Source: Planctomycetota bacterium (lineage in GTDB: Bacteria; Planctomycetota; Phycisphaerae; Phycisphaerales; SM1A02). Taken from it: 64,000 bases of DNA. The stretch lies in contig JAAERN010000076.1 in the NCBI GenBank assembly GCA_024230295.1, positions 1 to 64,000 of the forward strand, given 5' to 3'. Positions 1-64,000 of the stretch are shown piece by piece (the stretch's first letter is position 1; each line of letters starts with the position of its first letter). Both the position numbers and the translations under genes were made by a program. The notes beneath the pieces were generated by a model. It saw only the letters and a program-made list of their open reading frames with translations. It made no database searches and was not told the origin of the DNA.

Positions 1-237
1 GGAGAAGGAACGCACCATCACCAAGAAGGACTACGACCAGGCTCTCGCCAAGATGACCGAGATGGTCAAAGCCGGCGAGATCACTCGCGAGCAGATGGAG
101 CAGCGACTCAAGCGCATGAAGCAGAGTATGGAGAAGGAACGCACCATCACCAAGAAGGACTACGACCAGGCTCTCGCCAAGATGACCGAGATGGTCAAAG
201 CCGGCGAGATCACTCGCGAGCAGATGGAGCAGCGACT
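1..237 (+). repeat. 129-bp coding tandem repeat
   Basis: Bases 1-108 are repeated without mismatch at 130-237, giving a period of 129 bp (43 codons). Divergence begins at 109/238. The array runs off the left edge, so its copy number is unknown. Identity at the DNA level, including third codon positions, points to recent duplication or gene conversion. Confidence 0.95.
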
Positions 238-397
238 TGAGCGAATGGGACGGATCGTGGCTGGAGAAGATCAGCCAGATGGCACTTCCGATGAGTGCCG
301 CGTACTTGGTATCGTTCTGCGCAAGGCCGTAAGCACTGGCGAGATGACCGCCGAAGAAGCCAAGGCTGCGTGGGAAGCTGCCTGCGGCAAAAAGTGA
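2..397 (+). CDS. Repeat protein, 3' part (5' end outside window)
   Basis: The frame is open to the left edge, so this is the C-terminal part of a longer protein. It holds two nearly identical 43-residue units, each made of two half-units of about 21-22 residues of the form ITxxxxxxxLxxM (TITKKDYDQALAKM and EITREQMEQRLKRM). A diverged copy lies near the C-terminus (GEMTAEEAKAAWEAACG), ending in GKK. The pattern is two short charged helices per unit and recalls SHOCT-like or EF-hand-like 'G-x-I/L-T-x-E' modules seen in planctomycete proteins, but I cannot name a family. No signal or membrane segment is visible in the part present. A perfect hairpin terminator follows at 426-453. Function unknown. 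Confidence 0.75.
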   Translation, partial: EKERTITKKDYDQALAKMTEMVKAGEITREQMEQRLKRMKQSMEKERTITKKDYDQALAKMTEMVKAGEITREQMEQRLERMGRIVAGEDQPDGTSDECRVLGIVLRKAVSTGEMTAEEAKAAWEAACGKK

Positions 398-425
398 GAA
401 GTCAATTCGTTCAAGAAAGAAGAAG

Positions 426-453
426 ACACACCCCCGCCATTGCGGGGGTGTGT
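426..453. terminator. Bidirectional hairpin terminator
   Basis: A perfect 12-bp stem (426-437 with 442-453) closes a CATT loop between two convergent genes (stops at 397 and 482). Read on the minus strand it is followed by CTTCTTCTTTCTTG, a T-rich tract. On the plus strand the following bases are only weakly T-rich. It therefore suits the minus-strand gene best but probably serves both. Confidence 0.8.
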
Positions 454-481
454 TCCATTACCGCTTAGGTGCAACCAGCAA

Positions 482-1210
482 TCAATCGCGATTCATCAGA
501 AACACGACGATGTAGTAGAACATCATCATGACCGAAGCGAAAAGTCCAAGTGACGCGGCGACATGCTGATCAGTCCGCCAGTCGTACATGGCAGCTGAGG
601 TCTGGTAGAGCAACATGCTGGCTGCGAGCAGTACCATGAGACCCGCGAAGAAGATGCCCAGGTGGAATCCGAAGATGACCGCGCCGACGATGGTCAGCAG
701 GGCCGCGATGCCACCGACAGCGACGACGCCTCGAAGCCACGAGAAGTTCACACCGGAGATCAGTACATAGGCAGTCAGTGCTCCACTCACGCCAAACGTC
801 ACGATCGCAGCGGTGCTCAGGATGCCGTCTCCACCCGGAGCCCGCGTCGCGATGAAAAGCAGTGGCGCGAAGATGAACGCCTCGGCGAGCACATAGAGTC
901 CCAACCCGAGGTATTGCGGCCCCGGTCCAGCCTCGCTGCGAGCGAGTTTGTCGGCCCCGTAGGCCACGCCCATGAAGAGTCCGATCACGATGAGCCAGGT
1001 GAACCGACCACCGGCTATGGTCTGGACGAGCGGTGCGATGAAAGACGATCGCAGCAGCAGTGCTTCGACGATGACGAACAGCACGATCGCCAAGCCCAGA
1101 TGCAGATATGTCCGACGCAAAAACGACACCCGAGCGGCGTCCATGTGCGTGACGCCCTCCCGAGCGGGACGAGCGTGCGGGTTCAGCCAGTTTCGTGATT
1201 CAAGGGGCAT
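482..1210 (-). CDS. Bax inhibitor-1/YccA family membrane protein
   Basis: A 242-residue integral membrane protein with about seven hydrophobic segments. It begins with a soluble N-terminus, then RRTYLHLGLAI, the usual entry to the first segment of BI-1/YccA proteins, and ends SLGLFASVMMMFYYIVVFLM plus a short charged tail. Bacterial members are membrane proteins linked to protease control (YccA with FtsH) or ion leak; no specific role can be read here. The start chosen is the ATG at 1210; an in-frame TTG at 1225 is less likely. The upstream neighbour is the symporter stop at 1277, 66 bp away, so it may be the last gene of that transcription unit. Confidence 0.85.
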   Translation of the reverse strand: MPLESRNWLNPHARPAREGVTHMDAARVSFLRRTYLHLGLAIVLFVIVEALLLRSSFIAPLVQTIAGGRFTWLIVIGLFMGVAYGADKLARSEAGPGPQYLGLGLYVLAEAFIFAPLLFIATRAPGGDGILSTAAIVTFGVSGALTAYVLISGVNFSWLRGVVAVGGIAALLTIVGAVIFGFHLGIFFAGLMVLLAASMLLYQTSAAMYDWRTDQHVAASLGLFASVMMMFYYIVVFLMNRD

Positions 1211-1276
1211 GGGTGCAGTCTCCAACTATGTTCGGGAGCGAATGGTATCCCCCGCACACGCTCAATACCACTTTCT

Positions 1277-3274
1277 TCACTCGTCCGCATTGTGATGGTC
1301 GATGACGCGACCATCGTCTGCTTCGCTGGCCTGGTAGGTGCGGAGTTTGTGAAACATCGCCTGTAGGTTCTGGATACCGCCAATGGTGAACCAAATGACA
1401 ATGATGGTGGCGGTGGCCAGCGCAAGGGTGGTGTACCAGCCCCAGGCGGTTGCCCAGAAGCCGCTTCCAGGGGCCCAACCGAGGAAGTGGGCGATGAGGG
1501 CAGTCGCAAAAACTGCGGTGAAGATGACTGGCCAGGCGAGCGTGATGGCAGTGACCCAGCGGTCGCGAGTAGTCATTTCGCTGTCGAATCCGAGACGCTC
1601 CATCAGAACGGCGAGGCGGCGCTTCGCAATATTGGTTCCCTTGGCGGCGTCCTCGCTCAACGCATACTTGCCGCGGTGCAGCATGCGGTCCATATTGAAT
1701 GGTTTGCGACATGTAGCCAGCGAGACACACACGTAACAGCCGATCGAGATGGCAATTGACCAGAACGTGAGTTCCTGCCCTGTCACACCCTCACGGGCCC
1801 AGCGGATGAGATCAAACATCGCGCCGTCGCCCGTGACCACGGTGTCGGGCAACTGCTTGGCTGCAATGCCGCCGCATGAGATCACCATTCCCGAAATCAT
1901 CGCAGTCCACGCCCCAGCTGTCGTGCCGCGGCTCCAATACAGCCCGCCGATGATCGCGCTTCCGGCGCCGCCTACGAAGATCGCGCCCGTGAGCGCGAGG
2001 AACATCGCGACATACTGCGTCGGCGTGTACACCATCGAGAAAATGAAGGCGAAAATGGCAACGCCAAGGATGCTCAGCCGCAGCAGCCAGAGGTGTGCGT
2101 TCGCGGAAAGCGGCGTTCGACGAAACGGCAGCACCACGTCCTGAATGAAGATCGATCCCCATGAGTGCAGATACGTATCGTTGGTCGAAATGAAGGCGCC
2201 CAGAAGCGCCGCTGCGAACAATCCCAGAAGTCCACTCGGAAGCATGAGCGCGGCCGCGGCAGGCGCGCGGACCTCGGCCTGGAGCGCCTCGGTCGCCTGC
2301 GCACCTGTCACAGCATCAATGCCCTCAGCGATACCCGCAAACTTCGGATCCACCTGGGCTGCGCGAATACACACCGGCAAGATGAGCGTCACCAGCATCA
2401 AGACCCGAAACCGCCACCCCGAGAGGATGTTCGCCATCTTCGCTTCGTGCGGCGTGATGGCCGAAGCGTTGTAGCCGCTGGTGCCCTGCCAACTGAGCAT
2501 GCCATAGAAAAGTACGATGACGGCGATCACCCAATACCACGCGTTGAACTGCTCCTCCGCCCCGAGATCAAATGGATTCGTGAGCGACTTTCCTGGCGGC
2601 GCTGCTTCGAACGCCAGTTCAATGCTGCTCCACGGCACGAGCCACAACAGGTATGCCATGACGGCCAGAAACACCCAGTTCGCGAACGTCCCCTGAATCC
2701 AGTCGGTGACAATGACCGCAACCTGCCCGCCCATGAAGACAAAGAACAGGGCCGTCCCGAGCAGCATCACCATGAACGACACGAAGACCGACACTTCGAC
2801 GCCGCCCACAATCCAATACTCTGGCAGCCCGAGCAGCACGATGAAGAACCTCGCAGCGACAGCGGGAAAGATGCCGTAGTTCAGGATTCCAGAGAGGAAT
2901 GCGACGAGGCCTCCAAAGACACGGAATCTCTTGCTGTAGCGAAGTTCGAAGAACTGCGCCATCGTCATCGCACGAGTCTGGCGATAGCGGTACACCACCC
3001 AGCCGCTTAGCGCCAGGATGATCATCGCCGGGCCTTCCATCCATCCCCAGAAGACAGATGTGAAGCCGACGTCGTAGTACTGCTGCCAGAACCACACCAG
3101 CGAGATCACGCCCACTTGGGCCATGCCGTAGGCGACGGTGATCAGATATCGACCTGCACAACGATTCGCGGCAAGGAATCCTGAGACGCTTCGGGCGTGC
3201 CGCCGAGTACGCAGAGCCGCGATGAGCAGCACGACGGGCAGCGCCGCGAGAATGATCCAGTCGACCCAGATCAC
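1277..3274 (-). CDS. Sodium:solute symporter (SSS family)
   Basis: A 665-residue multi-spanning transporter with about 13-15 hydrophobic segments. The opening VDWIILAALPVVLL, then FWGWMEGPAMII and AMTMAQFFELRYSKRFR, are typical of planctomycete SSS-family Na+/solute symporters. The C-terminal third has further membrane segments separated by a long charged loop. The start is the GTG at 3274, whose bases overlap the stop of the upstream alpha-mannosidase (GTGA, 3271-3274). An upstream extension to 3388 would lie inside that gene and is rejected. Coupling to GH38 suggests uptake of a sugar or glycan breakdown product, but the substrate cannot be read from sequence. Confidence 0.88.
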   Translation of the reverse strand: MIWVDWIILAALPVVLLIAALRTRRHARSVSGFLAANRCAGRYLITVAYGMAQVGVISLVWFWQQYYDVGFTSVFWGWMEGPAMIILALSGWVVYRYRQTRAMTMAQFFELRYSKRFRVFGGLVAFLSGILNYGIFPAVAARFFIVLLGLPEYWIVGGVEVSVFVSFMVMLLGTALFFVFMGGQVAVIVTDWIQGTFANWVFLAVMAYLLWLVPWSSIELAFEAAPPGKSLTNPFDLGAEEQFNAWYWVIAVIVLFYGMLSWQGTSGYNASAITPHEAKMANILSGWRFRVLMLVTLILPVCIRAAQVDPKFAGIAEGIDAVTGAQATEALQAEVRAPAAAALMLPSGLLGLFAAALLGAFISTNDTYLHSWGSIFIQDVVLPFRRTPLSANAHLWLLRLSILGVAIFAFIFSMVYTPTQYVAMFLALTGAIFVGGAGSAIIGGLYWSRGTTAGAWTAMISGMVISCGGIAAKQLPDTVVTGDGAMFDLIRWAREGVTGQELTFWSIAISIGCYVCVSLATCRKPFNMDRMLHRGKYALSEDAAKGTNIAKRRLAVLMERLGFDSEMTTRDRWVTAITLAWPVIFTAVFATALIAHFLGWAPGSGFWATAWGWYTTLALATATIIVIWFTIGGIQNLQAMFHKLRTYQASEADDGRVIDHHNADE

Positions 3275-6246
3275 GCGGGTCGCTCGATCCGGATGGTGGC
3301 TATTTCGAAGGGACGAAGACCGACGCGAACCGCGCGGCCATCGGCGACACACGCATCGGACGGTTTCACCCGCTCGAGGCAGTCGCACATCTGAACATCA
3401 CCGTAGTCGTCAGCCAACCGCAGCACCGCAGTCCCGTGACCACCATGTTTTTCGACCAGCCGAACAATGCAAGCTCGGCCGTCCTCTGATGGCTTGACTG
3501 CGGCGATTTCCACGGCAACGGGCCCGATCGTCTCCAGCGAGAACGGCGCCGCTCGCCTTCCTGTGGACTCTCGGAACGGCCGCGTGAGCGTCTCCGCCTC
3601 GGCGTCAACTCCTGCGGCACGCCAATCGCCCGCATGCGGCATGAGCGCCCACCGCAGCGAGTGTTGCCCGCGGTCAGCCTTTGGATCCGGAAAGATGCTC
3701 GACCGAAGAAGCGTCAGGCCCAGCAATCCGTGCTCGATACTCCGTCCGTAGATGGCACGGTCGAGGACCGCAAGCCCACGCCCGGGCTCGGAAATGTCCA
3801 TCCAGCGGTGGCCCGGAACCTCGAACTGCGCCCGCTCCCACGAAGTGTTTCGATGCGTTGGCCGCTCGAGACACCCGAATTGAATACCGCAGGTTGCGGT
3901 GCGGCTGCGAATACTCGTCGGAAAGTCGACACGAAGTACACGGCGGTCTTCATGCCAGTCGATGTCAACCTGCACATCGACGCGGCAAGCGCCGGCATCC
4001 AGCGTGTAGCGAAGCACCGATGAGCTTGCTGCGCCAATGCTTCGCCGCACCTCAACGACGGCGCGCAGCGGGCCAAACTCGACGAGTTCGACGCTGCTCG
4101 GTCGGTCCAATGGGACTTCGTGATCGCGGTAATCGTGATCGAGATTCCACGCATCCCACTGCCGTGGCCGGTCTTCGTACAAACGGAACTCACCGACTCG
4201 CATCTTCCAGCCGGTTTCGTCTGTAGCAACATCAAGCGGCGTGTCACAACTGCGAAGGCCCTTCAGACATCCACATCCGCCGACGCGAAATGACACGATG
4301 CCGTTGTCCACACTCGTCCCTTCGCAGGTCACTGGCTTGACCGATGCCGGCGGCCCTAATGTCGAAATACTGCTCGCGAGCGCCGGAACACCGTCCGCCC
4401 AGCGAAGTTCGCCGCCAATCCGAACGACGCCGCTTCGAGACGTTGATGCCGGATTGAAGACCGCGTCACCTGTCCCAAGATCCTCTGCGATGATGGCGTC
4501 GACACTTGAGGACGTTGCCACGCACGCCTCACACGCATCGGCGTACACCTCGGCAATTGATGAGCCGGGAAGGATGTCGTGGAACTGGTGCAGCAGTACG
4601 CTCGTCCAGCAGGCGTCCAGCGTGGAGGCGGTCTTGGGTGTCTGCGCGCCGACCAACTCGGCAACACGCAGCGACTCTTCGAGATCCAGATTGGCTCGCT
4701 TGAGCCACGCCTGTGAGGTGTAGATACCGCGGTGCCCCTCCATATACAACTCGCCGTCCCAGACCGGCAATGAGGGCGCCTCATGCAACCGAGCACACAA
4801 TGTGTCCACGCGACCAAACTGCGTTGAGGGCAGTCCACCAGCGGCACGCGAGGCGCGCACGCGATCAATCTGTTCCTGCGTCGGTCCCCCACCGCCATCG
4901 CCATAGCCGAAAGGCTGCAGCCACTGTGACGGCGCCCCGTGATCCTTCTCGATGACATTACGCTCGCCGGCAAGAAGATCGCTCGGCGCGATTTCTGAAT
5001 TGTAATTGTGACCGGGCGTCATATGCGAGACGATGTCCGTGCCGTCGATGCCCCGCCATCGGAACGTAACGTGCGGAAAGTCGTTGACTTCATTCCACGC
5101 AATCTTGTTGGTGATGAACGTGTCGAGCCCGGATTGCCTCGCAATCTGTGGAAGCGAGGCCGGGAATCCGAACGTATCGGGCAGGTACAGATGCCGCTGC
5201 CCCGCCGCATCGCCGAATCGCGAGGCCCACCAGGCCGTACCTTTGATGATCTGACGAATGAGGGATTCGCCCGACGGAATCAGACAGTCGGGTTCGACCC
5301 ACATACCGCCGCCTGCCTCCCAACGTCCTTCCTGGACGCGATCGCTGATCTGCGCAAAGATCGCAGGCTGTTGTTCTTCCATCCAGGCGTACTGCTGAGG
5401 TTGGCTGCAGAGGAACGTGAAGTCTTCATTTCGTTCCATGAGCCGAAGTATCGTGGCGAACGTGCGCGTGCACTTTCGCTTGGTTTCATCAAGGGTCCAG
5501 AGCCACGCGGTATCGATGTGGGCGTGGCCGATGGCAGTGCAGACCGTGCTTGAAGGTGCGCCAGTGCTGATGGTCTCGTCCAGAATCTCCAGAGCTCGCA
5601 GCGCACCCGATCGTGGGGTGGCTAGATCGACAGACGTCATCACCTCGTGCAAGGCCGCCGCAATTCGCTGGGCGGCGGCGCCATCGCGAGGGAGCGTCTG
5701 CAGGAACCGCCGCGAAAAGTCGAAGCGGCTGACGAGTTGCTGCGTAACCGAATCGATTCGAACCAACTCGGCGTAGTCCAGTCTTCCGGGAGCCTCCTCG
5801 CGCCAGCGGGCCCGGACTTCCTGCTCATCCCACCAGAATGTGCTGATGCCGAGAGGGAGATTGCACGCCGCCTCGATCAGCATGTCATCGAGGGGCGTCT
5901 CGCTCGGCAGCACCGCGAGATCGTGGTTGGCATCGAAACCATGGAATGGAACGCCCCTCAGTCGTAGGAGTGCCTCTGTGCCACTGGAAAACCGAATCGC
6001 ATGTTCCCCCGCTCCATCTGGAACCTCCCCCTGAAGCCGAAACCATGCGGTCGACCACACCGGTCCCCACCGCCAGCCCGATGGAATGCAGGTGTATTTC
6101 TCCTGAGCCGCCTGCTCAAACGTAACGCGTTCTGACGTCTGCCAGACTGAAACTTCAAGTTGGCGGCGGTCGGTGAAAACAGCAGGGGCAAGCACCTCGT
6201 TCTGGAAGTTCCTGAAGCGAACATCGTCATATTCATGTCTGTGCAC
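3271..6246 (-). CDS. Alpha-mannosidase, glycoside hydrolase family 38
   Basis: A 991-residue enzyme with the GH38 layout: an N-terminal beta domain, catalytic domain and long C-terminal beta domains. Visible motifs are GHAHIDTAWLW at about residue 239 (zinc ligands His and Asp), LPDTFGFP at about 353 (the Asp is the family's catalytic nucleophile and a zinc ligand) and HQFHDILPGS at about 552 (zinc-ligand His). No signal peptide is seen, so cytoplasmic action on imported oligosaccharides is likely. It starts at GTG 6246; no better in-frame start exists nearby. Its stop overlaps the symporter start by four bases, so the two are translationally coupled. Specificity beyond alpha-mannoside is not readable. 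Confidence 0.93.
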   Translation of the reverse strand: MHRHEYDDVRFRNFQNEVLAPAVFTDRRQLEVSVWQTSERVTFEQAAQEKYTCIPSGWRWGPVWSTAWFRLQGEVPDGAGEHAIRFSSGTEALLRLRGVPFHGFDANHDLAVLPSETPLDDMLIEAACNLPLGISTFWWDEQEVRARWREEAPGRLDYAELVRIDSVTQQLVSRFDFSRRFLQTLPRDGAAAQRIAAALHEVMTSVDLATPRSGALRALEILDETISTGAPSSTVCTAIGHAHIDTAWLWTLDETKRKCTRTFATILRLMERNEDFTFLCSQPQQYAWMEEQQPAIFAQISDRVQEGRWEAGGGMWVEPDCLIPSGESLIRQIIKGTAWWASRFGDAAGQRHLYLPDTFGFPASLPQIARQSGLDTFITNKIAWNEVNDFPHVTFRWRGIDGTDIVSHMTPGHNYNSEIAPSDLLAGERNVIEKDHGAPSQWLQPFGYGDGGGGPTQEQIDRVRASRAAGGLPSTQFGRVDTLCARLHEAPSLPVWDGELYMEGHRGIYTSQAWLKRANLDLEESLRVAELVGAQTPKTASTLDACWTSVLLHQFHDILPGSSIAEVYADACEACVATSSSVDAIIAEDLGTGDAVFNPASTSRSGVVRIGGELRWADGVPALASSISTLGPPASVKPVTCEGTSVDNGIVSFRVGGCGCLKGLRSCDTPLDVATDETGWKMRVGEFRLYEDRPRQWDAWNLDHDYRDHEVPLDRPSSVELVEFGPLRAVVEVRRSIGAASSSVLRYTLDAGACRVDVQVDIDWHEDRRVLRVDFPTSIRSRTATCGIQFGCLERPTHRNTSWERAQFEVPGHRWMDISEPGRGLAVLDRAIYGRSIEHGLLGLTLLRSSIFPDPKADRGQHSLRWALMPHAGDWRAAGVDAEAETLTRPFRESTGRRAAPFSLETIGPVAVEIAAVKPSEDGRACIVRLVEKHGGHGTAVLRLADDYGDVQMCDCLERVKPSDACVADGRAVRVGLRPFEIATIRIERPA

Positions 6247-6270
6247 GCCGCCAAGGTAGCGTCTCGTAGG

Positions 6271-6561
6271 ATGTCGCTCATGGCAGAGGTGTTCACAGCC
6301 AACGGACCCGACACGCTGATCAGGCTCAAAGCTGTTCCGGGGTCGAGTTGTGACGCCATCGCCGGGCTGCTCGGTGATCGGCTCAAAATTCGCGTCATCG
6401 CCCCACCGGAAGGTGGCAAGGCCAACAAGGCGATCTGCCGCCTGCTCTCCAAGACCCTCGGATGCCCCGTGTCAATCGACGCTGGATGTGGAAGTCCACT
6501 CAAAACAGCACGCGCGGAGGGACTCGGGCCGGATCAGGTGGAGGCAGCGTTGGAAGTGTGA
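6271..6561 (+). CDS. DUF167/YggU family protein
   Basis: A 96-residue protein with the DUF167 core: IRLKAVPGSSCDAI, then the conserved LKIRVIAPPEGGKANKAICR and a final helix. The family is small, soluble and of unsettled function. The start is ATG 6271, with a second ATG at 6280. It lies only 24 bp from the divergent alpha-mannosidase start, and its last 28 bp overlap the convergent MFS transporter gene. Confidence 0.88.
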   Translation: MSLMAEVFTANGPDTLIRLKAVPGSSCDAIAGLLGDRLKIRVIAPPEGGKANKAICRLLSKTLGCPVSIDAGCGSPLKTARAEGLGPDQVEAALEV

Positions 6562-7829
6562 GTGGCCCCCATCGCATCGTCCTGCCGCCCCCGCACAATG
6601 GCGACGATGGCGATGAACACGAAAAACACAAGGCTGCCGATCGCAGCGAGACCGAGTTGTGTGCGAATGGTCGGCCACGCAGCTGCGGCGGTCGCAGGTA
6701 CGGCAAGTGTGAGTAGAAAGAGCGTTCCGCCGAAAGACAAACGGCCGACAAAACTCTGCAGCGAAAGGTACGTCGCGCGGAGTTTGGTTGGAATTGATCC
6801 GGTCACTGCGGCGTTGAGCGGTGGTGTCATGAGGGCGCGCGGGCAGGACCGCAGCAGCAACAGTACGACAATGAGTGGGCTGAGCCACAACGACATCACA
6901 CCAATCGTAAACACCTGGAGTGCCATCGCGATCAAGAGCACGCCCCACAATCCGACGCGATTGCGAATACGAATACTGCGAGCGCCAACCAGCGAGGCCA
7001 GCCAGAATGTGACCGCCACATGCAAGCCGGTCACCAGCGGCGTAGACGCAGCATTGAATCCGTCCTGACCAAGAACCGCCTTGATGTAGGGCTGGAAGTA
7101 TTCGTATGGCACGTGATTCAGCACCAGCATCATGGCTGCAAAGATGAAGAGCAGCAGCAGAGCCGGCGATCGCCACTGCGCCAGACAGGCACCTGCCTGA
7201 GTCAACACATTGGCGCGGGTACGGGCGTCATCGCCTGCGGAGGGCTCACGCATCCGAAGGATGATGATCATCATTGCGATGGCGACAATGAACGAGCACG
7301 CGTAAGGCAGCCGCAAGTCGATGACCGCCACACCGCCGCCGATCAGCGCGGCCCCAGCGGCACCAAGAAAACGTCGTCTGGCGGCGCGAGCTTCGCGGTC
7401 TGCGAATTCGTGCCCAAGACCGCATGCAGCAAGCGCATCGTGATGGATCGCTGTATCAGTGCCACTTCGGAACGCGACACCAGCAGCGCGAAACCCTTGT
7501 CCAATCGCGAAGAATACGAAGAGCGATGAGTTGATTTCCTCTCCCGCGAAAAACCAAGGGCCGGCAAAGAGCATCAAATGGCTGATTACCATCAGCACCG
7601 CCCCGACGAGCAGCGTCGGCCGCCGTCCGAGCCTGTCGCTCAACCAGCCGCTCGGCACCTCAATGGTCACGACCGACAAGAAGTAGATCGCCTCAAGCAA
7701 AAGCACCGCATCAAGCGGGAAATAGTCTGCGAAGTACAGGAAGAACACCGGAACCCAGAATGATGCCTCTGCCAGCGAGGCGTACCACAGATACAGATCA
7801 GCGGTTCGGCGATTGGGCTCGGTGGTCAT
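6534..7829 (-). CDS. Major facilitator superfamily transporter
   Basis: A 431-residue protein with about 12 hydrophobic segments. The loop after segment 2 carries VPSGWLSDRLGRRPTLLVG, the classic MFS motif A (GxxxDRxGRR). The start is ATG 7829; an upstream in-frame start at 7868 adds only 13 non-conserved residues. Substrate unknown. Its 3' end overlaps the convergent DUF167 gene by 28 bp. It follows the RND pump gene (stop 7936) on the same strand, with 106 bp between. Confidence 0.88.
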   Translation of the reverse strand: MTTEPNRRTADLYLWYASLAEASFWVPVFFLYFADYFPLDAVLLLEAIYFLSVVTIEVPSGWLSDRLGRRPTLLVGAVLMVISHLMLFAGPWFFAGEEINSSLFVFFAIGQGFRAAGVAFRSGTDTAIHHDALAACGLGHEFADREARAARRRFLGAAGAALIGGGVAVIDLRLPYACSFIVAIAMMIIILRMREPSAGDDARTRANVLTQAGACLAQWRSPALLLLFIFAAMMLVLNHVPYEYFQPYIKAVLGQDGFNAASTPLVTGLHVAVTFWLASLVGARSIRIRNRVGLWGVLLIAMALQVFTIGVMSLWLSPLIVVLLLLRSCPRALMTPPLNAAVTGSIPTKLRATYLSLQSFVGRLSFGGTLFLLTLAVPATAAAAWPTIRTQLGLAAIGSLVFFVFIAIVAIVRGRQDDAMGATHTSNAAST

Positions 7830-7935
7830 GGGAAGTGCACGATAGCCATTCGATCCGACAGGGAACACTGTCGATCTCCAGGCAATGGCTTACAGAGTCG
7901 CGCACACCTGAACACGTGATCGTAGAGCAGATACG

Positions 7936-10900
7936 TCACTCGTCCAAATGAGAATCGGCAAAGAGAAGCCTCCAACCGTGGCGGCAGTCTTCTACGACGA
8001 GATAGAGGGCCGGTACCAGAAGCAGGATGACGAAGGTGGAGAAGAGAACGCCGAAGCCGATCGATATGGCCATTGGAACCAAGAAGCGGGCCTGCAGACT
8101 GGTCTCGAAGATCATCGGCGCCAGACCGAAGAAGGTGGTCACGCTGGTGAGCAGAATCGGACGAAATCGACGGATGCCAGCGGCGCACACTGCGTCTAAC
8201 ACTGATTGATCCGGATTCTTGTCTCGGTGCATGTTGGCAGTCACAACGAGTACCAGCGAGTCGTTCACCACGACGCCACTGAGCGCAATGATGCCGAACA
8301 TGCTAATGATGCTCAGGCCGTAGTCGAGCAGGATGTGACCGAGAATCGCGCCGATGATGCCGAAGGGAATGGCAGCCATGACGACCAGCGGCTGTGAATA
8401 CGATTTGAATGGAATCGCCAGTAACGCAAAGATACCCAGCAGTGCCATCATGTAACCCACACCGAGTTGGCTGAATGTGTCGGCCTGATCTCGCTGCTCG
8501 CCCTCGAAGGACCACGACAGTCCGGGGTAGCGAGCCCCCACTGATGCTAGCAAACGGCTCTCGAGATCGGTAACGACTTGATTGGCATTGCCAACCATCT
8601 CGTTGATATCAGAAGTCACCGTGACGATCCGGCGACCATCCTTGCGAGAAATGGCCGTGTACGCACGACCCCGTTCGATCTCCACCGCTTCGCCGAAGGG
8701 CACTTCGCCGCCTGTGGGAGTGCGAAGCATCAAATTCTCGATCGTGTCAAGCGTTCGACGCTCCGACTCAGGCAGCCGCACCATCACCCGCACCTCATTG
8801 CGCCCCCGCTGCTGCCGGATAGCCTCGGCTCCATAGAACGCATGCCGTACCTGGCGTGCAACACTCGAGGCGGTCAATCCATAAGCCTTGGCTTCGGGCG
8901 TCAGTGTAAAATCAAGTTGATCCTTTCCTGTAGCCACACCACTGTCGATGTTGCTGATGCCTTGGTACTCCTTGAGCATCTTCGCAACATCTTCAGCTGC
9001 CGCATTGAGCAAATCACGATCACTGTGAGTGAGTTGCACCTCGATGGCCGACTCGGCAGGCCCGATCCTCGCGTCGAGTACGAAAGATTCCACGCCGACG
9101 AGTTCGCCAACTTCATCCCGCCATCGCCTCGCAAACTCGGCACCGCTAATCGTGCTTTCGGGATCGACCTCCAGCATCGCCGACACGACGGATGTTCCAC
9201 CACCTCCCCCGCGATCAGCATGCGGACCAAAGGCCCTCAATGCCTCACCGATCGTCGAAATATGACCGTCGACACTCGAATGCTCATCGAGACCGGCGAT
9301 CACCTCATCGGCAGCCTTTGTCAACTGGTATCGCACCCGCTCTGATTCGGCGCGTGGCACGCCAACCGGTAGCCGCACGCGAGCGGTGACCACGCCAGCA
9401 TCAATATCAGGCAAGAACGTGAAGGGGATATGTCCCCCACCGATGTAGCCGACTGAAACGGCCAGCATGGCGAGCCCGCAGGCAATCGTGATGATCCGAT
9501 GTCGCGTTGCAGCGTATACGGCGGGCCGATAGACCCTCTGAATATGCCAGCGCAGTCCTTTACCGAACAACCGGGATGGTGCAGAAACGACACGCCAAAA
9601 AACCGTATCGGCACCCTGATGCGCAAGATGCGCCGGTAACACGAAGATCGATTCAATCAATGACACGAAAAACACCGCAATCGTCACCGCAGGGATCTGC
9701 ATGAACAATTTGCCTTCGCCACCTGGCACGAAGAACATCGGCAGAAAAGCGACCATATTGGTGGTCACGGCGAAAAACACAGGACCTGCAATCTCCCTGG
9801 CGCCCAAGATGGCGGCATCGAGTGTGTTCATCCCCTCTTGCCGCTTCTCGTAGATGTTCTCCCCGACAACGACTGCATCATCCACGATGATGCCGAGAGT
9901 CACGAGGAATGCAAAGAGCGAGATCATGTTGATCGAAGCGCCAGCGATCGGCAGAAAAAGGAAAGCGCCCAGAATCGAAATCGGAATGCCAAGCATGACC
10001 CAGAATGCAAGACGCGGCTCTAAAAACAAACCGAGCAGAAGCAGCACCAGTGAAAGACCGACGAAAGCATTGCGAAGCAGAAGATCAATACGTTCTTGAT
10101 AGATCTCGGAGTCGTCGTTCCAAATCCCAACCTGCATGCCAGGAGGCATGTGCTCGCGGTATCTCGTCAACCAATCTCGCGTTGCCTCTGACACTGAAAT
10201 CGGGGTTTCGCTTCCGACGCGATAGATCTCGACGAGGGCCGCAGGCTTTCCATCAACCCATGCCCCGAGATCGATATCCCGAAGCCCCTCCCGGACATCT
10301 GCGACCTCGCCGAGCATCACGGTCGTGCCGTCGGCACGCGTGATGAGCGGCAGGGATCCAAACTCACTTGCGAAATCGCGGCGCTCCGTCGTGCGGAGCA
10401 GAACTTCGCCACCTTCCGTGCGAATCGATCCCGCCGGCAATTCCGTAGCCCCTCCTCGCACCACCGATGCGACCTGATCGAGCGTCAATCCGTATTCGCG
10501 AAGCCGCTCATCTGGTATCTCGATTGCAATTTCAAGCGGCCGCACGAATTTCAGTTCAACCTGCGTGATGCCCTTCTCAGAGAGAAGTGAGTCCCGCATA
10601 TGTTCGGCACGCGCCCGCAGGACCCGTTCATCGAAATCGCCCGCCACAGCAAGCGATACCACGCGATTTCGTACTGAGATGAGTTGGACACGGGGACGCT
10701 CGGCGTCTTCCGGGAAGGACACGATGCCGTCCACTGCGGTTTGCACATCCTGCTGCGTACGGGCATGGTCCGCGCCGAGCAAGAGTTCGATCGCCACCGA
10801 TCCACTACCTTCCCCGCCCACACTCGTCACACGCTTGACTCCATCGAGCCCAGTGACTGCATCCTCGATCGCAAGCACAATGCCCTGCTCAACCTCTTCA

Positions 10901-11100
10901 GGGCTAGCACCGGGATAAGCCACCGATACATACAGCATGTCAACCGTGAACTCGGGGAAGACCTCCTGCTTCACGCGGCTGCCAAGCACCAGTCCCCCCA
11001 CGATGAAGACGACCATCAGCAGATTGGCCGCCACCGGGTTGCGGGCCATCCAAGCGATGGCCCCGGTCCGCTGGGATGGAAGCGCCCGCGGCTCGGTCAT
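7936..11100 (-). CDS. RND family efflux pump, inner-membrane subunit
   Basis: A 1,054-residue proton-driven efflux transporter of the AcrB/HAE type. It has the N-terminal MARNPVAANLLMVVFIVGG segment and YPGASPEEVEQGI porter motif. The membrane motif LGIIVDDAVVVGENI carries the paired Asp residues of the proton relay. It also has two large periplasmic halves and a second six-helix block. The VDDA rather than VDGA form argues against a heavy-metal (CzcA) pump. It begins with ATG 11100, inside an ATGA overlap with the membrane fusion gene, so pump and adaptor are coupled. Substrates unknown; regulation is probably by the TetR protein that heads the operon. Confidence 0.95.
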   Translation of the reverse strand: MTEPRALPSQRTGAIAWMARNPVAANLLMVVFIVGGLVLGSRVKQEVFPEFTVDMLYVSVAYPGASPEEVEQGIVLAIEDAVTGLDGVKRVTSVGGEGSGSVAIELLLGADHARTQQDVQTAVDGIVSFPEDAERPRVQLISVRNRVVSLAVAGDFDERVLRARAEHMRDSLLSEKGITQVELKFVRPLEIAIEIPDERLREYGLTLDQVASVVRGGATELPAGSIRTEGGEVLLRTTERRDFASEFGSLPLITRADGTTVMLGEVADVREGLRDIDLGAWVDGKPAALVEIYRVGSETPISVSEATRDWLTRYREHMPPGMQVGIWNDDSEIYQERIDLLLRNAFVGLSLVLLLLGLFLEPRLAFWVMLGIPISILGAFLFLPIAGASINMISLFAFLVTLGIIVDDAVVVGENIYEKRQEGMNTLDAAILGAREIAGPVFFAVTTNMVAFLPMFFVPGGEGKLFMQIPAVTIAVFFVSLIESIFVLPAHLAHQGADTVFWRVVSAPSRLFGKGLRWHIQRVYRPAVYAATRHRIITIACGLAMLAVSVGYIGGGHIPFTFLPDIDAGVVTARVRLPVGVPRAESERVRYQLTKAADEVIAGLDEHSSVDGHISTIGEALRAFGPHADRGGGGGTSVVSAMLEVDPESTISGAEFARRWRDEVGELVGVESFVLDARIGPAESAIEVQLTHSDRDLLNAAAEDVAKMLKEYQGISNIDSGVATGKDQLDFTLTPEAKAYGLTASSVARQVRHAFYGAEAIRQQRGRNEVRVMVRLPESERRTLDTIENLMLRTPTGGEVPFGEAVEIERGRAYTAISRKDGRRIVTVTSDINEMVGNANQVVTDLESRLLASVGARYPGLSWSFEGEQRDQADTFSQLGVGYMMALLGIFALLAIPFKSYSQPLVVMAAIPFGIIGAILGHILLDYGLSIISMFGIIALSGVVVNDSLVLVVTANMHRDKNPDQSVLDAVCAAGIRRFRPILLTSVTTFFGLAPMIFETSLQARFLVPMAISIGFGVLFSTFVILLLVPALYLVVEDCRHGWRLLFADSHLDE

Positions 11101-12290
11101 TGCTGTTGCTCTCGCTGGAGCAATTTGCCCGGTGCCGCGGCAGGAATGGGGCTCGTCACGATTGCTTCGCCTGCCGCAAGTTCAACACGAGCAAACACCG
11201 ATGCGGCGTCTCCGCTCATGATCTCAATATCTCGAAAGATCAGTCGATTATCTATCCCGGCAATCCAAACACGATCTCCTTCACGCACCGCGCTTCGCGG
11301 AAGCGATCGCACGTCTGCTATGTGCGGCCCTTCGAGTTGTACCTGCACGTAGGATCCGATCAGGAGCGGAACGGAACGAGCTTGAGACTGCGAGAGCGGA
11401 TTCGGCACCGTGACGAGAACGCGAGCGAGCCGTCCGACCGGATCCACGCTGCCTGTTAGTCCGGCCACACGCCCTTCGTACGTCGTAGCCTCACCCCCAC
11501 CGGTTGCAAGGGACACGACTGCCAATCGTTCATCGGAGCCACCCGACCCCAGGTCAAGCGAAGCAACATCATCAAGCGGGATACCAATCTCCACCCAGTA
11601 CTCGTCGGTGCCGACGAGCGTACCGAGCGCTGTACTTGCTGAGACCATTTCGCCGATCTCGGCCGACTCATTCAGCACCATGGCGTTGAATGGCGCCGTC
11701 ACAACTGTCCGATCGACCGCAAGCTGCGCTTGGCCGAGGCGGCTCTCGGCAGATTCAACGGCAGCCTGCTTCTCGGCAAGGTGCGGCTTTCGAAGCGCCA
11801 TACGGCTACCGGCATCGCCAGAGGCAACCTCGTCGCCGAGAAGTTCCCAGTCGCGCTGCGCGACTCGGCCGCGGCCTTCCTCAAGTTCGAGGTTGAAGCG
11901 AGCGGTCGCGAGGCTAGACTCCGCTTGCCGAAGCAGCAGTACATAATCGCGATCGTCAATCTTTGCGATGGAATCCCCCACTGCAAAGACACCGCCCGGC
12001 ACGAATGTTGAATCGACTTCAAGCAAGCGACCACTGACTTCGGGCCGCAACGTGAGCTTTCGCGAAGGTGTCACCGTTCCCCACGCCGTAACATCAAGGC
12101 TCATCTCAACAAGAGGTGGCTCGATCACGCGAACGACTGCTGCGGATTCCTCGACGGGAACAAGTTCCGGCGCCGGCTTGCTGCTGAAAAGCAGCCAACC
12201 AGCCCACAGCCCAACCGCGAGAATGAGCGGCGGAACCACGAGCCGGATGAGCATTGCAACAGGCCTCAAAGCGCGTACGGCGGGGCTCAT
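11097..12290 (-). CDS. RND efflux membrane fusion protein (HlyD/AcrA type)
   Basis: A 397-residue periplasmic adaptor. One N-terminal membrane segment (about residues 14-33) is followed by a biotinyl-lipoyl-like half (LTLRPEVSGRLLEV), a helical hairpin of about residues 120-190, the second lipoyl half (VTAPFNAMVLNESAEIGEMV) and C-terminal beta-barrel domains. It links the pump to the outer membrane factor. Both ends sit in ATGA overlaps: 12287-12290 upstream and 11097-11100 downstream. Confidence 0.93.
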   Translation of the reverse strand: MSPAVRALRPVAMLIRLVVPPLILAVGLWAGWLLFSSKPAPELVPVEESAAVVRVIEPPLVEMSLDVTAWGTVTPSRKLTLRPEVSGRLLEVDSTFVPGGVFAVGDSIAKIDDRDYVLLLRQAESSLATARFNLELEEGRGRVAQRDWELLGDEVASGDAGSRMALRKPHLAEKQAAVESAESRLGQAQLAVDRTVVTAPFNAMVLNESAEIGEMVSASTALGTLVGTDEYWVEIGIPLDDVASLDLGSGGSDERLAVVSLATGGGEATTYEGRVAGLTGSVDPVGRLARVLVTVPNPLSQSQARSVPLLIGSYVQVQLEGPHIADVRSLPRSAVREGDRVWIAGIDNRLIFRDIEIMSGDAASVFARVELAAGEAIVTSPIPAAAPGKLLQREQQQ

Positions 12291-13729
12291 GCCTCGTTCT
12301 CCTCTTCAAGCGATGTGCCGGCCTGATGCTCGAGTTCCGCGTCTACTGGTGGCGGCGTGAGTTCGTGCATCCACGTGCCGCCAAGTGCGCGGTACAGGCT
12401 GGCTCGATAGGCCAGCAGTTGCTTGTGAGCACTGACTTGCTGCCTTTGCAGCGACTGCTGTGTCTGCACGGCGCTGATGACATCGAGATATTCCGCGACG
12501 CCATCGGTGTAACTGGTTCGAGCGGCCTGCAACTGGCGTTCGGCAAGCTTGATCTGAGCTGCAATTTCAGCCAGCAACTCAATCTGATTGCGTTCGCGGT
12601 CAAGAGCGTCTTCCACTTCCTGTAAAGCCTTGAGAAAAGCCTCCGAGAATGCGTCAAGCCGCTCTTGAACAATCGCGCGGCGGCGGACAACTTCCGCGCC
12701 ACGGCGGTCACCATCAAAGAGTGGTTGCAGGAGCGATCCCCCGACACTGGCCATGCCGCTGTTGAATGGACTCGCGAAACTGCTTGACAGGAAATCGTAT
12801 CCGAGCGAGAAGGAAATCGTCGGCAGCATGTTCGCAACCGCAGCCGCGACTTCATGGTCAGCCGCGGCCAGACGATCGCGTGCGGCCCGCAGATCCGGAC
12901 GGGCCGAAACGAGATTCGCTGGTGACCCGAGTACAGGTAATGGGGGCAATTCAGGAAGCGATGTTTCGATAAGGGCTAGGTCGAATGCCTCTGGTGGATT
13001 CCCCTGCAGCACATTGAGCGCATTCATGCTTGTTTCGAGTTGAGACCGCGCTGGCGGCAGTTGAATGCGAACGCCCTCGAGTTGCTGGCGCTGCTGGTAG
13101 ACCTGAAGCGCATCGGTGAGGCCGTTGGCATATCGGTACTCGACAGCCTGCAGGAGTTTCTCACTGAGAAAGATCTGCTCTTCGATGACCTTGATAAGTT
13201 CGGCCTGCTCACGAATCGTGAACCAAGTGTCCGTCACCGTGCCGGTAAGCAACAACGCCGTGTGATCGACATCCTGCCGCGATGCAAGCGCAGCAAGGAC
13301 CGCCGCTTCAGTTTGATTAGCGATCTTTCGCCACAGGTCAATCTCCCACGAGAGACCGAAGCCGACCGCCCAACTGCTGGAATAGGTGATTCCGGATGAT
13401 GAATCACCGCGATTGCGAGCAGCGCTGCTCGTGAGGTTGACTTCGGGAAGCAGAGAGGCGCCCGTGATTCGAGCGGTCGCCGCAGCCTGCGCAAGTCGCG
13501 ACCAGGCCTGACTCAGATTGAGGTTGGACGAGAGTGCCGCGTCGACCTGCGCATCGAGCACGGGATCGTCGAAGGCCTGCCACCACCTGATCGGCGGTTC
13601 GATGACGCCTCCTACCTCAGAGAAACTCGACGGCGAGCCGACCTGCGGCATGGTCCGAGTCGGGATCTCGACAGGGTTGCACGAACACATCGTGGCAACG
13701 CCAGTGATGATGACGATCAGGCGCGTCAT
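12287..13729 (-). CDS. Outer membrane efflux factor (TolC/NodT family), probable lipoprotein
   Basis: A 480-residue OprM/NodT-type channel. The N-terminus has a hydrophobic signal with MCSC at residues 14-17; Cys17 is a plausible lipid-attachment site, with Ser at -1, although the box is not canonical. The body carries the family's WWQAFDDPVLDAQVDAAL opening and two repeated long helical hairpins. The start ATG 13729 overlaps the stop of the tetR gene (ATGA, 13726-13729). An ORF start at 13774 is inside tetR and rejected. Confidence 0.92.
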   Translation of the reverse strand: MTRLIVIITGVATMCSCNPVEIPTRTMPQVGSPSSFSEVGGVIEPPIRWWQAFDDPVLDAQVDAALSSNLNLSQAWSRLAQAAATARITGASLLPEVNLTSSAARNRGDSSSGITYSSSWAVGFGLSWEIDLWRKIANQTEAAVLAALASRQDVDHTALLLTGTVTDTWFTIREQAELIKVIEEQIFLSEKLLQAVEYRYANGLTDALQVYQQRQQLEGVRIQLPPARSQLETSMNALNVLQGNPPEAFDLALIETSLPELPPLPVLGSPANLVSARPDLRAARDRLAAADHEVAAAVANMLPTISFSLGYDFLSSSFASPFNSGMASVGGSLLQPLFDGDRRGAEVVRRRAIVQERLDAFSEAFLKALQEVEDALDRERNQIELLAEIAAQIKLAERQLQAARTSYTDGVAEYLDVISAVQTQQSLQRQQVSAHKQLLAYRASLYRALGGTWMHELTPPPVDAELEHQAGTSLEEENEA

Positions 13730-14343
13730 GTCTCCGCATCCACGTTGGAAGTATCGAATGATCGGAGCGCCCACTTCGTGATATGGGAGGCGATCTCATC
13801 GGCATCCTCGTATCCGAAGTGCGGAGGATCAAGTCGTTCAAGCATTGCGCGGCCGGTATGAAAGACGAGACATTGGCCGACAATGGCAACACACTGCAGT
13901 TTGAGTGCACGTTCGTCGAGACTTCCACCACATGCCGCGTCAACCAACCGCCCGAGTTCCATGAACACCGGCTGGACCGCTCCCTTAGCCAGATAATCGA
14001 GCGCCTCGGTCGGCTCGGCCATCTCTCGGGCCATCAGACGCCCGACATCGGTCCCCCCTGAATGCAGCAGTCGCCGTACATACCACGCAATCCAAGCACC
14101 AAGTTGCTTGGCCGGATGATCTGGCTCATCGGCAAGGAGCGGCATGGGCTCGCCAATTCCGGCATTGCGGTAGGCGTGCTGCAGCACTTCGGCATAGAGA
14201 GAGGTCTTGTCGTGGAAGTGATAGTTGACCGCCGCCACATTGGCCCCCGCCTGATCGCAGATATCCCGCACCGTGCCAGCATGGAAACCATGCTCAGCAA
14301 AGACGGCCATCGCAGCATTCAGAATGTCCTCTTTGGTACTCAC
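13726..14343 (-). CDS. TetR/AcrR family transcriptional regulator (CecR-like)
   Basis: A 205-residue repressor. Residues 1-50 form the TetR DNA-binding domain: ILNAAMAVFAEHGFHAGTVRDI, then the recognition segment ANVAAVNYHFHDKTSLY, which is close to CecR/YbiH-type regulators. The C-terminal ligand domain is all-helical. It starts at GTG 14343. As the first gene of the efflux operon, coupled to it by ATGA, it probably controls itself and the pump through the palindrome 31 bp upstream (14374-14400). Ligand unknown. Confidence 0.92.
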   Translation of the reverse strand: MSTKEDILNAAMAVFAEHGFHAGTVRDICDQAGANVAAVNYHFHDKTSLYAEVLQHAYRNAGIGEPMPLLADEPDHPAKQLGAWIAWYVRRLLHSGGTDVGRLMAREMAEPTEALDYLAKGAVQPVFMELGRLVDAACGGSLDERALKLQCVAIVGQCLVFHTGRAMLERLDPPHFGYEDADEIASHITKWALRSFDTSNVDAET

Positions 14344-14373
14344 TCGCTATGACCCCGCAGTCCAATCTGGATC

Positions 14374-14400
14374 CAAACATACGTTTTAAACATCTGTTTG
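14374..14400. promoter_or_regulatory. Candidate TetR operator palindrome
   Basis: A 27-bp imperfect palindrome, CAAACA at 374-379 and TGTTTG at 395-400, sits 31 bp upstream of the tetR GTG. Ten-base arms match at 8 of 10 positions, with AT-rich sequence between them. Size and position fit an autoregulatory TetR operator. No direct proof. Confidence 0.55.
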
Positions 14401-14571
14401 ATTACTGTAACTCAAGCGTGCGACTGGTGCAATGAGTTCTTTCCGACAACTGCAGCGAGAACCCCCTGTTGGTGGATACCCGCATTCACGCCCCTATAGC
14501 GAAGCCCTGCGGGACGTCAGCAATCTGCTCATAGTGCTCGAAACCGGGACGGTTGCACCGGGGAGGGCTGG

Positions 14572-15381
14572 TCAGAGTTCCAGGGGCTGGACGCAAACGC
14601 CCTCATCATCGACCCGGATCAGGGATTGCTCAGGCACCTCATGCCACGCAAACTCTTCGGTATCGAGCGGCTCTGAAACGATAAGCCTCGCATGCTGATC
14701 CAACTGCGTAGTCGAGCCATCGCAATTGCAGAGGTTCAGCCCTGAACCCCAGTACAAACTCGGTGCTGCCGCACCTACTGCAAAGCGCGCGCACCAGAGA
14801 CTATCGCCGCCCGTCGCTGCGATTGACATCATGAACGGGTCGTCGACATTCGCCTCATCGCGAAGTTCCAGAATCGTGTTAATCATGCCGGTGATGCCAG
14901 CGACAGGATCTTCGCGGAGTCCATGCGTCAAGGCCAATGCAAACAACGACTCCGAGTCAGTCTGCCCTTCCCGATCACCGAACCACGGATCGGCGAGTCG
15001 CGCGTCGATCGCTCGCTGCATGACCTTGAATCCGCCCACATCACCGTTGTGCTGAAACAGCCAGTTTCCCATCAGAAACGGGTGCGTGTTGGTGCGTGAC
15101 ACGATCCCCTGCGTGACGGCACGCACATGCGCGAGAAAGAGCCCGCTTCGCGTATGCCGAGCAAGGCTCTTCACGTTTTCGTCATTCCATGCAGCTCGCG
15201 TCTCGCGATACTGACCGGGATCCGGATCGTCTGTGTACCACCCGATGCCGACACCGTCACCATTGACTACCCACGAACTCTGCGTGGCGTGTTTGGACTG
15301 CACAAGGAGCGAGTGCTCCGGGTCATGCAGCAAGGTACTGAGTCGAATCTCGGGTCCGTGATAGGCAAGCCAGCGGCACAT
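14572..15381 (-). CDS. Class II glutamine amidotransferase (YafJ/EgtC-like)
   Basis: A 269-residue Ntn-type amidotransferase domain standing alone. The N-terminus MCRWLAYHGP exposes Cys2, the nucleophile after removal of Met1, which fixes the ATG at 15381. Further signatures are the SLLVQSKHA segment, GIGWYTD, FLAHVRAVTQG, THPFLMGNWLFQHNGD and a TDSESLFAL helix. The family hydrolyses a gamma-glutamyl amide; EgtC acts in ergothioneine synthesis, while YafJ's role is not established. No ergothioneine genes are adjacent. It lies 32 bp after the formyltransferase gene on the same strand. The 228 bp between it and tetR hold the candidate operator and nothing else I can call. Confidence 0.9.
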   Translation of the reverse strand: MCRWLAYHGPEIRLSTLLHDPEHSLLVQSKHATQSSWVVNGDGVGIGWYTDDPDPGQYRETRAAWNDENVKSLARHTRSGLFLAHVRAVTQGIVSRTNTHPFLMGNWLFQHNGDVGGFKVMQRAIDARLADPWFGDREGQTDSESLFALALTHGLREDPVAGITGMINTILELRDEANVDDPFMMSIAATGGDSLWCARFAVGAAAPSLYWGSGLNLCNCDGSTTQLDQHARLIVSEPLDTEEFAWHEVPEQSLIRVDDEGVCVQPLEL

Positions 15382-15413
15382 ACAGCGGCAGGATAGCGAC
15401 TGGCGGTCACTTC

Positions 15414-16202
15414 CTACCTAAGGCGGTGGCCGGAGGCCTTGAGGCGCTTGAGATCTTCTCGCGTCGGCATCGTGTAATCGGTCGCCTCGGATTCGTCGTT
15501 GGGCATCGTGTCGTAGTCGCCAGCCTCAACGAGGCGGATGCACTCGATGATGGCCTCGGCGGCCAGATCCTTCGAACGCGTCATGATGTCCTCGACCGTA
15601 TCTCGCGGCCAGATGCGATATCGGCGCTGCACGATGATCGGTCCGTCGTCGAGTTTCTCGTTGACCAGGTGCACGCTCACGCCCCCCTCCTGCTCACCAT
15701 TGGCAAGCGTCCAGAAACTCGGCATGAGCCCCCTGTACTTGGGAAGCAGCGCGCCGTGGCAATTGACGATTCCCTTCGGTGTCTGCTCCCGAAGTTTCTT
15801 GCCATAGAACTGCGTGCCGCTGATCGACACGATGAATTCCACGCCTTCTTCTCGCAAGTGCTCGCGAAACTCGTCGCTGTTGACGTTGACCGCCTCGGTC
15901 ACTGGCACGCCGTACTTTCTCGCCACTGCCTTGACGCTGTAGCAGGTCCGAGTAGAGCCAAGCCATTCGTTGAAAACCTTGCCCGCGATCTTGCGGCACA
16001 GGAACTTCCGGAGTTTCCACTGGAAGTAGCCGAATCCATACAGTTTGAACAGGTCCAGCGCAGTTCCGACAAGCCCCCGCTTGCCCTGCGCCACAGACTG
16101 GATATTGATCCCGGCGGTCGAATCTGCAAACTCCCGCAAGTACTTATCGAGCACCTTGGGAAGGAGAAACGGCTCGTTCTGAATGAATACGTACTTCTTC
16201 AC
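15414..16202 (-). CDS. Formyltransferase-fold protein
   Basis: A 262-residue protein of the methionyl-tRNA/sugar formyltransferase fold. The catalytic region is GIVNCHGALLPKYRGLMPSF (Asn and His of the N-H-D triad) followed by LDDGPIIVQRRY with the Asp. It lacks the C-terminal OB domain of Fmt and has an unusual N-terminal region of about 90 residues, so it is not initiator-tRNA formyltransferase. Transfer of a formyl group to an amino sugar is the best inference, because it is coupled by GTGA (16199-16202) to a glycosyltransferase. Start is GTG 16202. Confidence 0.82.
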   Translation of the reverse strand: MKKYVFIQNEPFLLPKVLDKYLREFADSTAGINIQSVAQGKRGLVGTALDLFKLYGFGYFQWKLRKFLCRKIAGKVFNEWLGSTRTCYSVKAVARKYGVPVTEAVNVNSDEFREHLREEGVEFIVSISGTQFYGKKLREQTPKGIVNCHGALLPKYRGLMPSFWTLANGEQEGGVSVHLVNEKLDDGPIIVQRRYRIWPRDTVEDIMTRSKDLAAEAIIECIRLVEAGDYDTMPNDESEATDYTMPTREDLKRLKASGHRLR

Positions 16203-17434
16203 GACTTCTCTTCTACCTCATCACAGAATCGCCCGCACAAAATCGCCTTGGAATAGGCGCCTCGGATGGTCTCCTGCGCCCGTTGCCCCATCTCCCGAAG
16301 TACCTCGGGGGGCGTCGATCGAATCTCTTCAAGAACACGCCTGGCCCCTTCCACATCGCCGTGCGGAATATGCCAGCCAATGTTGTTCTCACGAACGAGA
16401 TCCGAGGCATGGCACGGGTCTGGGGCCAACAGAAGAATGGGCCTCCCTACCGCCATCGCACCGTAGATCTTGCATGGATGCACGATACCGACCACATCGT
16501 CGCCCACCGACACCAGATGAACATCGGCAGCGCTCAGCGAATACCGAAGCGTCTCAAGTGGCTGATACGGAAGCGACCGCACATTACTTGGATGCTCTGA
16601 TGCAATCGTGTCATCGACAAGCTGCTTGCCGACGCCGCCACCAATGAAGAGAAACTCCAAGCCGTCGTCGTCTTGCATCAACAAGGCGGCGTCCAGCACA
16701 GTCTTGATCGGTGTGGAAAAGCCGTGATTCCCGCTATACATCACGACGAACTTGTTGCCCTCGACGTGCTGCTCCCGCCACGGGTTGTCTACGTGGTCGA
16801 TCATCTCCATGTGGTCATCATGCGGCCAGGGTGGCATGACCACAGTCTTGGCTTCCACGTCGCGCTTCTTCAGGAGACGCGCCAACATGAACCGATCGAG
16901 CGCCACGACGCGCCTCGCACGCCCAAGAACGCGGCGATTCAACCAGTTCATGATCCGAACCGGCAGCGAACCGTCCTTGACCTTGCCCAACTCAATGACC
17001 TGATCAGGGTTGACGTCCATGACCCAGTAAATGATCGGCTTAAATCGGAGCCAAGAGATCACGAGGGCCGCGATCGGACACATCGGCGGTGATGTACTGA
17101 CGATGATCCTGTCAACGCCGCGGGCAAAGAGCCCGCGAAAGATCTGCTGAAACATGAGAAGCAGGCCGCCGAGAATGCGGAGCGGAATCGAAGCCTTCCC
17201 GAAACTTGAAAGCGGCATACGCCGAATCTCGACGCCGTCCCGCAGTTCCCGTAGGGGAAACTTCTGCGATGGATCGTCGTACCCGCGTGCTGCCGCATAC
17301 ACGACGACGCGATATCCCCTCTCGACGAGTTCCACAGCCGCATCGTGCAAGTACTGACCGACTGCGGCTGGATCTGGCACATAGACCTGCGTGAGAACAA
17401 GAATGGTGCCGCGAGTTGGAGGCGACGTACTCAT
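16199..17434 (-). CDS. Glycosyltransferase family 4 (WbuB-like)
   Basis: A 411-residue GT-B enzyme. The N-terminal half opens ILVLTQVYVPDPAAVGQYLHD and holds the acceptor side. The C-terminal half carries KFVVMYSGNHGFSTPIKTVL and FLFIGGGVGKQLV, then VGIVHPCKIYGAMAVGRPIL, the nucleotide-sugar binding region with the EX7E-like site replaced by a His-Pro-Cys-Lys stretch as in WbuB-type enzymes. It is probably cytoplasmic, acting on lipid-linked glycan. Start ATG 17434. The 238 bp upstream, up to the sulfotransferase stop at 17673, contain no convincing gene. Confidence 0.88.
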   Translation of the reverse strand: MSTSPPTRGTILVLTQVYVPDPAAVGQYLHDAAVELVERGYRVVVYAAARGYDDPSQKFPLRELRDGVEIRRMPLSSFGKASIPLRILGGLLLMFQQIFRGLFARGVDRIIVSTSPPMCPIAALVISWLRFKPIIYWVMDVNPDQVIELGKVKDGSLPVRIMNWLNRRVLGRARRVVALDRFMLARLLKKRDVEAKTVVMPPWPHDDHMEMIDHVDNPWREQHVEGNKFVVMYSGNHGFSTPIKTVLDAALLMQDDDGLEFLFIGGGVGKQLVDDTIASEHPSNVRSLPYQPLETLRYSLSAADVHLVSVGDDVVGIVHPCKIYGAMAVGRPILLLAPDPCHASDLVRENNIGWHIPHGDVEGARRVLEEIRSTPPEVLREMGQRAQETIRGAYSKAILCGRFCDEVEEKS

Positions 17435-17672
17435 AAGGGTCCGATCCGTGTTTTCTCTGCTGGGCAACCACCATTGAATGCGTGGTGCCAAGACTCCTCA
17501 AATCGGTCTTCTTGGCCTTGATTCTGAGATACAAGCCGCAGATCGGTGAGAAATAGCACTCTCACAGCTGACCGCAACAAATACCGACCACGACCTCATT
17601 CTCTGCTCTTTGCCACCACCACCGCAGCTCGCCAAGCCTTTGCAAATCAAAGAGATAGCGAATCCGACGGGG

Positions 17673-19181
17673 TCAGTCATCCCAGGTATCGAGTTCATCA
17701 CCCAGTGCATCGATAAGCGGCCCAAGGTGCTTCTCGTAATTCTTCCACCTCGCGACCGAGGAGCGGTACATCTTCTTGCCGACCTGATCGTATGAAATCG
17801 TGGCTGGAATCCGCTTGCTCTTGTGAAATTCAAGCACCTGATCATCCCAGTCAAGCCCGAGGTACTTGATCAGACGGCGGCTCTCGCCCTCCTGATCCTC
17901 GGTCAACTTCTCGTAGGAGATCTCGTGAATCTCCATATCGAGCACCTCAGCCCAGTGGCGGGCCAGTTGCTGCCGCGTGCGATACATAATCGCCAAATTC
18001 TCAAGCTTCGACGTGTACGTATGTCCAGACGCGAGCAGGTTGGTCGTATGGCATGACAAGAGGTTGTCGAGCGGATGCCGCTTGATGTGAATGGCTCGTA
18101 GCCCAGGAAGCACCACTGAGAGCATGCCGAGCATCTCATATGAGTTTAGGACCTTGTTGACGACCCGGCACTTTCCCTTCGCCGCAACATCGATCGTTTC
18201 GGTGTACAGCGCCTGCATGTCCCGAATGTTCTGAGGAAGAAGATCTATGAGACACTTCGGATAGGGCAGATAGGAATCGAGCTCCCGCTGCAGCCGATAC
18301 ATCATGACATATGTAATCGCCAATTCTCCAACAGCCCCAACATCAGAGTGCATCTGAAGAATCTGCTCCATGAGACTCGTGCCACTACGCGGCATCCCGA
18401 GCACGAAGACAGCACGCTCGTATTCAAAGCCTTCCCTCCGCCACAACTTCAAATTTTTTGCGTTGAAATCATTGATGATTTGATCAGTCATCTTGATGCG
18501 AGCTTCACCATCAAATGGCTTCCCGCCAATCTCGTGCGCCTCCTGAGCGGTCGCCCAGGCGTCGTCATAGGCCCCTCCCCGATCAAACAACTTCGTCAGA
18601 TGAAATCCTGCTTCAAGCCGAATATCAACTCCAAAAGACTCCTCGGCAAACCCTTCACGCAGAAGATGTTCTGCCTCATCAACCTGTTTCAGTTTCGAGT
18701 GCGCCTTTCCGGCGAGTACTTTCCATGGACAATTCGGATCCAGACGCTTGGCAATCTGAGCCTGTTCCAATGCCTCTTCGCCACGATTGACTCGCTCAAG
18801 TGTATCTGCGTATTGCAGATGCGAAGCTGCTTCATTCGGTGCCACATCGACCAACCGCCCTGCATACTCGTCTGCAATGTCCGCAAATCCAGATCGGGCT
18901 GCTGCAGCAGCAGCCTTGCTCAAAAGCACCTTGCTTGCAGGATCCAAGGCGGCACCTTGCATCGCGTAATTCATGGCAGTCACAAAGTCATTCTGCGCCC
19001 ACGCAACATCAACGATCGCCGCATAACCGCCGGCATACTTGGGATGGTCTGCAACGAGATCAAGCGCTGCAGCCCTTGCAAATTCAGTTAATCCCCGCTT
19101 GACCAGCATATTGACGTAGTCATATCTCGCCAATGGGTCTGTGGCTTTACTGGAGGGCGGAGGAGGAGGCTGGGGGAACAT
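17673..19181 (-). CDS. TPR-sulfotransferase 1
   Basis: A 502-residue two-domain protein. Residues about 20-215 are helical TPR-like repeats. Residues about 255-490 are a sulfotransferase domain with the 5'-phosphosulfate loop FVLGMPRSGTSLMEQIL and the 3'-phosphate region LRAIHIKRHPLDNLLS, both binding the sulfate donor PAPS. The C-terminal ISYDQVGKKMYRSSVARWKNYEKH is conserved in this family. No signal peptide is visible. The N-terminus is proline-rich. It is the second gene of a minus-strand pair after TPR lipoprotein 1 (66 bp gap) and is mirrored by a homologous pair on the plus strand. The acceptor is unknown; a surface glycan or secreted protein is likely. Confidence 0.9.
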   Translation of the reverse strand: MFPQPPPPPSSKATDPLARYDYVNMLVKRGLTEFARAAALDLVADHPKYAGGYAAIVDVAWAQNDFVTAMNYAMQGAALDPASKVLLSKAAAAAARSGFADIADEYAGRLVDVAPNEAASHLQYADTLERVNRGEEALEQAQIAKRLDPNCPWKVLAGKAHSKLKQVDEAEHLLREGFAEESFGVDIRLEAGFHLTKLFDRGGAYDDAWATAQEAHEIGGKPFDGEARIKMTDQIINDFNAKNLKLWRREGFEYERAVFVLGMPRSGTSLMEQILQMHSDVGAVGELAITYVMMYRLQRELDSYLPYPKCLIDLLPQNIRDMQALYTETIDVAAKGKCRVVNKVLNSYEMLGMLSVVLPGLRAIHIKRHPLDNLLSCHTTNLLASGHTYTSKLENLAIMYRTRQQLARHWAEVLDMEIHEISYEKLTEDQEGESRRLIKYLGLDWDDQVLEFHKSKRIPATISYDQVGKKMYRSSVARWKNYEKHLGPLIDALGDELDTWDD

Positions 19182-19247
19182 AATGGGGCTCCTGAGAATC
19201 GGGGGCTGTTACCACTCACCCCAGACTATGACATGATCGGACAATGG

Positions 19248-20636
19248 TCAGGGCTGGGCCAGTTCGTTCATCAATTCGATGACTCTGACATCCCCAGGTG
19301 CAATACCAGCAGCCGTGCCTGCATCCTTCATCGCACCATCCACATCCCCCGCCATATGTTTCAAGCGGCTGCTCAGGATCAGTAGATTCATATCGTTTGC
19401 GAAGTCCGGCCGCAATTGCTCGAGTACCGCGAGGGCTGGCTGTGGCGATCCGAGTTGGAGGTATATCTCCGCTGCCCGCAACCCTAGACTTGGTTTGTGA
19501 GGCATCATTTCTGCAGCACGGGCAAAGTCGCTGGCCGCCCCTGTCAAATCTCCGGCCTGTCGCCTCACTTCCCCTCGCAACATCCAATTCTGACCATCGG
19601 TCTCGGTGAGTGCAATGGCCGCATCAAGATGCTCAATCGCTCGGTTCAAATCCGCAGAGTCGCCACGCTCTTGCCATCGCGTAAACAGTACGCCTGCCGC
19701 CTGCGTATGCGCCGCGTGCTCATCTGGGCTTGATTCCAGAATACCCTCGACGATGTCGAGTGCCTTCTGTAACTTCCCGGCAGATCGAAGTGCCTTGGCC
19801 AGATCGATCTGAAGCCCGATCTGCTCTGGTGCCTCCATAGACAGCTGTCGGAACATGTCGAGAGCTCGCTGATACTGCCTCTGACTCAGAAGTGCTTGGG
19901 CCACTGCTTGCCGCGCGTGAATACTGACACCATGTGTAATCGCCGCTGTGGACCATGGATCATGCCAGACAGGTTTCGCCCCTTGGCCAAGACGCAGGTG
20001 CGAGGATGCCTCTGCACGCCCTGATCGTTGCAGGGCCCGCCCAAACAAGAGTCGAGCATATCGGTCATTTGGCTTGGCTTTGACCAGATCATTAAGCACG
20101 CCTGCAGCATCGCGAGGTCGCTCGCACTCCAAAAAGGCTCGCGCAAGAACCAACCGAGCCATGCGACTGTTCTGATTACGCTTAAGCGAGTCTGTCGCCA
20201 ACGTTACCGCAATCAACGGTTCACCAAGATCAAGATGAAGCAAGGCTGATCGCCAAGATGCTGCAGGTGGACTCTCTGCGGCCTCAGTCGAGGCCACGTA
20301 TGCCGCTCTGGCCGCATCCCGATCGCCCTGCCCCTCATGGGACATTGCCAGCAGCATCCATGCGGTGCCATCATCTGGGGTGAGACTTACAACCTGCTCA
20401 AAACAAATCACTGCCGCGTCATACTGGGTATCAGCAAAGTACGTTTGGCCGAGCACAGACCAAGCATTCGCATTGAACGGCTCCAATTCAACTGCGTCTT
20501 GCCTCGCCGTGAGGAGTCGAGCGCTGGCACCGTGCACTGCTGGGGTGTACTCCGGACGAGGCGGAGGCATCCCTGATTGCTGTGTTTCGGAACACCCCAG
20601 AAGACACGCCAAAATGAAAAGGACAAATCGAGGCAT
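19248..20636 (-). CDS. TPR lipoprotein 1
   Basis: A 462-residue lipoprotein: signal residues 1-14 with lipobox LLGC (Cys15), then roughly ten tetratricopeptide-type helix pairs throughout (for example NANAWSVLGQTYFADTQYD). It shares a specific central block, PNDRYARLLFGRALQRSG then HLR and DPW, with TPR lipoprotein 2 encoded divergently, so the two are paralogs. The start is ATG 20636, giving a correct signal peptide; an upstream start at 20699 would run into the divergent gene. It probably acts in the periplasm as a scaffold. The divergent sulfotransferase gene starts just 47 bp away. Confidence 0.87.
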   Translation of the reverse strand: MPRFVLFILACLLGCSETQQSGMPPPRPEYTPAVHGASARLLTARQDAVELEPFNANAWSVLGQTYFADTQYDAAVICFEQVVSLTPDDGTAWMLLAMSHEGQGDRDAARAAYVASTEAAESPPAASWRSALLHLDLGEPLIAVTLATDSLKRNQNSRMARLVLARAFLECERPRDAAGVLNDLVKAKPNDRYARLLFGRALQRSGRAEASSHLRLGQGAKPVWHDPWSTAAITHGVSIHARQAVAQALLSQRQYQRALDMFRQLSMEAPEQIGLQIDLAKALRSAGKLQKALDIVEGILESSPDEHAAHTQAAGVLFTRWQERGDSADLNRAIEHLDAAIALTETDGQNWMLRGEVRRQAGDLTGAASDFARAAEMMPHKPSLGLRAAEIYLQLGSPQPALAVLEQLRPDFANDMNLLILSSRLKHMAGDVDGAMKDAGTAAGIAPGDVRVIELMNELAQP

Positions 20637-20682
20637 GATCGCATGGTACGGATCTACCGGATTGCCGTGATAGGATGGCCCT

Positions 20683-22203
20683 ATGCCCCCCGCTCCCACG
20701 CCGCCACATCATTCAGGCGATGCACCCATCCCAGAATCGGGAGCAGCACCGCTCGGTGATCGCGTCGGTGCTGCCCTGGAACCGCTCAAGAACGGCGACT
20801 TCCGGACTGCAGGCGTGCTGGCCCAATCGCTGATCCAAGACTACCCAGACAGACCGGCCGGCTACCGCATCATGGCGCAGATCAGCAACTTCCGTGGGGA
20901 TCAGCCCAGCGCCATCAGATGGATCGATCAAGCCATCAGCCGCAATCCACGGAATGTACAACTAAAAATCTCTCGATCCCAATTCTGCCATGACGCTGGT
21001 CGCGTGCAGGAAGCGATCGACATTCTTGAAACGATCACCATTGATGGCCCATTCGCGGACAAGGTGAAGTGGCGACACATCATGAGCCTTGAGCGACTCG
21101 GCCGAATCGATGAGGCTGCAGCACTTCTTGAGGAAATACCGCACCCGCTTCCGCCTGCCATGGAGGCATTCAGATCTCAGCTCGAATACCGGCAAGGTCA
21201 TATTGAAGCAGCGCGGCACCGCCTTGAGAGACTGCTAAGCCAGTCAAGCACTCCCACACGCGTCCGAGGGGAGGGGCTATTTCAACTGAGCCGGCTCTGC
21301 GATGCGATGGGCAACTATGACGCGGCCTTTCAAGCGGCAGCAACTGCCAACATAGAGTTTCGTGGTGACTTTGACCCGGCTGCATTCGAATCCTCAACTG
21401 AAACGATGATCGAGTATTTCACCCCAGAACGCTTCGAGTCCCTCCCAAGGAGCAATGTGGATTCAGACCTCCCAGTCTTCATCATCGGCCTCCCCAGAAG
21501 CGGCACGTCACTGCTGGAGCAGATCATCGACGCACACCCCAAAGCAGCTGGGAGTGGAGAACGCCGCGATCCCATCCTCATCTCAGAAGATCTCACGCAT
21601 GTACTTGGCGGGTCCTTCCCATCGTGCCTCGACAGTGTGACTGAAGCAACTTTGTCTGCTGCCGGCGGCCAGTACGTACATATGCTCACGTCGTACGGAT
21701 TCGGTGTGTCCCGAATCGTGAACAAGTCTCTCAGCCTCGACCGCATTGCAGGCTTGCTCCCGCTGCTGACACCTCGATGCCGCGTCATCTTCATGTCTCG
21801 CAACCCGCTCGACAATTTGCTCTCGATCTTCCTGCATCCACTCCGCCGCGATCGAAATCCGTGGGCCCAATCGCTCGACGACCTGTGTGTTGTGCGGCAA
21901 TCATTTGACAGGCTTCGAGAACACTGGCTCAATGTCCTCCCATGTCCGTGCCTCGATGTGTCGTATGAGCAACTTGTCCATGACCAACAGAACACCACCG
22001 AAGAGGTGCTCCGTTTCCTTGATCTCCCATGGAACGACGCTTGCATGTCATTTCACAATTCGAAACGCGCCGTCATGACACCCTCCTATGATCAGGTCAA
22101 CACGTCCATGAACACCAATGCCATAAATCGGTGGAAGAACTATGAGCAGCACATCGGACCACTGCTCCACGCATTTCCACCAGACCTGCAGTCTCAGCCA
22201 TGA
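20683..22203 (+). CDS. TPR-sulfotransferase 2
   Basis: A 506-residue paralog of the minus-strand sulfotransferase. TPR-like helices span about residues 25-215, and the sulfotransferase domain about 255-500. The PAPS loop reads FIIGLPRSGTSLLEQII and the 3'-phosphate region CRVIFMSRNPLDNLLS; the C-terminal motif is PSYDQVNTSMNTNAINRWKN. It starts at ATG 20683 with no signal peptide and ends in an ATGA overlap with the next gene. The order sulfotransferase, TPR lipoprotein, CRTAC1 lipoprotein forms one coupled operon. Confidence 0.9.
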   Translation: MPPAPTPPHHSGDAPIPESGAAPLGDRVGAALEPLKNGDFRTAGVLAQSLIQDYPDRPAGYRIMAQISNFRGDQPSAIRWIDQAISRNPRNVQLKISRSQFCHDAGRVQEAIDILETITIDGPFADKVKWRHIMSLERLGRIDEAAALLEEIPHPLPPAMEAFRSQLEYRQGHIEAARHRLERLLSQSSTPTRVRGEGLFQLSRLCDAMGNYDAAFQAAATANIEFRGDFDPAAFESSTETMIEYFTPERFESLPRSNVDSDLPVFIIGLPRSGTSLLEQIIDAHPKAAGSGERRDPILISEDLTHVLGGSFPSCLDSVTEATLSAAGGQYVHMLTSYGFGVSRIVNKSLSLDRIAGLLPLLTPRCRVIFMSRNPLDNLLSIFLHPLRRDRNPWAQSLDDLCVVRQSFDRLREHWLNVLPCPCLDVSYEQLVHDQQNTTEEVLRFLDLPWNDACMSFHNSKRAVMTPSYDQVNTSMNTNAINRWKNYEQHIGPLLHAFPPDLQSQP

Positions 22204-23591
22204 GAGGCATCACGGTGGTCTCGGCAGTGATGGCGATGCTGCCACTCGCCTGCGTACCGACCCCAGAGCCTCCGGTTCCGGATGATCTTGCAACCATCGA
22301 TCCCGGCGCCCGTATCGTCGTAGAGAAGTCTCTTGAAGTTGTCCGACAGAATCCTCATGCTGCCGAGGCATGGCTACGGTTGGGCCAGGTCTATCTCGCA
22401 CACAAGATGTCCACTGAGGCTGCCGCAAGCCTTGCACACCTTGCAGAAGTGGCGCCCACAGCCGAGGTTCATACGCTACACGCGATCGCCCTCGATCAGC
22501 TCGGCGACTCTGCGGCTCGCCGCATCGCCATCAACAATGCAATTGCATTCGGCGGCAACCGAACGATTCCCCTATGGCGTGCCGCTCTCTGGGCGCTCGA
22601 AACTGGTGAAGTTGATCGAGCTGCGACGATGGCTGAGAAAGCCAAGGCGCATCCAGAAGCGGGATATACCGAACCAATGGTGCTCGCGGGAGTACGTCTC
22701 GCACAGGACCGACCAGATGAGGCCGCATTACTCATAGAACCTATTGTGCAGCAGCGGCCACAGGATGGATACGCCCATTGGATACTTGGACGCGCACTGC
22801 TCGCAGCAGGCAATGATGCGGAGGCAAGGCGGCACCTGCGACGCGCTGGTGACGCACTGCCCGATTACTACGACCCATGGGAGGATAAGGCTGAACACGC
22901 TCGCGCCGACTTCACCGTCCGCCTCGGCCAAGTGGCAGCCCAAGCCCGCGCCCGACAGTTTGCACACGCACGCCAGACACTCCAATCTCTGGAGGCCATG
23001 TATGGCGAGCGTCGAGAACTCGACCTTGCTGCGGCAACGCTCGCATTCATGGAAGGTGATCACGACAGATCTACACGAATCTTGACTCGCCTTATCAAGT
23101 CTTGGCCGAAGTGGTTCCCCCCCCATGCCCAGAAGGCTCAGCAACTCCTGAAACGAGCACAGTCGCTAGGCGGCAGGAGGCTCATCGCCGATGCGAGAAA
23201 TGCTGCCGAGACTGCCACCGCCATCTCTCCCGGCAAGATGGAAGGGTGGGTCCTCCTCAGCCGAATTGCCCGCCTGCAGGGCGATGTCGACACCGAGATC
23301 TCCTCGCTTCAACAAGCCGTCGAACTTGCACCTGAAAGATTCGATCTCAGCCTGCAATACGCAGAATCGCTTGCACTGGGTGGCCAACCGACACGCGCCA
23401 TTGATGTGTTGGGTGAGCACGAAGACATCTTCGGCACATCTCTCGCAACATCACTGCTCAGGGTGCAGTCGCTGGTCGCCGCTGGTCGTGGGGATGAAGC
23501 CCGCGTGATATTCGAAGCATGCGAACGACAATCGCCGAATAATCCACAAGTGCTTCGTATGAAACAACTCCTGAAAAAGGCCGGCCTGTGA
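22200..23591 (+). CDS. TPR lipoprotein 2
   Basis: A 463-residue lipoprotein with signal and lipobox PLAC (Cys18), followed by a proline-rich linker and TPR-type helix pairs to the end. The block PQDGYAHWILGRALLAAG, HLRRAG and YYDPW closely parallels TPR lipoprotein 1. It starts in an ATGA overlap (22200-22203) and ends in a GTGA overlap (23588-23591), so its synthesis is tied to both neighbours. It is expected on the periplasmic face of a membrane. Confidence 0.87.
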   Translation: MRGITVVSAVMAMLPLACVPTPEPPVPDDLATIDPGARIVVEKSLEVVRQNPHAAEAWLRLGQVYLAHKMSTEAAASLAHLAEVAPTAEVHTLHAIALDQLGDSAARRIAINNAIAFGGNRTIPLWRAALWALETGEVDRAATMAEKAKAHPEAGYTEPMVLAGVRLAQDRPDEAALLIEPIVQQRPQDGYAHWILGRALLAAGNDAEARRHLRRAGDALPDYYDPWEDKAEHARADFTVRLGQVAAQARARQFAHARQTLQSLEAMYGERRELDLAAATLAFMEGDHDRSTRILTRLIKSWPKWFPPHAQKAQQLLKRAQSLGGRRLIADARNAAETATAISPGKMEGWVLLSRIARLQGDVDTEISSLQQAVELAPERFDLSLQYAESLALGGQPTRAIDVLGEHEDIFGTSLATSLLRVQSLVAAGRGDEARVIFEACERQSPNNPQVLRMKQLLKKAGL

Positions 23592-25225
23592 AGTATGCCA
23601 CCACTGCGTGTCTCTTGACAACATCATTGATTACCGCTTGCAAGCAAGACGCCCGGCAGTCGGCTCCCGAGCAGTCCACTACAACAGATCCACCATGGTT
23701 CATCGATGAAGGCCCGAGCCGTGGAGTTCGTTTCACTGTACGGGCGGACCTTCCGGGCGATGGGCCACAACTGCCCGAGATCGTGGCGGGCGGAGCGGCA
23801 GCCCTCGATGTGGACAATGATGGCTGGATAGACCTGTACCTGATACAGGCTGATGCAATCGAAGGCAATGTACTGCTCCGCAATCGCGGCGATGGAACTT
23901 TTGAGGATGTCACCGACGGCAGCGGCGCGGATGATCGCCGCTGGGGGATGGGTGTCGCAAGCGGCGATATTGATGGTGACGGCGATGTCGATCTCTACAT
24001 CACGAATTTTGGCCGCAACACACTACTTCGTAACGATGGAGAATTTCATTTTACAGACATCACAGAAGACGCTGGGGGCGGAGACGAAGGACTTAGTGCG
24101 AGCGCCAGTTTTTTCGATGGTGACATGGACGGCGACCTCGATCTTATCGTGACGAACTACGTTAGCTGGGAACCACAGCGAGAACTCGAGTGCCGGAGCC
24201 GCACTGGGCTACTCGACTATTGCGCGCCTGCCCACTACGCATCGCCGACCACGGATGTGTTGTACCGCAATGATCTAGGCACATTTGTTGATGTCACCGA
24301 ACACGCGGGCCTAGGGAACGCGAGGGGGAATGGCCTTGGAGTTCTGGCCCAAGATTTCACGGGTGATGACCTACAGGACCTCTTCATTGCCAATGACGGC
24401 AATGCAGATCGACTGTGGATCAATCAGGGCAATCTCAAATTCGTCGACCGAGCTATGGAAATGGGATGCGACCGCGATCTCACTGGTAAAGAAAAGGCGG
24501 GCATGGGCGTCGCAAGTGAAGACCTTGATGGCAACGGCGATTTCGATTTGTTGGTGTGCAACCTGCATGGTGAATCAGACTCGCTCTATCTGATGAAGAA
24601 CGGTCGCTTTGTTGACACAACTGGCAGGCATGGACTCTCTGCCTTGACTCGCCCCTTCACCCGATTTGGCCTAGGATTTCGTGATTTCGATTGTGACGGC
24701 GATTTCGAACTCTACGAGGCCAACGGTCGCGTCAGCATGAGTGATCCACTGTGGGCAGATGACGTCTATGCTGAGCCAAATCTGCTTCTTCGCCGCGAAG
24801 GCGCCCGGTTTGTCGAAGTGTCACCACGCGGAGGTGTTGTGGGCCAAGAACCGCGAACAAGCCGCGCCGCAGTTTTCCTTGATGCAAATAACGATGGCCG
24901 CGTTGATGTACTTGTCATCAACAGGTCTTCCCCCGCCCGGCTTCTTATGAACCACACAACTGGTGGACACTGGATCATGCTCGATGTTCGCGATGCCAAT
25001 GGCGGTCCTGCCATTGGAGCGTATGCGGAAGTGACTACAGGGAGTCAAACGCAGCAATACCGCGTGCGGACCGATGGGAGTTACCTCTCCGCCCACGATC
25101 CTCGCCTGCATATGGGTCTTGGGAACACAGACAGAGTCGAGCGAGTTCTCGTCCAATGGCCAGACGGCTTTGAACTGGTGCTCGATGACATTGAACTCGA
25201 CGCCATCACACGCATTCAGCGATAG
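23588..25225 (+). CDS. CRTAC1/ASPIC-UnbV family repeat lipoprotein
   Basis: A 545-residue lipoprotein (lipobox ITAC, Cys18) made of FG-GAP/VCBS beta-propeller repeats with Ca2+-binding-like loops (DVDNDGWIDLYL, DIDGDGDVDLYI, DMDGDLDLIV, DANNDGRVDVLV). It ends in an ASPIC/UnbV domain of about 90 residues (GGPAIGAYAEVTTGSQ, then LHMGLG and VLVQWPDG). These proteins are extracytoplasmic; a precise role is not established. Start GTG 23588, overlapping the previous stop. A strong hairpin follows at 25256-25281. Context suggests it is the extracellular partner of the sulfotransferase/TPR pair. Confidence 0.9.
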   Translation: MKYATTACLLTTSLITACKQDARQSAPEQSTTTDPPWFIDEGPSRGVRFTVRADLPGDGPQLPEIVAGGAAALDVDNDGWIDLYLIQADAIEGNVLLRNRGDGTFEDVTDGSGADDRRWGMGVASGDIDGDGDVDLYITNFGRNTLLRNDGEFHFTDITEDAGGGDEGLSASASFFDGDMDGDLDLIVTNYVSWEPQRELECRSRTGLLDYCAPAHYASPTTDVLYRNDLGTFVDVTEHAGLGNARGNGLGVLAQDFTGDDLQDLFIANDGNADRLWINQGNLKFVDRAMEMGCDRDLTGKEKAGMGVASEDLDGNGDFDLLVCNLHGESDSLYLMKNGRFVDTTGRHGLSALTRPFTRFGLGFRDFDCDGDFELYEANGRVSMSDPLWADDVYAEPNLLLRREGARFVEVSPRGGVVGQEPRTSRAAVFLDANNDGRVDVLVINRSSPARLLMNHTTGGHWIMLDVRDANGGPAIGAYAEVTTGSQTQQYRVRTDGSYLSAHDPRLHMGLGNTDRVERVLVQWPDGFELVLDDIELDAITRIQR

Positions 25226-25255
25226 CAAAGGGCCTCATACACTTGTTCCAAAGAA

Positions 25256-25281
25256 CATCCCCCCGCTTTCGCGGGGGGATG
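25256..25281. terminator. Perfect GC hairpin between convergent genes
   Basis: An 11-bp perfect stem (CATCCCCCCGC with GCGGGGGGATG) closes a TTTC loop. Read on the minus strand it is followed by TTCTTTGG, a partial T tract, so it best serves the PEP-CTERM type gene. It may also stop the CRTAC1 operon. Confidence 0.78.
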
Positions 25282-25369
25282 CAAGAGAAACCAGTTTGTG
25301 TGAGAGTCAGTTGGTAGGGGTCAGTGGAAGCGGACTACCCGACCAAGCGACTCAACTACACCATGCGCC

Positions 25370-25921
25370 TCAGCGTCGGCGGCGACGTCCAGCGAGACCG
25401 GCGAGGCCCAGAAGGGCAAGTGCGCCGGGAGCAGGAACTGGGGCCAAGTTGACCCAACCGTTACCCGAGAAGTGACCAGCAGAGTTGCCTGTGCCGTCAT
25501 TCCAAGTGCTGTAAGCAACAAAGCCGAAGCTGCTGCTGGCGTAGTAACCGCCAATTGCGCCACCGCCAGTGATACCACTGATGGTATAGCTGCCACCAGG
25601 CGTCGAAGCGCCATGGGCGGAGCTAACTCCACCGGTCCACATGTAACCAGGGGAACCACTGACTGAGAACATTCCGACGCCCAAACGTGCCTCGGAAGCC
25701 CAGTTCTCGTAGCTCGATCCTTCGTTCCAGTAAACCGTCAGGTCGACACTGAAACCGTACGAGACGATCTCTGCGCCATCACCATCAATGATGTTGCTGA
25801 CAAAGGAAACCGCATCGGCGTTGTAGCTACCATTGATGTCGAAGGCGACGATATCGGCAGCTGCAGCACCGGCCATTGCGACGGAAGCAAGTCCAGCCGC
25901 TGTCAAAGTAAGCCTGTTCAT
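25370..25921 (-). CDS. PEP-CTERM type surface protein
   Basis: A 183-residue exported protein. It has a signal peptide (about residues 1-22, ending AAAAD), a Gly/Ser/Tyr-rich central part, and a C-terminal sorting signal: VPAPGA, a hydrophobic stretch of Ala/Leu/Gly, then GRRRRR at the very end. The signal matches the PEP-CTERM plan (tripeptide, hydrophobic helix, basic tail), with the VPAPGA form frequent in Phycisphaerae. The start is ATG 25921, preceded by GGAGGAG; a TTG five codons earlier is rejected. The mature function is unknown. Confidence 0.88.
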   Translation of the reverse strand: MNRLTLTAAGLASVAMAGAAAADIVAFDINGSYNADAVSFVSNIIDGDGAEIVSYGFSVDLTVYWNEGSSYENWASEARLGVGMFSVSGSPGYMWTGGVSSAHGASTPGGSYTISGITGGGAIGGYYASSSFGFVAYSTWNDGTGNSAGHFSGNGWVNLAPVPAPGALALLGLAGLAGRRRRR

Positions 25922-26600
25922 TGAATTCTCCTCCAAACAGGTTGGTCGCCTAACAGGTCGATGCCGTTGGACGCGAACATTAATTCTTCCCAGTCACCAC
26001 GAGTGACTATCGACGCGGGTGCATGCACTCAGGTCAGCGTGAGGCTCGGATCCATGCAACAGGCATGTGACCGATCGCGACGCCTCGATCGCCAACCGTC
26101 CAAAAATGACTCAAGGGGGTGTTTCTCCCACTCTCATCTCGCTCAATCCCAGCTTCCAAACTGAGAATCTCCACAGAGCACAGTGCCAGAGAGTAATAGC
26201 CGCGTCAATGCTTTTCCCCAATGTTCTTCTCAAGTTCATGCAACCTCTGCGGCCACAAATCTTCCGTATTCCAAAAATTACCCGACCGCCATGAGTAAAT
26301 GCCTCGTTTTGGCAGGATCAAAACATCCAAATAGCCCCCTGGAGGGCTGATAAAACAGCATTTTACCTATTCGGAAGTACGGGGCACCGACCAACACCGA
26401 GGGGAAAGTAGTGGCCACCAAACAAATTATCGATTTCTAGCGGCCACCTCCAGAAATTGATGGGCCCCAACATTGCCCATGGCCCAGCACTGCCGCGCAT
26501 TGCCCCCCAACCTCGCTCCCTTGGGGCCCGCGAGGCTGCCCCCCCCGCAGAACTCCCTCTATTGTGTCCAGCCCACATCAATTGTCCCTAGGAGGCCACC
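25922..26600. other. 679-bp divergent intergenic region
   Basis: There is no convincing gene between the PEP-CTERM type gene (minus) and the tricorn gene (plus). It holds three short palindromes near the minus gene: AGTCAC-N5-GTGACT at 25992-26008, GTGCATGCAC at 26019-26028, and CATGC-N5-GCATG at 26053-26067. It also has an imperfect direct repeat upstream of the plus gene, and the ribosome site AGGAGG at 26590-26595. Promoters for both genes must lie here, but I cannot place them. Confidence 0.7.
26409..26448. repeat. Imperfect direct repeat TAGYGGCCACC
   Basis: TAGTGGCCACC (26409-26419) recurs as TAGCGGCCACC (26438-26448), with one mismatch and a start-to-start spacing of 29 bp, close to three helical turns. 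It lies about 150-190 bp upstream of the tricorn start. It could be a protein-binding site. Confidence 0.4.
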
Positions 26601-29600
26601 GTGCCAATCATGCTCAGCTCAATCGTCGTCGCTGCCGCCGCATCCACCTTCCCGCAATACCCCAGCCTCTCACCGAACGCCTCACATCTGGTGTACTCAG
26701 ACCGCGGCGACCTGTGGTCCGTGCCCGCAACCGGTGGAGCCGCCACGCGATTGACGAGCCACCCAGCAGCCGAACTCCGCACCGCCTTCGCACCAGATGG
26801 ATCGTGGATCGCCTTCGAGTCCGATCGTGACGGCACCCGCAACATCTATCGCATGCCAGTCGACATCCGGCAAGGCGCGTTGGTCGCTGACGGCCCAATT
26901 GAACGCGTCACGACCTCCGAGCGATGGGAATTACTCTCGGGAGTGACGCCCGATGGCCAGGCCGTGCTCTTCCATTCTTACCGCGAGCCCGAGATCTATC
27001 GCCAGCCGCAGATGTACCGCGCCCCGGTTGACGGCGGGCCCGTTGAGCGGCTGACCGATGCCTTCGGTCGCGCACCCCGCCAAGCCGAGGACGGCACCGT
27101 TTTCTTCAGCCGCGGCTTCGCGCCATGGGAACGACCCGCCTATCGCGGCAGCGGCAACCGAAATGTCTGGTCAATGGATTTAACAGATCCCGCTGCACCA
27201 GCGTTTACCAAGCACACCAACGATCTCGCCAATGAAGGCGAGGCCTTTCCGACATCCGACGGCGGCTTCGTCATGCTCTCTTCACAGGCTGGCCAAAACG
27301 ACATCTGGACCATCGACCCGAAGGGCAACGCCACCAATCACACCAACCTCTCGCCCGGCGATGCCGCGACGATGGGGCACGGTACTCGTGACCTCACGGT
27401 CTCCGCGGACGGCACCACCGCCGCAACCGCCCTCTGGGACACCCTGCACACGCTCGACCTGACAGACACCGCCGCCTCGTTACGACCAATCGAGATCTCA
27501 CACGCCGCCGCCGATACATCCATGCTCGACCGCCGCATCGAGCGACTCGATCACAAAGTGGGCGAGGCGGCTCTGCACCCATCGGGCGAGGCCGTCGCGG
27601 TCGTCGCGCGGGGCGAAGTGCTCGTTCGCAGCACCGAAGACGACCACCCCACCCGCCGCGTCACCCACAGCCATGCTCGCGAGAAGCAGATTGCTTGGTC
27701 GCCGGACGGCACCCTGCTCTACTTCGCCAGTGACGAGGGTGGCGATGAAGGCATCTGGGCCGCCACGGTCGCGCTCACACGGGACGATCTGACACCCGAG
27801 GAGGAAGAGGACGAAGACACCTCCGACGACGGCGACGATGCACCAGCCGATGACAAAAACACTGAGGCGGACGACGAAGCCGAAGAGACGACCGAGCACG
27901 CCGATACGCCGGAGGACGACGACGCCACCGAGAGCGGCGACGACGATCCGGATGACGAATCCAAGGACGACGACACACCTGATCCCAACGAAACTGGCGC
28001 TGCCTGGGCGGGCGCCCTCCGATTCGATGTCTCAAAGGTCATCGACGCCCCCGCCGCGTCGCGGCCCATGCCCTCACCCGATGGTCGCTCGCTCCTGTAT
28101 CAGCGTGGCAACGGCGACCTCTGGCTGCACGATCTCGAAACCGATTCAGACACGCTGCTGTTGGAAAGTTGGGATGCGCCCGAAGTGCGGTGGGCGAGCG
28201 ATTCGCGGCACATCGTGTACTCCGTGAGTGATCTCGACTTCAACAACGACATCTGGCTGATGGACGTGCAGGCACCCGCCGAGGCGGTCAACCTCACCCA
28301 GCACCCGGATATCGACCGCGCGCCTCGCATCACCGACGATGGCCGCACGCTCGTCTTTCTGAGTGATCGCAATCGCATCGGCGACAACTGGGACTACGAC
28401 GTCTGGGCAATTCCACTCGACCCCTCGCTCGAAGACATGACCGCCTACGAACTCGACGCGTCCATCAAGGAAGCCGCGAAGGCCGCTGGCAAGAAGAAGA
28501 TTCTGCCGATCGTGTCCTTCGAATCGGAGGAGGAACCCGACGAGCCCGCTGAAGATGAGACAAAGGCTGAGGACGAAGACGAAGACATTCTCACATTCAC
28601 CGATCTGGATACCGCCTGGAAGCGGGCCACCCGCCTGACGAGCCTCAATGGCAGCGAGGACGACCTCTACCTCACGCCGAGTGGAGACGCCATCGTGTTC
28701 AGCGGCACGGTCGGTGAAGACTCCGGACTCTGGACCATGAACCACCGGGGCAAGGACCGCACGAAGATCACTTCCGGCAGCGTCTCGAACGTTCGCGGCA
28801 ACCTCACGGGTAAGAAGGTGACCTTCGTCGGTGGCAACGCTGCCAAGCATGCGCCGAGCACGGGCGGAAAGACCAAGTCGTGGCCCGTTGACGCCGACGC
28901 CCGCATCGATGTCGCCAGTGAGCAACGCCAGAAGTTCAGTGAGGCAGCGCGAACATTCGGCCGCACCTTCTACCACCCCACCGTGAAAGGGCTCGACTGG
29001 GACGCAATCTCCGAGCGGTACGCCGATCTCGCCGCGCAGACCCGCACCTCGCAGGCCTTCAACCGCGTCGTCGAACTGCTCTTTGGCGAAGTGAACGGCT
29101 CGCACACGGGCATCTATGGTGGCGCGAAGTATTCCGGTCCGCGTCAGGGCATCGGCCACCTCGGCATCGACGTCGAGGCAGTCGAGGACGGCTATCGCGT
29201 CACGCGAGTGCTACCCAACGGGCCGTCAGACCTGGACCAGGGCGGTCTTGAAGAAGGCGATGTCGTCCTTACTATTGCAGATCGGCCACTGGCTGAGGAT
29301 GGCACCCTGCGGGACCTCCGCGCGGCGATGCTGGACACCGCTGGCGCCGAGACACTGGTGGACGTCCGCGGCGTAGATGGCGTCGAACGGACGGTGCTGC
29401 TTGTCCCGATGACCTACGGCAGCTGGAGCGGACTGGCCCGCGAGGACGAACTTCAGCAGCGCCGCGACCGCGTTGCAGATGCAAGCGATGATCGCATCGG
29501 CTATCTGCACATCCAGGGCATGAACATGCCGAGCGTCCACCGATTCGAGCAAGACCTCTACGCCGCCGCCCACGGCAAGGATGGGCTCGTCATCGACGTG

Positions 29601-30107
29601 CGTGACAACGGTGGCGGGTTCACAACGGACATTCTGCTCGCGAGCCTCACAGCCCCCGCGCACGCATACACCATTCCACGCGGCGCCAAGCTCGAAGATG
29701 TGCGGCCCGACTCATACCCGCGGGACCGGCGACTGCTCTACGCCTACCAGCGACCCGTCGTCGTTCTGTGCAATGAGAATTCGTTCAGCAACGCCGAAAT
29801 CTTCAGCCACGCGATTCAAGCAACACAGCGCGGCACGCTCGTTGGTGAAGAAACCTTCGGCGGCGTCATCTCGACCGGTTCCTTCACGTTGATCGACGGA
29901 TCGCGGGTCCGCCAACCCTTCCGAGGCTGGTACTTGCAGGACGGCACCGACATGGAGAGCCGCGGCGCGATACCCGACATCCGCGTCGAGCGTACGCCGG
30001 CTAACGAAGCCGCTGGACGTGACGCGCAACTCGAAGCAGCAGTCTCCACGCTGCTCAAGCAGTTGCCCGATTCGCCACCGAGCGTCAACCCCCGACCTGC
30101 ATCGTGA
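26601..30107 (+). CDS. Tricorn-type S41 serine protease
   Basis: A 1,168-residue protein. A short hydrophobic N-terminus (MLSSIVVAAAAS) precedes two blocks of WD40/PD40-like propeller repeats (about residues 15-390 and 475-770), then a tricorn core, a PDZ-like domain (about 855-925, GYRVTRVLPNGPSD) and a C-terminal S41 protease domain. The probable catalytic Ser lies in NENSFSNAEIF, and DVRDNGGGF precedes it. Family members degrade peptides and denatured proteins. Two strongly acidic insertions (about 398-468 and 638-665) are unusual. Start GTG 26601 with AGGAGG five bases upstream. The N-terminus suggests export, but the signal is weak. The end overlaps a small ORF by GTGA. Confidence 0.92.
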   Translation: MPIMLSSIVVAAAASTFPQYPSLSPNASHLVYSDRGDLWSVPATGGAATRLTSHPAAELRTAFAPDGSWIAFESDRDGTRNIYRMPVDIRQGALVADGPIERVTTSERWELLSGVTPDGQAVLFHSYREPEIYRQPQMYRAPVDGGPVERLTDAFGRAPRQAEDGTVFFSRGFAPWERPAYRGSGNRNVWSMDLTDPAAPAFTKHTNDLANEGEAFPTSDGGFVMLSSQAGQNDIWTIDPKGNATNHTNLSPGDAATMGHGTRDLTVSADGTTAATALWDTLHTLDLTDTAASLRPIEISHAAADTSMLDRRIERLDHKVGEAALHPSGEAVAVVARGEVLVRSTEDDHPTRRVTHSHAREKQIAWSPDGTLLYFASDEGGDEGIWAATVALTRDDLTPEEEEDEDTSDDGDDAPADDKNTEADDEAEETTEHADTPEDDDATESGDDDPDDESKDDDTPDPNETGAAWAGALRFDVSKVIDAPAASRPMPSPDGRSLLYQRGNGDLWLHDLETDSDTLLLESWDAPEVRWASDSRHIVYSVSDLDFNNDIWLMDVQAPAEAVNLTQHPDIDRAPRITDDGRTLVFLSDRNRIGDNWDYDVWAIPLDPSLEDMTAYELDASIKEAAKAAGKKKILPIVSFESEEEPDEPAEDETKAEDEDEDILTFTDLDTAWKRATRLTSLNGSEDDLYLTPSGDAIVFSGTVGEDSGLWTMNHRGKDRTKITSGSVSNVRGNLTGKKVTFVGGNAAKHAPSTGGKTKSWPVDADARIDVASEQRQKFSEAARTFGRTFYHPTVKGLDWDAISERYADLAAQTRTSQAFNRVVELLFGEVNGSHTGIYGGAKYSGPRQGIGHLGIDVEAVEDGYRVTRVLPNGPSDLDQGGLEEGDVVLTIADRPLAEDGTLRDLRAAMLDTAGAETLVDVRGVDGVERTVLLVPMTYGSWSGLAREDELQQRRDRVADASDDRIGYLHIQGMNMPSVHRFEQDLYAAAHGKDGLVIDVRDNGGGFTTDILLASLTAPAHAYTIPRGAKLEDVRPDSYPRDRRLLYAYQRPVVVLCNENSFSNAEIFSHAIQATQRGTLVGEETFGGVISTGSFTLIDGSRVRQPFRGWYLQDGTDMESRGAIPDIRVERTPANEAAGRDAQLEAAVSTLLKQLPDSPPSVNPRPAS

Positions 30108-30181
30108 GCAGAATCCTCATCATCGTGGGAATGTTGGCCGTCGGACTTCTGGTGTGGCGGGTGATCAAGGATCAGGACTAG
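30104..30181 (+). CDS. 25-residue single-membrane-segment peptide
   Basis: A short ORF starts at GTG 30104 inside a GTGA overlap with the tricorn stop and ends at TAG 30181. It encodes MSRILIIVGMLAVGLLVWRV followed by IKDQD: one hydrophobic helix of about 16 residues flanked by Arg and a charged tail. The overlap type matches the many coupled junctions in this window, which supports translation. It could be a membrane anchor or regulator for the protease or the downstream channel, or a non-functional remnant. Confidence 0.5.
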   Translation: MSRILIIVGMLAVGLLVWRVIKDQD

Positions 30182-30231
30182 CAAAGAGGGGCCAGTATCT
30201 GACCCCGCCTTCTTGCGTTACGGTGCCACAT

Positions 30232-31551
30232 ATGGATCCAAACACTTCGACAACCCAGCAACTCATCGGCGAGAACATCGCGAGTGATCTCGTCAGCCAC
30301 GGTATTGAGTGGCTGAAGTCCCTGACCACAGGATGGGGACTGGGCGAGGTCTGGGCCGACATCGTCGCCGGAGCGATCGCTGTGGCGACGGTCATCGCCC
30401 TGTGCATCGTCGCCAATCTCGTGGGCAAAGTTTTCATCCACACGGTCATCAACAGGACACTGAAACGGCGAAAGTCGGCGATCTCGCACGCAATCGTCGA
30501 GAACAAGGTCTTCAATCGACTCTCTCAACTGGTACCCGTCGCAGTACTCGCCTTCGCGCTGCCAGCCTTTTCGCAGTACGGGGTCGACTGGTGGCTCCGC
30601 CCGGTGCTCGAGGTGTACGTCATCTTCGTACTGCTGCTCGTGTGCTGCTCGCTACTGGAAGTCGGCGAAGTGCTGGTTTCTCAACACGGCCTTGAGCACA
30701 AGATTCCCGCGACCGGACTCTCACAAGCCGTCAAGGTCCTCCTGACGTTTGTCGCCATTGTTCTGACGCTCAGCGTGCTGTTCTCGCAGTCACCACTCTG
30801 GTTCCTCTCGGGACTTGGTGCGGTCATGGCCGTGCTCATGCTGATCTTCAAGGACTCGATCCTCGGGCTCGTCGCAGGCATCCAAGTCACCGTCAACGAC
30901 ATGGTGCGCGTTGGCGACTGGATTACGATTCCGAGTAAAGGCGTAGACGGCGACGTCGAGGAAATCACCCTCACCACCGTCCGGGTCCGCGCATTTGACA
31001 AGACCGTATCGCTGGTCCCTGCGTACGATTTGATTTCCAGCCCATTCACGAACTGGCGGGCGATGTCCGACTCGGGCGGACGCCGCATCAAGCGATCGAT
31101 CAATATCGATCTTGAAACGATCCGATTCGTAGACCGAAATGATCTTGAGCGATACCGCAAGTTCACTGCACTGGCCGACTACCTCGACACCACCATCGCC
31201 GAAGTCGACGCATGGAATTCCAAACATCAGGTCGACACGACCGAGCAGATCAACGGCCGGCAACAGACGAACGTCGGCATCTTCAGGGCCTATATCGGGG
31301 CCTACCTGCGGCAGCATCCGAAAATCCACACAGATGCGGGTTTTACGTTTCTCATTCGGCAACTCGAACCCACCGCGAACGGATTACCGATTCAGATCTA
31401 TGTCTTCTCCAATGACAACAGGTGGGTCCCCTATGAAGGAATCCAGGCCGACATCTTCGACCACCTGCTCGCAGCGGTTCCCGAGTTCGATTTAAGCGTC
31501 TTCCAGTCGCCCAGCGGCAGAGATGTGCAGATGCTCCGCACTGACCGCTGA
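30232..31551 (+). CDS. Mechanosensitive ion channel, YbdG/MscM type
   Basis: A 439-residue membrane protein with about five hydrophobic segments followed by the MscS beta domain: DSILGLVAGIQVTVNDMVRVGDWITIP, GDVEEITLTTVRVRAFDKTV, then NWRAMSDSGGRRIKRSI, which is characteristic of the E. coli YbdG (miniconductance) subgroup rather than MscS. The C-terminus has a further alpha-beta domain (LPIQIYVFSNDNRWVPYE). The start ATG 30232 is the first codon of a plausible protein; the frame extends upstream to 30019 only as an overlap with tricorn. It would release ions on hypo-osmotic stress. Confidence 0.9.
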   Translation: MDPNTSTTQQLIGENIASDLVSHGIEWLKSLTTGWGLGEVWADIVAGAIAVATVIALCIVANLVGKVFIHTVINRTLKRRKSAISHAIVENKVFNRLSQLVPVAVLAFALPAFSQYGVDWWLRPVLEVYVIFVLLLVCCSLLEVGEVLVSQHGLEHKIPATGLSQAVKVLLTFVAIVLTLSVLFSQSPLWFLSGLGAVMAVLMLIFKDSILGLVAGIQVTVNDMVRVGDWITIPSKGVDGDVEEITLTTVRVRAFDKTVSLVPAYDLISSPFTNWRAMSDSGGRRIKRSINIDLETIRFVDRNDLERYRKFTALADYLDTTIAEVDAWNSKHQVDTTEQINGRQQTNVGIFRAYIGAYLRQHPKIHTDAGFTFLIRQLEPTANGLPIQIYVFSNDNRWVPYEGIQADIFDHLLAAVPEFDLSVFQSPSGRDVQMLRTDR

Positions 31552-31581
31552 CCTGCTTCTGCTGGTATCCTTCGCCTCCTC

Positions 31582-32523
31582 ATGAATACGATCAGTCCCG
31601 TCTTCGGTGAGTGCCAGTTAAACGTCGTCAAGCCCAAGGAGCCGGTCGTGGGGCGCGTGGTCGATTCGACCCCGTGCCTGAAGGGCCGATCTGCCTCCTA
31701 TGTGCGGCACATTGCAATCGATATATCGGGGACACCACTCGCCGGAAGTTTCCGCGCCGGACAGTCCTTTGGCGTAATCCCTCCCGGACTCAACGAGAAA
31801 GGGAAGCCGCACTCCGTCCGCTTGTATTCGATCTCGGCTCCGACCTGGGGTGAGGACGGCGACGGCAACGTCGTATCAACGACCTGCAAGCGGCTCATCG
31901 ACGAGTACTGGGAAGAGGGCTCGGACGAGCACCACCTGTTTGTCGGCCTTTGCAGCAACTACCTGTGCGATCTCAAAGTCGGTGATGAAGTGCTGGTGAC
32001 CGGCCCTGCCGGCAAACGATTCCTGCTTCCGCAGGATCCGTCTCACCATGACTACGTCTTCGTCGCCACCGGAACCGGCATCGCGCCGTTTCGAGGGATG
32101 GCGAAGGAACTGCTCGAGAATCCGGAAGGCCCGTGCCAGAGTGAAATCCATCTCGTCGTCGGCGTCCCCTACGGGACGGACCTGATGTACGACGCATGGT
32201 TCAGTGAAATGGCCGACGCCCATCCCAACTTCCACTATCACACCGTCATCAGCCGGCCCGAGCTCGGCAGGCGGATGTACGTCGATCAGTACATCGTTGA
32301 GACTACGGACCCGTTCCACCGCGTACTCGCGAGCGAACGCACGCTGCTCTATATCTGTGGAATTGAAGGTATGCAGAACGGCATCTACCGATTGCTCGAA
32401 TCGCTGGGTGTCGCCGATGAGTACCTGCAACTCCCGGACGGATCACCCAGCCTCGCCGAGGCCGACAAAGCGACCATCAAGCGAATCAAGCCTTCCGATC
32501 GCTGCATGGTCGAAGTCTACTAA
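31582..32523 (+). CDS. Ferredoxin--NADP reductase, plant type
   Basis: A 313-residue flavoprotein. The FAD domain has RLYSIS (flavin-binding RxYS) after a long loop, and CSNYLCDLKVGDEVLVTGPAG. The NADP domain has VFVATGTGIAPFRGM, LVVGVPYGTDLMYD, and YICGIEGMQNGIYRLL. The chain ends with an aromatic Tyr (VEVY), as in plant/cyanobacterial FNR. It transfers electrons between ferredoxin/flavodoxin and NADP(H). Start ATG 31582, 30 bp after the channel gene. Its stop overlaps the convergent fibro-slime gene by four bases. Confidence 0.9.
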   Translation: MNTISPVFGECQLNVVKPKEPVVGRVVDSTPCLKGRSASYVRHIAIDISGTPLAGSFRAGQSFGVIPPGLNEKGKPHSVRLYSISAPTWGEDGDGNVVSTTCKRLIDEYWEEGSDEHHLFVGLCSNYLCDLKVGDEVLVTGPAGKRFLLPQDPSHHDYVFVATGTGIAPFRGMAKELLENPEGPCQSEIHLVVGVPYGTDLMYDAWFSEMADAHPNFHYHTVISRPELGRRMYVDQYIVETTDPFHRVLASERTLLYICGIEGMQNGIYRLLESLGVADEYLQLPDGSPSLAEADKATIKRIKPSDRCMVEVY

Positions 32524-33416
32524 TCAAACGCCGCCGTCATCGACGGTATGCCAGCATCACCAAGTTCGAGACTCGTTGAGATGCGGAAGTTTGACTCCGT
32601 GCGGTGTCGCTCTGCGAAGAAGAAGTCGAGGGTGTAACTCTCGCCATTCGTGAGGCCAAGCCGATCTAGGTCAATGTACTGCTCGACTGCAGCGTGAACA
32701 CCGCCAAGATCAATGACGAGTTCGCCGTTGATATAGACCCACACATCATCGTCTCCAATAAAGCGGAAATAGTTGTCGTTGGCTTCGTCATACGTGAACT
32801 CGGTATGGAGTTCAAACGTGAAATGGAAATTATGGTCGGGCGATCCGCCGCTATTCCCGTAGAGTTCATCATCGATTGGGAAGAAGCCACCAAGCGATGC
32901 ATACAGCGGGTCGAGCGAGTCATCAAAGAGATAACTTCCATCCGCCTGCCGCACAAAGGTCAGCGAGAGGGGCTGCGATAGATTGGTGCCCGGCACATCA
33001 CGAAACCATGAGTAGAACGACCAACTCGAACAGATTCCCCCGGTATCTGAAGGACCCCAGTCAATCGGTGAATCGCCCAGGGCTTGGTCATAGAGCAAGT
33101 AGCAGATCGGATTACCAGCAGCATCCTCACACTGTTCGTCGACTTTGTTGCCGCCCCCAACAAAGACGGGGCGACCATCAGCACCGATATCGGGATCGAT
33201 ATTCCCGCAGTACTGCCCGAAGCCCCGACGCGGTCGCTTCTCGAAATCGCTGTGGCCCCCGTGCGTACGTCGCTCCTTGAAGTCCCGAACAGTGCCTGTG
33301 AGGTCCATTGTCTGCGGATCCGTCGCCTGTACCCCCGATACTGGAATCAGAAGTCCAATCGCAATGGCTGCCGCCAGATTGCCACATGTGTACCGATGTT
33401 GATGAGTCGTGTGCAT
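32520..33416 (-). CDS. Fibro-slime domain secreted protein
   Basis: A 298-residue exported protein with a signal peptide (about residues 1-31, ending VQA). Its C-terminal half is a fibro-slime/PA14-like beta domain: FHFTFELHTEFTYDE, FIGDDDVWVYINGELVIDLG, GESYTLDFFFAERHRTESNF. Domains of this type occur in cellulosome-like and slime-mould surface proteins. Ligand unknown. Cysteines in the middle (QYCG, DEQCEDAAGNPICY, GICSSW) could form disulfides. The 141 bp between it and murA must hold both divergent promoters. Confidence 0.85.
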   Translation of the reverse strand: MHTTHQHRYTCGNLAAAIAIGLLIPVSGVQATDPQTMDLTGTVRDFKERRTHGGHSDFEKRPRRGFGQYCGNIDPDIGADGRPVFVGGGNKVDEQCEDAAGNPICYLLYDQALGDSPIDWGPSDTGGICSSWSFYSWFRDVPGTNLSQPLSLTFVRQADGSYLFDDSLDPLYASLGGFFPIDDELYGNSGGSPDHNFHFTFELHTEFTYDEANDNYFRFIGDDDVWVYINGELVIDLGGVHAAVEQYIDLDRLGLTNGESYTLDFFFAERHRTESNFRISTSLELGDAGIPSMTAAFD

Positions 33417-33557
33417 GTCAATGCTCCAATCGGGGCCAACCCCTCGTCACATCGGAGCGTACGATTCGCGTCTGAATCTTCAAAGAGACGATGACAGGAA
33501 AGCACTATTGCCAGGTACACCCTGTAGGATCTGGCGCGAAAGGGAGACGATATAGCA

Positions 33558-34877
33558 ATGGATGCACTGCGGATTCAAGGAGGAACGCGGCTCTCAGGGA
33601 CCCTGGAGGTGGATGGATCGAAGAATGCGGCCCTGCCAGCCATGGCAGCAGCCATTCTCTCGACCGGCGAAGTCACACTCCGCGACATTCCGACCCTCTC
33701 CGACATCGGAAACATGGTCAAACTGCTCCGAGAACTCGGATGCGAGGTCACCGGCCAAGACCGCGACTGCACGATCCGCACGATCGATGCATCCGCAACC
33801 CACGCCCGATATGACATCGTTCGGACCATGCGAGCAAGTATCTGCGTGCTTGGCCCCCTGCTGGCAGCCCGTGGAGAGGCCAGAGTCTCCATGCCCGGCG
33901 GCTGCGCCATCGGCGATCGCCCGGTTGATCTGCACCTACGCGGCCTAGAAGCACTCGGGGCCACCATCGAACTCGATGGCGGCGACATCATCGCGCGAGC
34001 CAAACGGCTCCGTGGCGCAACGATCTTTCTTGGTGGCCCTTTCGGCTCAACCGTCCTCGGAACCGCCAACGTCATGTCGGCTGCGGTGCTGGCCGAAGGC
34101 CGAACCGTGATCGAGAGTGCCGCCTGCGAACCCGAGATCAGCGGGTTGGCGGACATGCTCAACGCCATGGGCGCCAACATCAGCGGCGCTGGCACGCCCC
34201 GAATCGAGATCGAAGGCGTCGAGTCACTGGGCAGCGTGGATTACCGAATCATCCCCGACCGGATCGTCGCCGGAACACTCGCTATGGGCGTCGCGATGAC
34301 CAACGGCGAGGCCACTCTGACGAACTTTCCCTACGACAACCTGCTCGCAGTCTTGGACCGACTGAATATTGCCGGTGTCCATGTCACCCGCACGAACCCG
34401 GAGGAAGATCCAAAGCGGTGCAGCGTTCACGTCACGAGCGAGCGGCGGCTTGAGCCTGTGCTCTTCACGACGCAGCCATACCCTGGATTCCCGACCGATC
34501 TGCAGGCGCAGATGATGGCAATCATGTGCCTGGCCGATGGCAACAGCATCGTGACCGAGCGGATCTACCCCGATCGGTTTCTGCATGTCTCGGAATTGAC
34601 TCGAATGGGCGCAACCTTGTTCCGGTCCGGCCCGACGGTCGTGGTGCAGGGAGGCGATCAACTCATCGGCGCGCCGGTGATGGCAAGCGACCTGCGTGGA
34701 TCCGCCGCGCTGGTCATGGCCGGACTCGTCGCTCGCGGCGAGACGATCGTCCAGCGGGTGTACCACCTCGACCGCGGCTATGTTCGCCTGGAAGAACAGT
34801 TCAACGCGCTTGGCGCGGGCATCGAGCGGTTCGATCACAATCCAGCCGAGTCGATCGAAGCGGCGGAAATCCCTTAG
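33558..34877 (+). CDS. murA: UDP-N-acetylglucosamine 1-carboxyvinyltransferase
   Basis: A 439-residue enzyme for the first committed peptidoglycan step, adding enolpyruvate from PEP to UDP-GlcNAc. Motifs: DGSKNAALPAMAAAIL at the N-terminus (Lys22-type residue), MRASICVLGPLLAARGEA, and MPGGCAIGDRPVDLHL, in which Cys116 is the fosfomycin-reactive PEP Cys. LTRMGA and RAGAALVMAGL-like (RGSAALVMAGLVARGE) motifs follow. Length is normal. Start ATG 33558. Stop overlaps the convergent methyltransferase gene by four bases. Confidence 0.97.
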   Translation: MDALRIQGGTRLSGTLEVDGSKNAALPAMAAAILSTGEVTLRDIPTLSDIGNMVKLLRELGCEVTGQDRDCTIRTIDASATHARYDIVRTMRASICVLGPLLAARGEARVSMPGGCAIGDRPVDLHLRGLEALGATIELDGGDIIARAKRLRGATIFLGGPFGSTVLGTANVMSAAVLAEGRTVIESAACEPEISGLADMLNAMGANISGAGTPRIEIEGVESLGSVDYRIIPDRIVAGTLAMGVAMTNGEATLTNFPYDNLLAVLDRLNIAGVHVTRTNPEEDPKRCSVHVTSERRLEPVLFTTQPYPGFPTDLQAQMMAIMCLADGNSIVTERIYPDRFLHVSELTRMGATLFRSGPTVVVQGGDQLIGAPVMASDLRGSAALVMAGLVARGETIVQRVYHLDRGYVRLEEQFNALGAGIERFDHNPAESIEAAEIP

Positions 34878-35695
34878 CAGGCTTCCTCACGCACCGCGGC
34901 CAGCACAATGCCCGCCGCCACGACGACGTTGAGCGACGGGACACCTCTCGACATCGGAATCTCAACGATCTCGTCGCACACATCGAGGACGTCCTCATCA
35001 AGACCATGCCCTTCGGCCCCGACCACAACGACGCGGCGGCCGCCCTTGGGCTGATCTCCCAATCCACACGAACGGGGACCAGACTCTGCAGCGGTGATTC
35101 GAAAGCCAAACTCTTGAAGCCTTCGTAGCGCGCCCGGCAAGTCGCCTTCAACGACCCACGGAACGCTCAACACGTGTCCCATCGACACGCGGATTGCCTT
35201 GCGATACAGCGGGTCGCAGCACCGACCATCGAGCAGCATCTCTTCGACGCCAAGCGCCGCGGCTGTCCGAAAGAGTCCGCCGATATTGTCCGAGTTGTTG
35301 ATGCCCGATGCTGCGAGCACCGTGCAGGGACCGTCTGCTGGAAGGCGATCGAGAAGACGGTCGAACACAAGATCCTGCTCGATCGGTCGCCATCCGGCCG
35401 CCAGAACGCCCCGGTGAATGTGAAAGCCGGCGATCGACTCCATGATCTTCAGGTCGGCCACGTACACGGGACAGTCAACCGACAAGTCCTTCAGATCGGG
35501 CGCCAATCGCACGTACTTCGCTGGCGATAGCAGCAATGAATGCAGTCGCTCCGGCGTCCGGAGCAGCCGCTGTACAACCATCTCGGACTCTGCCATGAAG
35601 ATGCCCTGCCGGCCGCGTAGATCACGGTCACGAACATCTCGAAACACCTCGACCCGAGGGTCGTTGATGTCACATACCTCAACGGGTTCGATCAC
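34874..35695 (-). CDS. SpoU (TrmH) family RNA methyltransferase
   Basis: A 273-residue SPOUT enzyme. The N-terminal substrate domain (about residues 1-110) is followed by motif 1 NNSDNIGGLFRTAAALGV (catalytic Asn/Arg region), motif 2 VVVVGAEGHGLDEDVLD, and motif 3 IPMSRGVPSLNVVVAAGIVL, forming the knot that binds AdoMet. It methylates a ribose 2'-OH in tRNA or rRNA; which one cannot be told. Starts at GTG 35695 in a GTGA overlap with mlaD, an unusual partner. Confidence 0.92.
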   Translation of the reverse strand: MIEPVEVCDINDPRVEVFRDVRDRDLRGRQGIFMAESEMVVQRLLRTPERLHSLLLSPAKYVRLAPDLKDLSVDCPVYVADLKIMESIAGFHIHRGVLAAGWRPIEQDLVFDRLLDRLPADGPCTVLAASGINNSDNIGGLFRTAAALGVEEMLLDGRCCDPLYRKAIRVSMGHVLSVPWVVEGDLPGALRRLQEFGFRITAAESGPRSCGLGDQPKGGRRVVVVGAEGHGLDEDVLDVCDEIVEIPMSRGVPSLNVVVAAGIVLAAVREEAC

Positions 35696-37026
35696 TTTGC
35701 TGCGGGCACGGTGTCGGCATGCAGGATCTGCGAGAGCTGCTCCTGTGCTCGCTCGTACCGTCGCACAGCTTCGGTCAGATTCTCCCGAACGAGTTTGAAG
35801 TCCGCGGCGGACTCATCGAGCGCGTCTCCGCGAGCCTTGACAAGTCGATCCATGCTCTCAGCCGCAGATTTCAGATCTGCAGCACCGAAGACGAAATTCC
35901 GGGATGCCTCATACAGAAGTTCGCCAGTCACTTGCTTCTCGGATGGTTGGTACAGCAACTTCCAGGGCGCATTGCGCACTTCGACGAGCAGCATGTCGAC
36001 TTGCTGTGAGGCAAGACTGAGATTGGCAAGCGTGTTGCTGAAATCGGCCGACCAGAGCGGCGCATTCGCTCGAAGATCTGCGATCGTCACCTTGGCATCG
36101 CCCACGGCGGCGTGCAGATCGTCGATGACGCCTTGAATCTTGTCACGGTTGTTGTTGATGAGTTCTTTCACATCGGTCACGATCAGTGCCATGTCATCTG
36201 ACTTCGCCACGACCTTGCCGATCTCGGCAGACCAGCCGGTCTGCCCATCCGGGCCAACCCAGTCCAGCCGAAGCCTGGCCATGAACCCCTCGGTGTCTTT
36301 CAAGGCACTGCGCACATCGGCTGCAGTGGCCTCACCGAGGGCCCACTCGATCACATATCCATCACCACCCATCTTCTGGAACACGTTTCCGAGCGTGTCC
36401 ACACCGTCTTGAAACGAGTTCGCCTCCTTCTCACCGAGAATCCACTCTAGAACATAGCCATCCTCGCGGAGGCGATTGGAGATCTCCTCGATACTCGCAA
36501 GGCTGGTGGCCACCGCAGCACTGGTATCCGGACCGAGCAGCGATCCGAGCAGCCCGAGGGAGGGTGTTCCATGAAGCACATCGCCTGATGCGAGCAGCAC
36601 CCCGGGCTCCCCAGTGTCACTGGCCATGCGATGTTCAGCATCCCAACCAACAGATGACACCGAGACCAGCGAGTCGGCACTGATCAGTCCATTCTGGATC
36701 ATCGCCACTGCATTGGAGTAGAGCGGCATATCGCCCGGAATCGAGAATGTGACGTCGATCTTGCGAAGTGGATTCTGCGAAGCGTCAATCTCCACACCAT
36801 CGACCTGCCCCACGAGCACGCCGCCGACCCGCACTTCGCCGCCCGCCTTGAGGTAGCCGACGCCATCGGCGACGGTGAAGGTTGCACGGTAACTGGTCAT
36901 TGGAGGTCCAAAGAGGCTGCCCCACATGTCGCCGACAATGAAAATAACGGCGACACCGATGAACACGGCGCTCAAAACGAAGATGCCGGCCTTGACATTG
37001 TTGTCGGTCTGTCGATTCCCACTCAT
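35692..37026 (-). CDS. mlaD: MlaD/MCE family lipid-transport protein
   Basis: A 444-residue protein with one N-terminal membrane segment (KAGIFVLSAVFIGVAVIFIV, about residues 13-32), one MCE domain (about 45-125, GEVRVGGVLVGQVDGVEI), and a long helical tail. Near residues 360-390 the tail carries APWKLLYQPSEKQ and LLYEASRNF, frequent in planctomycete MCE proteins. It shuttles lipids between membranes as part of an ABC system. It starts at ATG 37026, one base after the mlaF stop. It ends in a GTGA overlap with the methyltransferase gene. Confidence 0.9.
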   Translation of the reverse strand: MSGNRQTDNNVKAGIFVLSAVFIGVAVIFIVGDMWGSLFGPPMTSYRATFTVADGVGYLKAGGEVRVGGVLVGQVDGVEIDASQNPLRKIDVTFSIPGDMPLYSNAVAMIQNGLISADSLVSVSSVGWDAEHRMASDTGEPGVLLASGDVLHGTPSLGLLGSLLGPDTSAAVATSLASIEEISNRLREDGYVLEWILGEKEANSFQDGVDTLGNVFQKMGGDGYVIEWALGEATAADVRSALKDTEGFMARLRLDWVGPDGQTGWSAEIGKVVAKSDDMALIVTDVKELINNNRDKIQGVIDDLHAAVGDAKVTIADLRANAPLWSADFSNTLANLSLASQQVDMLLVEVRNAPWKLLYQPSEKQVTGELLYEASRNFVFGAADLKSAAESMDRLVKARGDALDESAADFKLVRENLTEAVRRYERAQEQLSQILHADTVPAAK

Positions 37027-37027
37027 T

Positions 37028-37984
37028 TCAAGTGCCACCTTTCTCTCGGCTGCCGCGAAGCAGCCCTCGCCAAAAACCTGACCCACCGGCGGCCCGCGTC
37101 GATTGCACCGATCGACCTCCGGTCAACTTGCTGTTGTCAATCCCAAGCAGATCGATCGCATATGCGTTCTCGCCGCCCTCACCATGCTCGGTCATCGGTC
37201 CTTCGGGATCGCCCCGTAGGAACTGACGTATGAGCAGTTGCATTTCATCCAACTCCGACATTCTCTCAGCGGGCCAATCACGAAGTTCCTCGAACTCGGC
37301 TCGAGGTGCGTTCATCAGCACATGACCGTGATGCAACATCACCATGCGATCTGCGATCGTAAACGCTGAATCCATTTCATGAGTCACCACGACGCTGGCT
37401 ACGCCGAGCCGTGTCGTCAGATCAATAATGAGTTGGTCGATAGCAGCCGAGGTCACCGGATCAAGCCCGGCGCTCGGTTCGTCGTAGAAGAGAATCTCCG
37501 GATCGAGCGCCAAGGCGCGAGCCAACCCCGCTCGCTTCTTCATTCCGCCGCTGATCTGCGCCGGATACTTCTCGGCTGCCTCACGAAGGTCCACAAGTTC
37601 AAGTTTGATCTTCACCATCATGTCGATGATGGACGCGTCCAGATCGGTGTGTTCTTCAAGAATCAGCCCGACGTTCTCCGCAACCGTCATTGAGTTGAAG
37701 AGGGCGCCCGATTGAAACAGGATGCCGAACTTCTTGCGCACCTCGTTGAGTTCGTCTTCGGTCAGTGTCGCCAGATCCTTCCCAAGCACTTCGACAGACC
37801 CCTCATCGGGAATGAGCGAGCCGACCATGTGGCGAAGCGTCGTCGACTTGCCGCAGCCGGACCCACCCATGATGACAACGGTTTCGCCTCGCTTGACTTC
37901 CAAGTTGACGCCATCGAGAACGGTCTGGTCGCCAAACCGCTTGACGAGATTCTTCATCGAGATCACGACGTCCGGCTGGGTCAT
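37028..37984 (-). CDS. mlaF: MlaF-type ABC ATP-binding protein
   Basis: A 318-residue ATPase: Walker A GGSGCGKST, Q-loop FQSGALFNSMTVAENV (typical MlaF wording), signature ISGGMKKRAGLARAL, Walker B ILFYDEPSAGLDP, and the switch His in VVVTHEMDSA. A C-terminal extension of about 60 residues past the usual end is Gly/Arg-rich. Start ATG 37984 overlaps the previous stop (ATGA). An ORF extension to 38161 is antisense-like sequence inside the upstream gene. It drives lipid transport with MlaD; no MlaE permease gene is in the operon. Confidence 0.93.
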   Translation of the reverse strand: MTQPDVVISMKNLVKRFGDQTVLDGVNLEVKRGETVVIMGGSGCGKSTTLRHMVGSLIPDEGSVEVLGKDLATLTEDELNEVRKKFGILFQSGALFNSMTVAENVGLILEEHTDLDASIIDMMVKIKLELVDLREAAEKYPAQISGGMKKRAGLARALALDPEILFYDEPSAGLDPVTSAAIDQLIIDLTTRLGVASVVVTHEMDSAFTIADRMVMLHHGHVLMNAPRAEFEELRDWPAERMSELDEMQLLIRQFLRGDPEGPMTEHGEGGENAYAIDLLGIDNSKLTGGRSVQSTRAAGGSGFWRGLLRGSREKGGT

Positions 37985-38601
37985 GGGGCCTGAGCCTCGT
38001 GCGTCGAGGGATACGTCAGCACCTGCCCGCTCGGAAGCGTGACTTTGAATCGATCGAATGCTGTGACCCAACCCCGGTCCGGGGCGTTGACCAGGAATCG
38101 TGCGGTCACGGTTGCGGCGCCTTGGTCGAACATTGCCTCGTACGGTACCCAGATCTCCCACGACTCGACGGCGTCGTCCGGTTCGGTTGCCATTTCAGCC
38201 TTTGAAAGCCGAGTCGATCGAATCATCCCAAGGTCGGAGGTCAGCGACACAAAAAAGGCTGTCGCCTCCTTCGCATTTCCTTCTCCGCCCGTCTCACGCA
38301 AAAACCGCTGAATCTCGCCTTCCTGGCCCGCCTTGAGAACCGCTGCGGGTCCCGCCTTGAGCGGAATCCGAACGTGGGCATTCCACCACCACATTCCTAG
38401 CGTAGTCGTGGGCGTCACGACGATGGCGATCACGATGGCGGCCCACGCCAGACGACGCCCCTGGCGTCCATTGACTCGAACATCCCGAAGTGCCAAGAGC
38501 CCAGCCGGGATCGCCGCCACGGTCACAAACGGACACAACCCGATCGAAAGAACCCCGGCCAGAATGGCCCAGGCGCTGAGTTTCTTACTGTGTTGGGTCA
38601 T
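37981..38601 (-). CDS. DUF4190-like membrane protein B
   Basis: A 206-residue protein with two N-terminal membrane segments (AWAILAGVLSIGLCPFVTVA and a second around residues 52-72) joined by a short basic loop (ALRDVRVNGRQGRR), the DUF4190 plan. It ends with an extracytoplasmic domain of about 125 residues of unknown fold. The preceding gene encodes a protein of the same topology, so the two look like diverged tandem paralogs. ATGA overlaps tie it to both neighbours (38598-38601 and 37981-37984). It is not an MlaE-type permease, which would be larger with five or six segments. Confidence 0.75.
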   Translation of the reverse strand: MTQHSKKLSAWAILAGVLSIGLCPFVTVAAIPAGLLALRDVRVNGRQGRRLAWAAIVIAIVVTPTTTLGMWWWNAHVRIPLKAGPAAVLKAGQEGEIQRFLRETGGEGNAKEATAFFVSLTSDLGMIRSTRLSKAEMATEPDDAVESWEIWVPYEAMFDQGAATVTARFLVNAPDRGWVTAFDRFKVTLPSGQVLTYPSTHEAQAP

Positions 38602-39290
38602 AATCCGCTTGGCTCTGCCGGCGGACTCGAGGACGCTGCTGTCCCCTCGCTCTCAAGCGTGATTTCGCCATCAGGCCCTTTCACGACGATCTGAATCAAG
38701 GTGGCCCGAAGTTCGAACATGCCGCCCCCCGCCACGATATCGACGACTGCCGAGCCGTCCCACTGCTTCTCCCCCGCAGTCACGACAAGCCACGCCGACC
38801 AGCGGGGCTGAAGTGGATTATCACTTTCGATCGGTTGCATCGATTTGATGCCGACTCCCTGGACGTCGCCGAGCGCTGCGAACGCTTTGGCGAACTGATC
38901 CAACTGGTCCGTCGTCGGTGGAGTGGAATCTGCCGACCAGTGTCGCAGCGACGCGGCCGTGTTTCCTTCGGCTACGTCCGTGAGAAAATTCGTCGCTGTC
39001 TCCGAAACGGACTGCTTCATCGCCTGATCCGCCCAATCACCTGCAGCACCCCACGCCCACCAGCCAACGAGCGTCATAAGCAGGCCGCCCCAGATCGCCA
39101 ACATTGCAGCCTTGCCGCCGCCCAGTCGACCGCCCGATGTCGCGATTTGCCGCTTGGCGATGACGCCAAGCACGCTCCCGATCAGGTTGAGCGGCAGACA
39201 CAACGGAATCATCGCAAGCACCGCACTCACGACCGCCAAGCGGGAGAGCGGCGGGTTCGGTATGGGAGACTGCTGGCTTTGGTCGCACAT
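38598..39290 (-). CDS. DUF4190-like membrane protein A
   Basis: A 230-residue protein. A proline-rich start is followed by two membrane segments (LAVVSAVLAMIPLCLPLNLI and about residues 60-80), with the loop LGVIAKRQIATSGGRLGGGK between them typical of DUF4190. An extracytoplasmic domain of about 140 residues follows. ATG 39290 is chosen, with ATG 39314 also possible. A frame extension to 39842 is antisense to murD and rejected. It heads the mla operon, and its start lies 30 bp from the divergent murD start. Function unknown. Confidence 0.72.
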   Translation of the reverse strand: MCDQSQQSPIPNPPLSRLAVVSAVLAMIPLCLPLNLIGSVLGVIAKRQIATSGGRLGGGKAAMLAIWGGLLMTLVGWWAWGAAGDWADQAMKQSVSETATNFLTDVAEGNTAASLRHWSADSTPPTTDQLDQFAKAFAALGDVQGVGIKSMQPIESDNPLQPRWSAWLVVTAGEKQWDGSAVVDIVAGGGMFELRATLIQIVVKGPDGEITLESEGTAASSSPPAEPSGL

Positions 39291-39320
39291 GTATGCGTGG
39301 ATGGTACGTACCATCGGGAC

Positions 39321-40592
39321 ATGACGGAACTCGCAGGCCAGCGGATACTCCTGATGGGACTCGGTTCCTTTGGTGGCGGCAGCGGTTGTGCCCGCTGGCT
39401 CCTTGATCAAGGTGCCGACGTCACGGTCACCGATCTTCGCTCGCCCGAGGATCTGGAGCAGAGCACCCACGGCCTGGATGGTGCCCGACTCGTCTTGGGC
39501 CATCACGACCCCGCCGACTTCGCAGCCGCCGATTTCATCGTCGTAAATCCCGCCGTTCCACACCCATGGGACAACCCACTGATCCAGGGGGCCCAGGCAG
39601 CTGGCGTTCCCCTGACGACCGAAATCCGCCTGCTCACCGAGCGGCTTGATCGGTGCCGCTGCATCGGAATCACGGGGACTGCCGGCAAGTCGACCACAGC
39701 CGCAATGACGCACCACCTGCTGAAGGCCGCCGGACTCGACGCGCGGCTCGGTGGCAACATTGGCGGCAGCCTGCTCACCGAACTCAACACGATCAACGCC
39801 GACACATGGCTCGTTCTGGAACTCTCTAGCGCGCAACTCCACTGGCTCGGTCGTGAGCCGGGCTGGTCACCCGCAATCGCCGGCATCACGAACATCGCGC
39901 CGAATCACCTCGACTGGCACGAAACCGAACGGCATTACAGCGACAGCAAGGCCGTCATTCATCGCTTCCAGATCGAGACCGATTCGTTTGTCCGGGGCGA
40001 GTCGTTCGATCCGATTACGGAATCTCTTCGCGTTCCTGGCGAGCACAACCAGCGAAATGCTCGCATGGCGATTGAGTTGGCCAGATGCGCCGCACCGAAC
40101 ATAGACCCACTTGAACTCGCATCGTTCTGCGGACTCCCGCACCGACTCTGCGCTTTGGGTGGCGACGAGCCGCCGAGGTTCTACGACGATTCAAAATCAA
40201 CAACACCAGAGGCCACCCTACTGGCGATCGACTCCTTTCCGGATTCACGCCGCGTTCATCTCATCGCCGGAGGCTACGACAAAGGTGTCTCGCTCAGGCC
40301 CATCGCCGAGCGAAGCGACCAACTCGCCGGGCTCTACTCGATTGGAGCGACCGGCCCCGCGCTAGCAGCTGCGGCTCCCTCGTGCGCGCCGTGCGAAACG
40401 CTCGAACGCGCCGTTGCGACCGCGATCCCGAGAATGCGAGAGGGCGACGTCCTGCTGCTCAGCCCCGGATGCGCTTCTTGGGATCAGTTCGACGACTATC
40501 GCCAGCGAGGACTTCGGTTCGCATCGCTCGTCGCAGCGGAAACCTCGGCTCAGCAGGGCTCAATTGCGCCAACGAGTTCCTCGATCGACTGA
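39321..40592 (+). CDS. murD: UDP-N-acetylmuramoylalanine--D-glutamate ligase
   Basis: A 423-residue Mur ligase. The N-terminal Rossmann-like domain opens RILLMGLGSFGGGSG, the ATP loop is CIGITGTAGKSTTAAMTHHL (about residue 117), and the central signature is TNIAPNHLDWHE. The C-terminal domain has the DDSKSTTPEA stretch and the LIAGGYDKG motif specific to MurD. It adds D-Glu to UDP-MurNAc-Ala. Start ATG 39321. The last 43 bp overlap the convergent pyrD gene. Confidence 0.95.
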   Translation: MTELAGQRILLMGLGSFGGGSGCARWLLDQGADVTVTDLRSPEDLEQSTHGLDGARLVLGHHDPADFAAADFIVVNPAVPHPWDNPLIQGAQAAGVPLTTEIRLLTERLDRCRCIGITGTAGKSTTAAMTHHLLKAAGLDARLGGNIGGSLLTELNTINADTWLVLELSSAQLHWLGREPGWSPAIAGITNIAPNHLDWHETERHYSDSKAVIHRFQIETDSFVRGESFDPITESLRVPGEHNQRNARMAIELARCAAPNIDPLELASFCGLPHRLCALGGDEPPRFYDDSKSTTPEATLLAIDSFPDSRRVHLIAGGYDKGVSLRPIAERSDQLAGLYSIGATGPALAAAAPSCAPCETLERAVATAIPRMREGDVLLLSPGCASWDQFDDYRQRGLRFASLVAAETSAQQGSIAPTSSSID

Positions 40593-41476
40593 CACCCCTG
40601 CCCGCGAACCCACTTTTGCAGGCCTCGCAAAATCTTCCGTGGTCGCCTTGGATCCACAAACAGCGCCGTCCCCAGACCGACCGCCGATGCGCCCGCCAAG
40701 ATGAACTCGGCAGCATCCTGCCACCGCATTACGCCACCGAGGCCAATGATCGGAACGCCTGCGGGACCTGCAATGTCTCGGTACACATCGGCAACCATTC
40801 GAACCGCCAGCGGATGAATCCCCGGGCCGCTCGCGCCTCCCGACCAGCGGCCGAGCCGCGACTTTCGCGACTTGACATCGATCGACATAGCCGGAACCGT
40901 GTTGATTAGCGTCAATGCATCTGCGCCCGACTCGATCGCAACTTCCGCCGCCACGCTCGGATGAGCGAAATCCAATGGGAGCTTGACGATCATGCCGACT
41001 CGTTTGAAGACGCGTCTGAGATCGACCAGGAGTGTGCGCAGTTGTTCGGGTGACTCGGAGAAGGCGCGGCCATCGTCCGTGTTCGGACACGACACGTTGA
41101 CCTCGACTGCCTTGACAAAGGCCATGGCTTGCATCGCGGCGGCGACCTGTTCGTACTCGTTAATCGACTCACCGGCGATCGAGGGAATCGCTGGAATCGG
41201 AAGATCCCGAACATGCATTGCCACATCGGTGACGAATGCATCAAGCCCGACGTTCGCCAGCCCCACGGCATTGAGCATGCCCGCTTCCAGATCCACCACC
41301 CGCATCGGAGGATTGCCCCCGCGTGGCTCCAGTGTGATTGACTTGGTCATTACTGCGCCGAGTCCTCGCAGACAATCGACCGACGCCAACTCGGTGCCGT
41401 ACCCCGCTGTGCCGGCCGCGGCAATGAGCGGCGAGTCGATGCTGAGACCCGCGATTTCTGTGGACAGTTCAACCAT
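40550..41476 (-). CDS. pyrD: Dihydroorotate dehydrogenase, class 1
   Basis: A 308-residue FMN enzyme of pyrimidine synthesis, oxidising dihydroorotate to orotate. Signatures: SPLIAAAGTAGYG, the FMN-proximal MTKSITLEPRGGNPPMR, NAVGLANVGLDAF, EVNVSCPNTDDGR (catalytic-loop region with Cys), and PIIGLGGVMRWQDAAEFILAGA. The Cys base and lack of an N-terminal membrane extension place it in class 1, probably 1B. A pyrK partner is not in view. Start ATG 41476; GTG 41485 is an alternative. Confidence 0.93.
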   Translation of the reverse strand: MVELSTEIAGLSIDSPLIAAAGTAGYGTELASVDCLRGLGAVMTKSITLEPRGGNPPMRVVDLEAGMLNAVGLANVGLDAFVTDVAMHVRDLPIPAIPSIAGESINEYEQVAAAMQAMAFVKAVEVNVSCPNTDDGRAFSESPEQLRTLLVDLRRVFKRVGMIVKLPLDFAHPSVAAEVAIESGADALTLINTVPAMSIDVKSRKSRLGRWSGGASGPGIHPLAVRMVADVYRDIAGPAGVPIIGLGGVMRWQDAAEFILAGASAVGLGTALFVDPRRPRKILRGLQKWVRGQGCQSIEELVGAIEPC

Positions 41477-41526
41477 CGGCCACACAGGCTACCCGCGAGA
41501 CGCGACCTTCGAGGTACGCTGCCCAT

Positions 41527-42183
41527 ATGAACACCCCCGCTCCAGAACAATCTCCCCCCCAAGACGCCGATCTCGCCGATCGCATCGCGCAGTTCGAGAA
41601 CATGGCGACGGCCGATCCGACCAATGAGATGGCCTACTTCAGTTTGGGGTCCTCATACCTGAAGGCAGGCCGATCGATCGAGGCCGCTCAGGCGCTCGAG
41701 AAGTGCATTGACCTCAATTCGGACATGAGCAAGGCCTACGAACTCTGCGGGCAGGCCCTGGTCACAGCGGGCGAGCAGGATCGGGCCGCCGACGTACTCA
41801 CCCGCGGATACGTGATTGCCGCCGGCCGCGGCGACCAAATGCCTCTAAAAGCAATCACTGGACTGCTCGAGACAATCGGCCAGCCAATCCCCGAGATTGA
41901 CGAGAAGACCGCCGCGAAGGCCCGCACGCTCGAGGCAAGCGGATCCTTCATGTGCAGATGCAGCGGCTCAGCCGGCACACAACTCAGCGAGCCACCCTTC
42001 AAGGGACCAGTGGGTGAGTGGATCGCTGAGAACATCAGCGAAGAAACCTGGGATATCTGGATCAATCAGGGCACCAAGGTGATCAACGAACTTCGACTTG
42101 ACCTCTCCCGACCCGAGGACACCGCCATGTACGATCAGCACATGTACGACTTTCTGGATGTCCCCGAGGACGTTCGCCAGTAG
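41527..42183 (+). CDS. TPR-YggX fusion (Fe2+-trafficking domain)
   Basis: A 218-residue protein with two parts. Residues about 15-105 are two or three TPR helix pairs (NEMAYFSLGSSYLKAGRSIE, SKAYELCGQALVTAGEQD). Residues about 140-212 match the small YggX protein: FMCRC, then LSEPPFKGPVGEWIAENIS, EETWDIWINQGTKVINELRL, and MYDQHMYDFL. YggX protects iron-sulfur clusters and is normally a free protein of about 90 residues. The fused TPR suggests delivery to a partner. Start ATG 41527. It ends directly against the convergent VWA gene (stop 42184). Confidence 0.85.
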   Translation: MNTPAPEQSPPQDADLADRIAQFENMATADPTNEMAYFSLGSSYLKAGRSIEAAQALEKCIDLNSDMSKAYELCGQALVTAGEQDRAADVLTRGYVIAAGRGDQMPLKAITGLLETIGQPIPEIDEKTAAKARTLEASGSFMCRCSGSAGTQLSEPPFKGPVGEWIAENISEETWDIWINQGTKVINELRLDLSRPEDTAMYDQHMYDFLDVPEDVRQ

Positions 42184-44136
42184 TCAGCGGACAAGCCGCC
42201 GCGTATAGACGCCCCACTCGATCAGCAGCACCAACAGCGAGGCCGCGATCGCCCACGGCCACAGCGCCGCTGCACGCCCCACGCCTGAATCCAACTCCGC
42301 CGGAACACCACCGATGCGAATCTCGGCCGCCCGCAGCAGTTGTCCCTCGTCCTCGGATGGAAGATGCGCCGCGATCAACTGGTGCCCGCTGCTCAAGCCG
42401 TCCCACATCACAAGCCACGGCCCCGCCTCCTCCAGCGGCCCCAATTGCGTGCTACCTCGGCCTGCAGGTACTTGAAGCACCTGCTGCTCGCCCCCGGGCG
42501 ATGTGGCGGTCACGCGTGATACATCCGAAGGCAATGGAATCGTCACGACATCTCCGGCAACCGGCGGTTCAATACCGCCAGCGTCGCCCCGCCGCGCCAG
42601 CCAGTCCACCGCATCCACCAAGAATGTCATAAAACTTTGATCCCACGGCCACGTACTCTCGGCCGGATCGAAGGCGACATGAACGCGTCGATGACCGCCC
42701 TCTTCCCACGCAAGAACAAGTGGACCGCCGACTCCCTCAAGCAGAATCTGCGCCACGCCAGTCACTTCAATCCCCTGAGGATTAGCAACCCAGAGATCCC
42801 GAGGCGGGCCCCCTCGAAGTACGGGATGACGCTCGGTTCCGGGAACGATTGAATCGAACTCCCTCGCCGCGGTCCATCGCAAATGCCGTGAGGGAAGCGG
42901 GACATTCACTGACAGCGTTGGCACGTCCGGGAGCGAGTCCGGCGTCTTACCAACCAAGACAAGCACATCGTCACTCTCGGGAAAGAGTTCCTGATCTTCC
43001 GTGGATATCAACGATCGCACCTGGGTGCGGCCAAGACTCTTCATGGCGCGAACCATGAGTTCGGTGTCCGGACCGTAGACCCCGATGCTCACGTCACCAT
43101 TCGCCGGAGCAACGGTACAGTCCATGTCGTCAACTTCAAGTGCGTCGGGGTAAAGCAGCGACACCTGGACGAGCACCTGCTCCGGCCGCTTGAACGAAGT
43201 GAAGACGATGTCTCGAACACCCGGCTTGAAGTCCGCGCCAACCTCGCCCCTGCCCGCAGGCAGCGTGACGTCTTCGATGTGTACGGCGGTGCCGTTGAGG
43301 GCCATCTGCACGCTCGCCTCGGCAGGCTCCCCAGACCAGTTGACCAGCGATGCGAAGACCTGCACTTCATCAGGGTCGTCCGGAAGTCGCGCGGCCACGA
43401 CCGATTGGACGCTTCGATTGGGAGTGTCCGCCTGACCGACCAGATGAACCAGAATCGGATTGTCTCGAGTCGCGACGTTCACGAGGTCTACCAGCCCGCC
43501 GTCGGTGAAGAGTTCCATGCGGGCAGGTTCGCCAATTGCTCTGGGATTGTCCGGATCCGGTTGGCTCGCCCAAGCTCGGGCCATTGCGAGCCCTTCCGAG
43601 AGCCGCCCACGTGTATCGGCGGGCGTCATTCGGCCGAGCGCGTCGAGGAGTGCTCGCCGAGAACTCGTAAAGGGCTGCTCGATTCTGGCTGTCTCGCCGA
43701 GCGAGACGATCATCGTCGAACCACCCGAGTCGGCGAACCAACCACCAGGATGCAGCCTCTCGATCGCCTCTACGGCCTGCTTGATTGCATCGTCGAATCT
43801 CGATCGGTTCCCTTCACCGTCGTTCGCCTTCATTGAAGCCGAGCGGTCGATCAGCAACACCGTGCGACCCCCTCGACCCGCCGCCGATTCAAACCTTGGT
43901 TGCGCGACTGCAAGACCGACGAGCAGCAACGCCAGCAGTTGGAGCGCCAGCAGCAGATTGAGCCGAAGTCGCTGGAATGGCACGTTGGCCTGGATGTCCT
44001 CTGCTGCTTCCATCCAGAGGCTTGTGCTGGGAACAACTTGGCGTGCTCGGCGAAGCCGCAGCAAGTAGAGCGCAAGCAGAAGCGGAACCAATGCAAGGAG
44101 CAGCCAGAATGCGGCCCACGGCGTGAACAGCGTCAT
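42184..44136 (-). CDS. BatA-like VWA membrane protein
   Basis: A 650-residue protein with the BatA layout: two N-terminal membrane segments around a short loop (FTPWAAFWLLLALVPLLLAL, then VPSTSLWMEAAED and a second segment), a VWA domain (about 85-280) with an intact MIDAS opening LIDRSASM, a large extracytoplasmic region, and a final membrane segment before RRLVR. Bat proteins act with MoxR and DUF58 proteins at the membrane; the substrate is unknown. Start ATG 44136 sits in an ATGA overlap with the DUF58 gene. Confidence 0.88.
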   Translation of the reverse strand: MTLFTPWAAFWLLLALVPLLLALYLLRLRRARQVVPSTSLWMEAAEDIQANVPFQRLRLNLLLALQLLALLLVGLAVAQPRFESAAGRGGRTVLLIDRSASMKANDGEGNRSRFDDAIKQAVEAIERLHPGGWFADSGGSTMIVSLGETARIEQPFTSSRRALLDALGRMTPADTRGRLSEGLAMARAWASQPDPDNPRAIGEPARMELFTDGGLVDLVNVATRDNPILVHLVGQADTPNRSVQSVVAARLPDDPDEVQVFASLVNWSGEPAEASVQMALNGTAVHIEDVTLPAGRGEVGADFKPGVRDIVFTSFKRPEQVLVQVSLLYPDALEVDDMDCTVAPANGDVSIGVYGPDTELMVRAMKSLGRTQVRSLISTEDQELFPESDDVLVLVGKTPDSLPDVPTLSVNVPLPSRHLRWTAAREFDSIVPGTERHPVLRGGPPRDLWVANPQGIEVTGVAQILLEGVGGPLVLAWEEGGHRRVHVAFDPAESTWPWDQSFMTFLVDAVDWLARRGDAGGIEPPVAGDVVTIPLPSDVSRVTATSPGGEQQVLQVPAGRGSTQLGPLEEAGPWLVMWDGLSSGHQLIAAHLPSEDEGQLLRAAEIRIGGVPAELDSGVGRAAALWPWAIAASLLVLLIEWGVYTRRLVR

Positions 44137-45074
44137 CGCACCAGCCCCCCCCGCCGTAGTTCGTCGAGAAGGAGTGACTCGACATCCGAGTCGCTCGGAA
44201 CCGCCAGATGCGAACCACCGCACCGACGCGCCGCATCCCGAATAAGCGTGACACGCTCGTCCAGTCTGGTCCGGTACGCCCGAAGCAGTGCCGGTGTCAC
44301 CGTGACCTCACGAGTCGTTCCGTCCTCGGAGTCCTCCAGCCTGAGATCTCCCGCCAGCCCACACGCCCCGGGGTCCAGTTCCTGCGGGCTGAGGATCTGC
44401 AGACAGTGCAGATCGTCTCCGCCACCACCGAGTAATCGCAGTGCTGGCAGTGGGTCGCCTTCGCCGAGAAAGTCACTCAGCACCACGACGATACCGCGTC
44501 CTCGCCGCGTAGGCGCAATGGTCCGCGTGCCAGACTCAAACGTCTCATCGCCATCTGCATCGGCGACTTCTCGGTTCAGCAACCACCGGCCGAGTTCCGC
44601 AGTTCGGCTTCTTCCCCGCAAATCTCTGAGATAGGTTACGCCATGACTTCCCCACGTCGCAACGCTGAGCCGATGCCTTGAGGCGAGTGAGATACTGCCG
44701 ATCGCCATTGCAACGCGCCTGGCGAAGTTCCACTTTGAGGGCGCGCCCCAGTCCATCGACGGCGTTGCATCGAGCAACAGGAGAACGCTCAAATCCTCTT
44801 CGTCGAGGTAGAGTTTCAGAAAGAGCGCGTCGAGCCGCGCGTAGACATTCCAATCGACATAGCGAAGATCGTCGCCCGCCACATAAGGTCGGTAGTCCGC
44901 GAAGTCGATGCTGAATCCACGGCGGCGGCTCCGGCGTTCGCCGTGCAACTTGCCCGCGAGGACTTTCTTTGAGGTGAGTTCGAGTCCCTCCATGGCTGCG
45001 AGCAACTGAGGACCAAGGAGGTCCTCAATCGTCTCGGGAGGCGCCGCGGGATCTTGACCGAACCCGTGAATCAT
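44133..45074 (-). CDS. DUF58 domain protein
   Basis: A 313-residue soluble protein. The DUF58 hallmark is present: LHGERRSRRRGFSIDFADYR, YVAGDDLRYVDWNVYARLD and LDATPSMDWG, a VWA-like beta strand with a degenerate metal site (Asp-x-Thr-x-Ser). A C-terminal Rossmann-like part follows. It is a standard partner of MoxR ATPases. ATGA overlaps join it to moxR (45071-45074) and to the BatA-like gene. Confidence 0.92.
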   Translation of the reverse strand: MIHGFGQDPAAPPETIEDLLGPQLLAAMEGLELTSKKVLAGKLHGERRSRRRGFSIDFADYRPYVAGDDLRYVDWNVYARLDALFLKLYLDEEDLSVLLLLDATPSMDWGAPSKWNFARRVAMAIGSISLASRHRLSVATWGSHGVTYLRDLRGRSRTAELGRWLLNREVADADGDETFESGTRTIAPTRRGRGIVVVLSDFLGEGDPLPALRLLGGGGDDLHCLQILSPQELDPGACGLAGDLRLEDSEDGTTREVTVTPALLRAYRTRLDERVTLIRDAARRCGGSHLAVPSDSDVESLLLDELRRGGLVR

Positions 45075-46105
45075 CGGAGACACTCCTGAGCCGGAGTGGG
45101 AACCGATTCAAACAGCAGTTCAACCAGATCGTCTGCCGTCAATCCGCGGCCTCGCCCATCGGGCCCAGGCACCATGCGATGACGGAGACAGTTGGCTGCC
45201 ACATCTCGTACATCGGCGCAAGAGACAGCGAGCCGGCCCGCCGTCATCGCCGCAACCTGCGAAGTGCGTCTCAACGCAATCGCCGCACGAGGACTGCACG
45301 GCGCGAGCGTGAACCGACCGACTTCTCCCTCGGCTGTACCCAACACAAGAGCCGAAATCCACTCGTTGACATGGGGCGCAACAAGAACACGACGGCTCAG
45401 CAGCGAGGCTCGCTCAAGAAATGCGCCGTCGATCCGAGCTTCAATTGTGGGAACGTTGGACGACGTCGTCTGTTCGATGATTCCCTCGAGTACTTCCGCC
45501 CCGGGTGGCTGCACGTTGATCTGCATCAGGAACCGATCAATCTGCGCCTCGGGCAGCCGGTACGTGCCCTCTTGCTCAACCGGGTTCTGGGTCGCAAGCA
45601 CGATGAATGGTCTGGGTAGGACGTGGCTCGTCCCCGCCACGGTGACTCGCCGCTCCTCCATCGCCTCAAGAAGCGCAGACTGCGTGCGGGGAGATGCACG
45701 ATTGATCTCATCCGCGAGCACCAGCGCATGAAAGATCGGCCCGCGTCTGAAGATTGTGGAGCGAACACCTCCGTGCCCCTCGGCCATAACCGTCGTTCCG
45801 CTGATGTCGGCCGGCATCAGGTCGGGAGTGAACTGAACCCGTCCGACATCCAAGCCTGTCGCCGCTGCGACCGTTCGCACGAGCAGCGTCTTGCCGGTAC
45901 CGGGTACGCCCTCAAGAAGTGCATGCCCGTCCGCCATCAGGCAGCCAAGCACTGCGTCCACGACATCTTCCTGGCCATGCACGGCGCCGGCGATTTCCTG
46001 TCGCAACGCGGCGATGCCCGCCCGCACAGCAGCCACGGCTGCAACGACGCTCGCAGCATCGGCTGGATCACCCTCGGGGGGCGGCATTAATTGCCTTCCA
46101 CTCAC
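45071..46105 (-). CDS. MoxR family AAA+ ATPase
   Basis: A 344-residue AAA+ protein: LLEGVPGTGKTLLVRTVA (Walker A), VQFTPDLMPADISG, ALVLADEINRASPRTQSALL (Walker B), the sensor region PFIVLATQNPVEQEGTYRLP, and DRFLMQINV, all MoxR-specific wording. It acts as a chaperone for cofactor or complex assembly with VWA proteins. The start is GTG 46105 in a GTGA overlap with the upstream gene. An ATG at 46087 preceded by GGAAGG is equally possible. Confidence 0.93.
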   Translation of the reverse strand: MSGRQLMPPPEGDPADAASVVAAVAAVRAGIAALRQEIAGAVHGQEDVVDAVLGCLMADGHALLEGVPGTGKTLLVRTVAAATGLDVGRVQFTPDLMPADISGTTVMAEGHGGVRSTIFRRGPIFHALVLADEINRASPRTQSALLEAMEERRVTVAGTSHVLPRPFIVLATQNPVEQEGTYRLPEAQIDRFLMQINVQPPGAEVLEGIIEQTTSSNVPTIEARIDGAFLERASLLSRRVLVAPHVNEWISALVLGTAEGEVGRFTLAPCSPRAAIALRRTSQVAAMTAGRLAVSCADVRDVAANCLRHRMVPGPDGRGRGLTADDLVELLFESVPTPAQECLR

Positions 46106-48981
46106 GGAGCGCCATCCTTGTCACGAAGTCGGCGCCGAACCTCACGAAGTCGCTCTAGGGTAGACGCTGCCTCGCTGTCTTCAGCCGCCTTCGGATCGCC
46201 ATCGGGCTCGTTGATTTGCTTGGTCTGGCTCGCAGGTGGCGAAGCCGGTTTTTGCATTGCAGGCCCCCGTTTCGCCGCAGCCCGAACTCGCTTCCACGCC
46301 GCGACAGCGGATACTTCTGCGATGACTCGCCCTTCCGCGGCGCGGCGTGCCAACACCTCGCGGCGCTGCGCGTCGGGGACGATTCGCCGAACAGCGACAT
46401 CGAGTATCAGGAGCGCAGCAGCAAAGAGAGCCAGAATGGCCCACGTGGATCGGCGGCTCGACGCGTTCACCAGCCCTGCGCGTTCAAAGATCACAACCTC
46501 GGTAGGATCATCGCCGGTGGAGAGCACGCGACCGCCGCTTCGTGCCGCCGCCTCATGAAGCAGCGCATCATTACTCTTGATCGCGGCGTCTTCTGCAGGC
46601 CAGTTTCGAACAGCGGCGCCCTGCACCCAACCCTCAATCAACTCGCCCGTCTCGGGATCTGCGCCGCGGTGCCGGACAGCGACCACCCAGCCACCCGCGT
46701 CGGTCATGGTGAATGTTCCCTGATAACGACCGGGACCTACCTGCCGCATGGGCAGTGGAGCAGCCACGCCGCCAGGTCCGAGTACGGACGCGTTGGTCTG
46801 CAGAAAGTTCGAGAATCCAGCCCCGCCATCGGCGGCATCGAGTTCAACAACAACCTCGCCGTCGTTTCCCTCACGAAGATTCAACACATACCGTTCGTCA
46901 TCACCTGGGCGGAGCAGCCACGCCACCGTCCGCTTCCACAAGGTTGATGCCCCGCTCCAAGTCACCCAGTTCTGTGTCCACGCACCATTGACATCGCTCG
47001 TGAACACGACAACCCGTCCGAGCCCATGGAACCACCATGCATACAATGGATCGCTTTGAGATTCGCTAGGAATAGTCATTCCATCCACAGCAAGCCCTCC
47101 GAGCGGCTCGGTCAACACGTACCCATCGATCGCCGGCAGATTCCCAAGACCGGCCATCATGTCCGCTGGAAGTGGGCCACCCGGCGGACCACCCCAACCG
47201 GGTTGCACGCTGCCGGTCTGCAATAGTGAGCGTGAGACGACCTGCGCTTCCTGAATGAAGATCTGTGGAAGTTGCGATGGACTCGTCACGTCGTAAAATC
47301 GGCCGCCGGTCATTGTGGCGATGGCTGACATTCGACGACGGTCTGTCGGCGTACCGTGCCCGCCCACCATGACCGTTGTCACCGTGATGCCGCCATCAAA
47401 ACATTGCTGCAACAGTTCGGTACTCGGTGGTTGCGGATCGCCATCAGAGATGACAACCATGTGACGCTGCCCTGCATCAACGCCCTCAAGACCCTTGAGC
47501 GCCAACTGCATTGACGATTCGAAGGACGGCATGTCTCCATACTTCAGGCTCGCTGCTGCCCGCATCGCTGCTGCCTTGTCTTCTGCGATTTGCATTGACA
47601 ACGCCCATGTTGCGCGTCCCTTGGAATTGTCGTACTCGACTATTCCAACATAGTCAACGCTCGAAAGTGTTTCGATCGCCGACTCCGCCACTCGCCGACC
47701 CCAATAGTTTCCACGGGGCATCTCACAGGAGTGCAGCACTAACGCCAGAGCGCCTCGTCTCACCTGGCGCTCGGCAGGAGGATCCAAGCCAACCGGCAGA
47801 ACACTCGCAAGTGACGAGCCGATCCAACCGCCCGCTCCTAATGCCGTGGGGCCGCCAGTCACCATCAGGCCGCCACCGCCGTCGCGTACCCATTGAGCTA
47901 ACTCGCCATCTACGTGGTCGGGAACTGCCCATCGAGGCAGATCCACGAGCACGATTGCATCCCACACAGCGAGCGCCGCCGGACCGCCAACAATCGCTTC
48001 AACGCCTGCTTGATGAACATCCGCTCCATGTAACGAAAGTTGCTCGGCCAGCGGCGTACTCCGATCAGTCGACTCAGCGACAAGCAGCACACGGCCGCGC
48101 CCAGAGACGAGGGAAATCGCGGCCGCCTGATTGTTTGAATCGATGGCATCGCTGCTCCCGGCAGCGGGCTCGAAGTAAGCTTCAAATCTCTGTGTTTGGC
48201 CAGTGGTTGCAGGCAGGGTGACTGGAATGACCGAGGCCCCTCCATCCAGCGAGATGTCCAGTCCATCTGAGATTGGAATACCGTCCCGAAGCATGAGCAA
48301 TCGCCCGCGGGCAGGTCCCGCGCTCCGCATGACGACGCGCAATGGAACCGACTCGCCTACTTTGACTTCGCGAGGCGCCACAATCCGTTCGACCATAACT
48401 TCGCCGGTACGAACATAGGAAACCGGCAATACGTCGATGGGAATTCCAGCATCTCCGGCATTTTCGGCCGCGTCCAAGAGGGAACCCGCAGTTTCGTTTC
48501 CATCGCTCACCAACAAGATGCGATGTGTCCCTCCATCAGGAAGAAGTCCCTTGGCAAACTCGATAGCACCTCCAAGATCGGTTGCATCAAATGAACCGTT
48601 CATCGCCCCCAGAGACACCACACCGGTTGCATCCGGCATCATCACGGCCGTTGCGTCCCGACCAGCATCGACAACCGCCAAGTATTCCGATTCCGACCGA
48701 TTCGACGTCGAATCCTGAAGCCACCGAACCGCAGCGTCCAGCCCCGATTGATCCATCGAGCGACTTCGGTCCAGAACGATAGCCACGGTCTGTCGATCGC
48801 TGTGACGACTCAGCACCGGATCGGCCAACGCGCACACGAGCAAGACGATGAGCAGACAGCGAAGCAGCGGTATCACGATGCCGCGAACCGGACCCAGCGA
48901 TACCCTCGCGCCCCGTGACCACCAGAGCACGGGAACGAGCAGCACCAGAAGCACCAGCCATCCCGGGTGTTCAAACTGCAT
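46102..48981 (-). CDS. Double-VWA/glutamine-amidotransferase-like membrane protein
   Basis: A 959-residue protein. Two N-terminal membrane segments (about 8-58) precede a VWA domain with intact MIDAS start VLDRSRSM (about 70), then a Rossmann region with DGGGGLMVTGGPTALGAGGW as in GATase1-like domains. A second VWA-like domain (about 415-590) reads LALVLHSCEMPRGN where DxSxS is expected, so its metal site is probably lost. A C-terminal membrane segment (about 870) and a charged tail rich in Arg/Glu follow. It is the largest component of the MoxR cluster and starts at ATG 48981. Confidence 0.88.
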   Translation of the reverse strand: MQFEHPGWLVLLVLLVPVLWWSRGARVSLGPVRGIVIPLLRCLLIVLLVCALADPVLSRHSDRQTVAIVLDRSRSMDQSGLDAAVRWLQDSTSNRSESEYLAVVDAGRDATAVMMPDATGVVSLGAMNGSFDATDLGGAIEFAKGLLPDGGTHRILLVSDGNETAGSLLDAAENAGDAGIPIDVLPVSYVRTGEVMVERIVAPREVKVGESVPLRVVMRSAGPARGRLLMLRDGIPISDGLDISLDGGASVIPVTLPATTGQTQRFEAYFEPAAGSSDAIDSNNQAAAISLVSGRGRVLLVAESTDRSTPLAEQLSLHGADVHQAGVEAIVGGPAALAVWDAIVLVDLPRWAVPDHVDGELAQWVRDGGGGLMVTGGPTALGAGGWIGSSLASVLPVGLDPPAERQVRRGALALVLHSCEMPRGNYWGRRVAESAIETLSSVDYVGIVEYDNSKGRATWALSMQIAEDKAAAMRAAASLKYGDMPSFESSMQLALKGLEGVDAGQRHMVVISDGDPQPPSTELLQQCFDGGITVTTVMVGGHGTPTDRRRMSAIATMTGGRFYDVTSPSQLPQIFIQEAQVVSRSLLQTGSVQPGWGGPPGGPLPADMMAGLGNLPAIDGYVLTEPLGGLAVDGMTIPSESQSDPLYAWWFHGLGRVVVFTSDVNGAWTQNWVTWSGASTLWKRTVAWLLRPGDDERYVLNLREGNDGEVVVELDAADGGAGFSNFLQTNASVLGPGGVAAPLPMRQVGPGRYQGTFTMTDAGGWVVAVRHRGADPETGELIEGWVQGAAVRNWPAEDAAIKSNDALLHEAAARSGGRVLSTGDDPTEVVIFERAGLVNASSRRSTWAILALFAAALLILDVAVRRIVPDAQRREVLARRAAEGRVIAEVSAVAAWKRVRAAAKRGPAMQKPASPPASQTKQINEPDGDPKAAEDSEAASTLERLREVRRRLRDKDGAP

Positions 48982-49000
48982 CGATGACAATGCTACTGCG

Positions 49001-51493
49001 CTATTGGCTGGAAGGATTCACTTCCACCGAGGTGGGTGGGTCCAGCGCCGAGCGAGGAAGGGTCACCACCCGAGCATTGCCTGTATCCAGCACATGAATA
49101 CAGTCATGAACTGAGTCGTAGCTCACACCCCACGGCATCCGGAGGCACCCGGCCGCGGTCCCCCATTCGCCCCAGACACTCAGTTGCTCCCCTGCCGCGG
49201 ACCATCGCGACAAGCGATGCGCCCCGTACTCCGTCACGACGATGCTCCCGTCTGGAAGTGCGGCGACTCCGTAGGGATATCGCAGAAACTCATCGCCGAT
49301 GATCACCAGAGCCTCACCTGTCACAGGATCGATCCCTTGGATTCGATGATTGCCTGAATCGGCAACCCAAAGCACGTCACCATCGGGCGAGAAAGAAAGC
49401 GACTGCGGGCGATGGAATCGGCCCGGCTCGGAACCGGGGCCTCCAAAGCTGCGAAGCACACGCCCATCTCCATCAAACACTTGAATCCGATCATTCCCCC
49501 CATACTCCGAGACAAACCACAGCCCCAGAGGGCTTACCTCGACGTCGGTGGGATAAATGAACTCACCCGGTCCTATTCCATAACTCCCGAATGTGCGAAC
49601 CAAGTCTCCGCAGCGATCGAAAACAGCGACTCGGTATTCGTGCGTATCTGCCACAGCGATGCCTTCGCCATCCACAATGCCCAATCCGGTGGGCTTCCCA
49701 TTGTCGAACGCGGGCATCGTCCACCAGCAATCAGGTGCTCCTTCCAGGAAGCGCTGCACTCGCGCAGACTTGTCCACGACATACACCGCGCCGTCGCTGT
49801 CAACAGCGATCGCTCGAGGTGTATCGAATCGTCCAACTGTTCGCCCCGGCAGTCCAATGGCAGAGGACTGCGGTACCGGCTGCACCCTAGAGGCGTCGTC
49901 AACATCATTGCAGGCGGGAATCAACACCAGCAGCACCAGTAGGGCAGACGCTCTCAAGCGAATTCGGAGCATGAGATAGATGCCCAAGCAGGCAACGATC
50001 GCAGTTCCGGCAATCCACGCCAGCAGTCCCACGATGGCGTCCGGGCGTTGATAGTGAATGGCATTGAGCATGGTCGTCGCCAGCGGTGGGTACCGCATCG
50101 GGGGCGCCAGCGACGCGGCCAGAGTGATATCGGTCATCGCGAGTGTCATCGCGACAAGGCCACCACCAAGCATGCCTGCCCGGACGACTGGATTCAGATG
50201 CCACCATGGTGCCGCATCAACGCTTCGCAGCGCCCGATGTGATGTTGGCTCCGTGCGATGGAGCCACCTCGATGCCAGCACCGCGACGGCGCCGCCACGA
50301 ACAAGCAAGCCGAGCGTCCACGCAGCGCCGCTACTCATCACAGCCCCATCCATCACACCACGCCACGCTGAAGCGACTGCGCCACCGATGAGCGGCGCAG
50401 GAAGAAGGGCCGCAGCGACCCAACTCCATCCCAAAATATTCAAGAGCCAACCGCTCCAGAGATCACGCGTTGAAGCGACGAGCAAGGCCGCCACCACGCC
50501 GACAACCAATGATCGAGTGAGCGCCCCTGAAACAGCGGGCCAGATTTCAGTGCCACCGCTCGCCCCTGGCTGAACTCGCATCCACATGAACCCGAGAAGC
50601 AACAGCGGCGCCCCAACGAGCGCCGCAAAGAGCAAGATCGCCGCAAAGCTTGTACTTCGCGTCACACGGGCAGGTGCCTGCCGAAGCTCCGCCGGTCGCC
50701 CGACCCAGATCCACAACACCGCCGCCCCCGCCGCTGCAGCAACCACCATCGGCACGCTCGCCGCCGCAAGCGCGCCGCCCGAAGCGCCAAGATCCCCGCG
50801 AGCCCTGAGTTCATTGGCAATCGTAAATACCCCGGCAAGATCAAATGCCGTCGTACAACCAGCGGTCAGCAGCAGCGTCACGATTCCGGCAACAAGCAGC
50901 CCCGATCGTTCGACTCGTACTCGCTCGACTTGGCGAACCCACCAAGATGCGCCATCCAGACTCAGTGCATCCGATCGCGAGCGAGTCCAACGCATGCAAG
51001 CGGGCAGCATGCAGCACACTGCCACCGGCCATGTCCAGGACAACATCGCCAGCGCCAACACAACACGGCGGAGCACGCCGACATCGCCAATTGAAACCGC
51101 GAGTTCATGCAGCAAACTCCCGGGCGGCATGATCGACCACCACGTGTAGTACACCGCCCACGGCGGCAGAAGCAAGCCAACCATCAACCATGCAACCAGC
51201 CACGCCATCCTTCGGGGTTGCGCTCCGGCGAGGAACCTCGCCGCTGGCACCGCCGCAACAACGGCAGCCACAGCCACACCGCTGGACCAGAGCAGCGTCA
51301 CCGCAAGAAGCGATCCAGCGTCGTGGAGTGGCCCCGAATGAGCATCCTCACTGAGCCCCGGCCAGCGCAGGAGCAGCGAAAGTGCCGGCCAACCGACAAC
51401 GCCGATCCAAACTGCTGCAAAAACTGCCCTACCGAGCACCGGGCTGCGCCCTTCCCCAGGCGGTTGTGGCTGTAGCGATTGCGGCATCAGCAT
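49001..51493 (-). CDS. ABC permease fused to NHL-repeat lipoprotein
   Basis: An 830-residue in-frame fusion. Residues about 20-520 form a two-domain permease of the FbpB/ThiP type with about 12 membrane segments, EAA-like loops (ALSLDGASWW; LAMTDITLAASLAPP) and the family's closing TTMLNAIHYQRPDAIVG. At Met508 a lipoprotein-like signal begins, ending LVLIPAC (Cys528), followed by six-bladed NHL repeats (for example RFDTPRAIAVDSDGAVYVVD) to the C-terminus. Either one polypeptide is made or the NHL part starts separately at ATG 49972. Starts considered: ATG 51493 (used), ATG 51487, GTG 51439, TTG 51511. It overlaps the binding-protein gene by at least 11 bp. Confidence 0.8.
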   Translation of the reverse strand: MLMPQSLQPQPPGEGRSPVLGRAVFAAVWIGVVGWPALSLLLRWPGLSEDAHSGPLHDAGSLLAVTLLWSSGVAVAAVVAAVPAARFLAGAQPRRMAWLVAWLMVGLLLPPWAVYYTWWSIMPPGSLLHELAVSIGDVGVLRRVVLALAMLSWTWPVAVCCMLPACMRWTRSRSDALSLDGASWWVRQVERVRVERSGLLVAGIVTLLLTAGCTTAFDLAGVFTIANELRARGDLGASGGALAAASVPMVVAAAAGAAVLWIWVGRPAELRQAPARVTRSTSFAAILLFAALVGAPLLLLGFMWMRVQPGASGGTEIWPAVSGALTRSLVVGVVAALLVASTRDLWSGWLLNILGWSWVAAALLPAPLIGGAVASAWRGVMDGAVMSSGAAWTLGLLVRGGAVAVLASRWLHRTEPTSHRALRSVDAAPWWHLNPVVRAGMLGGGLVAMTLAMTDITLAASLAPPMRYPPLATTMLNAIHYQRPDAIVGLLAWIAGTAIVACLGIYLMLRIRLRASALLVLLVLIPACNDVDDASRVQPVPQSSAIGLPGRTVGRFDTPRAIAVDSDGAVYVVDKSARVQRFLEGAPDCWWTMPAFDNGKPTGLGIVDGEGIAVADTHEYRVAVFDRCGDLVRTFGSYGIGPGEFIYPTDVEVSPLGLWFVSEYGGNDRIQVFDGDGRVLRSFGGPGSEPGRFHRPQSLSFSPDGDVLWVADSGNHRIQGIDPVTGEALVIIGDEFLRYPYGVAALPDGSIVVTEYGAHRLSRWSAAGEQLSVWGEWGTAAGCLRMPWGVSYDSVHDCIHVLDTGNARVVTLPRSALDPPTSVEVNPSSQ

Positions 51494-52454
51494 GTGACTC
51501 GATGGCGTCAATGTTCAGCGGCATCGGCGAGGCAACATGCAACTCGGGAAAGTCGGCTGCCACAGATTCTTGAAGTGGCACATTGCCAGAAGCTGATGAC
51601 GCAAGCATCCGGGCAGTGTGTTCCGAGAGCAGCCAGTCCGCCAGTTCCGCCGCTTCGGCGGGATGCGGGGCACCCTGAATAATGGCGACTGTATTGGGCA
51701 TCAACATCGGTCCTTCCTCGGCAGCCGGGCCATGCGAAGGAATCACCATGTCGAGATTCGCGCCTGCAAGGTTAGCGGCCCGGACGTCATCCGCATCGGT
51801 CGCTCCAAGTTTTGCCTCGCCCCGCCGAACTGCATCCACAACCGCGGCATTGCCACCGGGGAGGGTTCGCACGCCGCCGGTCTTCAGAGCCGTAACCCAA
51901 TCCCCGTAGGCCTCCGCCCCAAGTCGCCATCTCATGGCCGCCAGGTGCCCGCCGGTGGTGCCGTACCGTGGATCAGCAAACACCACGTGCGATGACCACT
52001 GCGGCGCGACTAGATCGGACCATGATGTTGGCACTTCATCTCGGCTGACCCGGCGGGGATCAAAGACAAGGACCCTCGGCCGAGGCGAAAATGCATGCCA
52101 GAGATGGCCGGATGATCTCCACGATTCGGGCCAGTCGGTGCTCACGCGTGACACATGCGGCGCCAGAAGTCCGTCATCAGCGAGTGCTTCAGTGCCGATC
52201 GCCTCGGACGACCAGAGTACGTCTGCTACGACGTGGCCACGCTCGGCCCGGATTCGTTCGAGCAGACCGCGCGTCTTTTGGGCTTCGGTGTCCCCCACCA
52301 TCAACACATGGATCCCTGTCTCAGCTTCGAATCGCCTGAGTATCGGTACTGCGATCGCATCGTCGGTTGACACGTACACAACGACACGACGAGCGTGTGG
52401 ACGGCAGCCGCCGAACATCATCGCAATTGTCAGACCGGCTACCAGCCAACGCAT
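51429..52454 (-). CDS. Fe3+-type ABC solute-binding lipoprotein
   Basis: A 341-residue lipoprotein with signal and lipobox FGGC (Cys17), followed by the two-lobe binding fold of the FbpA/iron(III) family: VVVYVSTDDAIAVPILRRFE at the start, and PHPAEAAELADWLLSEHTARML near the end. It should capture a ligand in the periplasm for the adjacent permease. Iron is the family's usual substrate, but 2-aminoethylphosphonate and thiamine-type ligands are related possibilities. Start ATG 52454 (GTG at 52460 possible), 8 bp after the upstream stop. No ATP-binding subunit is found nearby. Confidence 0.88.
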   Translation of the reverse strand: MRWLVAGLTIAMMFGGCRPHARRVVVYVSTDDAIAVPILRRFEAETGIHVLMVGDTEAQKTRGLLERIRAERGHVVADVLWSSEAIGTEALADDGLLAPHVSRVSTDWPESWRSSGHLWHAFSPRPRVLVFDPRRVSRDEVPTSWSDLVAPQWSSHVVFADPRYGTTGGHLAAMRWRLGAEAYGDWVTALKTGGVRTLPGGNAAVVDAVRRGEAKLGATDADDVRAANLAGANLDMVIPSHGPAAEEGPMLMPNTVAIIQGAPHPAEAAELADWLLSEHTARMLASSASGNVPLQESVAADFPELHVASPMPLNIDAIESHADAAIATATTAWGRAQPGAR

Positions 52455-52462
52455 GCTCACGG

Positions 52463-54121
52463 CTACTCCGGTTTCTCGCTTGAAGATTCCTCAGCCTCAG
52501 CAGCATCCTCCGCCTCGACTGGATGCGAGGCAAACCAGGCTGCAACGGCCTCGCGATACCGCTGGGGGATCCGCCGGACATCAACACCCTCGGAAGCTCT
52601 GCGGCGCGCTTCCAGAATCGGCGCGGCGACGACCTGCCCGGGGTTGCCTCGGCGAAGAGGTCCTGAGATCGGTGAAGTTCCCACGAGCGGAGCCGACGAA
52701 TCGATTGACGAATCCGCCTTGGCCGCAACGAGCGTGGTTTTCTCTGAATCGCCTTCCTTCGACCTGCCACTGCCCAGTCCTTTGGCTCTGGTGGACGGTC
52801 CCGCCTTGGCAGATGAGCCCCCGCTTTTACACGCCGACTTACACGCGGACTTGCACTCGGAGGCTTTCTTCGACTTGCTCTGGCACTTCGCAAGTGACTT
52901 GCACTGCGACGGCTCCTTGCCCGAACTCTTTCCTGGGTTCTTGCACTGGCTCGCGGCAGACTTGCACTCGTTTGCCAGTGACTCCATCGCCTTCGACGCA
53001 GCGGATTCCGTATTGAGAAGCCGCTCAAGTTCCCGTTTCTGCGCCTCGGTGAGGTTCTTCGCAGCCTTGATCTTCTTCGCGGCTTGAGGTAGGTCATTGA
53101 GATCAGCCGGTTTGATTCCCGCAGCACGCATGGCGGCTTTGGAACTGCTTTGGTCCGCAGCGGCATCCTGCAAATCCTGAGCCAATGCCTCAAGTGCCGC
53201 AGCACGAGCTTCTGCATCGGACTCCGATTCAGACTGAAGCAATTCGAGTTCCGACTGAGCGACCTCGAAGTCTCCCGCTGCCAACGCGCGGCGCATCGAA
53301 GTCGCTGCATCTTCGCCATCCGTTGGCAGACTGCGCAGCCGCTCTCGAACCCGCTCGAACTTCGCCTGTTCGGGAGAGGTATTGAATTCATCCAGCCGAC
53401 GATTCAACATCGTTAGCTTTTTGATTGCCTCCTGCCGAATCTGATCGGGCGTCTTCAGATCATCTGGAATTTCAAGTTCGAAGTCCTCGCCAAGTTCCTG
53501 CGCCAACTCAGGCGCCGATTCGACAATGTCGCGTACTTCCTCAAGCATCGCGTCAGTCTCAAGCTTGGCCTGCGCCATGTCGCGAGAATCCACCTGCGGC
53601 GCAGCCTCACCGATCGGGGGCAGCCACACCACAACCACAGTTGCGATCGCCAGCGGCAGCGGCCACCACCATCGCTGAGGCACGGTGATCGGCACAGCGG
53701 CAGGAATGCCCCTGCGAATGCGAGGCATCTCCGCCAAAGCGGCTGCCGCTTCACGCTGCGCGTTGCAGACCGGACCATCGGACTCGCCCTCGAAGGCGAG
53801 CGCCGTCGAAAGGGTGTCGTTCAATCCCAGTCGTTCATCAAGGACAATGGCAGCGGAGCGGCGACTGACTGCCAGCCTCGGCGCAATGACCGCCAACACA
53901 ACCAACATGGCGGCAGCAAGCGAGAGCACAATCCAGCCCCACGGAAGCGGACCGGCACCCGCCAGGTATGCCCACAGTGCCACTGCCACCGCCACACCGG
54001 ATGCGACCGCAGTGAGCACACAAGCAATCTCAATGAGAAGATTCAGTGTCAGCCGGCGAGCGGCTCGCCCGATCAGGCCGATGACCCGGCGACTGAGTTT
54101 CACAGTCGTGGTTGACTCCAT
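52463..54121 (-). CDS. DUF4175-like protein with Cys-Lys-Ser repeat
   Basis: A 552-residue protein. The N-terminus has two membrane segments (about 30-55 and 60-82) and the sequence ARLAVSRRSAAIVLDERLG, then GLNDTLSTALAF, as in DUF4175-like proteins. A third segment lies near 160 (WWWPLPLAIATVVVVWLP). A long Glu/Ala-rich helical part follows. At about 378-433 is a low-complexity stretch with seven cysteines in xCKS-like units (ECKS, QCKN, QCKS, KCQS, ECKS, ACKS, ACKS). The C-terminus is acidic. The start is ATG 54121; longer frames are rejected. It sits upstream of the ABC genes in the MoxR cluster. Function unknown. Confidence 0.72.
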   Translation of the reverse strand: MESTTTVKLSRRVIGLIGRAARRLTLNLLIEIACVLTAVASGVAVAVALWAYLAGAGPLPWGWIVLSLAAAMLVVLAVIAPRLAVSRRSAAIVLDERLGLNDTLSTALAFEGESDGPVCNAQREAAAALAEMPRIRRGIPAAVPITVPQRWWWPLPLAIATVVVVWLPPIGEAAPQVDSRDMAQAKLETDAMLEEVRDIVESAPELAQELGEDFELEIPDDLKTPDQIRQEAIKKLTMLNRRLDEFNTSPEQAKFERVRERLRSLPTDGEDAATSMRRALAAGDFEVAQSELELLQSESESDAEARAAALEALAQDLQDAAADQSSSKAAMRAAGIKPADLNDLPQAAKKIKAAKNLTEAQKRELERLLNTESAASKAMESLANECKSAASQCKNPGKSSGKEPSQCKSLAKCQSKSKKASECKSACKSACKSGGSSAKAGPSTRAKGLGSGRSKEGDSEKTTLVAAKADSSIDSSAPLVGTSPISGPLRRGNPGQVVAAPILEARRRASEGVDVRRIPQRYREAVAAWFASHPVEAEDAAEAEESSSEKPE

Positions 54122-54189
54122 CCCCCAAGTGTACGCTCGGGAGGCTCTGTGCCGGGAATTTCTCTCGCAACCTCTGTTCAGGAGTCCCG

Positions 54190-54723
54190 TCAGGCTGTTC
54201 CTGCTGCAGGATGCCGCCAGGCTACCCAACCGAATCCTGCACCCGTGCCCAGCAGCACGATTGCCAATCCGCCCGAGCTCAGAACCCACCAAGCCATCGG
54301 AGCGGCCGGGTCGGGGCCCACCGCGCAGAGCGCCAGCGGCGTCTCGGGGGCCAACTGAATCTTCCAAGTCCCAGACTGGCCTGCATCAAATGAGCCGATG
54401 ATCTCACCGGCCCTGCTCGGTTCGCTGTAGCGAATCATCCGCTCAGCTGGCACGATCGCGTGCGAACTGCCTTCGGGATCAATGAGTTGAATACTCGCAG
54501 CCGGAATCAGTCGCCCGGTCTTATCCACGCCCTCAATAACTGCCCTCGTTTCACATGCGAGAACCCACCCGCCCGGCTCGGCAACCTGAAACTCAACCTC
54601 ATTCGCAACCTCGTAGGTTCGTAGCGAAAAAGCCGAGATGGACCCGAGCGTTCCAGCCAGCAAGACCACGATCGCGCCAAATCCGCAGGCCACAGCCGCC
54701 CACGCCAAATGCCGGCGAGTCAC
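54190..54723 (-). CDS. Hypothetical two-segment membrane protein
   Basis: A 177-residue protein with an N-terminal membrane segment (about 8-30), an extracytoplasmic beta-rich domain of about 100 residues (VEFQVAEPGGWVLACE, TWKIQLA), and a second segment (about 145-167). No family recognised. It starts at GTG 54723 in a GTGA overlap with the nrnA-like gene. The 68 bp before the next start at 54121 hold nothing I can name. Confidence 0.7.
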   Translation of the reverse strand: MTRRHLAWAAVACGFGAIVVLLAGTLGSISAFSLRTYEVANEVEFQVAEPGGWVLACETRAVIEGVDKTGRLIPAASIQLIDPEGSSHAIVPAERMIRYSEPSRAGEIIGSFDAGQSGTWKIQLAPETPLALCAVGPDPAAPMAWWVLSSGGLAIVLLGTGAGFGWVAWRHPAAGTA

Positions 54724-55724
54724 AACGACTCCAACGCGGCAGCGACAATGGCAGCAGCCTCATCCATCGTCCCCTCGATCCGAGCCCCCGCAGCATGGAC
54801 ATGACCGCCGCCGCCGAGGCTCCTCGCCATGTTTCGGGCATCGAGAAATTCGCCATCCGGCGTTGCCGGAGGCTTGGAGCGGAAACTCGCCTTGACCCCG
54901 CCCTCCTTCTCCTCAATCAGCAGCACGGCCATTTCAGAACCGTCTACGACCAGCGGTGCATTGACCATACCGGTCACATCACTTCGCCGTCCATCGGTCT
55001 CATCGAAGTCACCGCGAGTCAATCGCATGATTGCAACCTGCCCTTCGTGCACCCACTCGATGCTTGCCAGCGCGCGAGCCTGTAATGCCAACCGAGCGCG
55101 GCGGGCCGTCTCCTCGATCATGCGGTGCAGGCCATCCTTGTCAACGCCGGTCGCGAGAAGTCTGGCGGCGACTGCAAAGGAAGCGGCGTCGGCATTGGCC
55201 TGCCGGAACCAGCCGGTGTCGGTCGCAAGACCTGCAAAGAGCGGCTCGGCAACATCCAGCGTCAAAGGGCGATCCAGACAATCAAGCAACTGCAAGGCCA
55301 GCATCGTGCATGAGGCAGCGGATGCATCGACGAACCTCGCCGCAGCCACATCGTCGCCGCTGGCATGGTGGTCGATCCCGATCACACGATCGCTTCGATC
55401 TCGCAGCCACTGCTCGAGCGGCCGCAACTGGCCCCAAGCGCCTGTGTCGAGGACCAGGATGAGGTCCGGTTCGAGGTCAGGAATATCCTCTGACGCTCGA
55501 ACCCTTGTGAGGGCGGTGTCCCTTGCCAATGCCTCGATGGGAGGCGGAATCGATCCGAGCATCCATGCGTGCATGGCGTGTGAGTCACGAAGGCTCCGCA
55601 CGACACCGAGCACCGATCCTATCGCGTCGCCATCCGGCTTCTCGTGGGATGTGCAGACAATTGTTTTAGCCGACATGATCCGATCGGCAAGTTGTTTCAG
55701 ACTGGCAGTGGATTGGTAGGGCAT
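54720..55724 (-). CDS. DHH/DHHA1 phosphoesterase (NrnA-like)
   Basis: A 334-residue protein of the NrnA oligoribonuclease/pAp-phosphatase family. DHH domain: TSHEKPDGDAIGSVLG (Asp metal ligands), LILVLDTGAWGQL, and VIGIDHHASGDD (the DHH motif). The DHHA1 domain ends MARSLGGGGHVHAAGARIEG. It would degrade nano-RNA and 3'-phosphoadenosine-5'-phosphate; pAp is the by-product of the PAPS-dependent sulfotransferases encoded 32 kb away. Start ATG 55724, 22 bp from ribF. Confidence 0.92.
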   Translation of the reverse strand: MPYQSTASLKQLADRIMSAKTIVCTSHEKPDGDAIGSVLGVVRSLRDSHAMHAWMLGSIPPPIEALARDTALTRVRASEDIPDLEPDLILVLDTGAWGQLRPLEQWLRDRSDRVIGIDHHASGDDVAAARFVDASAASCTMLALQLLDCLDRPLTLDVAEPLFAGLATDTGWFRQANADAASFAVAARLLATGVDKDGLHRMIEETARRARLALQARALASIEWVHEGQVAIMRLTRGDFDETDGRRSDVTGMVNAPLVVDGSEMAVLLIEEKEGGVKASFRSKPPATPDGEFLDARNMARSLGGGGHVHAAGARIEGTMDEAAAIVAAALESL

Positions 55725-55746
55725 AGGGAGGGAGAGGATACGGACC

Positions 55747-56655
55747 TCAGGGAGTCGAAGCCGGCTTGCCGCGAAGAACTTCCTCGATGTCGCGAGCGAT
55801 CTGAGCTTTCAGCGTGTCCAGCGAGTCGAAGCGGGCCTGATCACGAATCCAGCGATCCATATCGACCCGCAACCACCAGTCGTACTCGCCGACCGGGCCA
55901 TCCCAACCGATCAGATGCACCTCCGCAACTCGTGGCGTCTGCCCGAACGAAGGCTTGGTGCCGATACTCACGGCCGCGGGATACGTGCCGGCCGGGCACG
56001 TCGCCACACCTGCATACACGCCATCGGTAGGAAGAAGCAGGTCGCCGTGATCCAGGTTGGCCGTGGGGCAACCAATTTCACGCCCCCGGGCATCTCCCGG
56101 AACGACTCGCCCCTCAAGACACCAGTGGCGACCAAGCAAACGAGCGGCATCACCAATACGACCTTGGGCGAGAAGTTCACGAATCATGGATGATCGAACG
56201 ACCACCTTTGTTTGGTCCGCCAACGTGGCAGAGACCTCATCGACGAGTTCGACCTTGAATCCAATGGCATCTCCGAACGCTGTCAGTTCAGTGATTCCAC
56301 CTGACCGATTCAAGCCAAATCGGAAGTCATGCCCCTCCACCACAACATCCGGATTCAATGGTGCCACGCAAGATCGAATGAACGCTTCGGGGGACTGCAT
56401 GAGCCAGTCCCGATCGATTGGTTGCATCACGACGTCATCGACGCCCAGTTCTCCCAAGGTGATGACTCGTCGCTCTGGAAGCATGAGCCTGCGAAGCGAT
56501 ATGCCCGGCTGCAGAAGTTGTACCGGTGGAGGATCGAAGGTCAGCACGACCACCCGCCCCTTCGCACCAGCAGCCTTTCTCGCAGCCCCCACGAGCGCGG
56601 CGTGGCCGAGATGTACCCCGTCGAAGTTGCCAATGATGACCGCAGTCGTACCCAT
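55747..56655 (-). CDS. ribF: Bifunctional riboflavin kinase/FAD synthetase
   Basis: A 302-residue enzyme making FMN and FAD. The N-terminal nucleotidyltransferase domain has VIIGNFDGVHLGHAAL and VVVEGHDFRFGLNRSG. The C-terminal kinase domain starts near 180 and carries REIGCPTANLDHGDLLLP and YAGVATCPAGTYPAAVSIGT. Length is normal. Start ATG 56655. It diverges from the glutamate dehydrogenase gene with 91 bp between. Confidence 0.95.
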   Translation of the reverse strand: MGTTAVIIGNFDGVHLGHAALVGAARKAAGAKGRVVVLTFDPPPVQLLQPGISLRRLMLPERRVITLGELGVDDVVMQPIDRDWLMQSPEAFIRSCVAPLNPDVVVEGHDFRFGLNRSGGITELTAFGDAIGFKVELVDEVSATLADQTKVVVRSSMIRELLAQGRIGDAARLLGRHWCLEGRVVPGDARGREIGCPTANLDHGDLLLPTDGVYAGVATCPAGTYPAAVSIGTKPSFGQTPRVAEVHLIGWDGPVGEYDWWLRVDMDRWIRDQARFDSLDTLKAQIARDIEEVLRGKPASTP

Positions 56656-56714
56656 AACCACCACGGTATCCGCCCGGCCCGCCGAGGGAGCGTCGAACCC
56701 CGCTGCAGCCCTTT

Positions 56715-56727
56715 TCCCAGACTGGGA
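56715..56727. promoter_or_regulatory. 13-bp palindrome upstream of glutamate dehydrogenase
   Basis: TCCCAG-A-CTGGGA is a perfect odd-centred palindrome ending 19 bp before the dehydrogenase ATG, in a 91-bp divergent gap. It could be an operator half or leader hairpin. Chance occurrence is possible. Confidence 0.3.
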
Positions 56728-56746
56728 TGTTCGTTACCTTTTACGG

Positions 56747-59706
<2,960 letters not shown>

Positions 59707-59710
<4 letters not shown>

Positions 59711-61122
59711 GTTACCCCGCCATCCTGCTTGCGAGTGTTCTAGCCGCATTCCAGGTCACTCCGCCTCCATCGGAGTCCGACTCCCCCAGTTCAAGTCCAC
59801 CGGAAACAAGCGACCCGCAATCGGCTGCTGCCATTCCTCCGGCCGAATTGCAGGATGGGGCCCCACTCCTTCGATGCATCGTCCACTATGACGGTCGACA
59901 CCGCATATGCGGGCATGTGATGGAAGAACTGCAGAACGCCATTCGGATTCAGGATGAGTCCGGAGTCGATCACATCATCGAGATCGAACGCATTGTCGCT
60001 ATCGAGCCGATGCTTGAGGTCCCCGTCCCGACGGAAGGAATCGTCGAACTTCTGGATGGCAGGCAGTTTCGCGGACTCGTTCAGCGAGATGACTGTGATG
60101 TCATTGAACTGATGCTGCATGGAGTCCCGATCGAAATCGATCGAACTCGCGTTTCCAAAGCATGGATTTTGGAGCCGGTTGCGATTCGGTACAAACAACT
60201 CAAACCAATGATGCCTTTGGAACGGCCAGGATCTCACATGGCGTTGTGCCGATGGCTTGTTTCCGAAAAGGCGTGGGATCTTGCGATTCTGGAGTTGGAG
60301 TCGCACACGAAGATGCACCGCTCGCTGGAAGCGAATCGGCTTCTTCGAGTCGCCAAGGTTCACCAGAAGCTCGCCGAGGCGATTCGGGCGAATCCTCGCG
60401 AACAGTCGAAACTACAAGCCTCGGCGCCGGGACTGACACCTGTTGATGAGGCTGCCGTCAACCTCGTTCGCGTCTACGAAATTGATCTCAATGATCCACC
60501 CCGTATCCGCATCACCGAAGACACCCGGCGGCGATTCTTGGAAGCTTACACAACCAGTGCGCTCCTTCCGTCAACTGATGCCGAACGGCAGCAAGTGCTC
60601 GATGCTCCACCGATTGACTTCCTCAAGTTGCTGTTTGCACATCGAGCAAGGGAGTATTACGGAGAGGTCGAAGTACTTTCCGAGCCGACCGCACTCCGGC
60701 GATTCCGGCAGGCCGTCCACGATCAATGGCTGATACCTCGCTGTGGCAATTCGGCCTGCCATGGTGGGACCAACGGTGGTCGCTTCAGGCTGATTCGGCA
60801 CAATCGACTCAACGATCAGATCCGCACCAGCAACCTGTTGATTCTTGACGAGTTGATTCTCGACGGTCAACCCATGATCAACTGGGATCGTCCCAAGGAC
60901 TCGATCCTGATCCAACACGCACTCCCTCGAGATCGCGCCGATCGTCCGCACCCGCCGATCGCTGGCTGGCGTCCGGCGCTGGAAGCCCCGGAAAGCCAAG
61001 GAACCTTGGCTTCTATCCAGTGGATCGAATCGATGATGTCGGCCCCTCGCCCGGACTATCCCGTTGAATCACCGCTCCCAACACCCAAAGAGCCAGACTC
61101 CGGACCCCGGATCCCTCGATAG
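59707..61122 (+). CDS. Exported protein with CX4CH motif
   Basis: A 471-residue protein with a short hydrophobic N-terminus (AILLASVLAAFQ), then a Ser/Pro linker. A beta-rich region (about 50-155) with two similar segments, IVHYDGRHRICGHVMEE and IVELLDGRQFRGLVQRD, suggests an internal duplication. A helical middle follows. Near 340-370 comes LIPRCGNSACHGGTNGGRFRL, where Cys346-GNSA-Cys351-His352 resembles a c-type heme site, but with four rather than two intervening residues. It overlaps the glutamate dehydrogenase stop (ATGA, 59707-59710). Function unknown; the CHGG context resembles planctomycete cytochrome-like domains. Confidence 0.75.
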
Positions 61123-61231
61123 TTTCTGTCTAACCTGCCGAGATCGACACCGCAGGTGTACTCGGCCTATTTTGCTACCCCCTGCTATAGTCCCCGATCC
61201 GAAATCGTCTTCAGGATTGGAGTTCCCCCCT

Positions 61232-62533
61232 ATGGTCCGCTCGTCTGCCAGCCTGCTTCTTCCCGTTGCGATCCTCGCTTCGGCACTCGTAGGCTGCGAA
61301 AGTCAGGATGCCGCCGAGCACCGTGCCGCAGTCAAGGTCATCGAGACGGCTTCGACAACCCTCGCCGAAGCTCCTGCAATTGGGGCTGGAGCCGCTGCGA
61401 AGTTCAACGGACTGGCTCGCGATCTACGAGGGCTACGCGGCGGATCCCGTGAACTCAAGGCCAGCCGCGACCAGATGCTGTGCCAAGTGGAAACGCGGCT
61501 CAGTGAGATCCTCTGGCAAGACGGCCTTGCTGATCGCGTCCGAGCTACAGAGGCCATGGCCGTCCTCGAAGCAAACCTTCAAGCGACTAAGTTGCTGCTC
61601 TCTCGGCTCCGAGCCGAAGAAACCATCCTTGCCCGCCCATTGACCGATGCACTCGTCGCCGAACGAGTCGAGCGACTGCAGGACAAGAACGCGAAGTCCA
61701 ACGCCCGCGACCGCGCTGCCCCCGAGGTCGCCAAACAGGGTGAGGCAATTGCCAATGCAACTCGAGAGGCGCAAGCACTTCGCCGTAAGGCCGCCAAACT
61801 GAAGGCACACGCCGACACGGTGGATGGGATTTCAAGCCGGGATCTTCGTATCGAAGCCGCTGACATCCTGCGACAGGCTGCCGCTATCGAGGCCATGATC
61901 GACAACGACTCGACGAGCATGGAGCTTCATCATCAGATGGTGCTTAGTCAGCTGACGCTTCAGAGCGATCAGGCTGCCACTGGTGTCAAAATCGTCGATG
62001 AAGAAATCGCTCGCGCCCAGCAGCGAGCCGCGGCCTTCCGGGAACACACCCAAACAGGCCGCGAGTCCGCCCAGCGATTGATCTCCGACCTCTCCGATTC
62101 AAGCAGCACGCTCATCACGCTGCTTACTGGCACGGTGCAGGAGAACTATGAAGAAACGATCTCACGCCTTGAAGCTGCCGCTGATGCCGCCCAGAAAGCT
62201 GCTCAATCCGGCAGTCGCGACAGCCGTGAAGTGGACACGCTGGCTGCGATCCGCTCAGAAGTCGGGTTGATCACAATCGCCTCGGCCCACCGAAACCGGT
62301 TGGCCGAATCCATGCGACTCCTTGAATCTCTTGCGACCTTGGGCGAGGCGACCCTTGGCTCAAGATGGGCCGAGACTCGCGCGGTGCTACAGGACAACTG
62401 GAAGGAAGCCGACGCGATCGTCAAACGCGCCACCACGGCGGCCGCCCAGTTGGCCAGCCAGTTGGGCGGCCCACTCGGCGAATCCATGCTGAGCCTGATG
62501 AACTCACCCACCGAGCCTCCAGCCGACAACTGA
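61232..62533 (+). CDS. Coiled-coil lipoprotein
   Basis: A 433-residue lipoprotein: signal with lipobox LVGC (Cys22), then almost entirely Ala/Glu/Arg/Leu-rich helices predicted to form coiled coils, including AEAQALRRKAAKLKAHAD-like stretches (about 170-190) and ARAQQRAAAFREHTQTGRES (about 255-275). No enzyme motif. Start ATG 61232 with GGAG nine bases upstream. A TATAGT at 61186 could be a -10 box, but no -35 partner is visible. Last 30 bp overlap the convergent queG gene. Confidence 0.8.
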   Translation: MVRSSASLLLPVAILASALVGCESQDAAEHRAAVKVIETASTTLAEAPAIGAGAAAKFNGLARDLRGLRGGSRELKASRDQMLCQVETRLSEILWQDGLADRVRATEAMAVLEANLQATKLLLSRLRAEETILARPLTDALVAERVERLQDKNAKSNARDRAAPEVAKQGEAIANATREAQALRRKAAKLKAHADTVDGISSRDLRIEAADILRQAAAIEAMIDNDSTSMELHHQMVLSQLTLQSDQAATGVKIVDEEIARAQQRAAAFREHTQTGRESAQRLISDLSDSSSTLITLLTGTVQENYEETISRLEAAADAAQKAAQSGSRDSREVDTLAAIRSEVGLITIASAHRNRLAESMRLLESLATLGEATLGSRWAETRAVLQDNWKEADAIVKRATTAAAQLASQLGGPLGESMLSLMNSPTEPPADN

Positions 62534-63580
62534 CTCCCCCCCTCGCTGAAGTGCCACAGCAGCTGCGGCGCGAGTCATCTCAGGTTCATCAACATCACAA
62601 ACGATCTCTCGCAGACGAGGCCGAACGCTGTCAAGGCGTCCTTCCGAAAGGAAACCTCCTGCAACAATGCAGGCGTTGCGTCGCCACATATCCAGAGTCG
62701 CCCGGGTCATTGATGTCCCGGCAATGGCGAGAACTCGCTCCTCTGGCGTCCAATCAAGGATGTGCACAACATCAATCTCGCCATGCTGAGACTCGTAGGC
62801 AGCATTGGCCTCTGCACCCATAGTGGCTACTGTCGGCGCATTGTGGGGGCACACACGCTGACATTCATCGCAGCCGAACAACCACATGCCGATTCCTTCA
62901 TGAAGGTCCTCTGGAATCGCCTCCCGACTCTCGATCGTTAATGCAGCGATGCACCGGTTTGCGTCAAGAGACCACGGCTCCAGTGCCTGTGTTGGGCAGG
63001 CATCGATGCATTTGGTGCAAGAGCCACACGGATCTGCCTGGAGTGTGGGTGTCTCGCAGACTTCAAGTGTTGTGATGATCTCACCGAGCATCATCCAAGA
63101 GCCAAGGCCCGGATCGATCAACATCGTGTTCTTGCCGACCCTGCCAAGTCCCGCTCGCTCAGCATGCGATCGTTCGAGGATCGGAGCAGTATCAACACAT
63201 GCTCGAAATGAAGCATCTGGCCATAGAGTGGACCATTGATCGCACAGGGCATGCAACCGCCGCTTCATTACCTTGTGATAGTCGCGGCCCCGTGCATACG
63301 CGGCGATATGAAGATCTCCATCCCTCCCGGACTTGTCCGGATGCGGAAGTCGATCAGCAACACACACAATCGAATTTCCACCAGAGAGAAGAAGTCGGGG
63401 ATCGATGCGAACATCGGTATGCCGCTCCATCCACCGCATGGCACCATGGCGATCAGCGTCGATCCATTCTCGGAGCGTGCCTCCACGCTCGGCGGGCGCA
63501 CATCTCGCAACGCCAGCTGCTGCAAACCCGGCGGCGAGGCAGGCCTCCACAAAGAACGATGCATCAGTCTGAGCAGCCAT
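62504..63580 (-). CDS. queG: Epoxyqueuosine reductase
   Basis: A 358-residue cobalamin/iron-sulfur enzyme, the last step of queuosine synthesis in tRNA. Motifs: YARGRDYHKVMKRRL, ACVDTAPILERSHAERAG (catalytic Asp), GLGRVGKNTMLI, ferredoxin clusters CGSCTKCIDACPT and CDECQRVCPHN, and HEAT-like C-terminal helices. It starts at ATG 63580, sharing its first base with the stop of the upstream helicase gene (TGATG). Confidence 0.95.
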   Translation of the reverse strand: MAAQTDASFFVEACLAAGFAAAGVARCAPAERGGTLREWIDADRHGAMRWMERHTDVRIDPRLLLSGGNSIVCVADRLPHPDKSGRDGDLHIAAYARGRDYHKVMKRRLHALCDQWSTLWPDASFRACVDTAPILERSHAERAGLGRVGKNTMLIDPGLGSWMMLGEIITTLEVCETPTLQADPCGSCTKCIDACPTQALEPWSLDANRCIAALTIESREAIPEDLHEGIGMWLFGCDECQRVCPHNAPTVATMGAEANAAYESQHGEIDVVHILDWTPEERVLAIAGTSMTRATLDMWRRNACIVAGGFLSEGRLDSVRPRLREIVCDVDEPEMTRAAAAVALQRGGESVVGWRLGG

Positions 63581-64000
63581 CAGAATGTCGTGTCGGACGC
63601 ATCCGTCGGCTCCAGCGCGGCATGCGCCGCGGGAAGCGTTCGTGCGCCAAACTCGACGAAGTCCACGGTGACAGTTGCACCTTGCGGTCGATGGCCGAAG
63701 CGAACTACGCGGCCGAGTCCAAACCGGGGATGGCGTACTGGCTGCCCTGGATGCACATCGAGCGTCACTGCCGGTGCCGAGGCCCAGGGATCATCCGGCT
63801 CCACAACTCGAACCGCATCAGCGGGAATCTCATCCAGAAACTGGCTGCCGGCCTGACGTTCCTGAATTCCTCGTTGGGTGCGAGCCATCGCACGACCAAG
63901 AAGAAGATAACGACGAGCCCGTGTCATCCCCACGTAACACAAGCGGCGTTCCTCCTCGAGCTGGGCCATATCGTCAAATGCCCTGCTGTGCGGAAGCACT
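63580..64000 (-). CDS. UvrD/PcrA-type DNA helicase, C-terminal end (5' part outside window)
   Basis: The frame is open to the right edge. It holds the last 140 residues of a superfamily 1 helicase: EEERRLCYVGMTRARRYLLL is helicase motif VI of UvrD/PcrA with the ATP-contacting arginines. After it comes a C-terminal domain with PGQPVRHPRFGLGRVVRF and VTVDFVEFGARTL, the Tudor-like tail that in PcrA/UvrD contacts RNA polymerase. It overlaps queG by one base. Confidence 0.9.
   Translation of the reverse strand, partial: VLPHSRAFDDMAQLEEERRLCYVGMTRARRYLLLGRAMARTQRGIQERQAGSQFLDEIPADAVRVVEPDDPWASAPAVTLDVHPGQPVRHPRFGLGRVVRFGHRPQGATVTVDFVEFGARTLPAAHAALEPTDASDTTF

Follow-up and report, generated by a model that had tools for sequence, protein, structure and literature searches.

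To our knowledge, the evidence for tyrosine sulfation of bacterial proteins comes essentially from a single small secreted peptide, RaxX. A search of open-licence papers, in which absence is weak evidence, returned no match for bacterial TPR proteins, tyrosine sulfation and sulfotransferases together. For trigger factors, work on Myxococcus describes a rule by which extra copies lose the ribosome-binding site while one complete copy stays (PMC11559001).

The locus analysed here lies in a window of 64,000 nucleotides, the whole stretch of planctomycete DNA under study, from a 2.7 Mb assembly of 180 contigs. It is real and recurs in relatives, and its conserved partners differ from those named in an initial annotation of this DNA, which had grouped sulfotransferases with TPR and CRTAC1 lipoproteins: the genes most closely associated with the sulfotransferase encode a PEP-CTERM protein and, in the clade of the first sulfotransferase (ST1), a trigger factor paralogue, neither of which was named there. 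These neighbourhoods of sulfotransferase, PEP-CTERM and trigger factor genes suggest that this group of planctomycetes sulfates proteins before delivering them to the surface.

Gene content of the locus and fold of its sulfotransferases

The two divergent arms of the locus (Table 1) hold, as the initial annotation described, two TPR-sulfotransferases with the loops GMPRSGTSL (ST1) and GLPRSGTSL (ST2), each with a Sulfotransfer_3 domain behind TPR repeats, and one CRTAC1 lipoprotein, in which the FG-GAP repeats and UnbV_ASPIC domain of the CRTAC1/ASPIC-UnbV family were both found. The coupling and spacing it reported are likewise read directly from the sequence, with an ATGA overlap at 22200-22203 joining ST2 and TPRb, a GTGA overlap at 23588-23591 joining TPRb and CRTAC1, and 47 bases between the starts of TPRa and ST2 (20636/20683). 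For TPRa, a start at the ATG at 20636 is consistent with a signal peptide carrying the lipobox LLGC, while the listed GTG at 20699 simply gives the longest open reading frame. That TPRa and TPRb are homologous held up (27%, E 1.7e-29); their description as two lipoproteins is less secure for TPRb, whose lipobox, PLAC with proline at -3, is non-canonical. Neither is the XrtA-linked TPR lipoprotein PrsT, their scores of 90 and 65.8 bits lying far under the TIGR02917 cut-off of 312.2. Promoter and terminator scans performed no better than on shuffled sequence.

Table 1 Features of the sulfotransferase locus in the window
Feature	Positions	Strand	Evidence
ST1, TPR-sulfotransferase of the trigger-factor-linked clade	17673..19181	-	Pfam Sulfotransfer_3 E 1.8e-30
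TPRa, TPR lipoprotein (MPRFVLFILACLLGC)	19248..20636	-	TPR_19 2.3e-28
Gap of 46 bases separating the two divergent arms	20637..20682	.	Sequence
ST2, second TPR-sulfotransferase	20683..22203	+	Sulfotransfer_3 E 1.4e-31
TPRb, TPR protein with a probable non-canonical lipobox	22200..23591	+	TPR_19 3.8e-23
CRTAC1, FG-GAP/ASPIC lipoprotein (ITAC lipobox)	23588..25225	+	FG-GAP_3 1.1e-33, UnbV_ASPIC 4.3e-16
Small PEP-CTERM-type surface protein (VPAPGALALLGLAGLAGRRRRR), candidate substrate	25370..25921	-	Weak PEP-CTERM matches

Elsewhere in the window, the locus is followed at 14572-17491 (-) by class II glutamine amidotransferase, formyltransferase and glycosyltransferase genes, which are neighbours in three relatives too (G001, G004 and G008). 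A large protein at 26601-30107 (+) looks by eye like a tricorn-type protease, with WD-like repeats, a PDZ domain and an S41-like end, and an open reading frame of repeated MEKERTITKKDYDQALAKMTEMVKAGEITREQMEQRLKRMKQS units at 2-397 (+) runs off the window start.

ST1 and ST2 have no signal peptide, which supports a cytoplasmic location for both. In the AlphaFold2 model of ST1 (pLDDT 91.3), residues 1-240 are predicted to form a TPR superhelix, and residues 252-502 match TPST1/2 best, with TPST1 in the lead (Z 21.8, rmsd 3.3, 244 residues). The top structure matches, 5wrj, 5wri and 3ap1-3, all scored Z 21-22 over ~244 residues, against a lower Z of 18.5 for Cur/OLS polyketide-type sulfotransferases. 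In the sequence hit lists, too, every sulfotransferase with a solved structure was a TPST, the closest solved relative of ST2 being the tick tyrosylprotein sulfotransferase 8w5z (E 6e-16). The TPST residues are kept in ST1 as the R265-S-G-T PAPS loop, the catalytic glutamate E286, the lysine K343 and the 3'-phosphate pair R368/S376, with R265 and E286 falling on TPST2 positions 78 and 99 by aligned ranges in the structure alignment; we take TPST2 residues 78, 99, 158, 183 and 191 to have the PAPS loop, glutamate, lysine and Arg/Ser roles. The initial annotation had allowed for a glycan or a protein acceptor, and the modelled fold points to protein (tyrosine) rather than glycan, short of proof.

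In the sulfotransferase tree, ST1 belongs to a clade of 28 loci (support 0.999; SH-aLRT 99 in IQ-TREE on a smaller set), and ST2 falls in its sister group. One ST2 relative, in G008 (L040:12354-13871 (-), the same as L171), has lost the PAPS loop, with PLSGQLQ in place of PRSGTSL; it resembles a pseudo-sulfotransferase retained next to an active ST1.

Conserved neighbours in related genomes

Our survey covered 61 genomes, the window's own and 60 relatives, searched with ST2, ST1, CRTAC1 and TPRb; about 100 loci were retrieved, and their genes were called by a codon-usage script and then labelled. An independent scan covered GTDB genomes, and the named relatives are Phycisphaerales MAGs.

Sulfotransferases from several different subclades have as neighbours small proteins that carry a signal-like N-terminal stretch and end in a PAPGALALLGLAGLAGRRRRR-type tail. 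Among the family loci, PEP-CTERM genes made up 35 of the 233 genes lying no more than two genes from a TPR-sulfotransferase and 1 of 442 far genes, i.e. those at least 4 genes from a sulfotransferase or in loci without one (OR 78, p 3e-16), with tails detected by regular expression, loci that are phylogenetically non-independent and contig ends that hide neighbours. When labels were shuffled within loci, the mean was 15.9 and the maximum 27, and none of 5000 shuffles reached the observed 35. The linkage is seen in 20 of 26 family genomes, was replicated in other ST1-clade MAGs (8/65 vs. 1/91, p 0.004), and extends to sulfotransferases without a TPR or CRTAC1 gene nearby. In the window's own genome, a PEP-CTERM-type gene accompanies all three TPR-sulfotransferase loci (contigs C76, C26 and C100), out of about fifteen such genes detected by a genome-wide DNA pattern search. 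This genome also encodes an exosortase (PF09721, 152.6 bits; C84) and an APS kinase.

The PEP-CTERM gene of the window is convergent with CRTAC1, and its product is 48% identical to the one encoded next to ST1 in G008. Its tail is weak, scoring below both cut-offs (PF07589, 16.8 vs. 20.7 bits; TIGR02595, 15.4 vs. 16), and at least one other sulfotransferase-linked member exceeds that of TIGR02595 at 18.8. Several observations count against these proteins being the substrates. The window gene is three genes from ST2 rather than adjacent, and sulfotransferase/PEP-CTERM pairs are often convergent and not co-transcribed. Only 28 of the 66 family sulfotransferase clusters have a PEP-CTERM gene within two genes, some of the rest lacking one because contigs end, and no enrichment was found outside the Phycisphaerales family. 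No shared acceptor motif was seen in an alignment of the linked proteins, and they are only a little richer in tyrosine than other PEP-CTERM proteins (4.6% vs. 3.3%, p 0.04, n = 42 vs. 10).

The neighbourhood survey proposed in the initial annotation found the trio of sulfotransferase, TPR and CRTAC1 genes in several genera rather than rarely: it occurs in G008, G012, G013, G029, G030 and G036, and in contig-broken versions in G001-G005. Because homologous loci recur across other genera, the association is not one of chance, and a TPRa orthologue adjoins ST1 in G008 (337 bits). The association is real and recurrent, but it does not define a core unit. Many TPR+CRTAC1 pairs occur where there is no sulfotransferase (L034, L055-L060, including the own contig C66), which rules out a fixed trio and makes it a recurring, non-obligatory one. 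Most sulfotransferase loci, and about half of those in the ST1 clade, in turn lack TPR+CRTAC1 genes.

This distribution bears on a further explanation, that the acceptor is a TPR or CRTAC1 lipoprotein, or another exported protein, and that the PEP-CTERM linkage arises from a surface programme common to both. In its favour, ST2 is in translational coupling with TPRb and CRTAC1, and the CRTAC1 genes of loci with a sulfotransferase or trigger factor partly cluster together, the window CRTAC1 grouping with them. We nevertheless judge this explanation improbable, given the frequency of the pair without a sulfotransferase, its absence from about half of the ST1-clade loci, and the persistence of the PEP-CTERM linkage where neither gene is nearby.

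Other arrangements were noted around these genes. By eye, a TPR+CRTAC1 pair without a sulfotransferase lies a few genes from pyrH both in the own genome (L034:13785-16945, contig C66) and in G007 (L060:7385-10449), a conserved site that suggests a separate role for the pair. In five same-genus genomes, a gene of ~490 aa adjoins and is convergent with CRTAC1 (L035:5347-6843, L036:3774-5255, L037:3282-4781, L038:2-1339 and L053:127-1446), except that in L036 it adjoins the TPR gene only; its motifs are phosphodiesterase/alkaline-phosphatase-like, with TPR-like repeats and one weak Phosphodiest match. Two and three tandem TPR-sulfotransferases (L063:6567-9580 and L064:7845-12258) directly follow what by eye are ribosomal protein S2 and elongation factor Ts-like genes.

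The second conserved neighbour, a trigger factor paralogue of ~440 aa that faces the ST1 orthologues, is present in 21 of the 28 ST1-clade loci by our own count on the tree, and clade loci carry it in the independent GTDB scan too. Six of the seven clade loci without it form one subclade that includes the window (support 0.75). A profile of nine paralogues, run over the 61 genomes, showed that nearly every genome has a single canonical trigger factor and that 13 have a second one, which in each case lies in a sulfotransferase locus or, next to TPR+CRTAC1 genes, at the end of a contig. In the own genome this search found the canonical gene only, which counts against the protein-sulfation reading set out below. 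All 16 adjacent paralogue/sulfotransferase pairs measured are divergent, with 44-269 bases between them.

The paralogue matches trigger factor with E 1.1e-21 and scores 95-135 bits against TIGR00115, under the equivalog cut-off of 180. Its predicted structure (pLDDT 86.9) has the full set of N, FKBP and C domains, and matches 1w26 with Z 17 over 389 residues and the N domain 1oms with Z 10.2. The ribosome-docking motif GFRxGxxP is lost, the whole loop being absent from every paralogue, while 13 of 14 canonical copies keep it and the remaining one is cut by a contig end. Absence of the motif from the paralogues agrees with the loss of the ribosome site described as a rule for extra trigger factors (PMC11559001). 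Loss of the PPIase domain could not serve to tell the two apart, since canonical copies here also lack a Pfam FKBP match, and a 410 aa gene in G008 first taken for a transposase is a trigger factor paralogue. In two genomes, only a few genes separate the canonical gene and a TPR-sulfotransferase (L163:374-1885 and L052:7505-8896), perhaps a hint at the origin of the paralogue.

Protein sulfation before export as a candidate function

A protein-sulfation locus is our preferred reading, which we hold tentatively: ST1 and ST2 would most likely use PAPS to sulfate tyrosines of a PEP-CTERM preprotein before export. In the order of steps we infer, cytoplasmic enzymes that join a TPR superhelix to a TPST-like catalytic domain would transfer sulfate to the small preprotein (in the window, the product of the PEP-CTERM-type gene) while it is still in the cytoplasm, the TPR part picking the substrate much as in O-GlcNAc transferase. 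In most relatives, a paralogue unable to dock on the ribosome may keep the preprotein open during modification. The sulfated preprotein would then pass through Sec export and exosortase sorting to surface display, and the TPR and CRTAC1 lipoproteins outside may form a separate, later module that receives or anchors the product. The surface sulfation system suggested in the initial annotation is retained in that surface-directed sulfation is the best reading, with the enzymes themselves, lacking signal peptides, on the cytoplasmic side. The wider proposition, that TPR-TPSTs act before export, with a ribosome-independent trigger factor in most relatives, and that exosortase-sorted proteins consequently bear surface sulfotyrosine, is possible and somewhat on the doubtful side.

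The strongest rival, close to the view of the initial annotation, places the sulfate on a polysaccharide, at the surface or exported, or on its lipid-linked precursor, with the PEP-CTERM protein as a partner that binds the polysaccharide. The PEP-CTERM/exosortase system was described as exopolysaccharide-associated (PMC1569441), and the glycosyltransferase and formyltransferase genes after the locus recur at this site in the three relatives named above. These glycosyltransferase neighbours were not seen at loci of other genera, however, and no polymerase, flippase or export genes were recognised in the conserved neighbourhood. Among solved structures, moreover, the catalytic domain is closest to protein-tyrosine sulfotransferases, and a TPR region joined to a transferase is the build of protein-modifying enzymes. 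We consider a polysaccharide acceptor unlikely. More improbable than any other reading is a small-molecule or lipid acceptor amid fast-evolving surface genes that are only loosely clustered. The breadth of the Sulfotransfer_3 family speaks for it, and biochemistry on any TPR member was not found in open-licence papers (absence again being weak evidence), but both the strength of the linkage after within-locus shuffling and a dedicated trigger factor paralogue, i.e. a protein chaperone, are difficult to account for unless the acceptor is a protein.

If tyrosine sulfation of PEP-CTERM proteins is indeed the function, this group of uncultured marine planctomycetes would have in sulfation a general modification of its surface proteins, the large, uncharacterised family of bacterial TPR-sulfotransferases would gain a substrate class, and a trigger factor that left the ribosome would have a job. 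Whatever the acceptor, the linkages of sulfotransferases with PEP-CTERM genes and with the trigger factor paralogue are strong, and are unreported in the open-licence literature searched.

Relation to described systems

As in the RaxST/RaxX system of Xanthomonas (PMC6637879), a cytoplasmic, PAPS-dependent, TPST-like enzyme is encoded next to a small exported protein. For RaxST (PMC6637879), reports mention neither a TPR domain nor a chaperone, whereas a TPR domain is present here, and RaxX has a double-glycine leader and RaxAB type I secretion, as against the N-terminal signal and PEP-CTERM tail of the present candidate; no RaxX-like precursor or RaxAB genes were recognised among the neighbour genes read. 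The C-terminal P-x-P, hydrophobic stretch and Arg tail, with an exosortase in the genome, correspond to PEP-CTERM/exosortase sorting (PMC1569441), from which the locus differs in its link to sulfotransferases, a link not found described in the open-licence papers searched, where absence is weak evidence. The trigger factor paralogues resemble the Myxococcus duplicates (PMC11559001) in that the extra copy lost GFRxGxxP and one complete copy stays; unlike these, they are tied to one kind of locus and occur in Planctomycetota, a phylum unmentioned in the main text of that paper. With human TPST1 and TPST2 the sulfotransferases share the catalytic fold and the PAPS and catalytic residues, but the human enzymes sit in the Golgi lumen, anchored to the membrane and lacking TPR repeats, while those here are probably cytoplasmic and have a TPR superhelix. 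A TPR superhelix followed by a transferase domain is also the arrangement of O-GlcNAc transferase and SPINDLY, whose transferase domain is unrelated, so that the likeness is one of build only.
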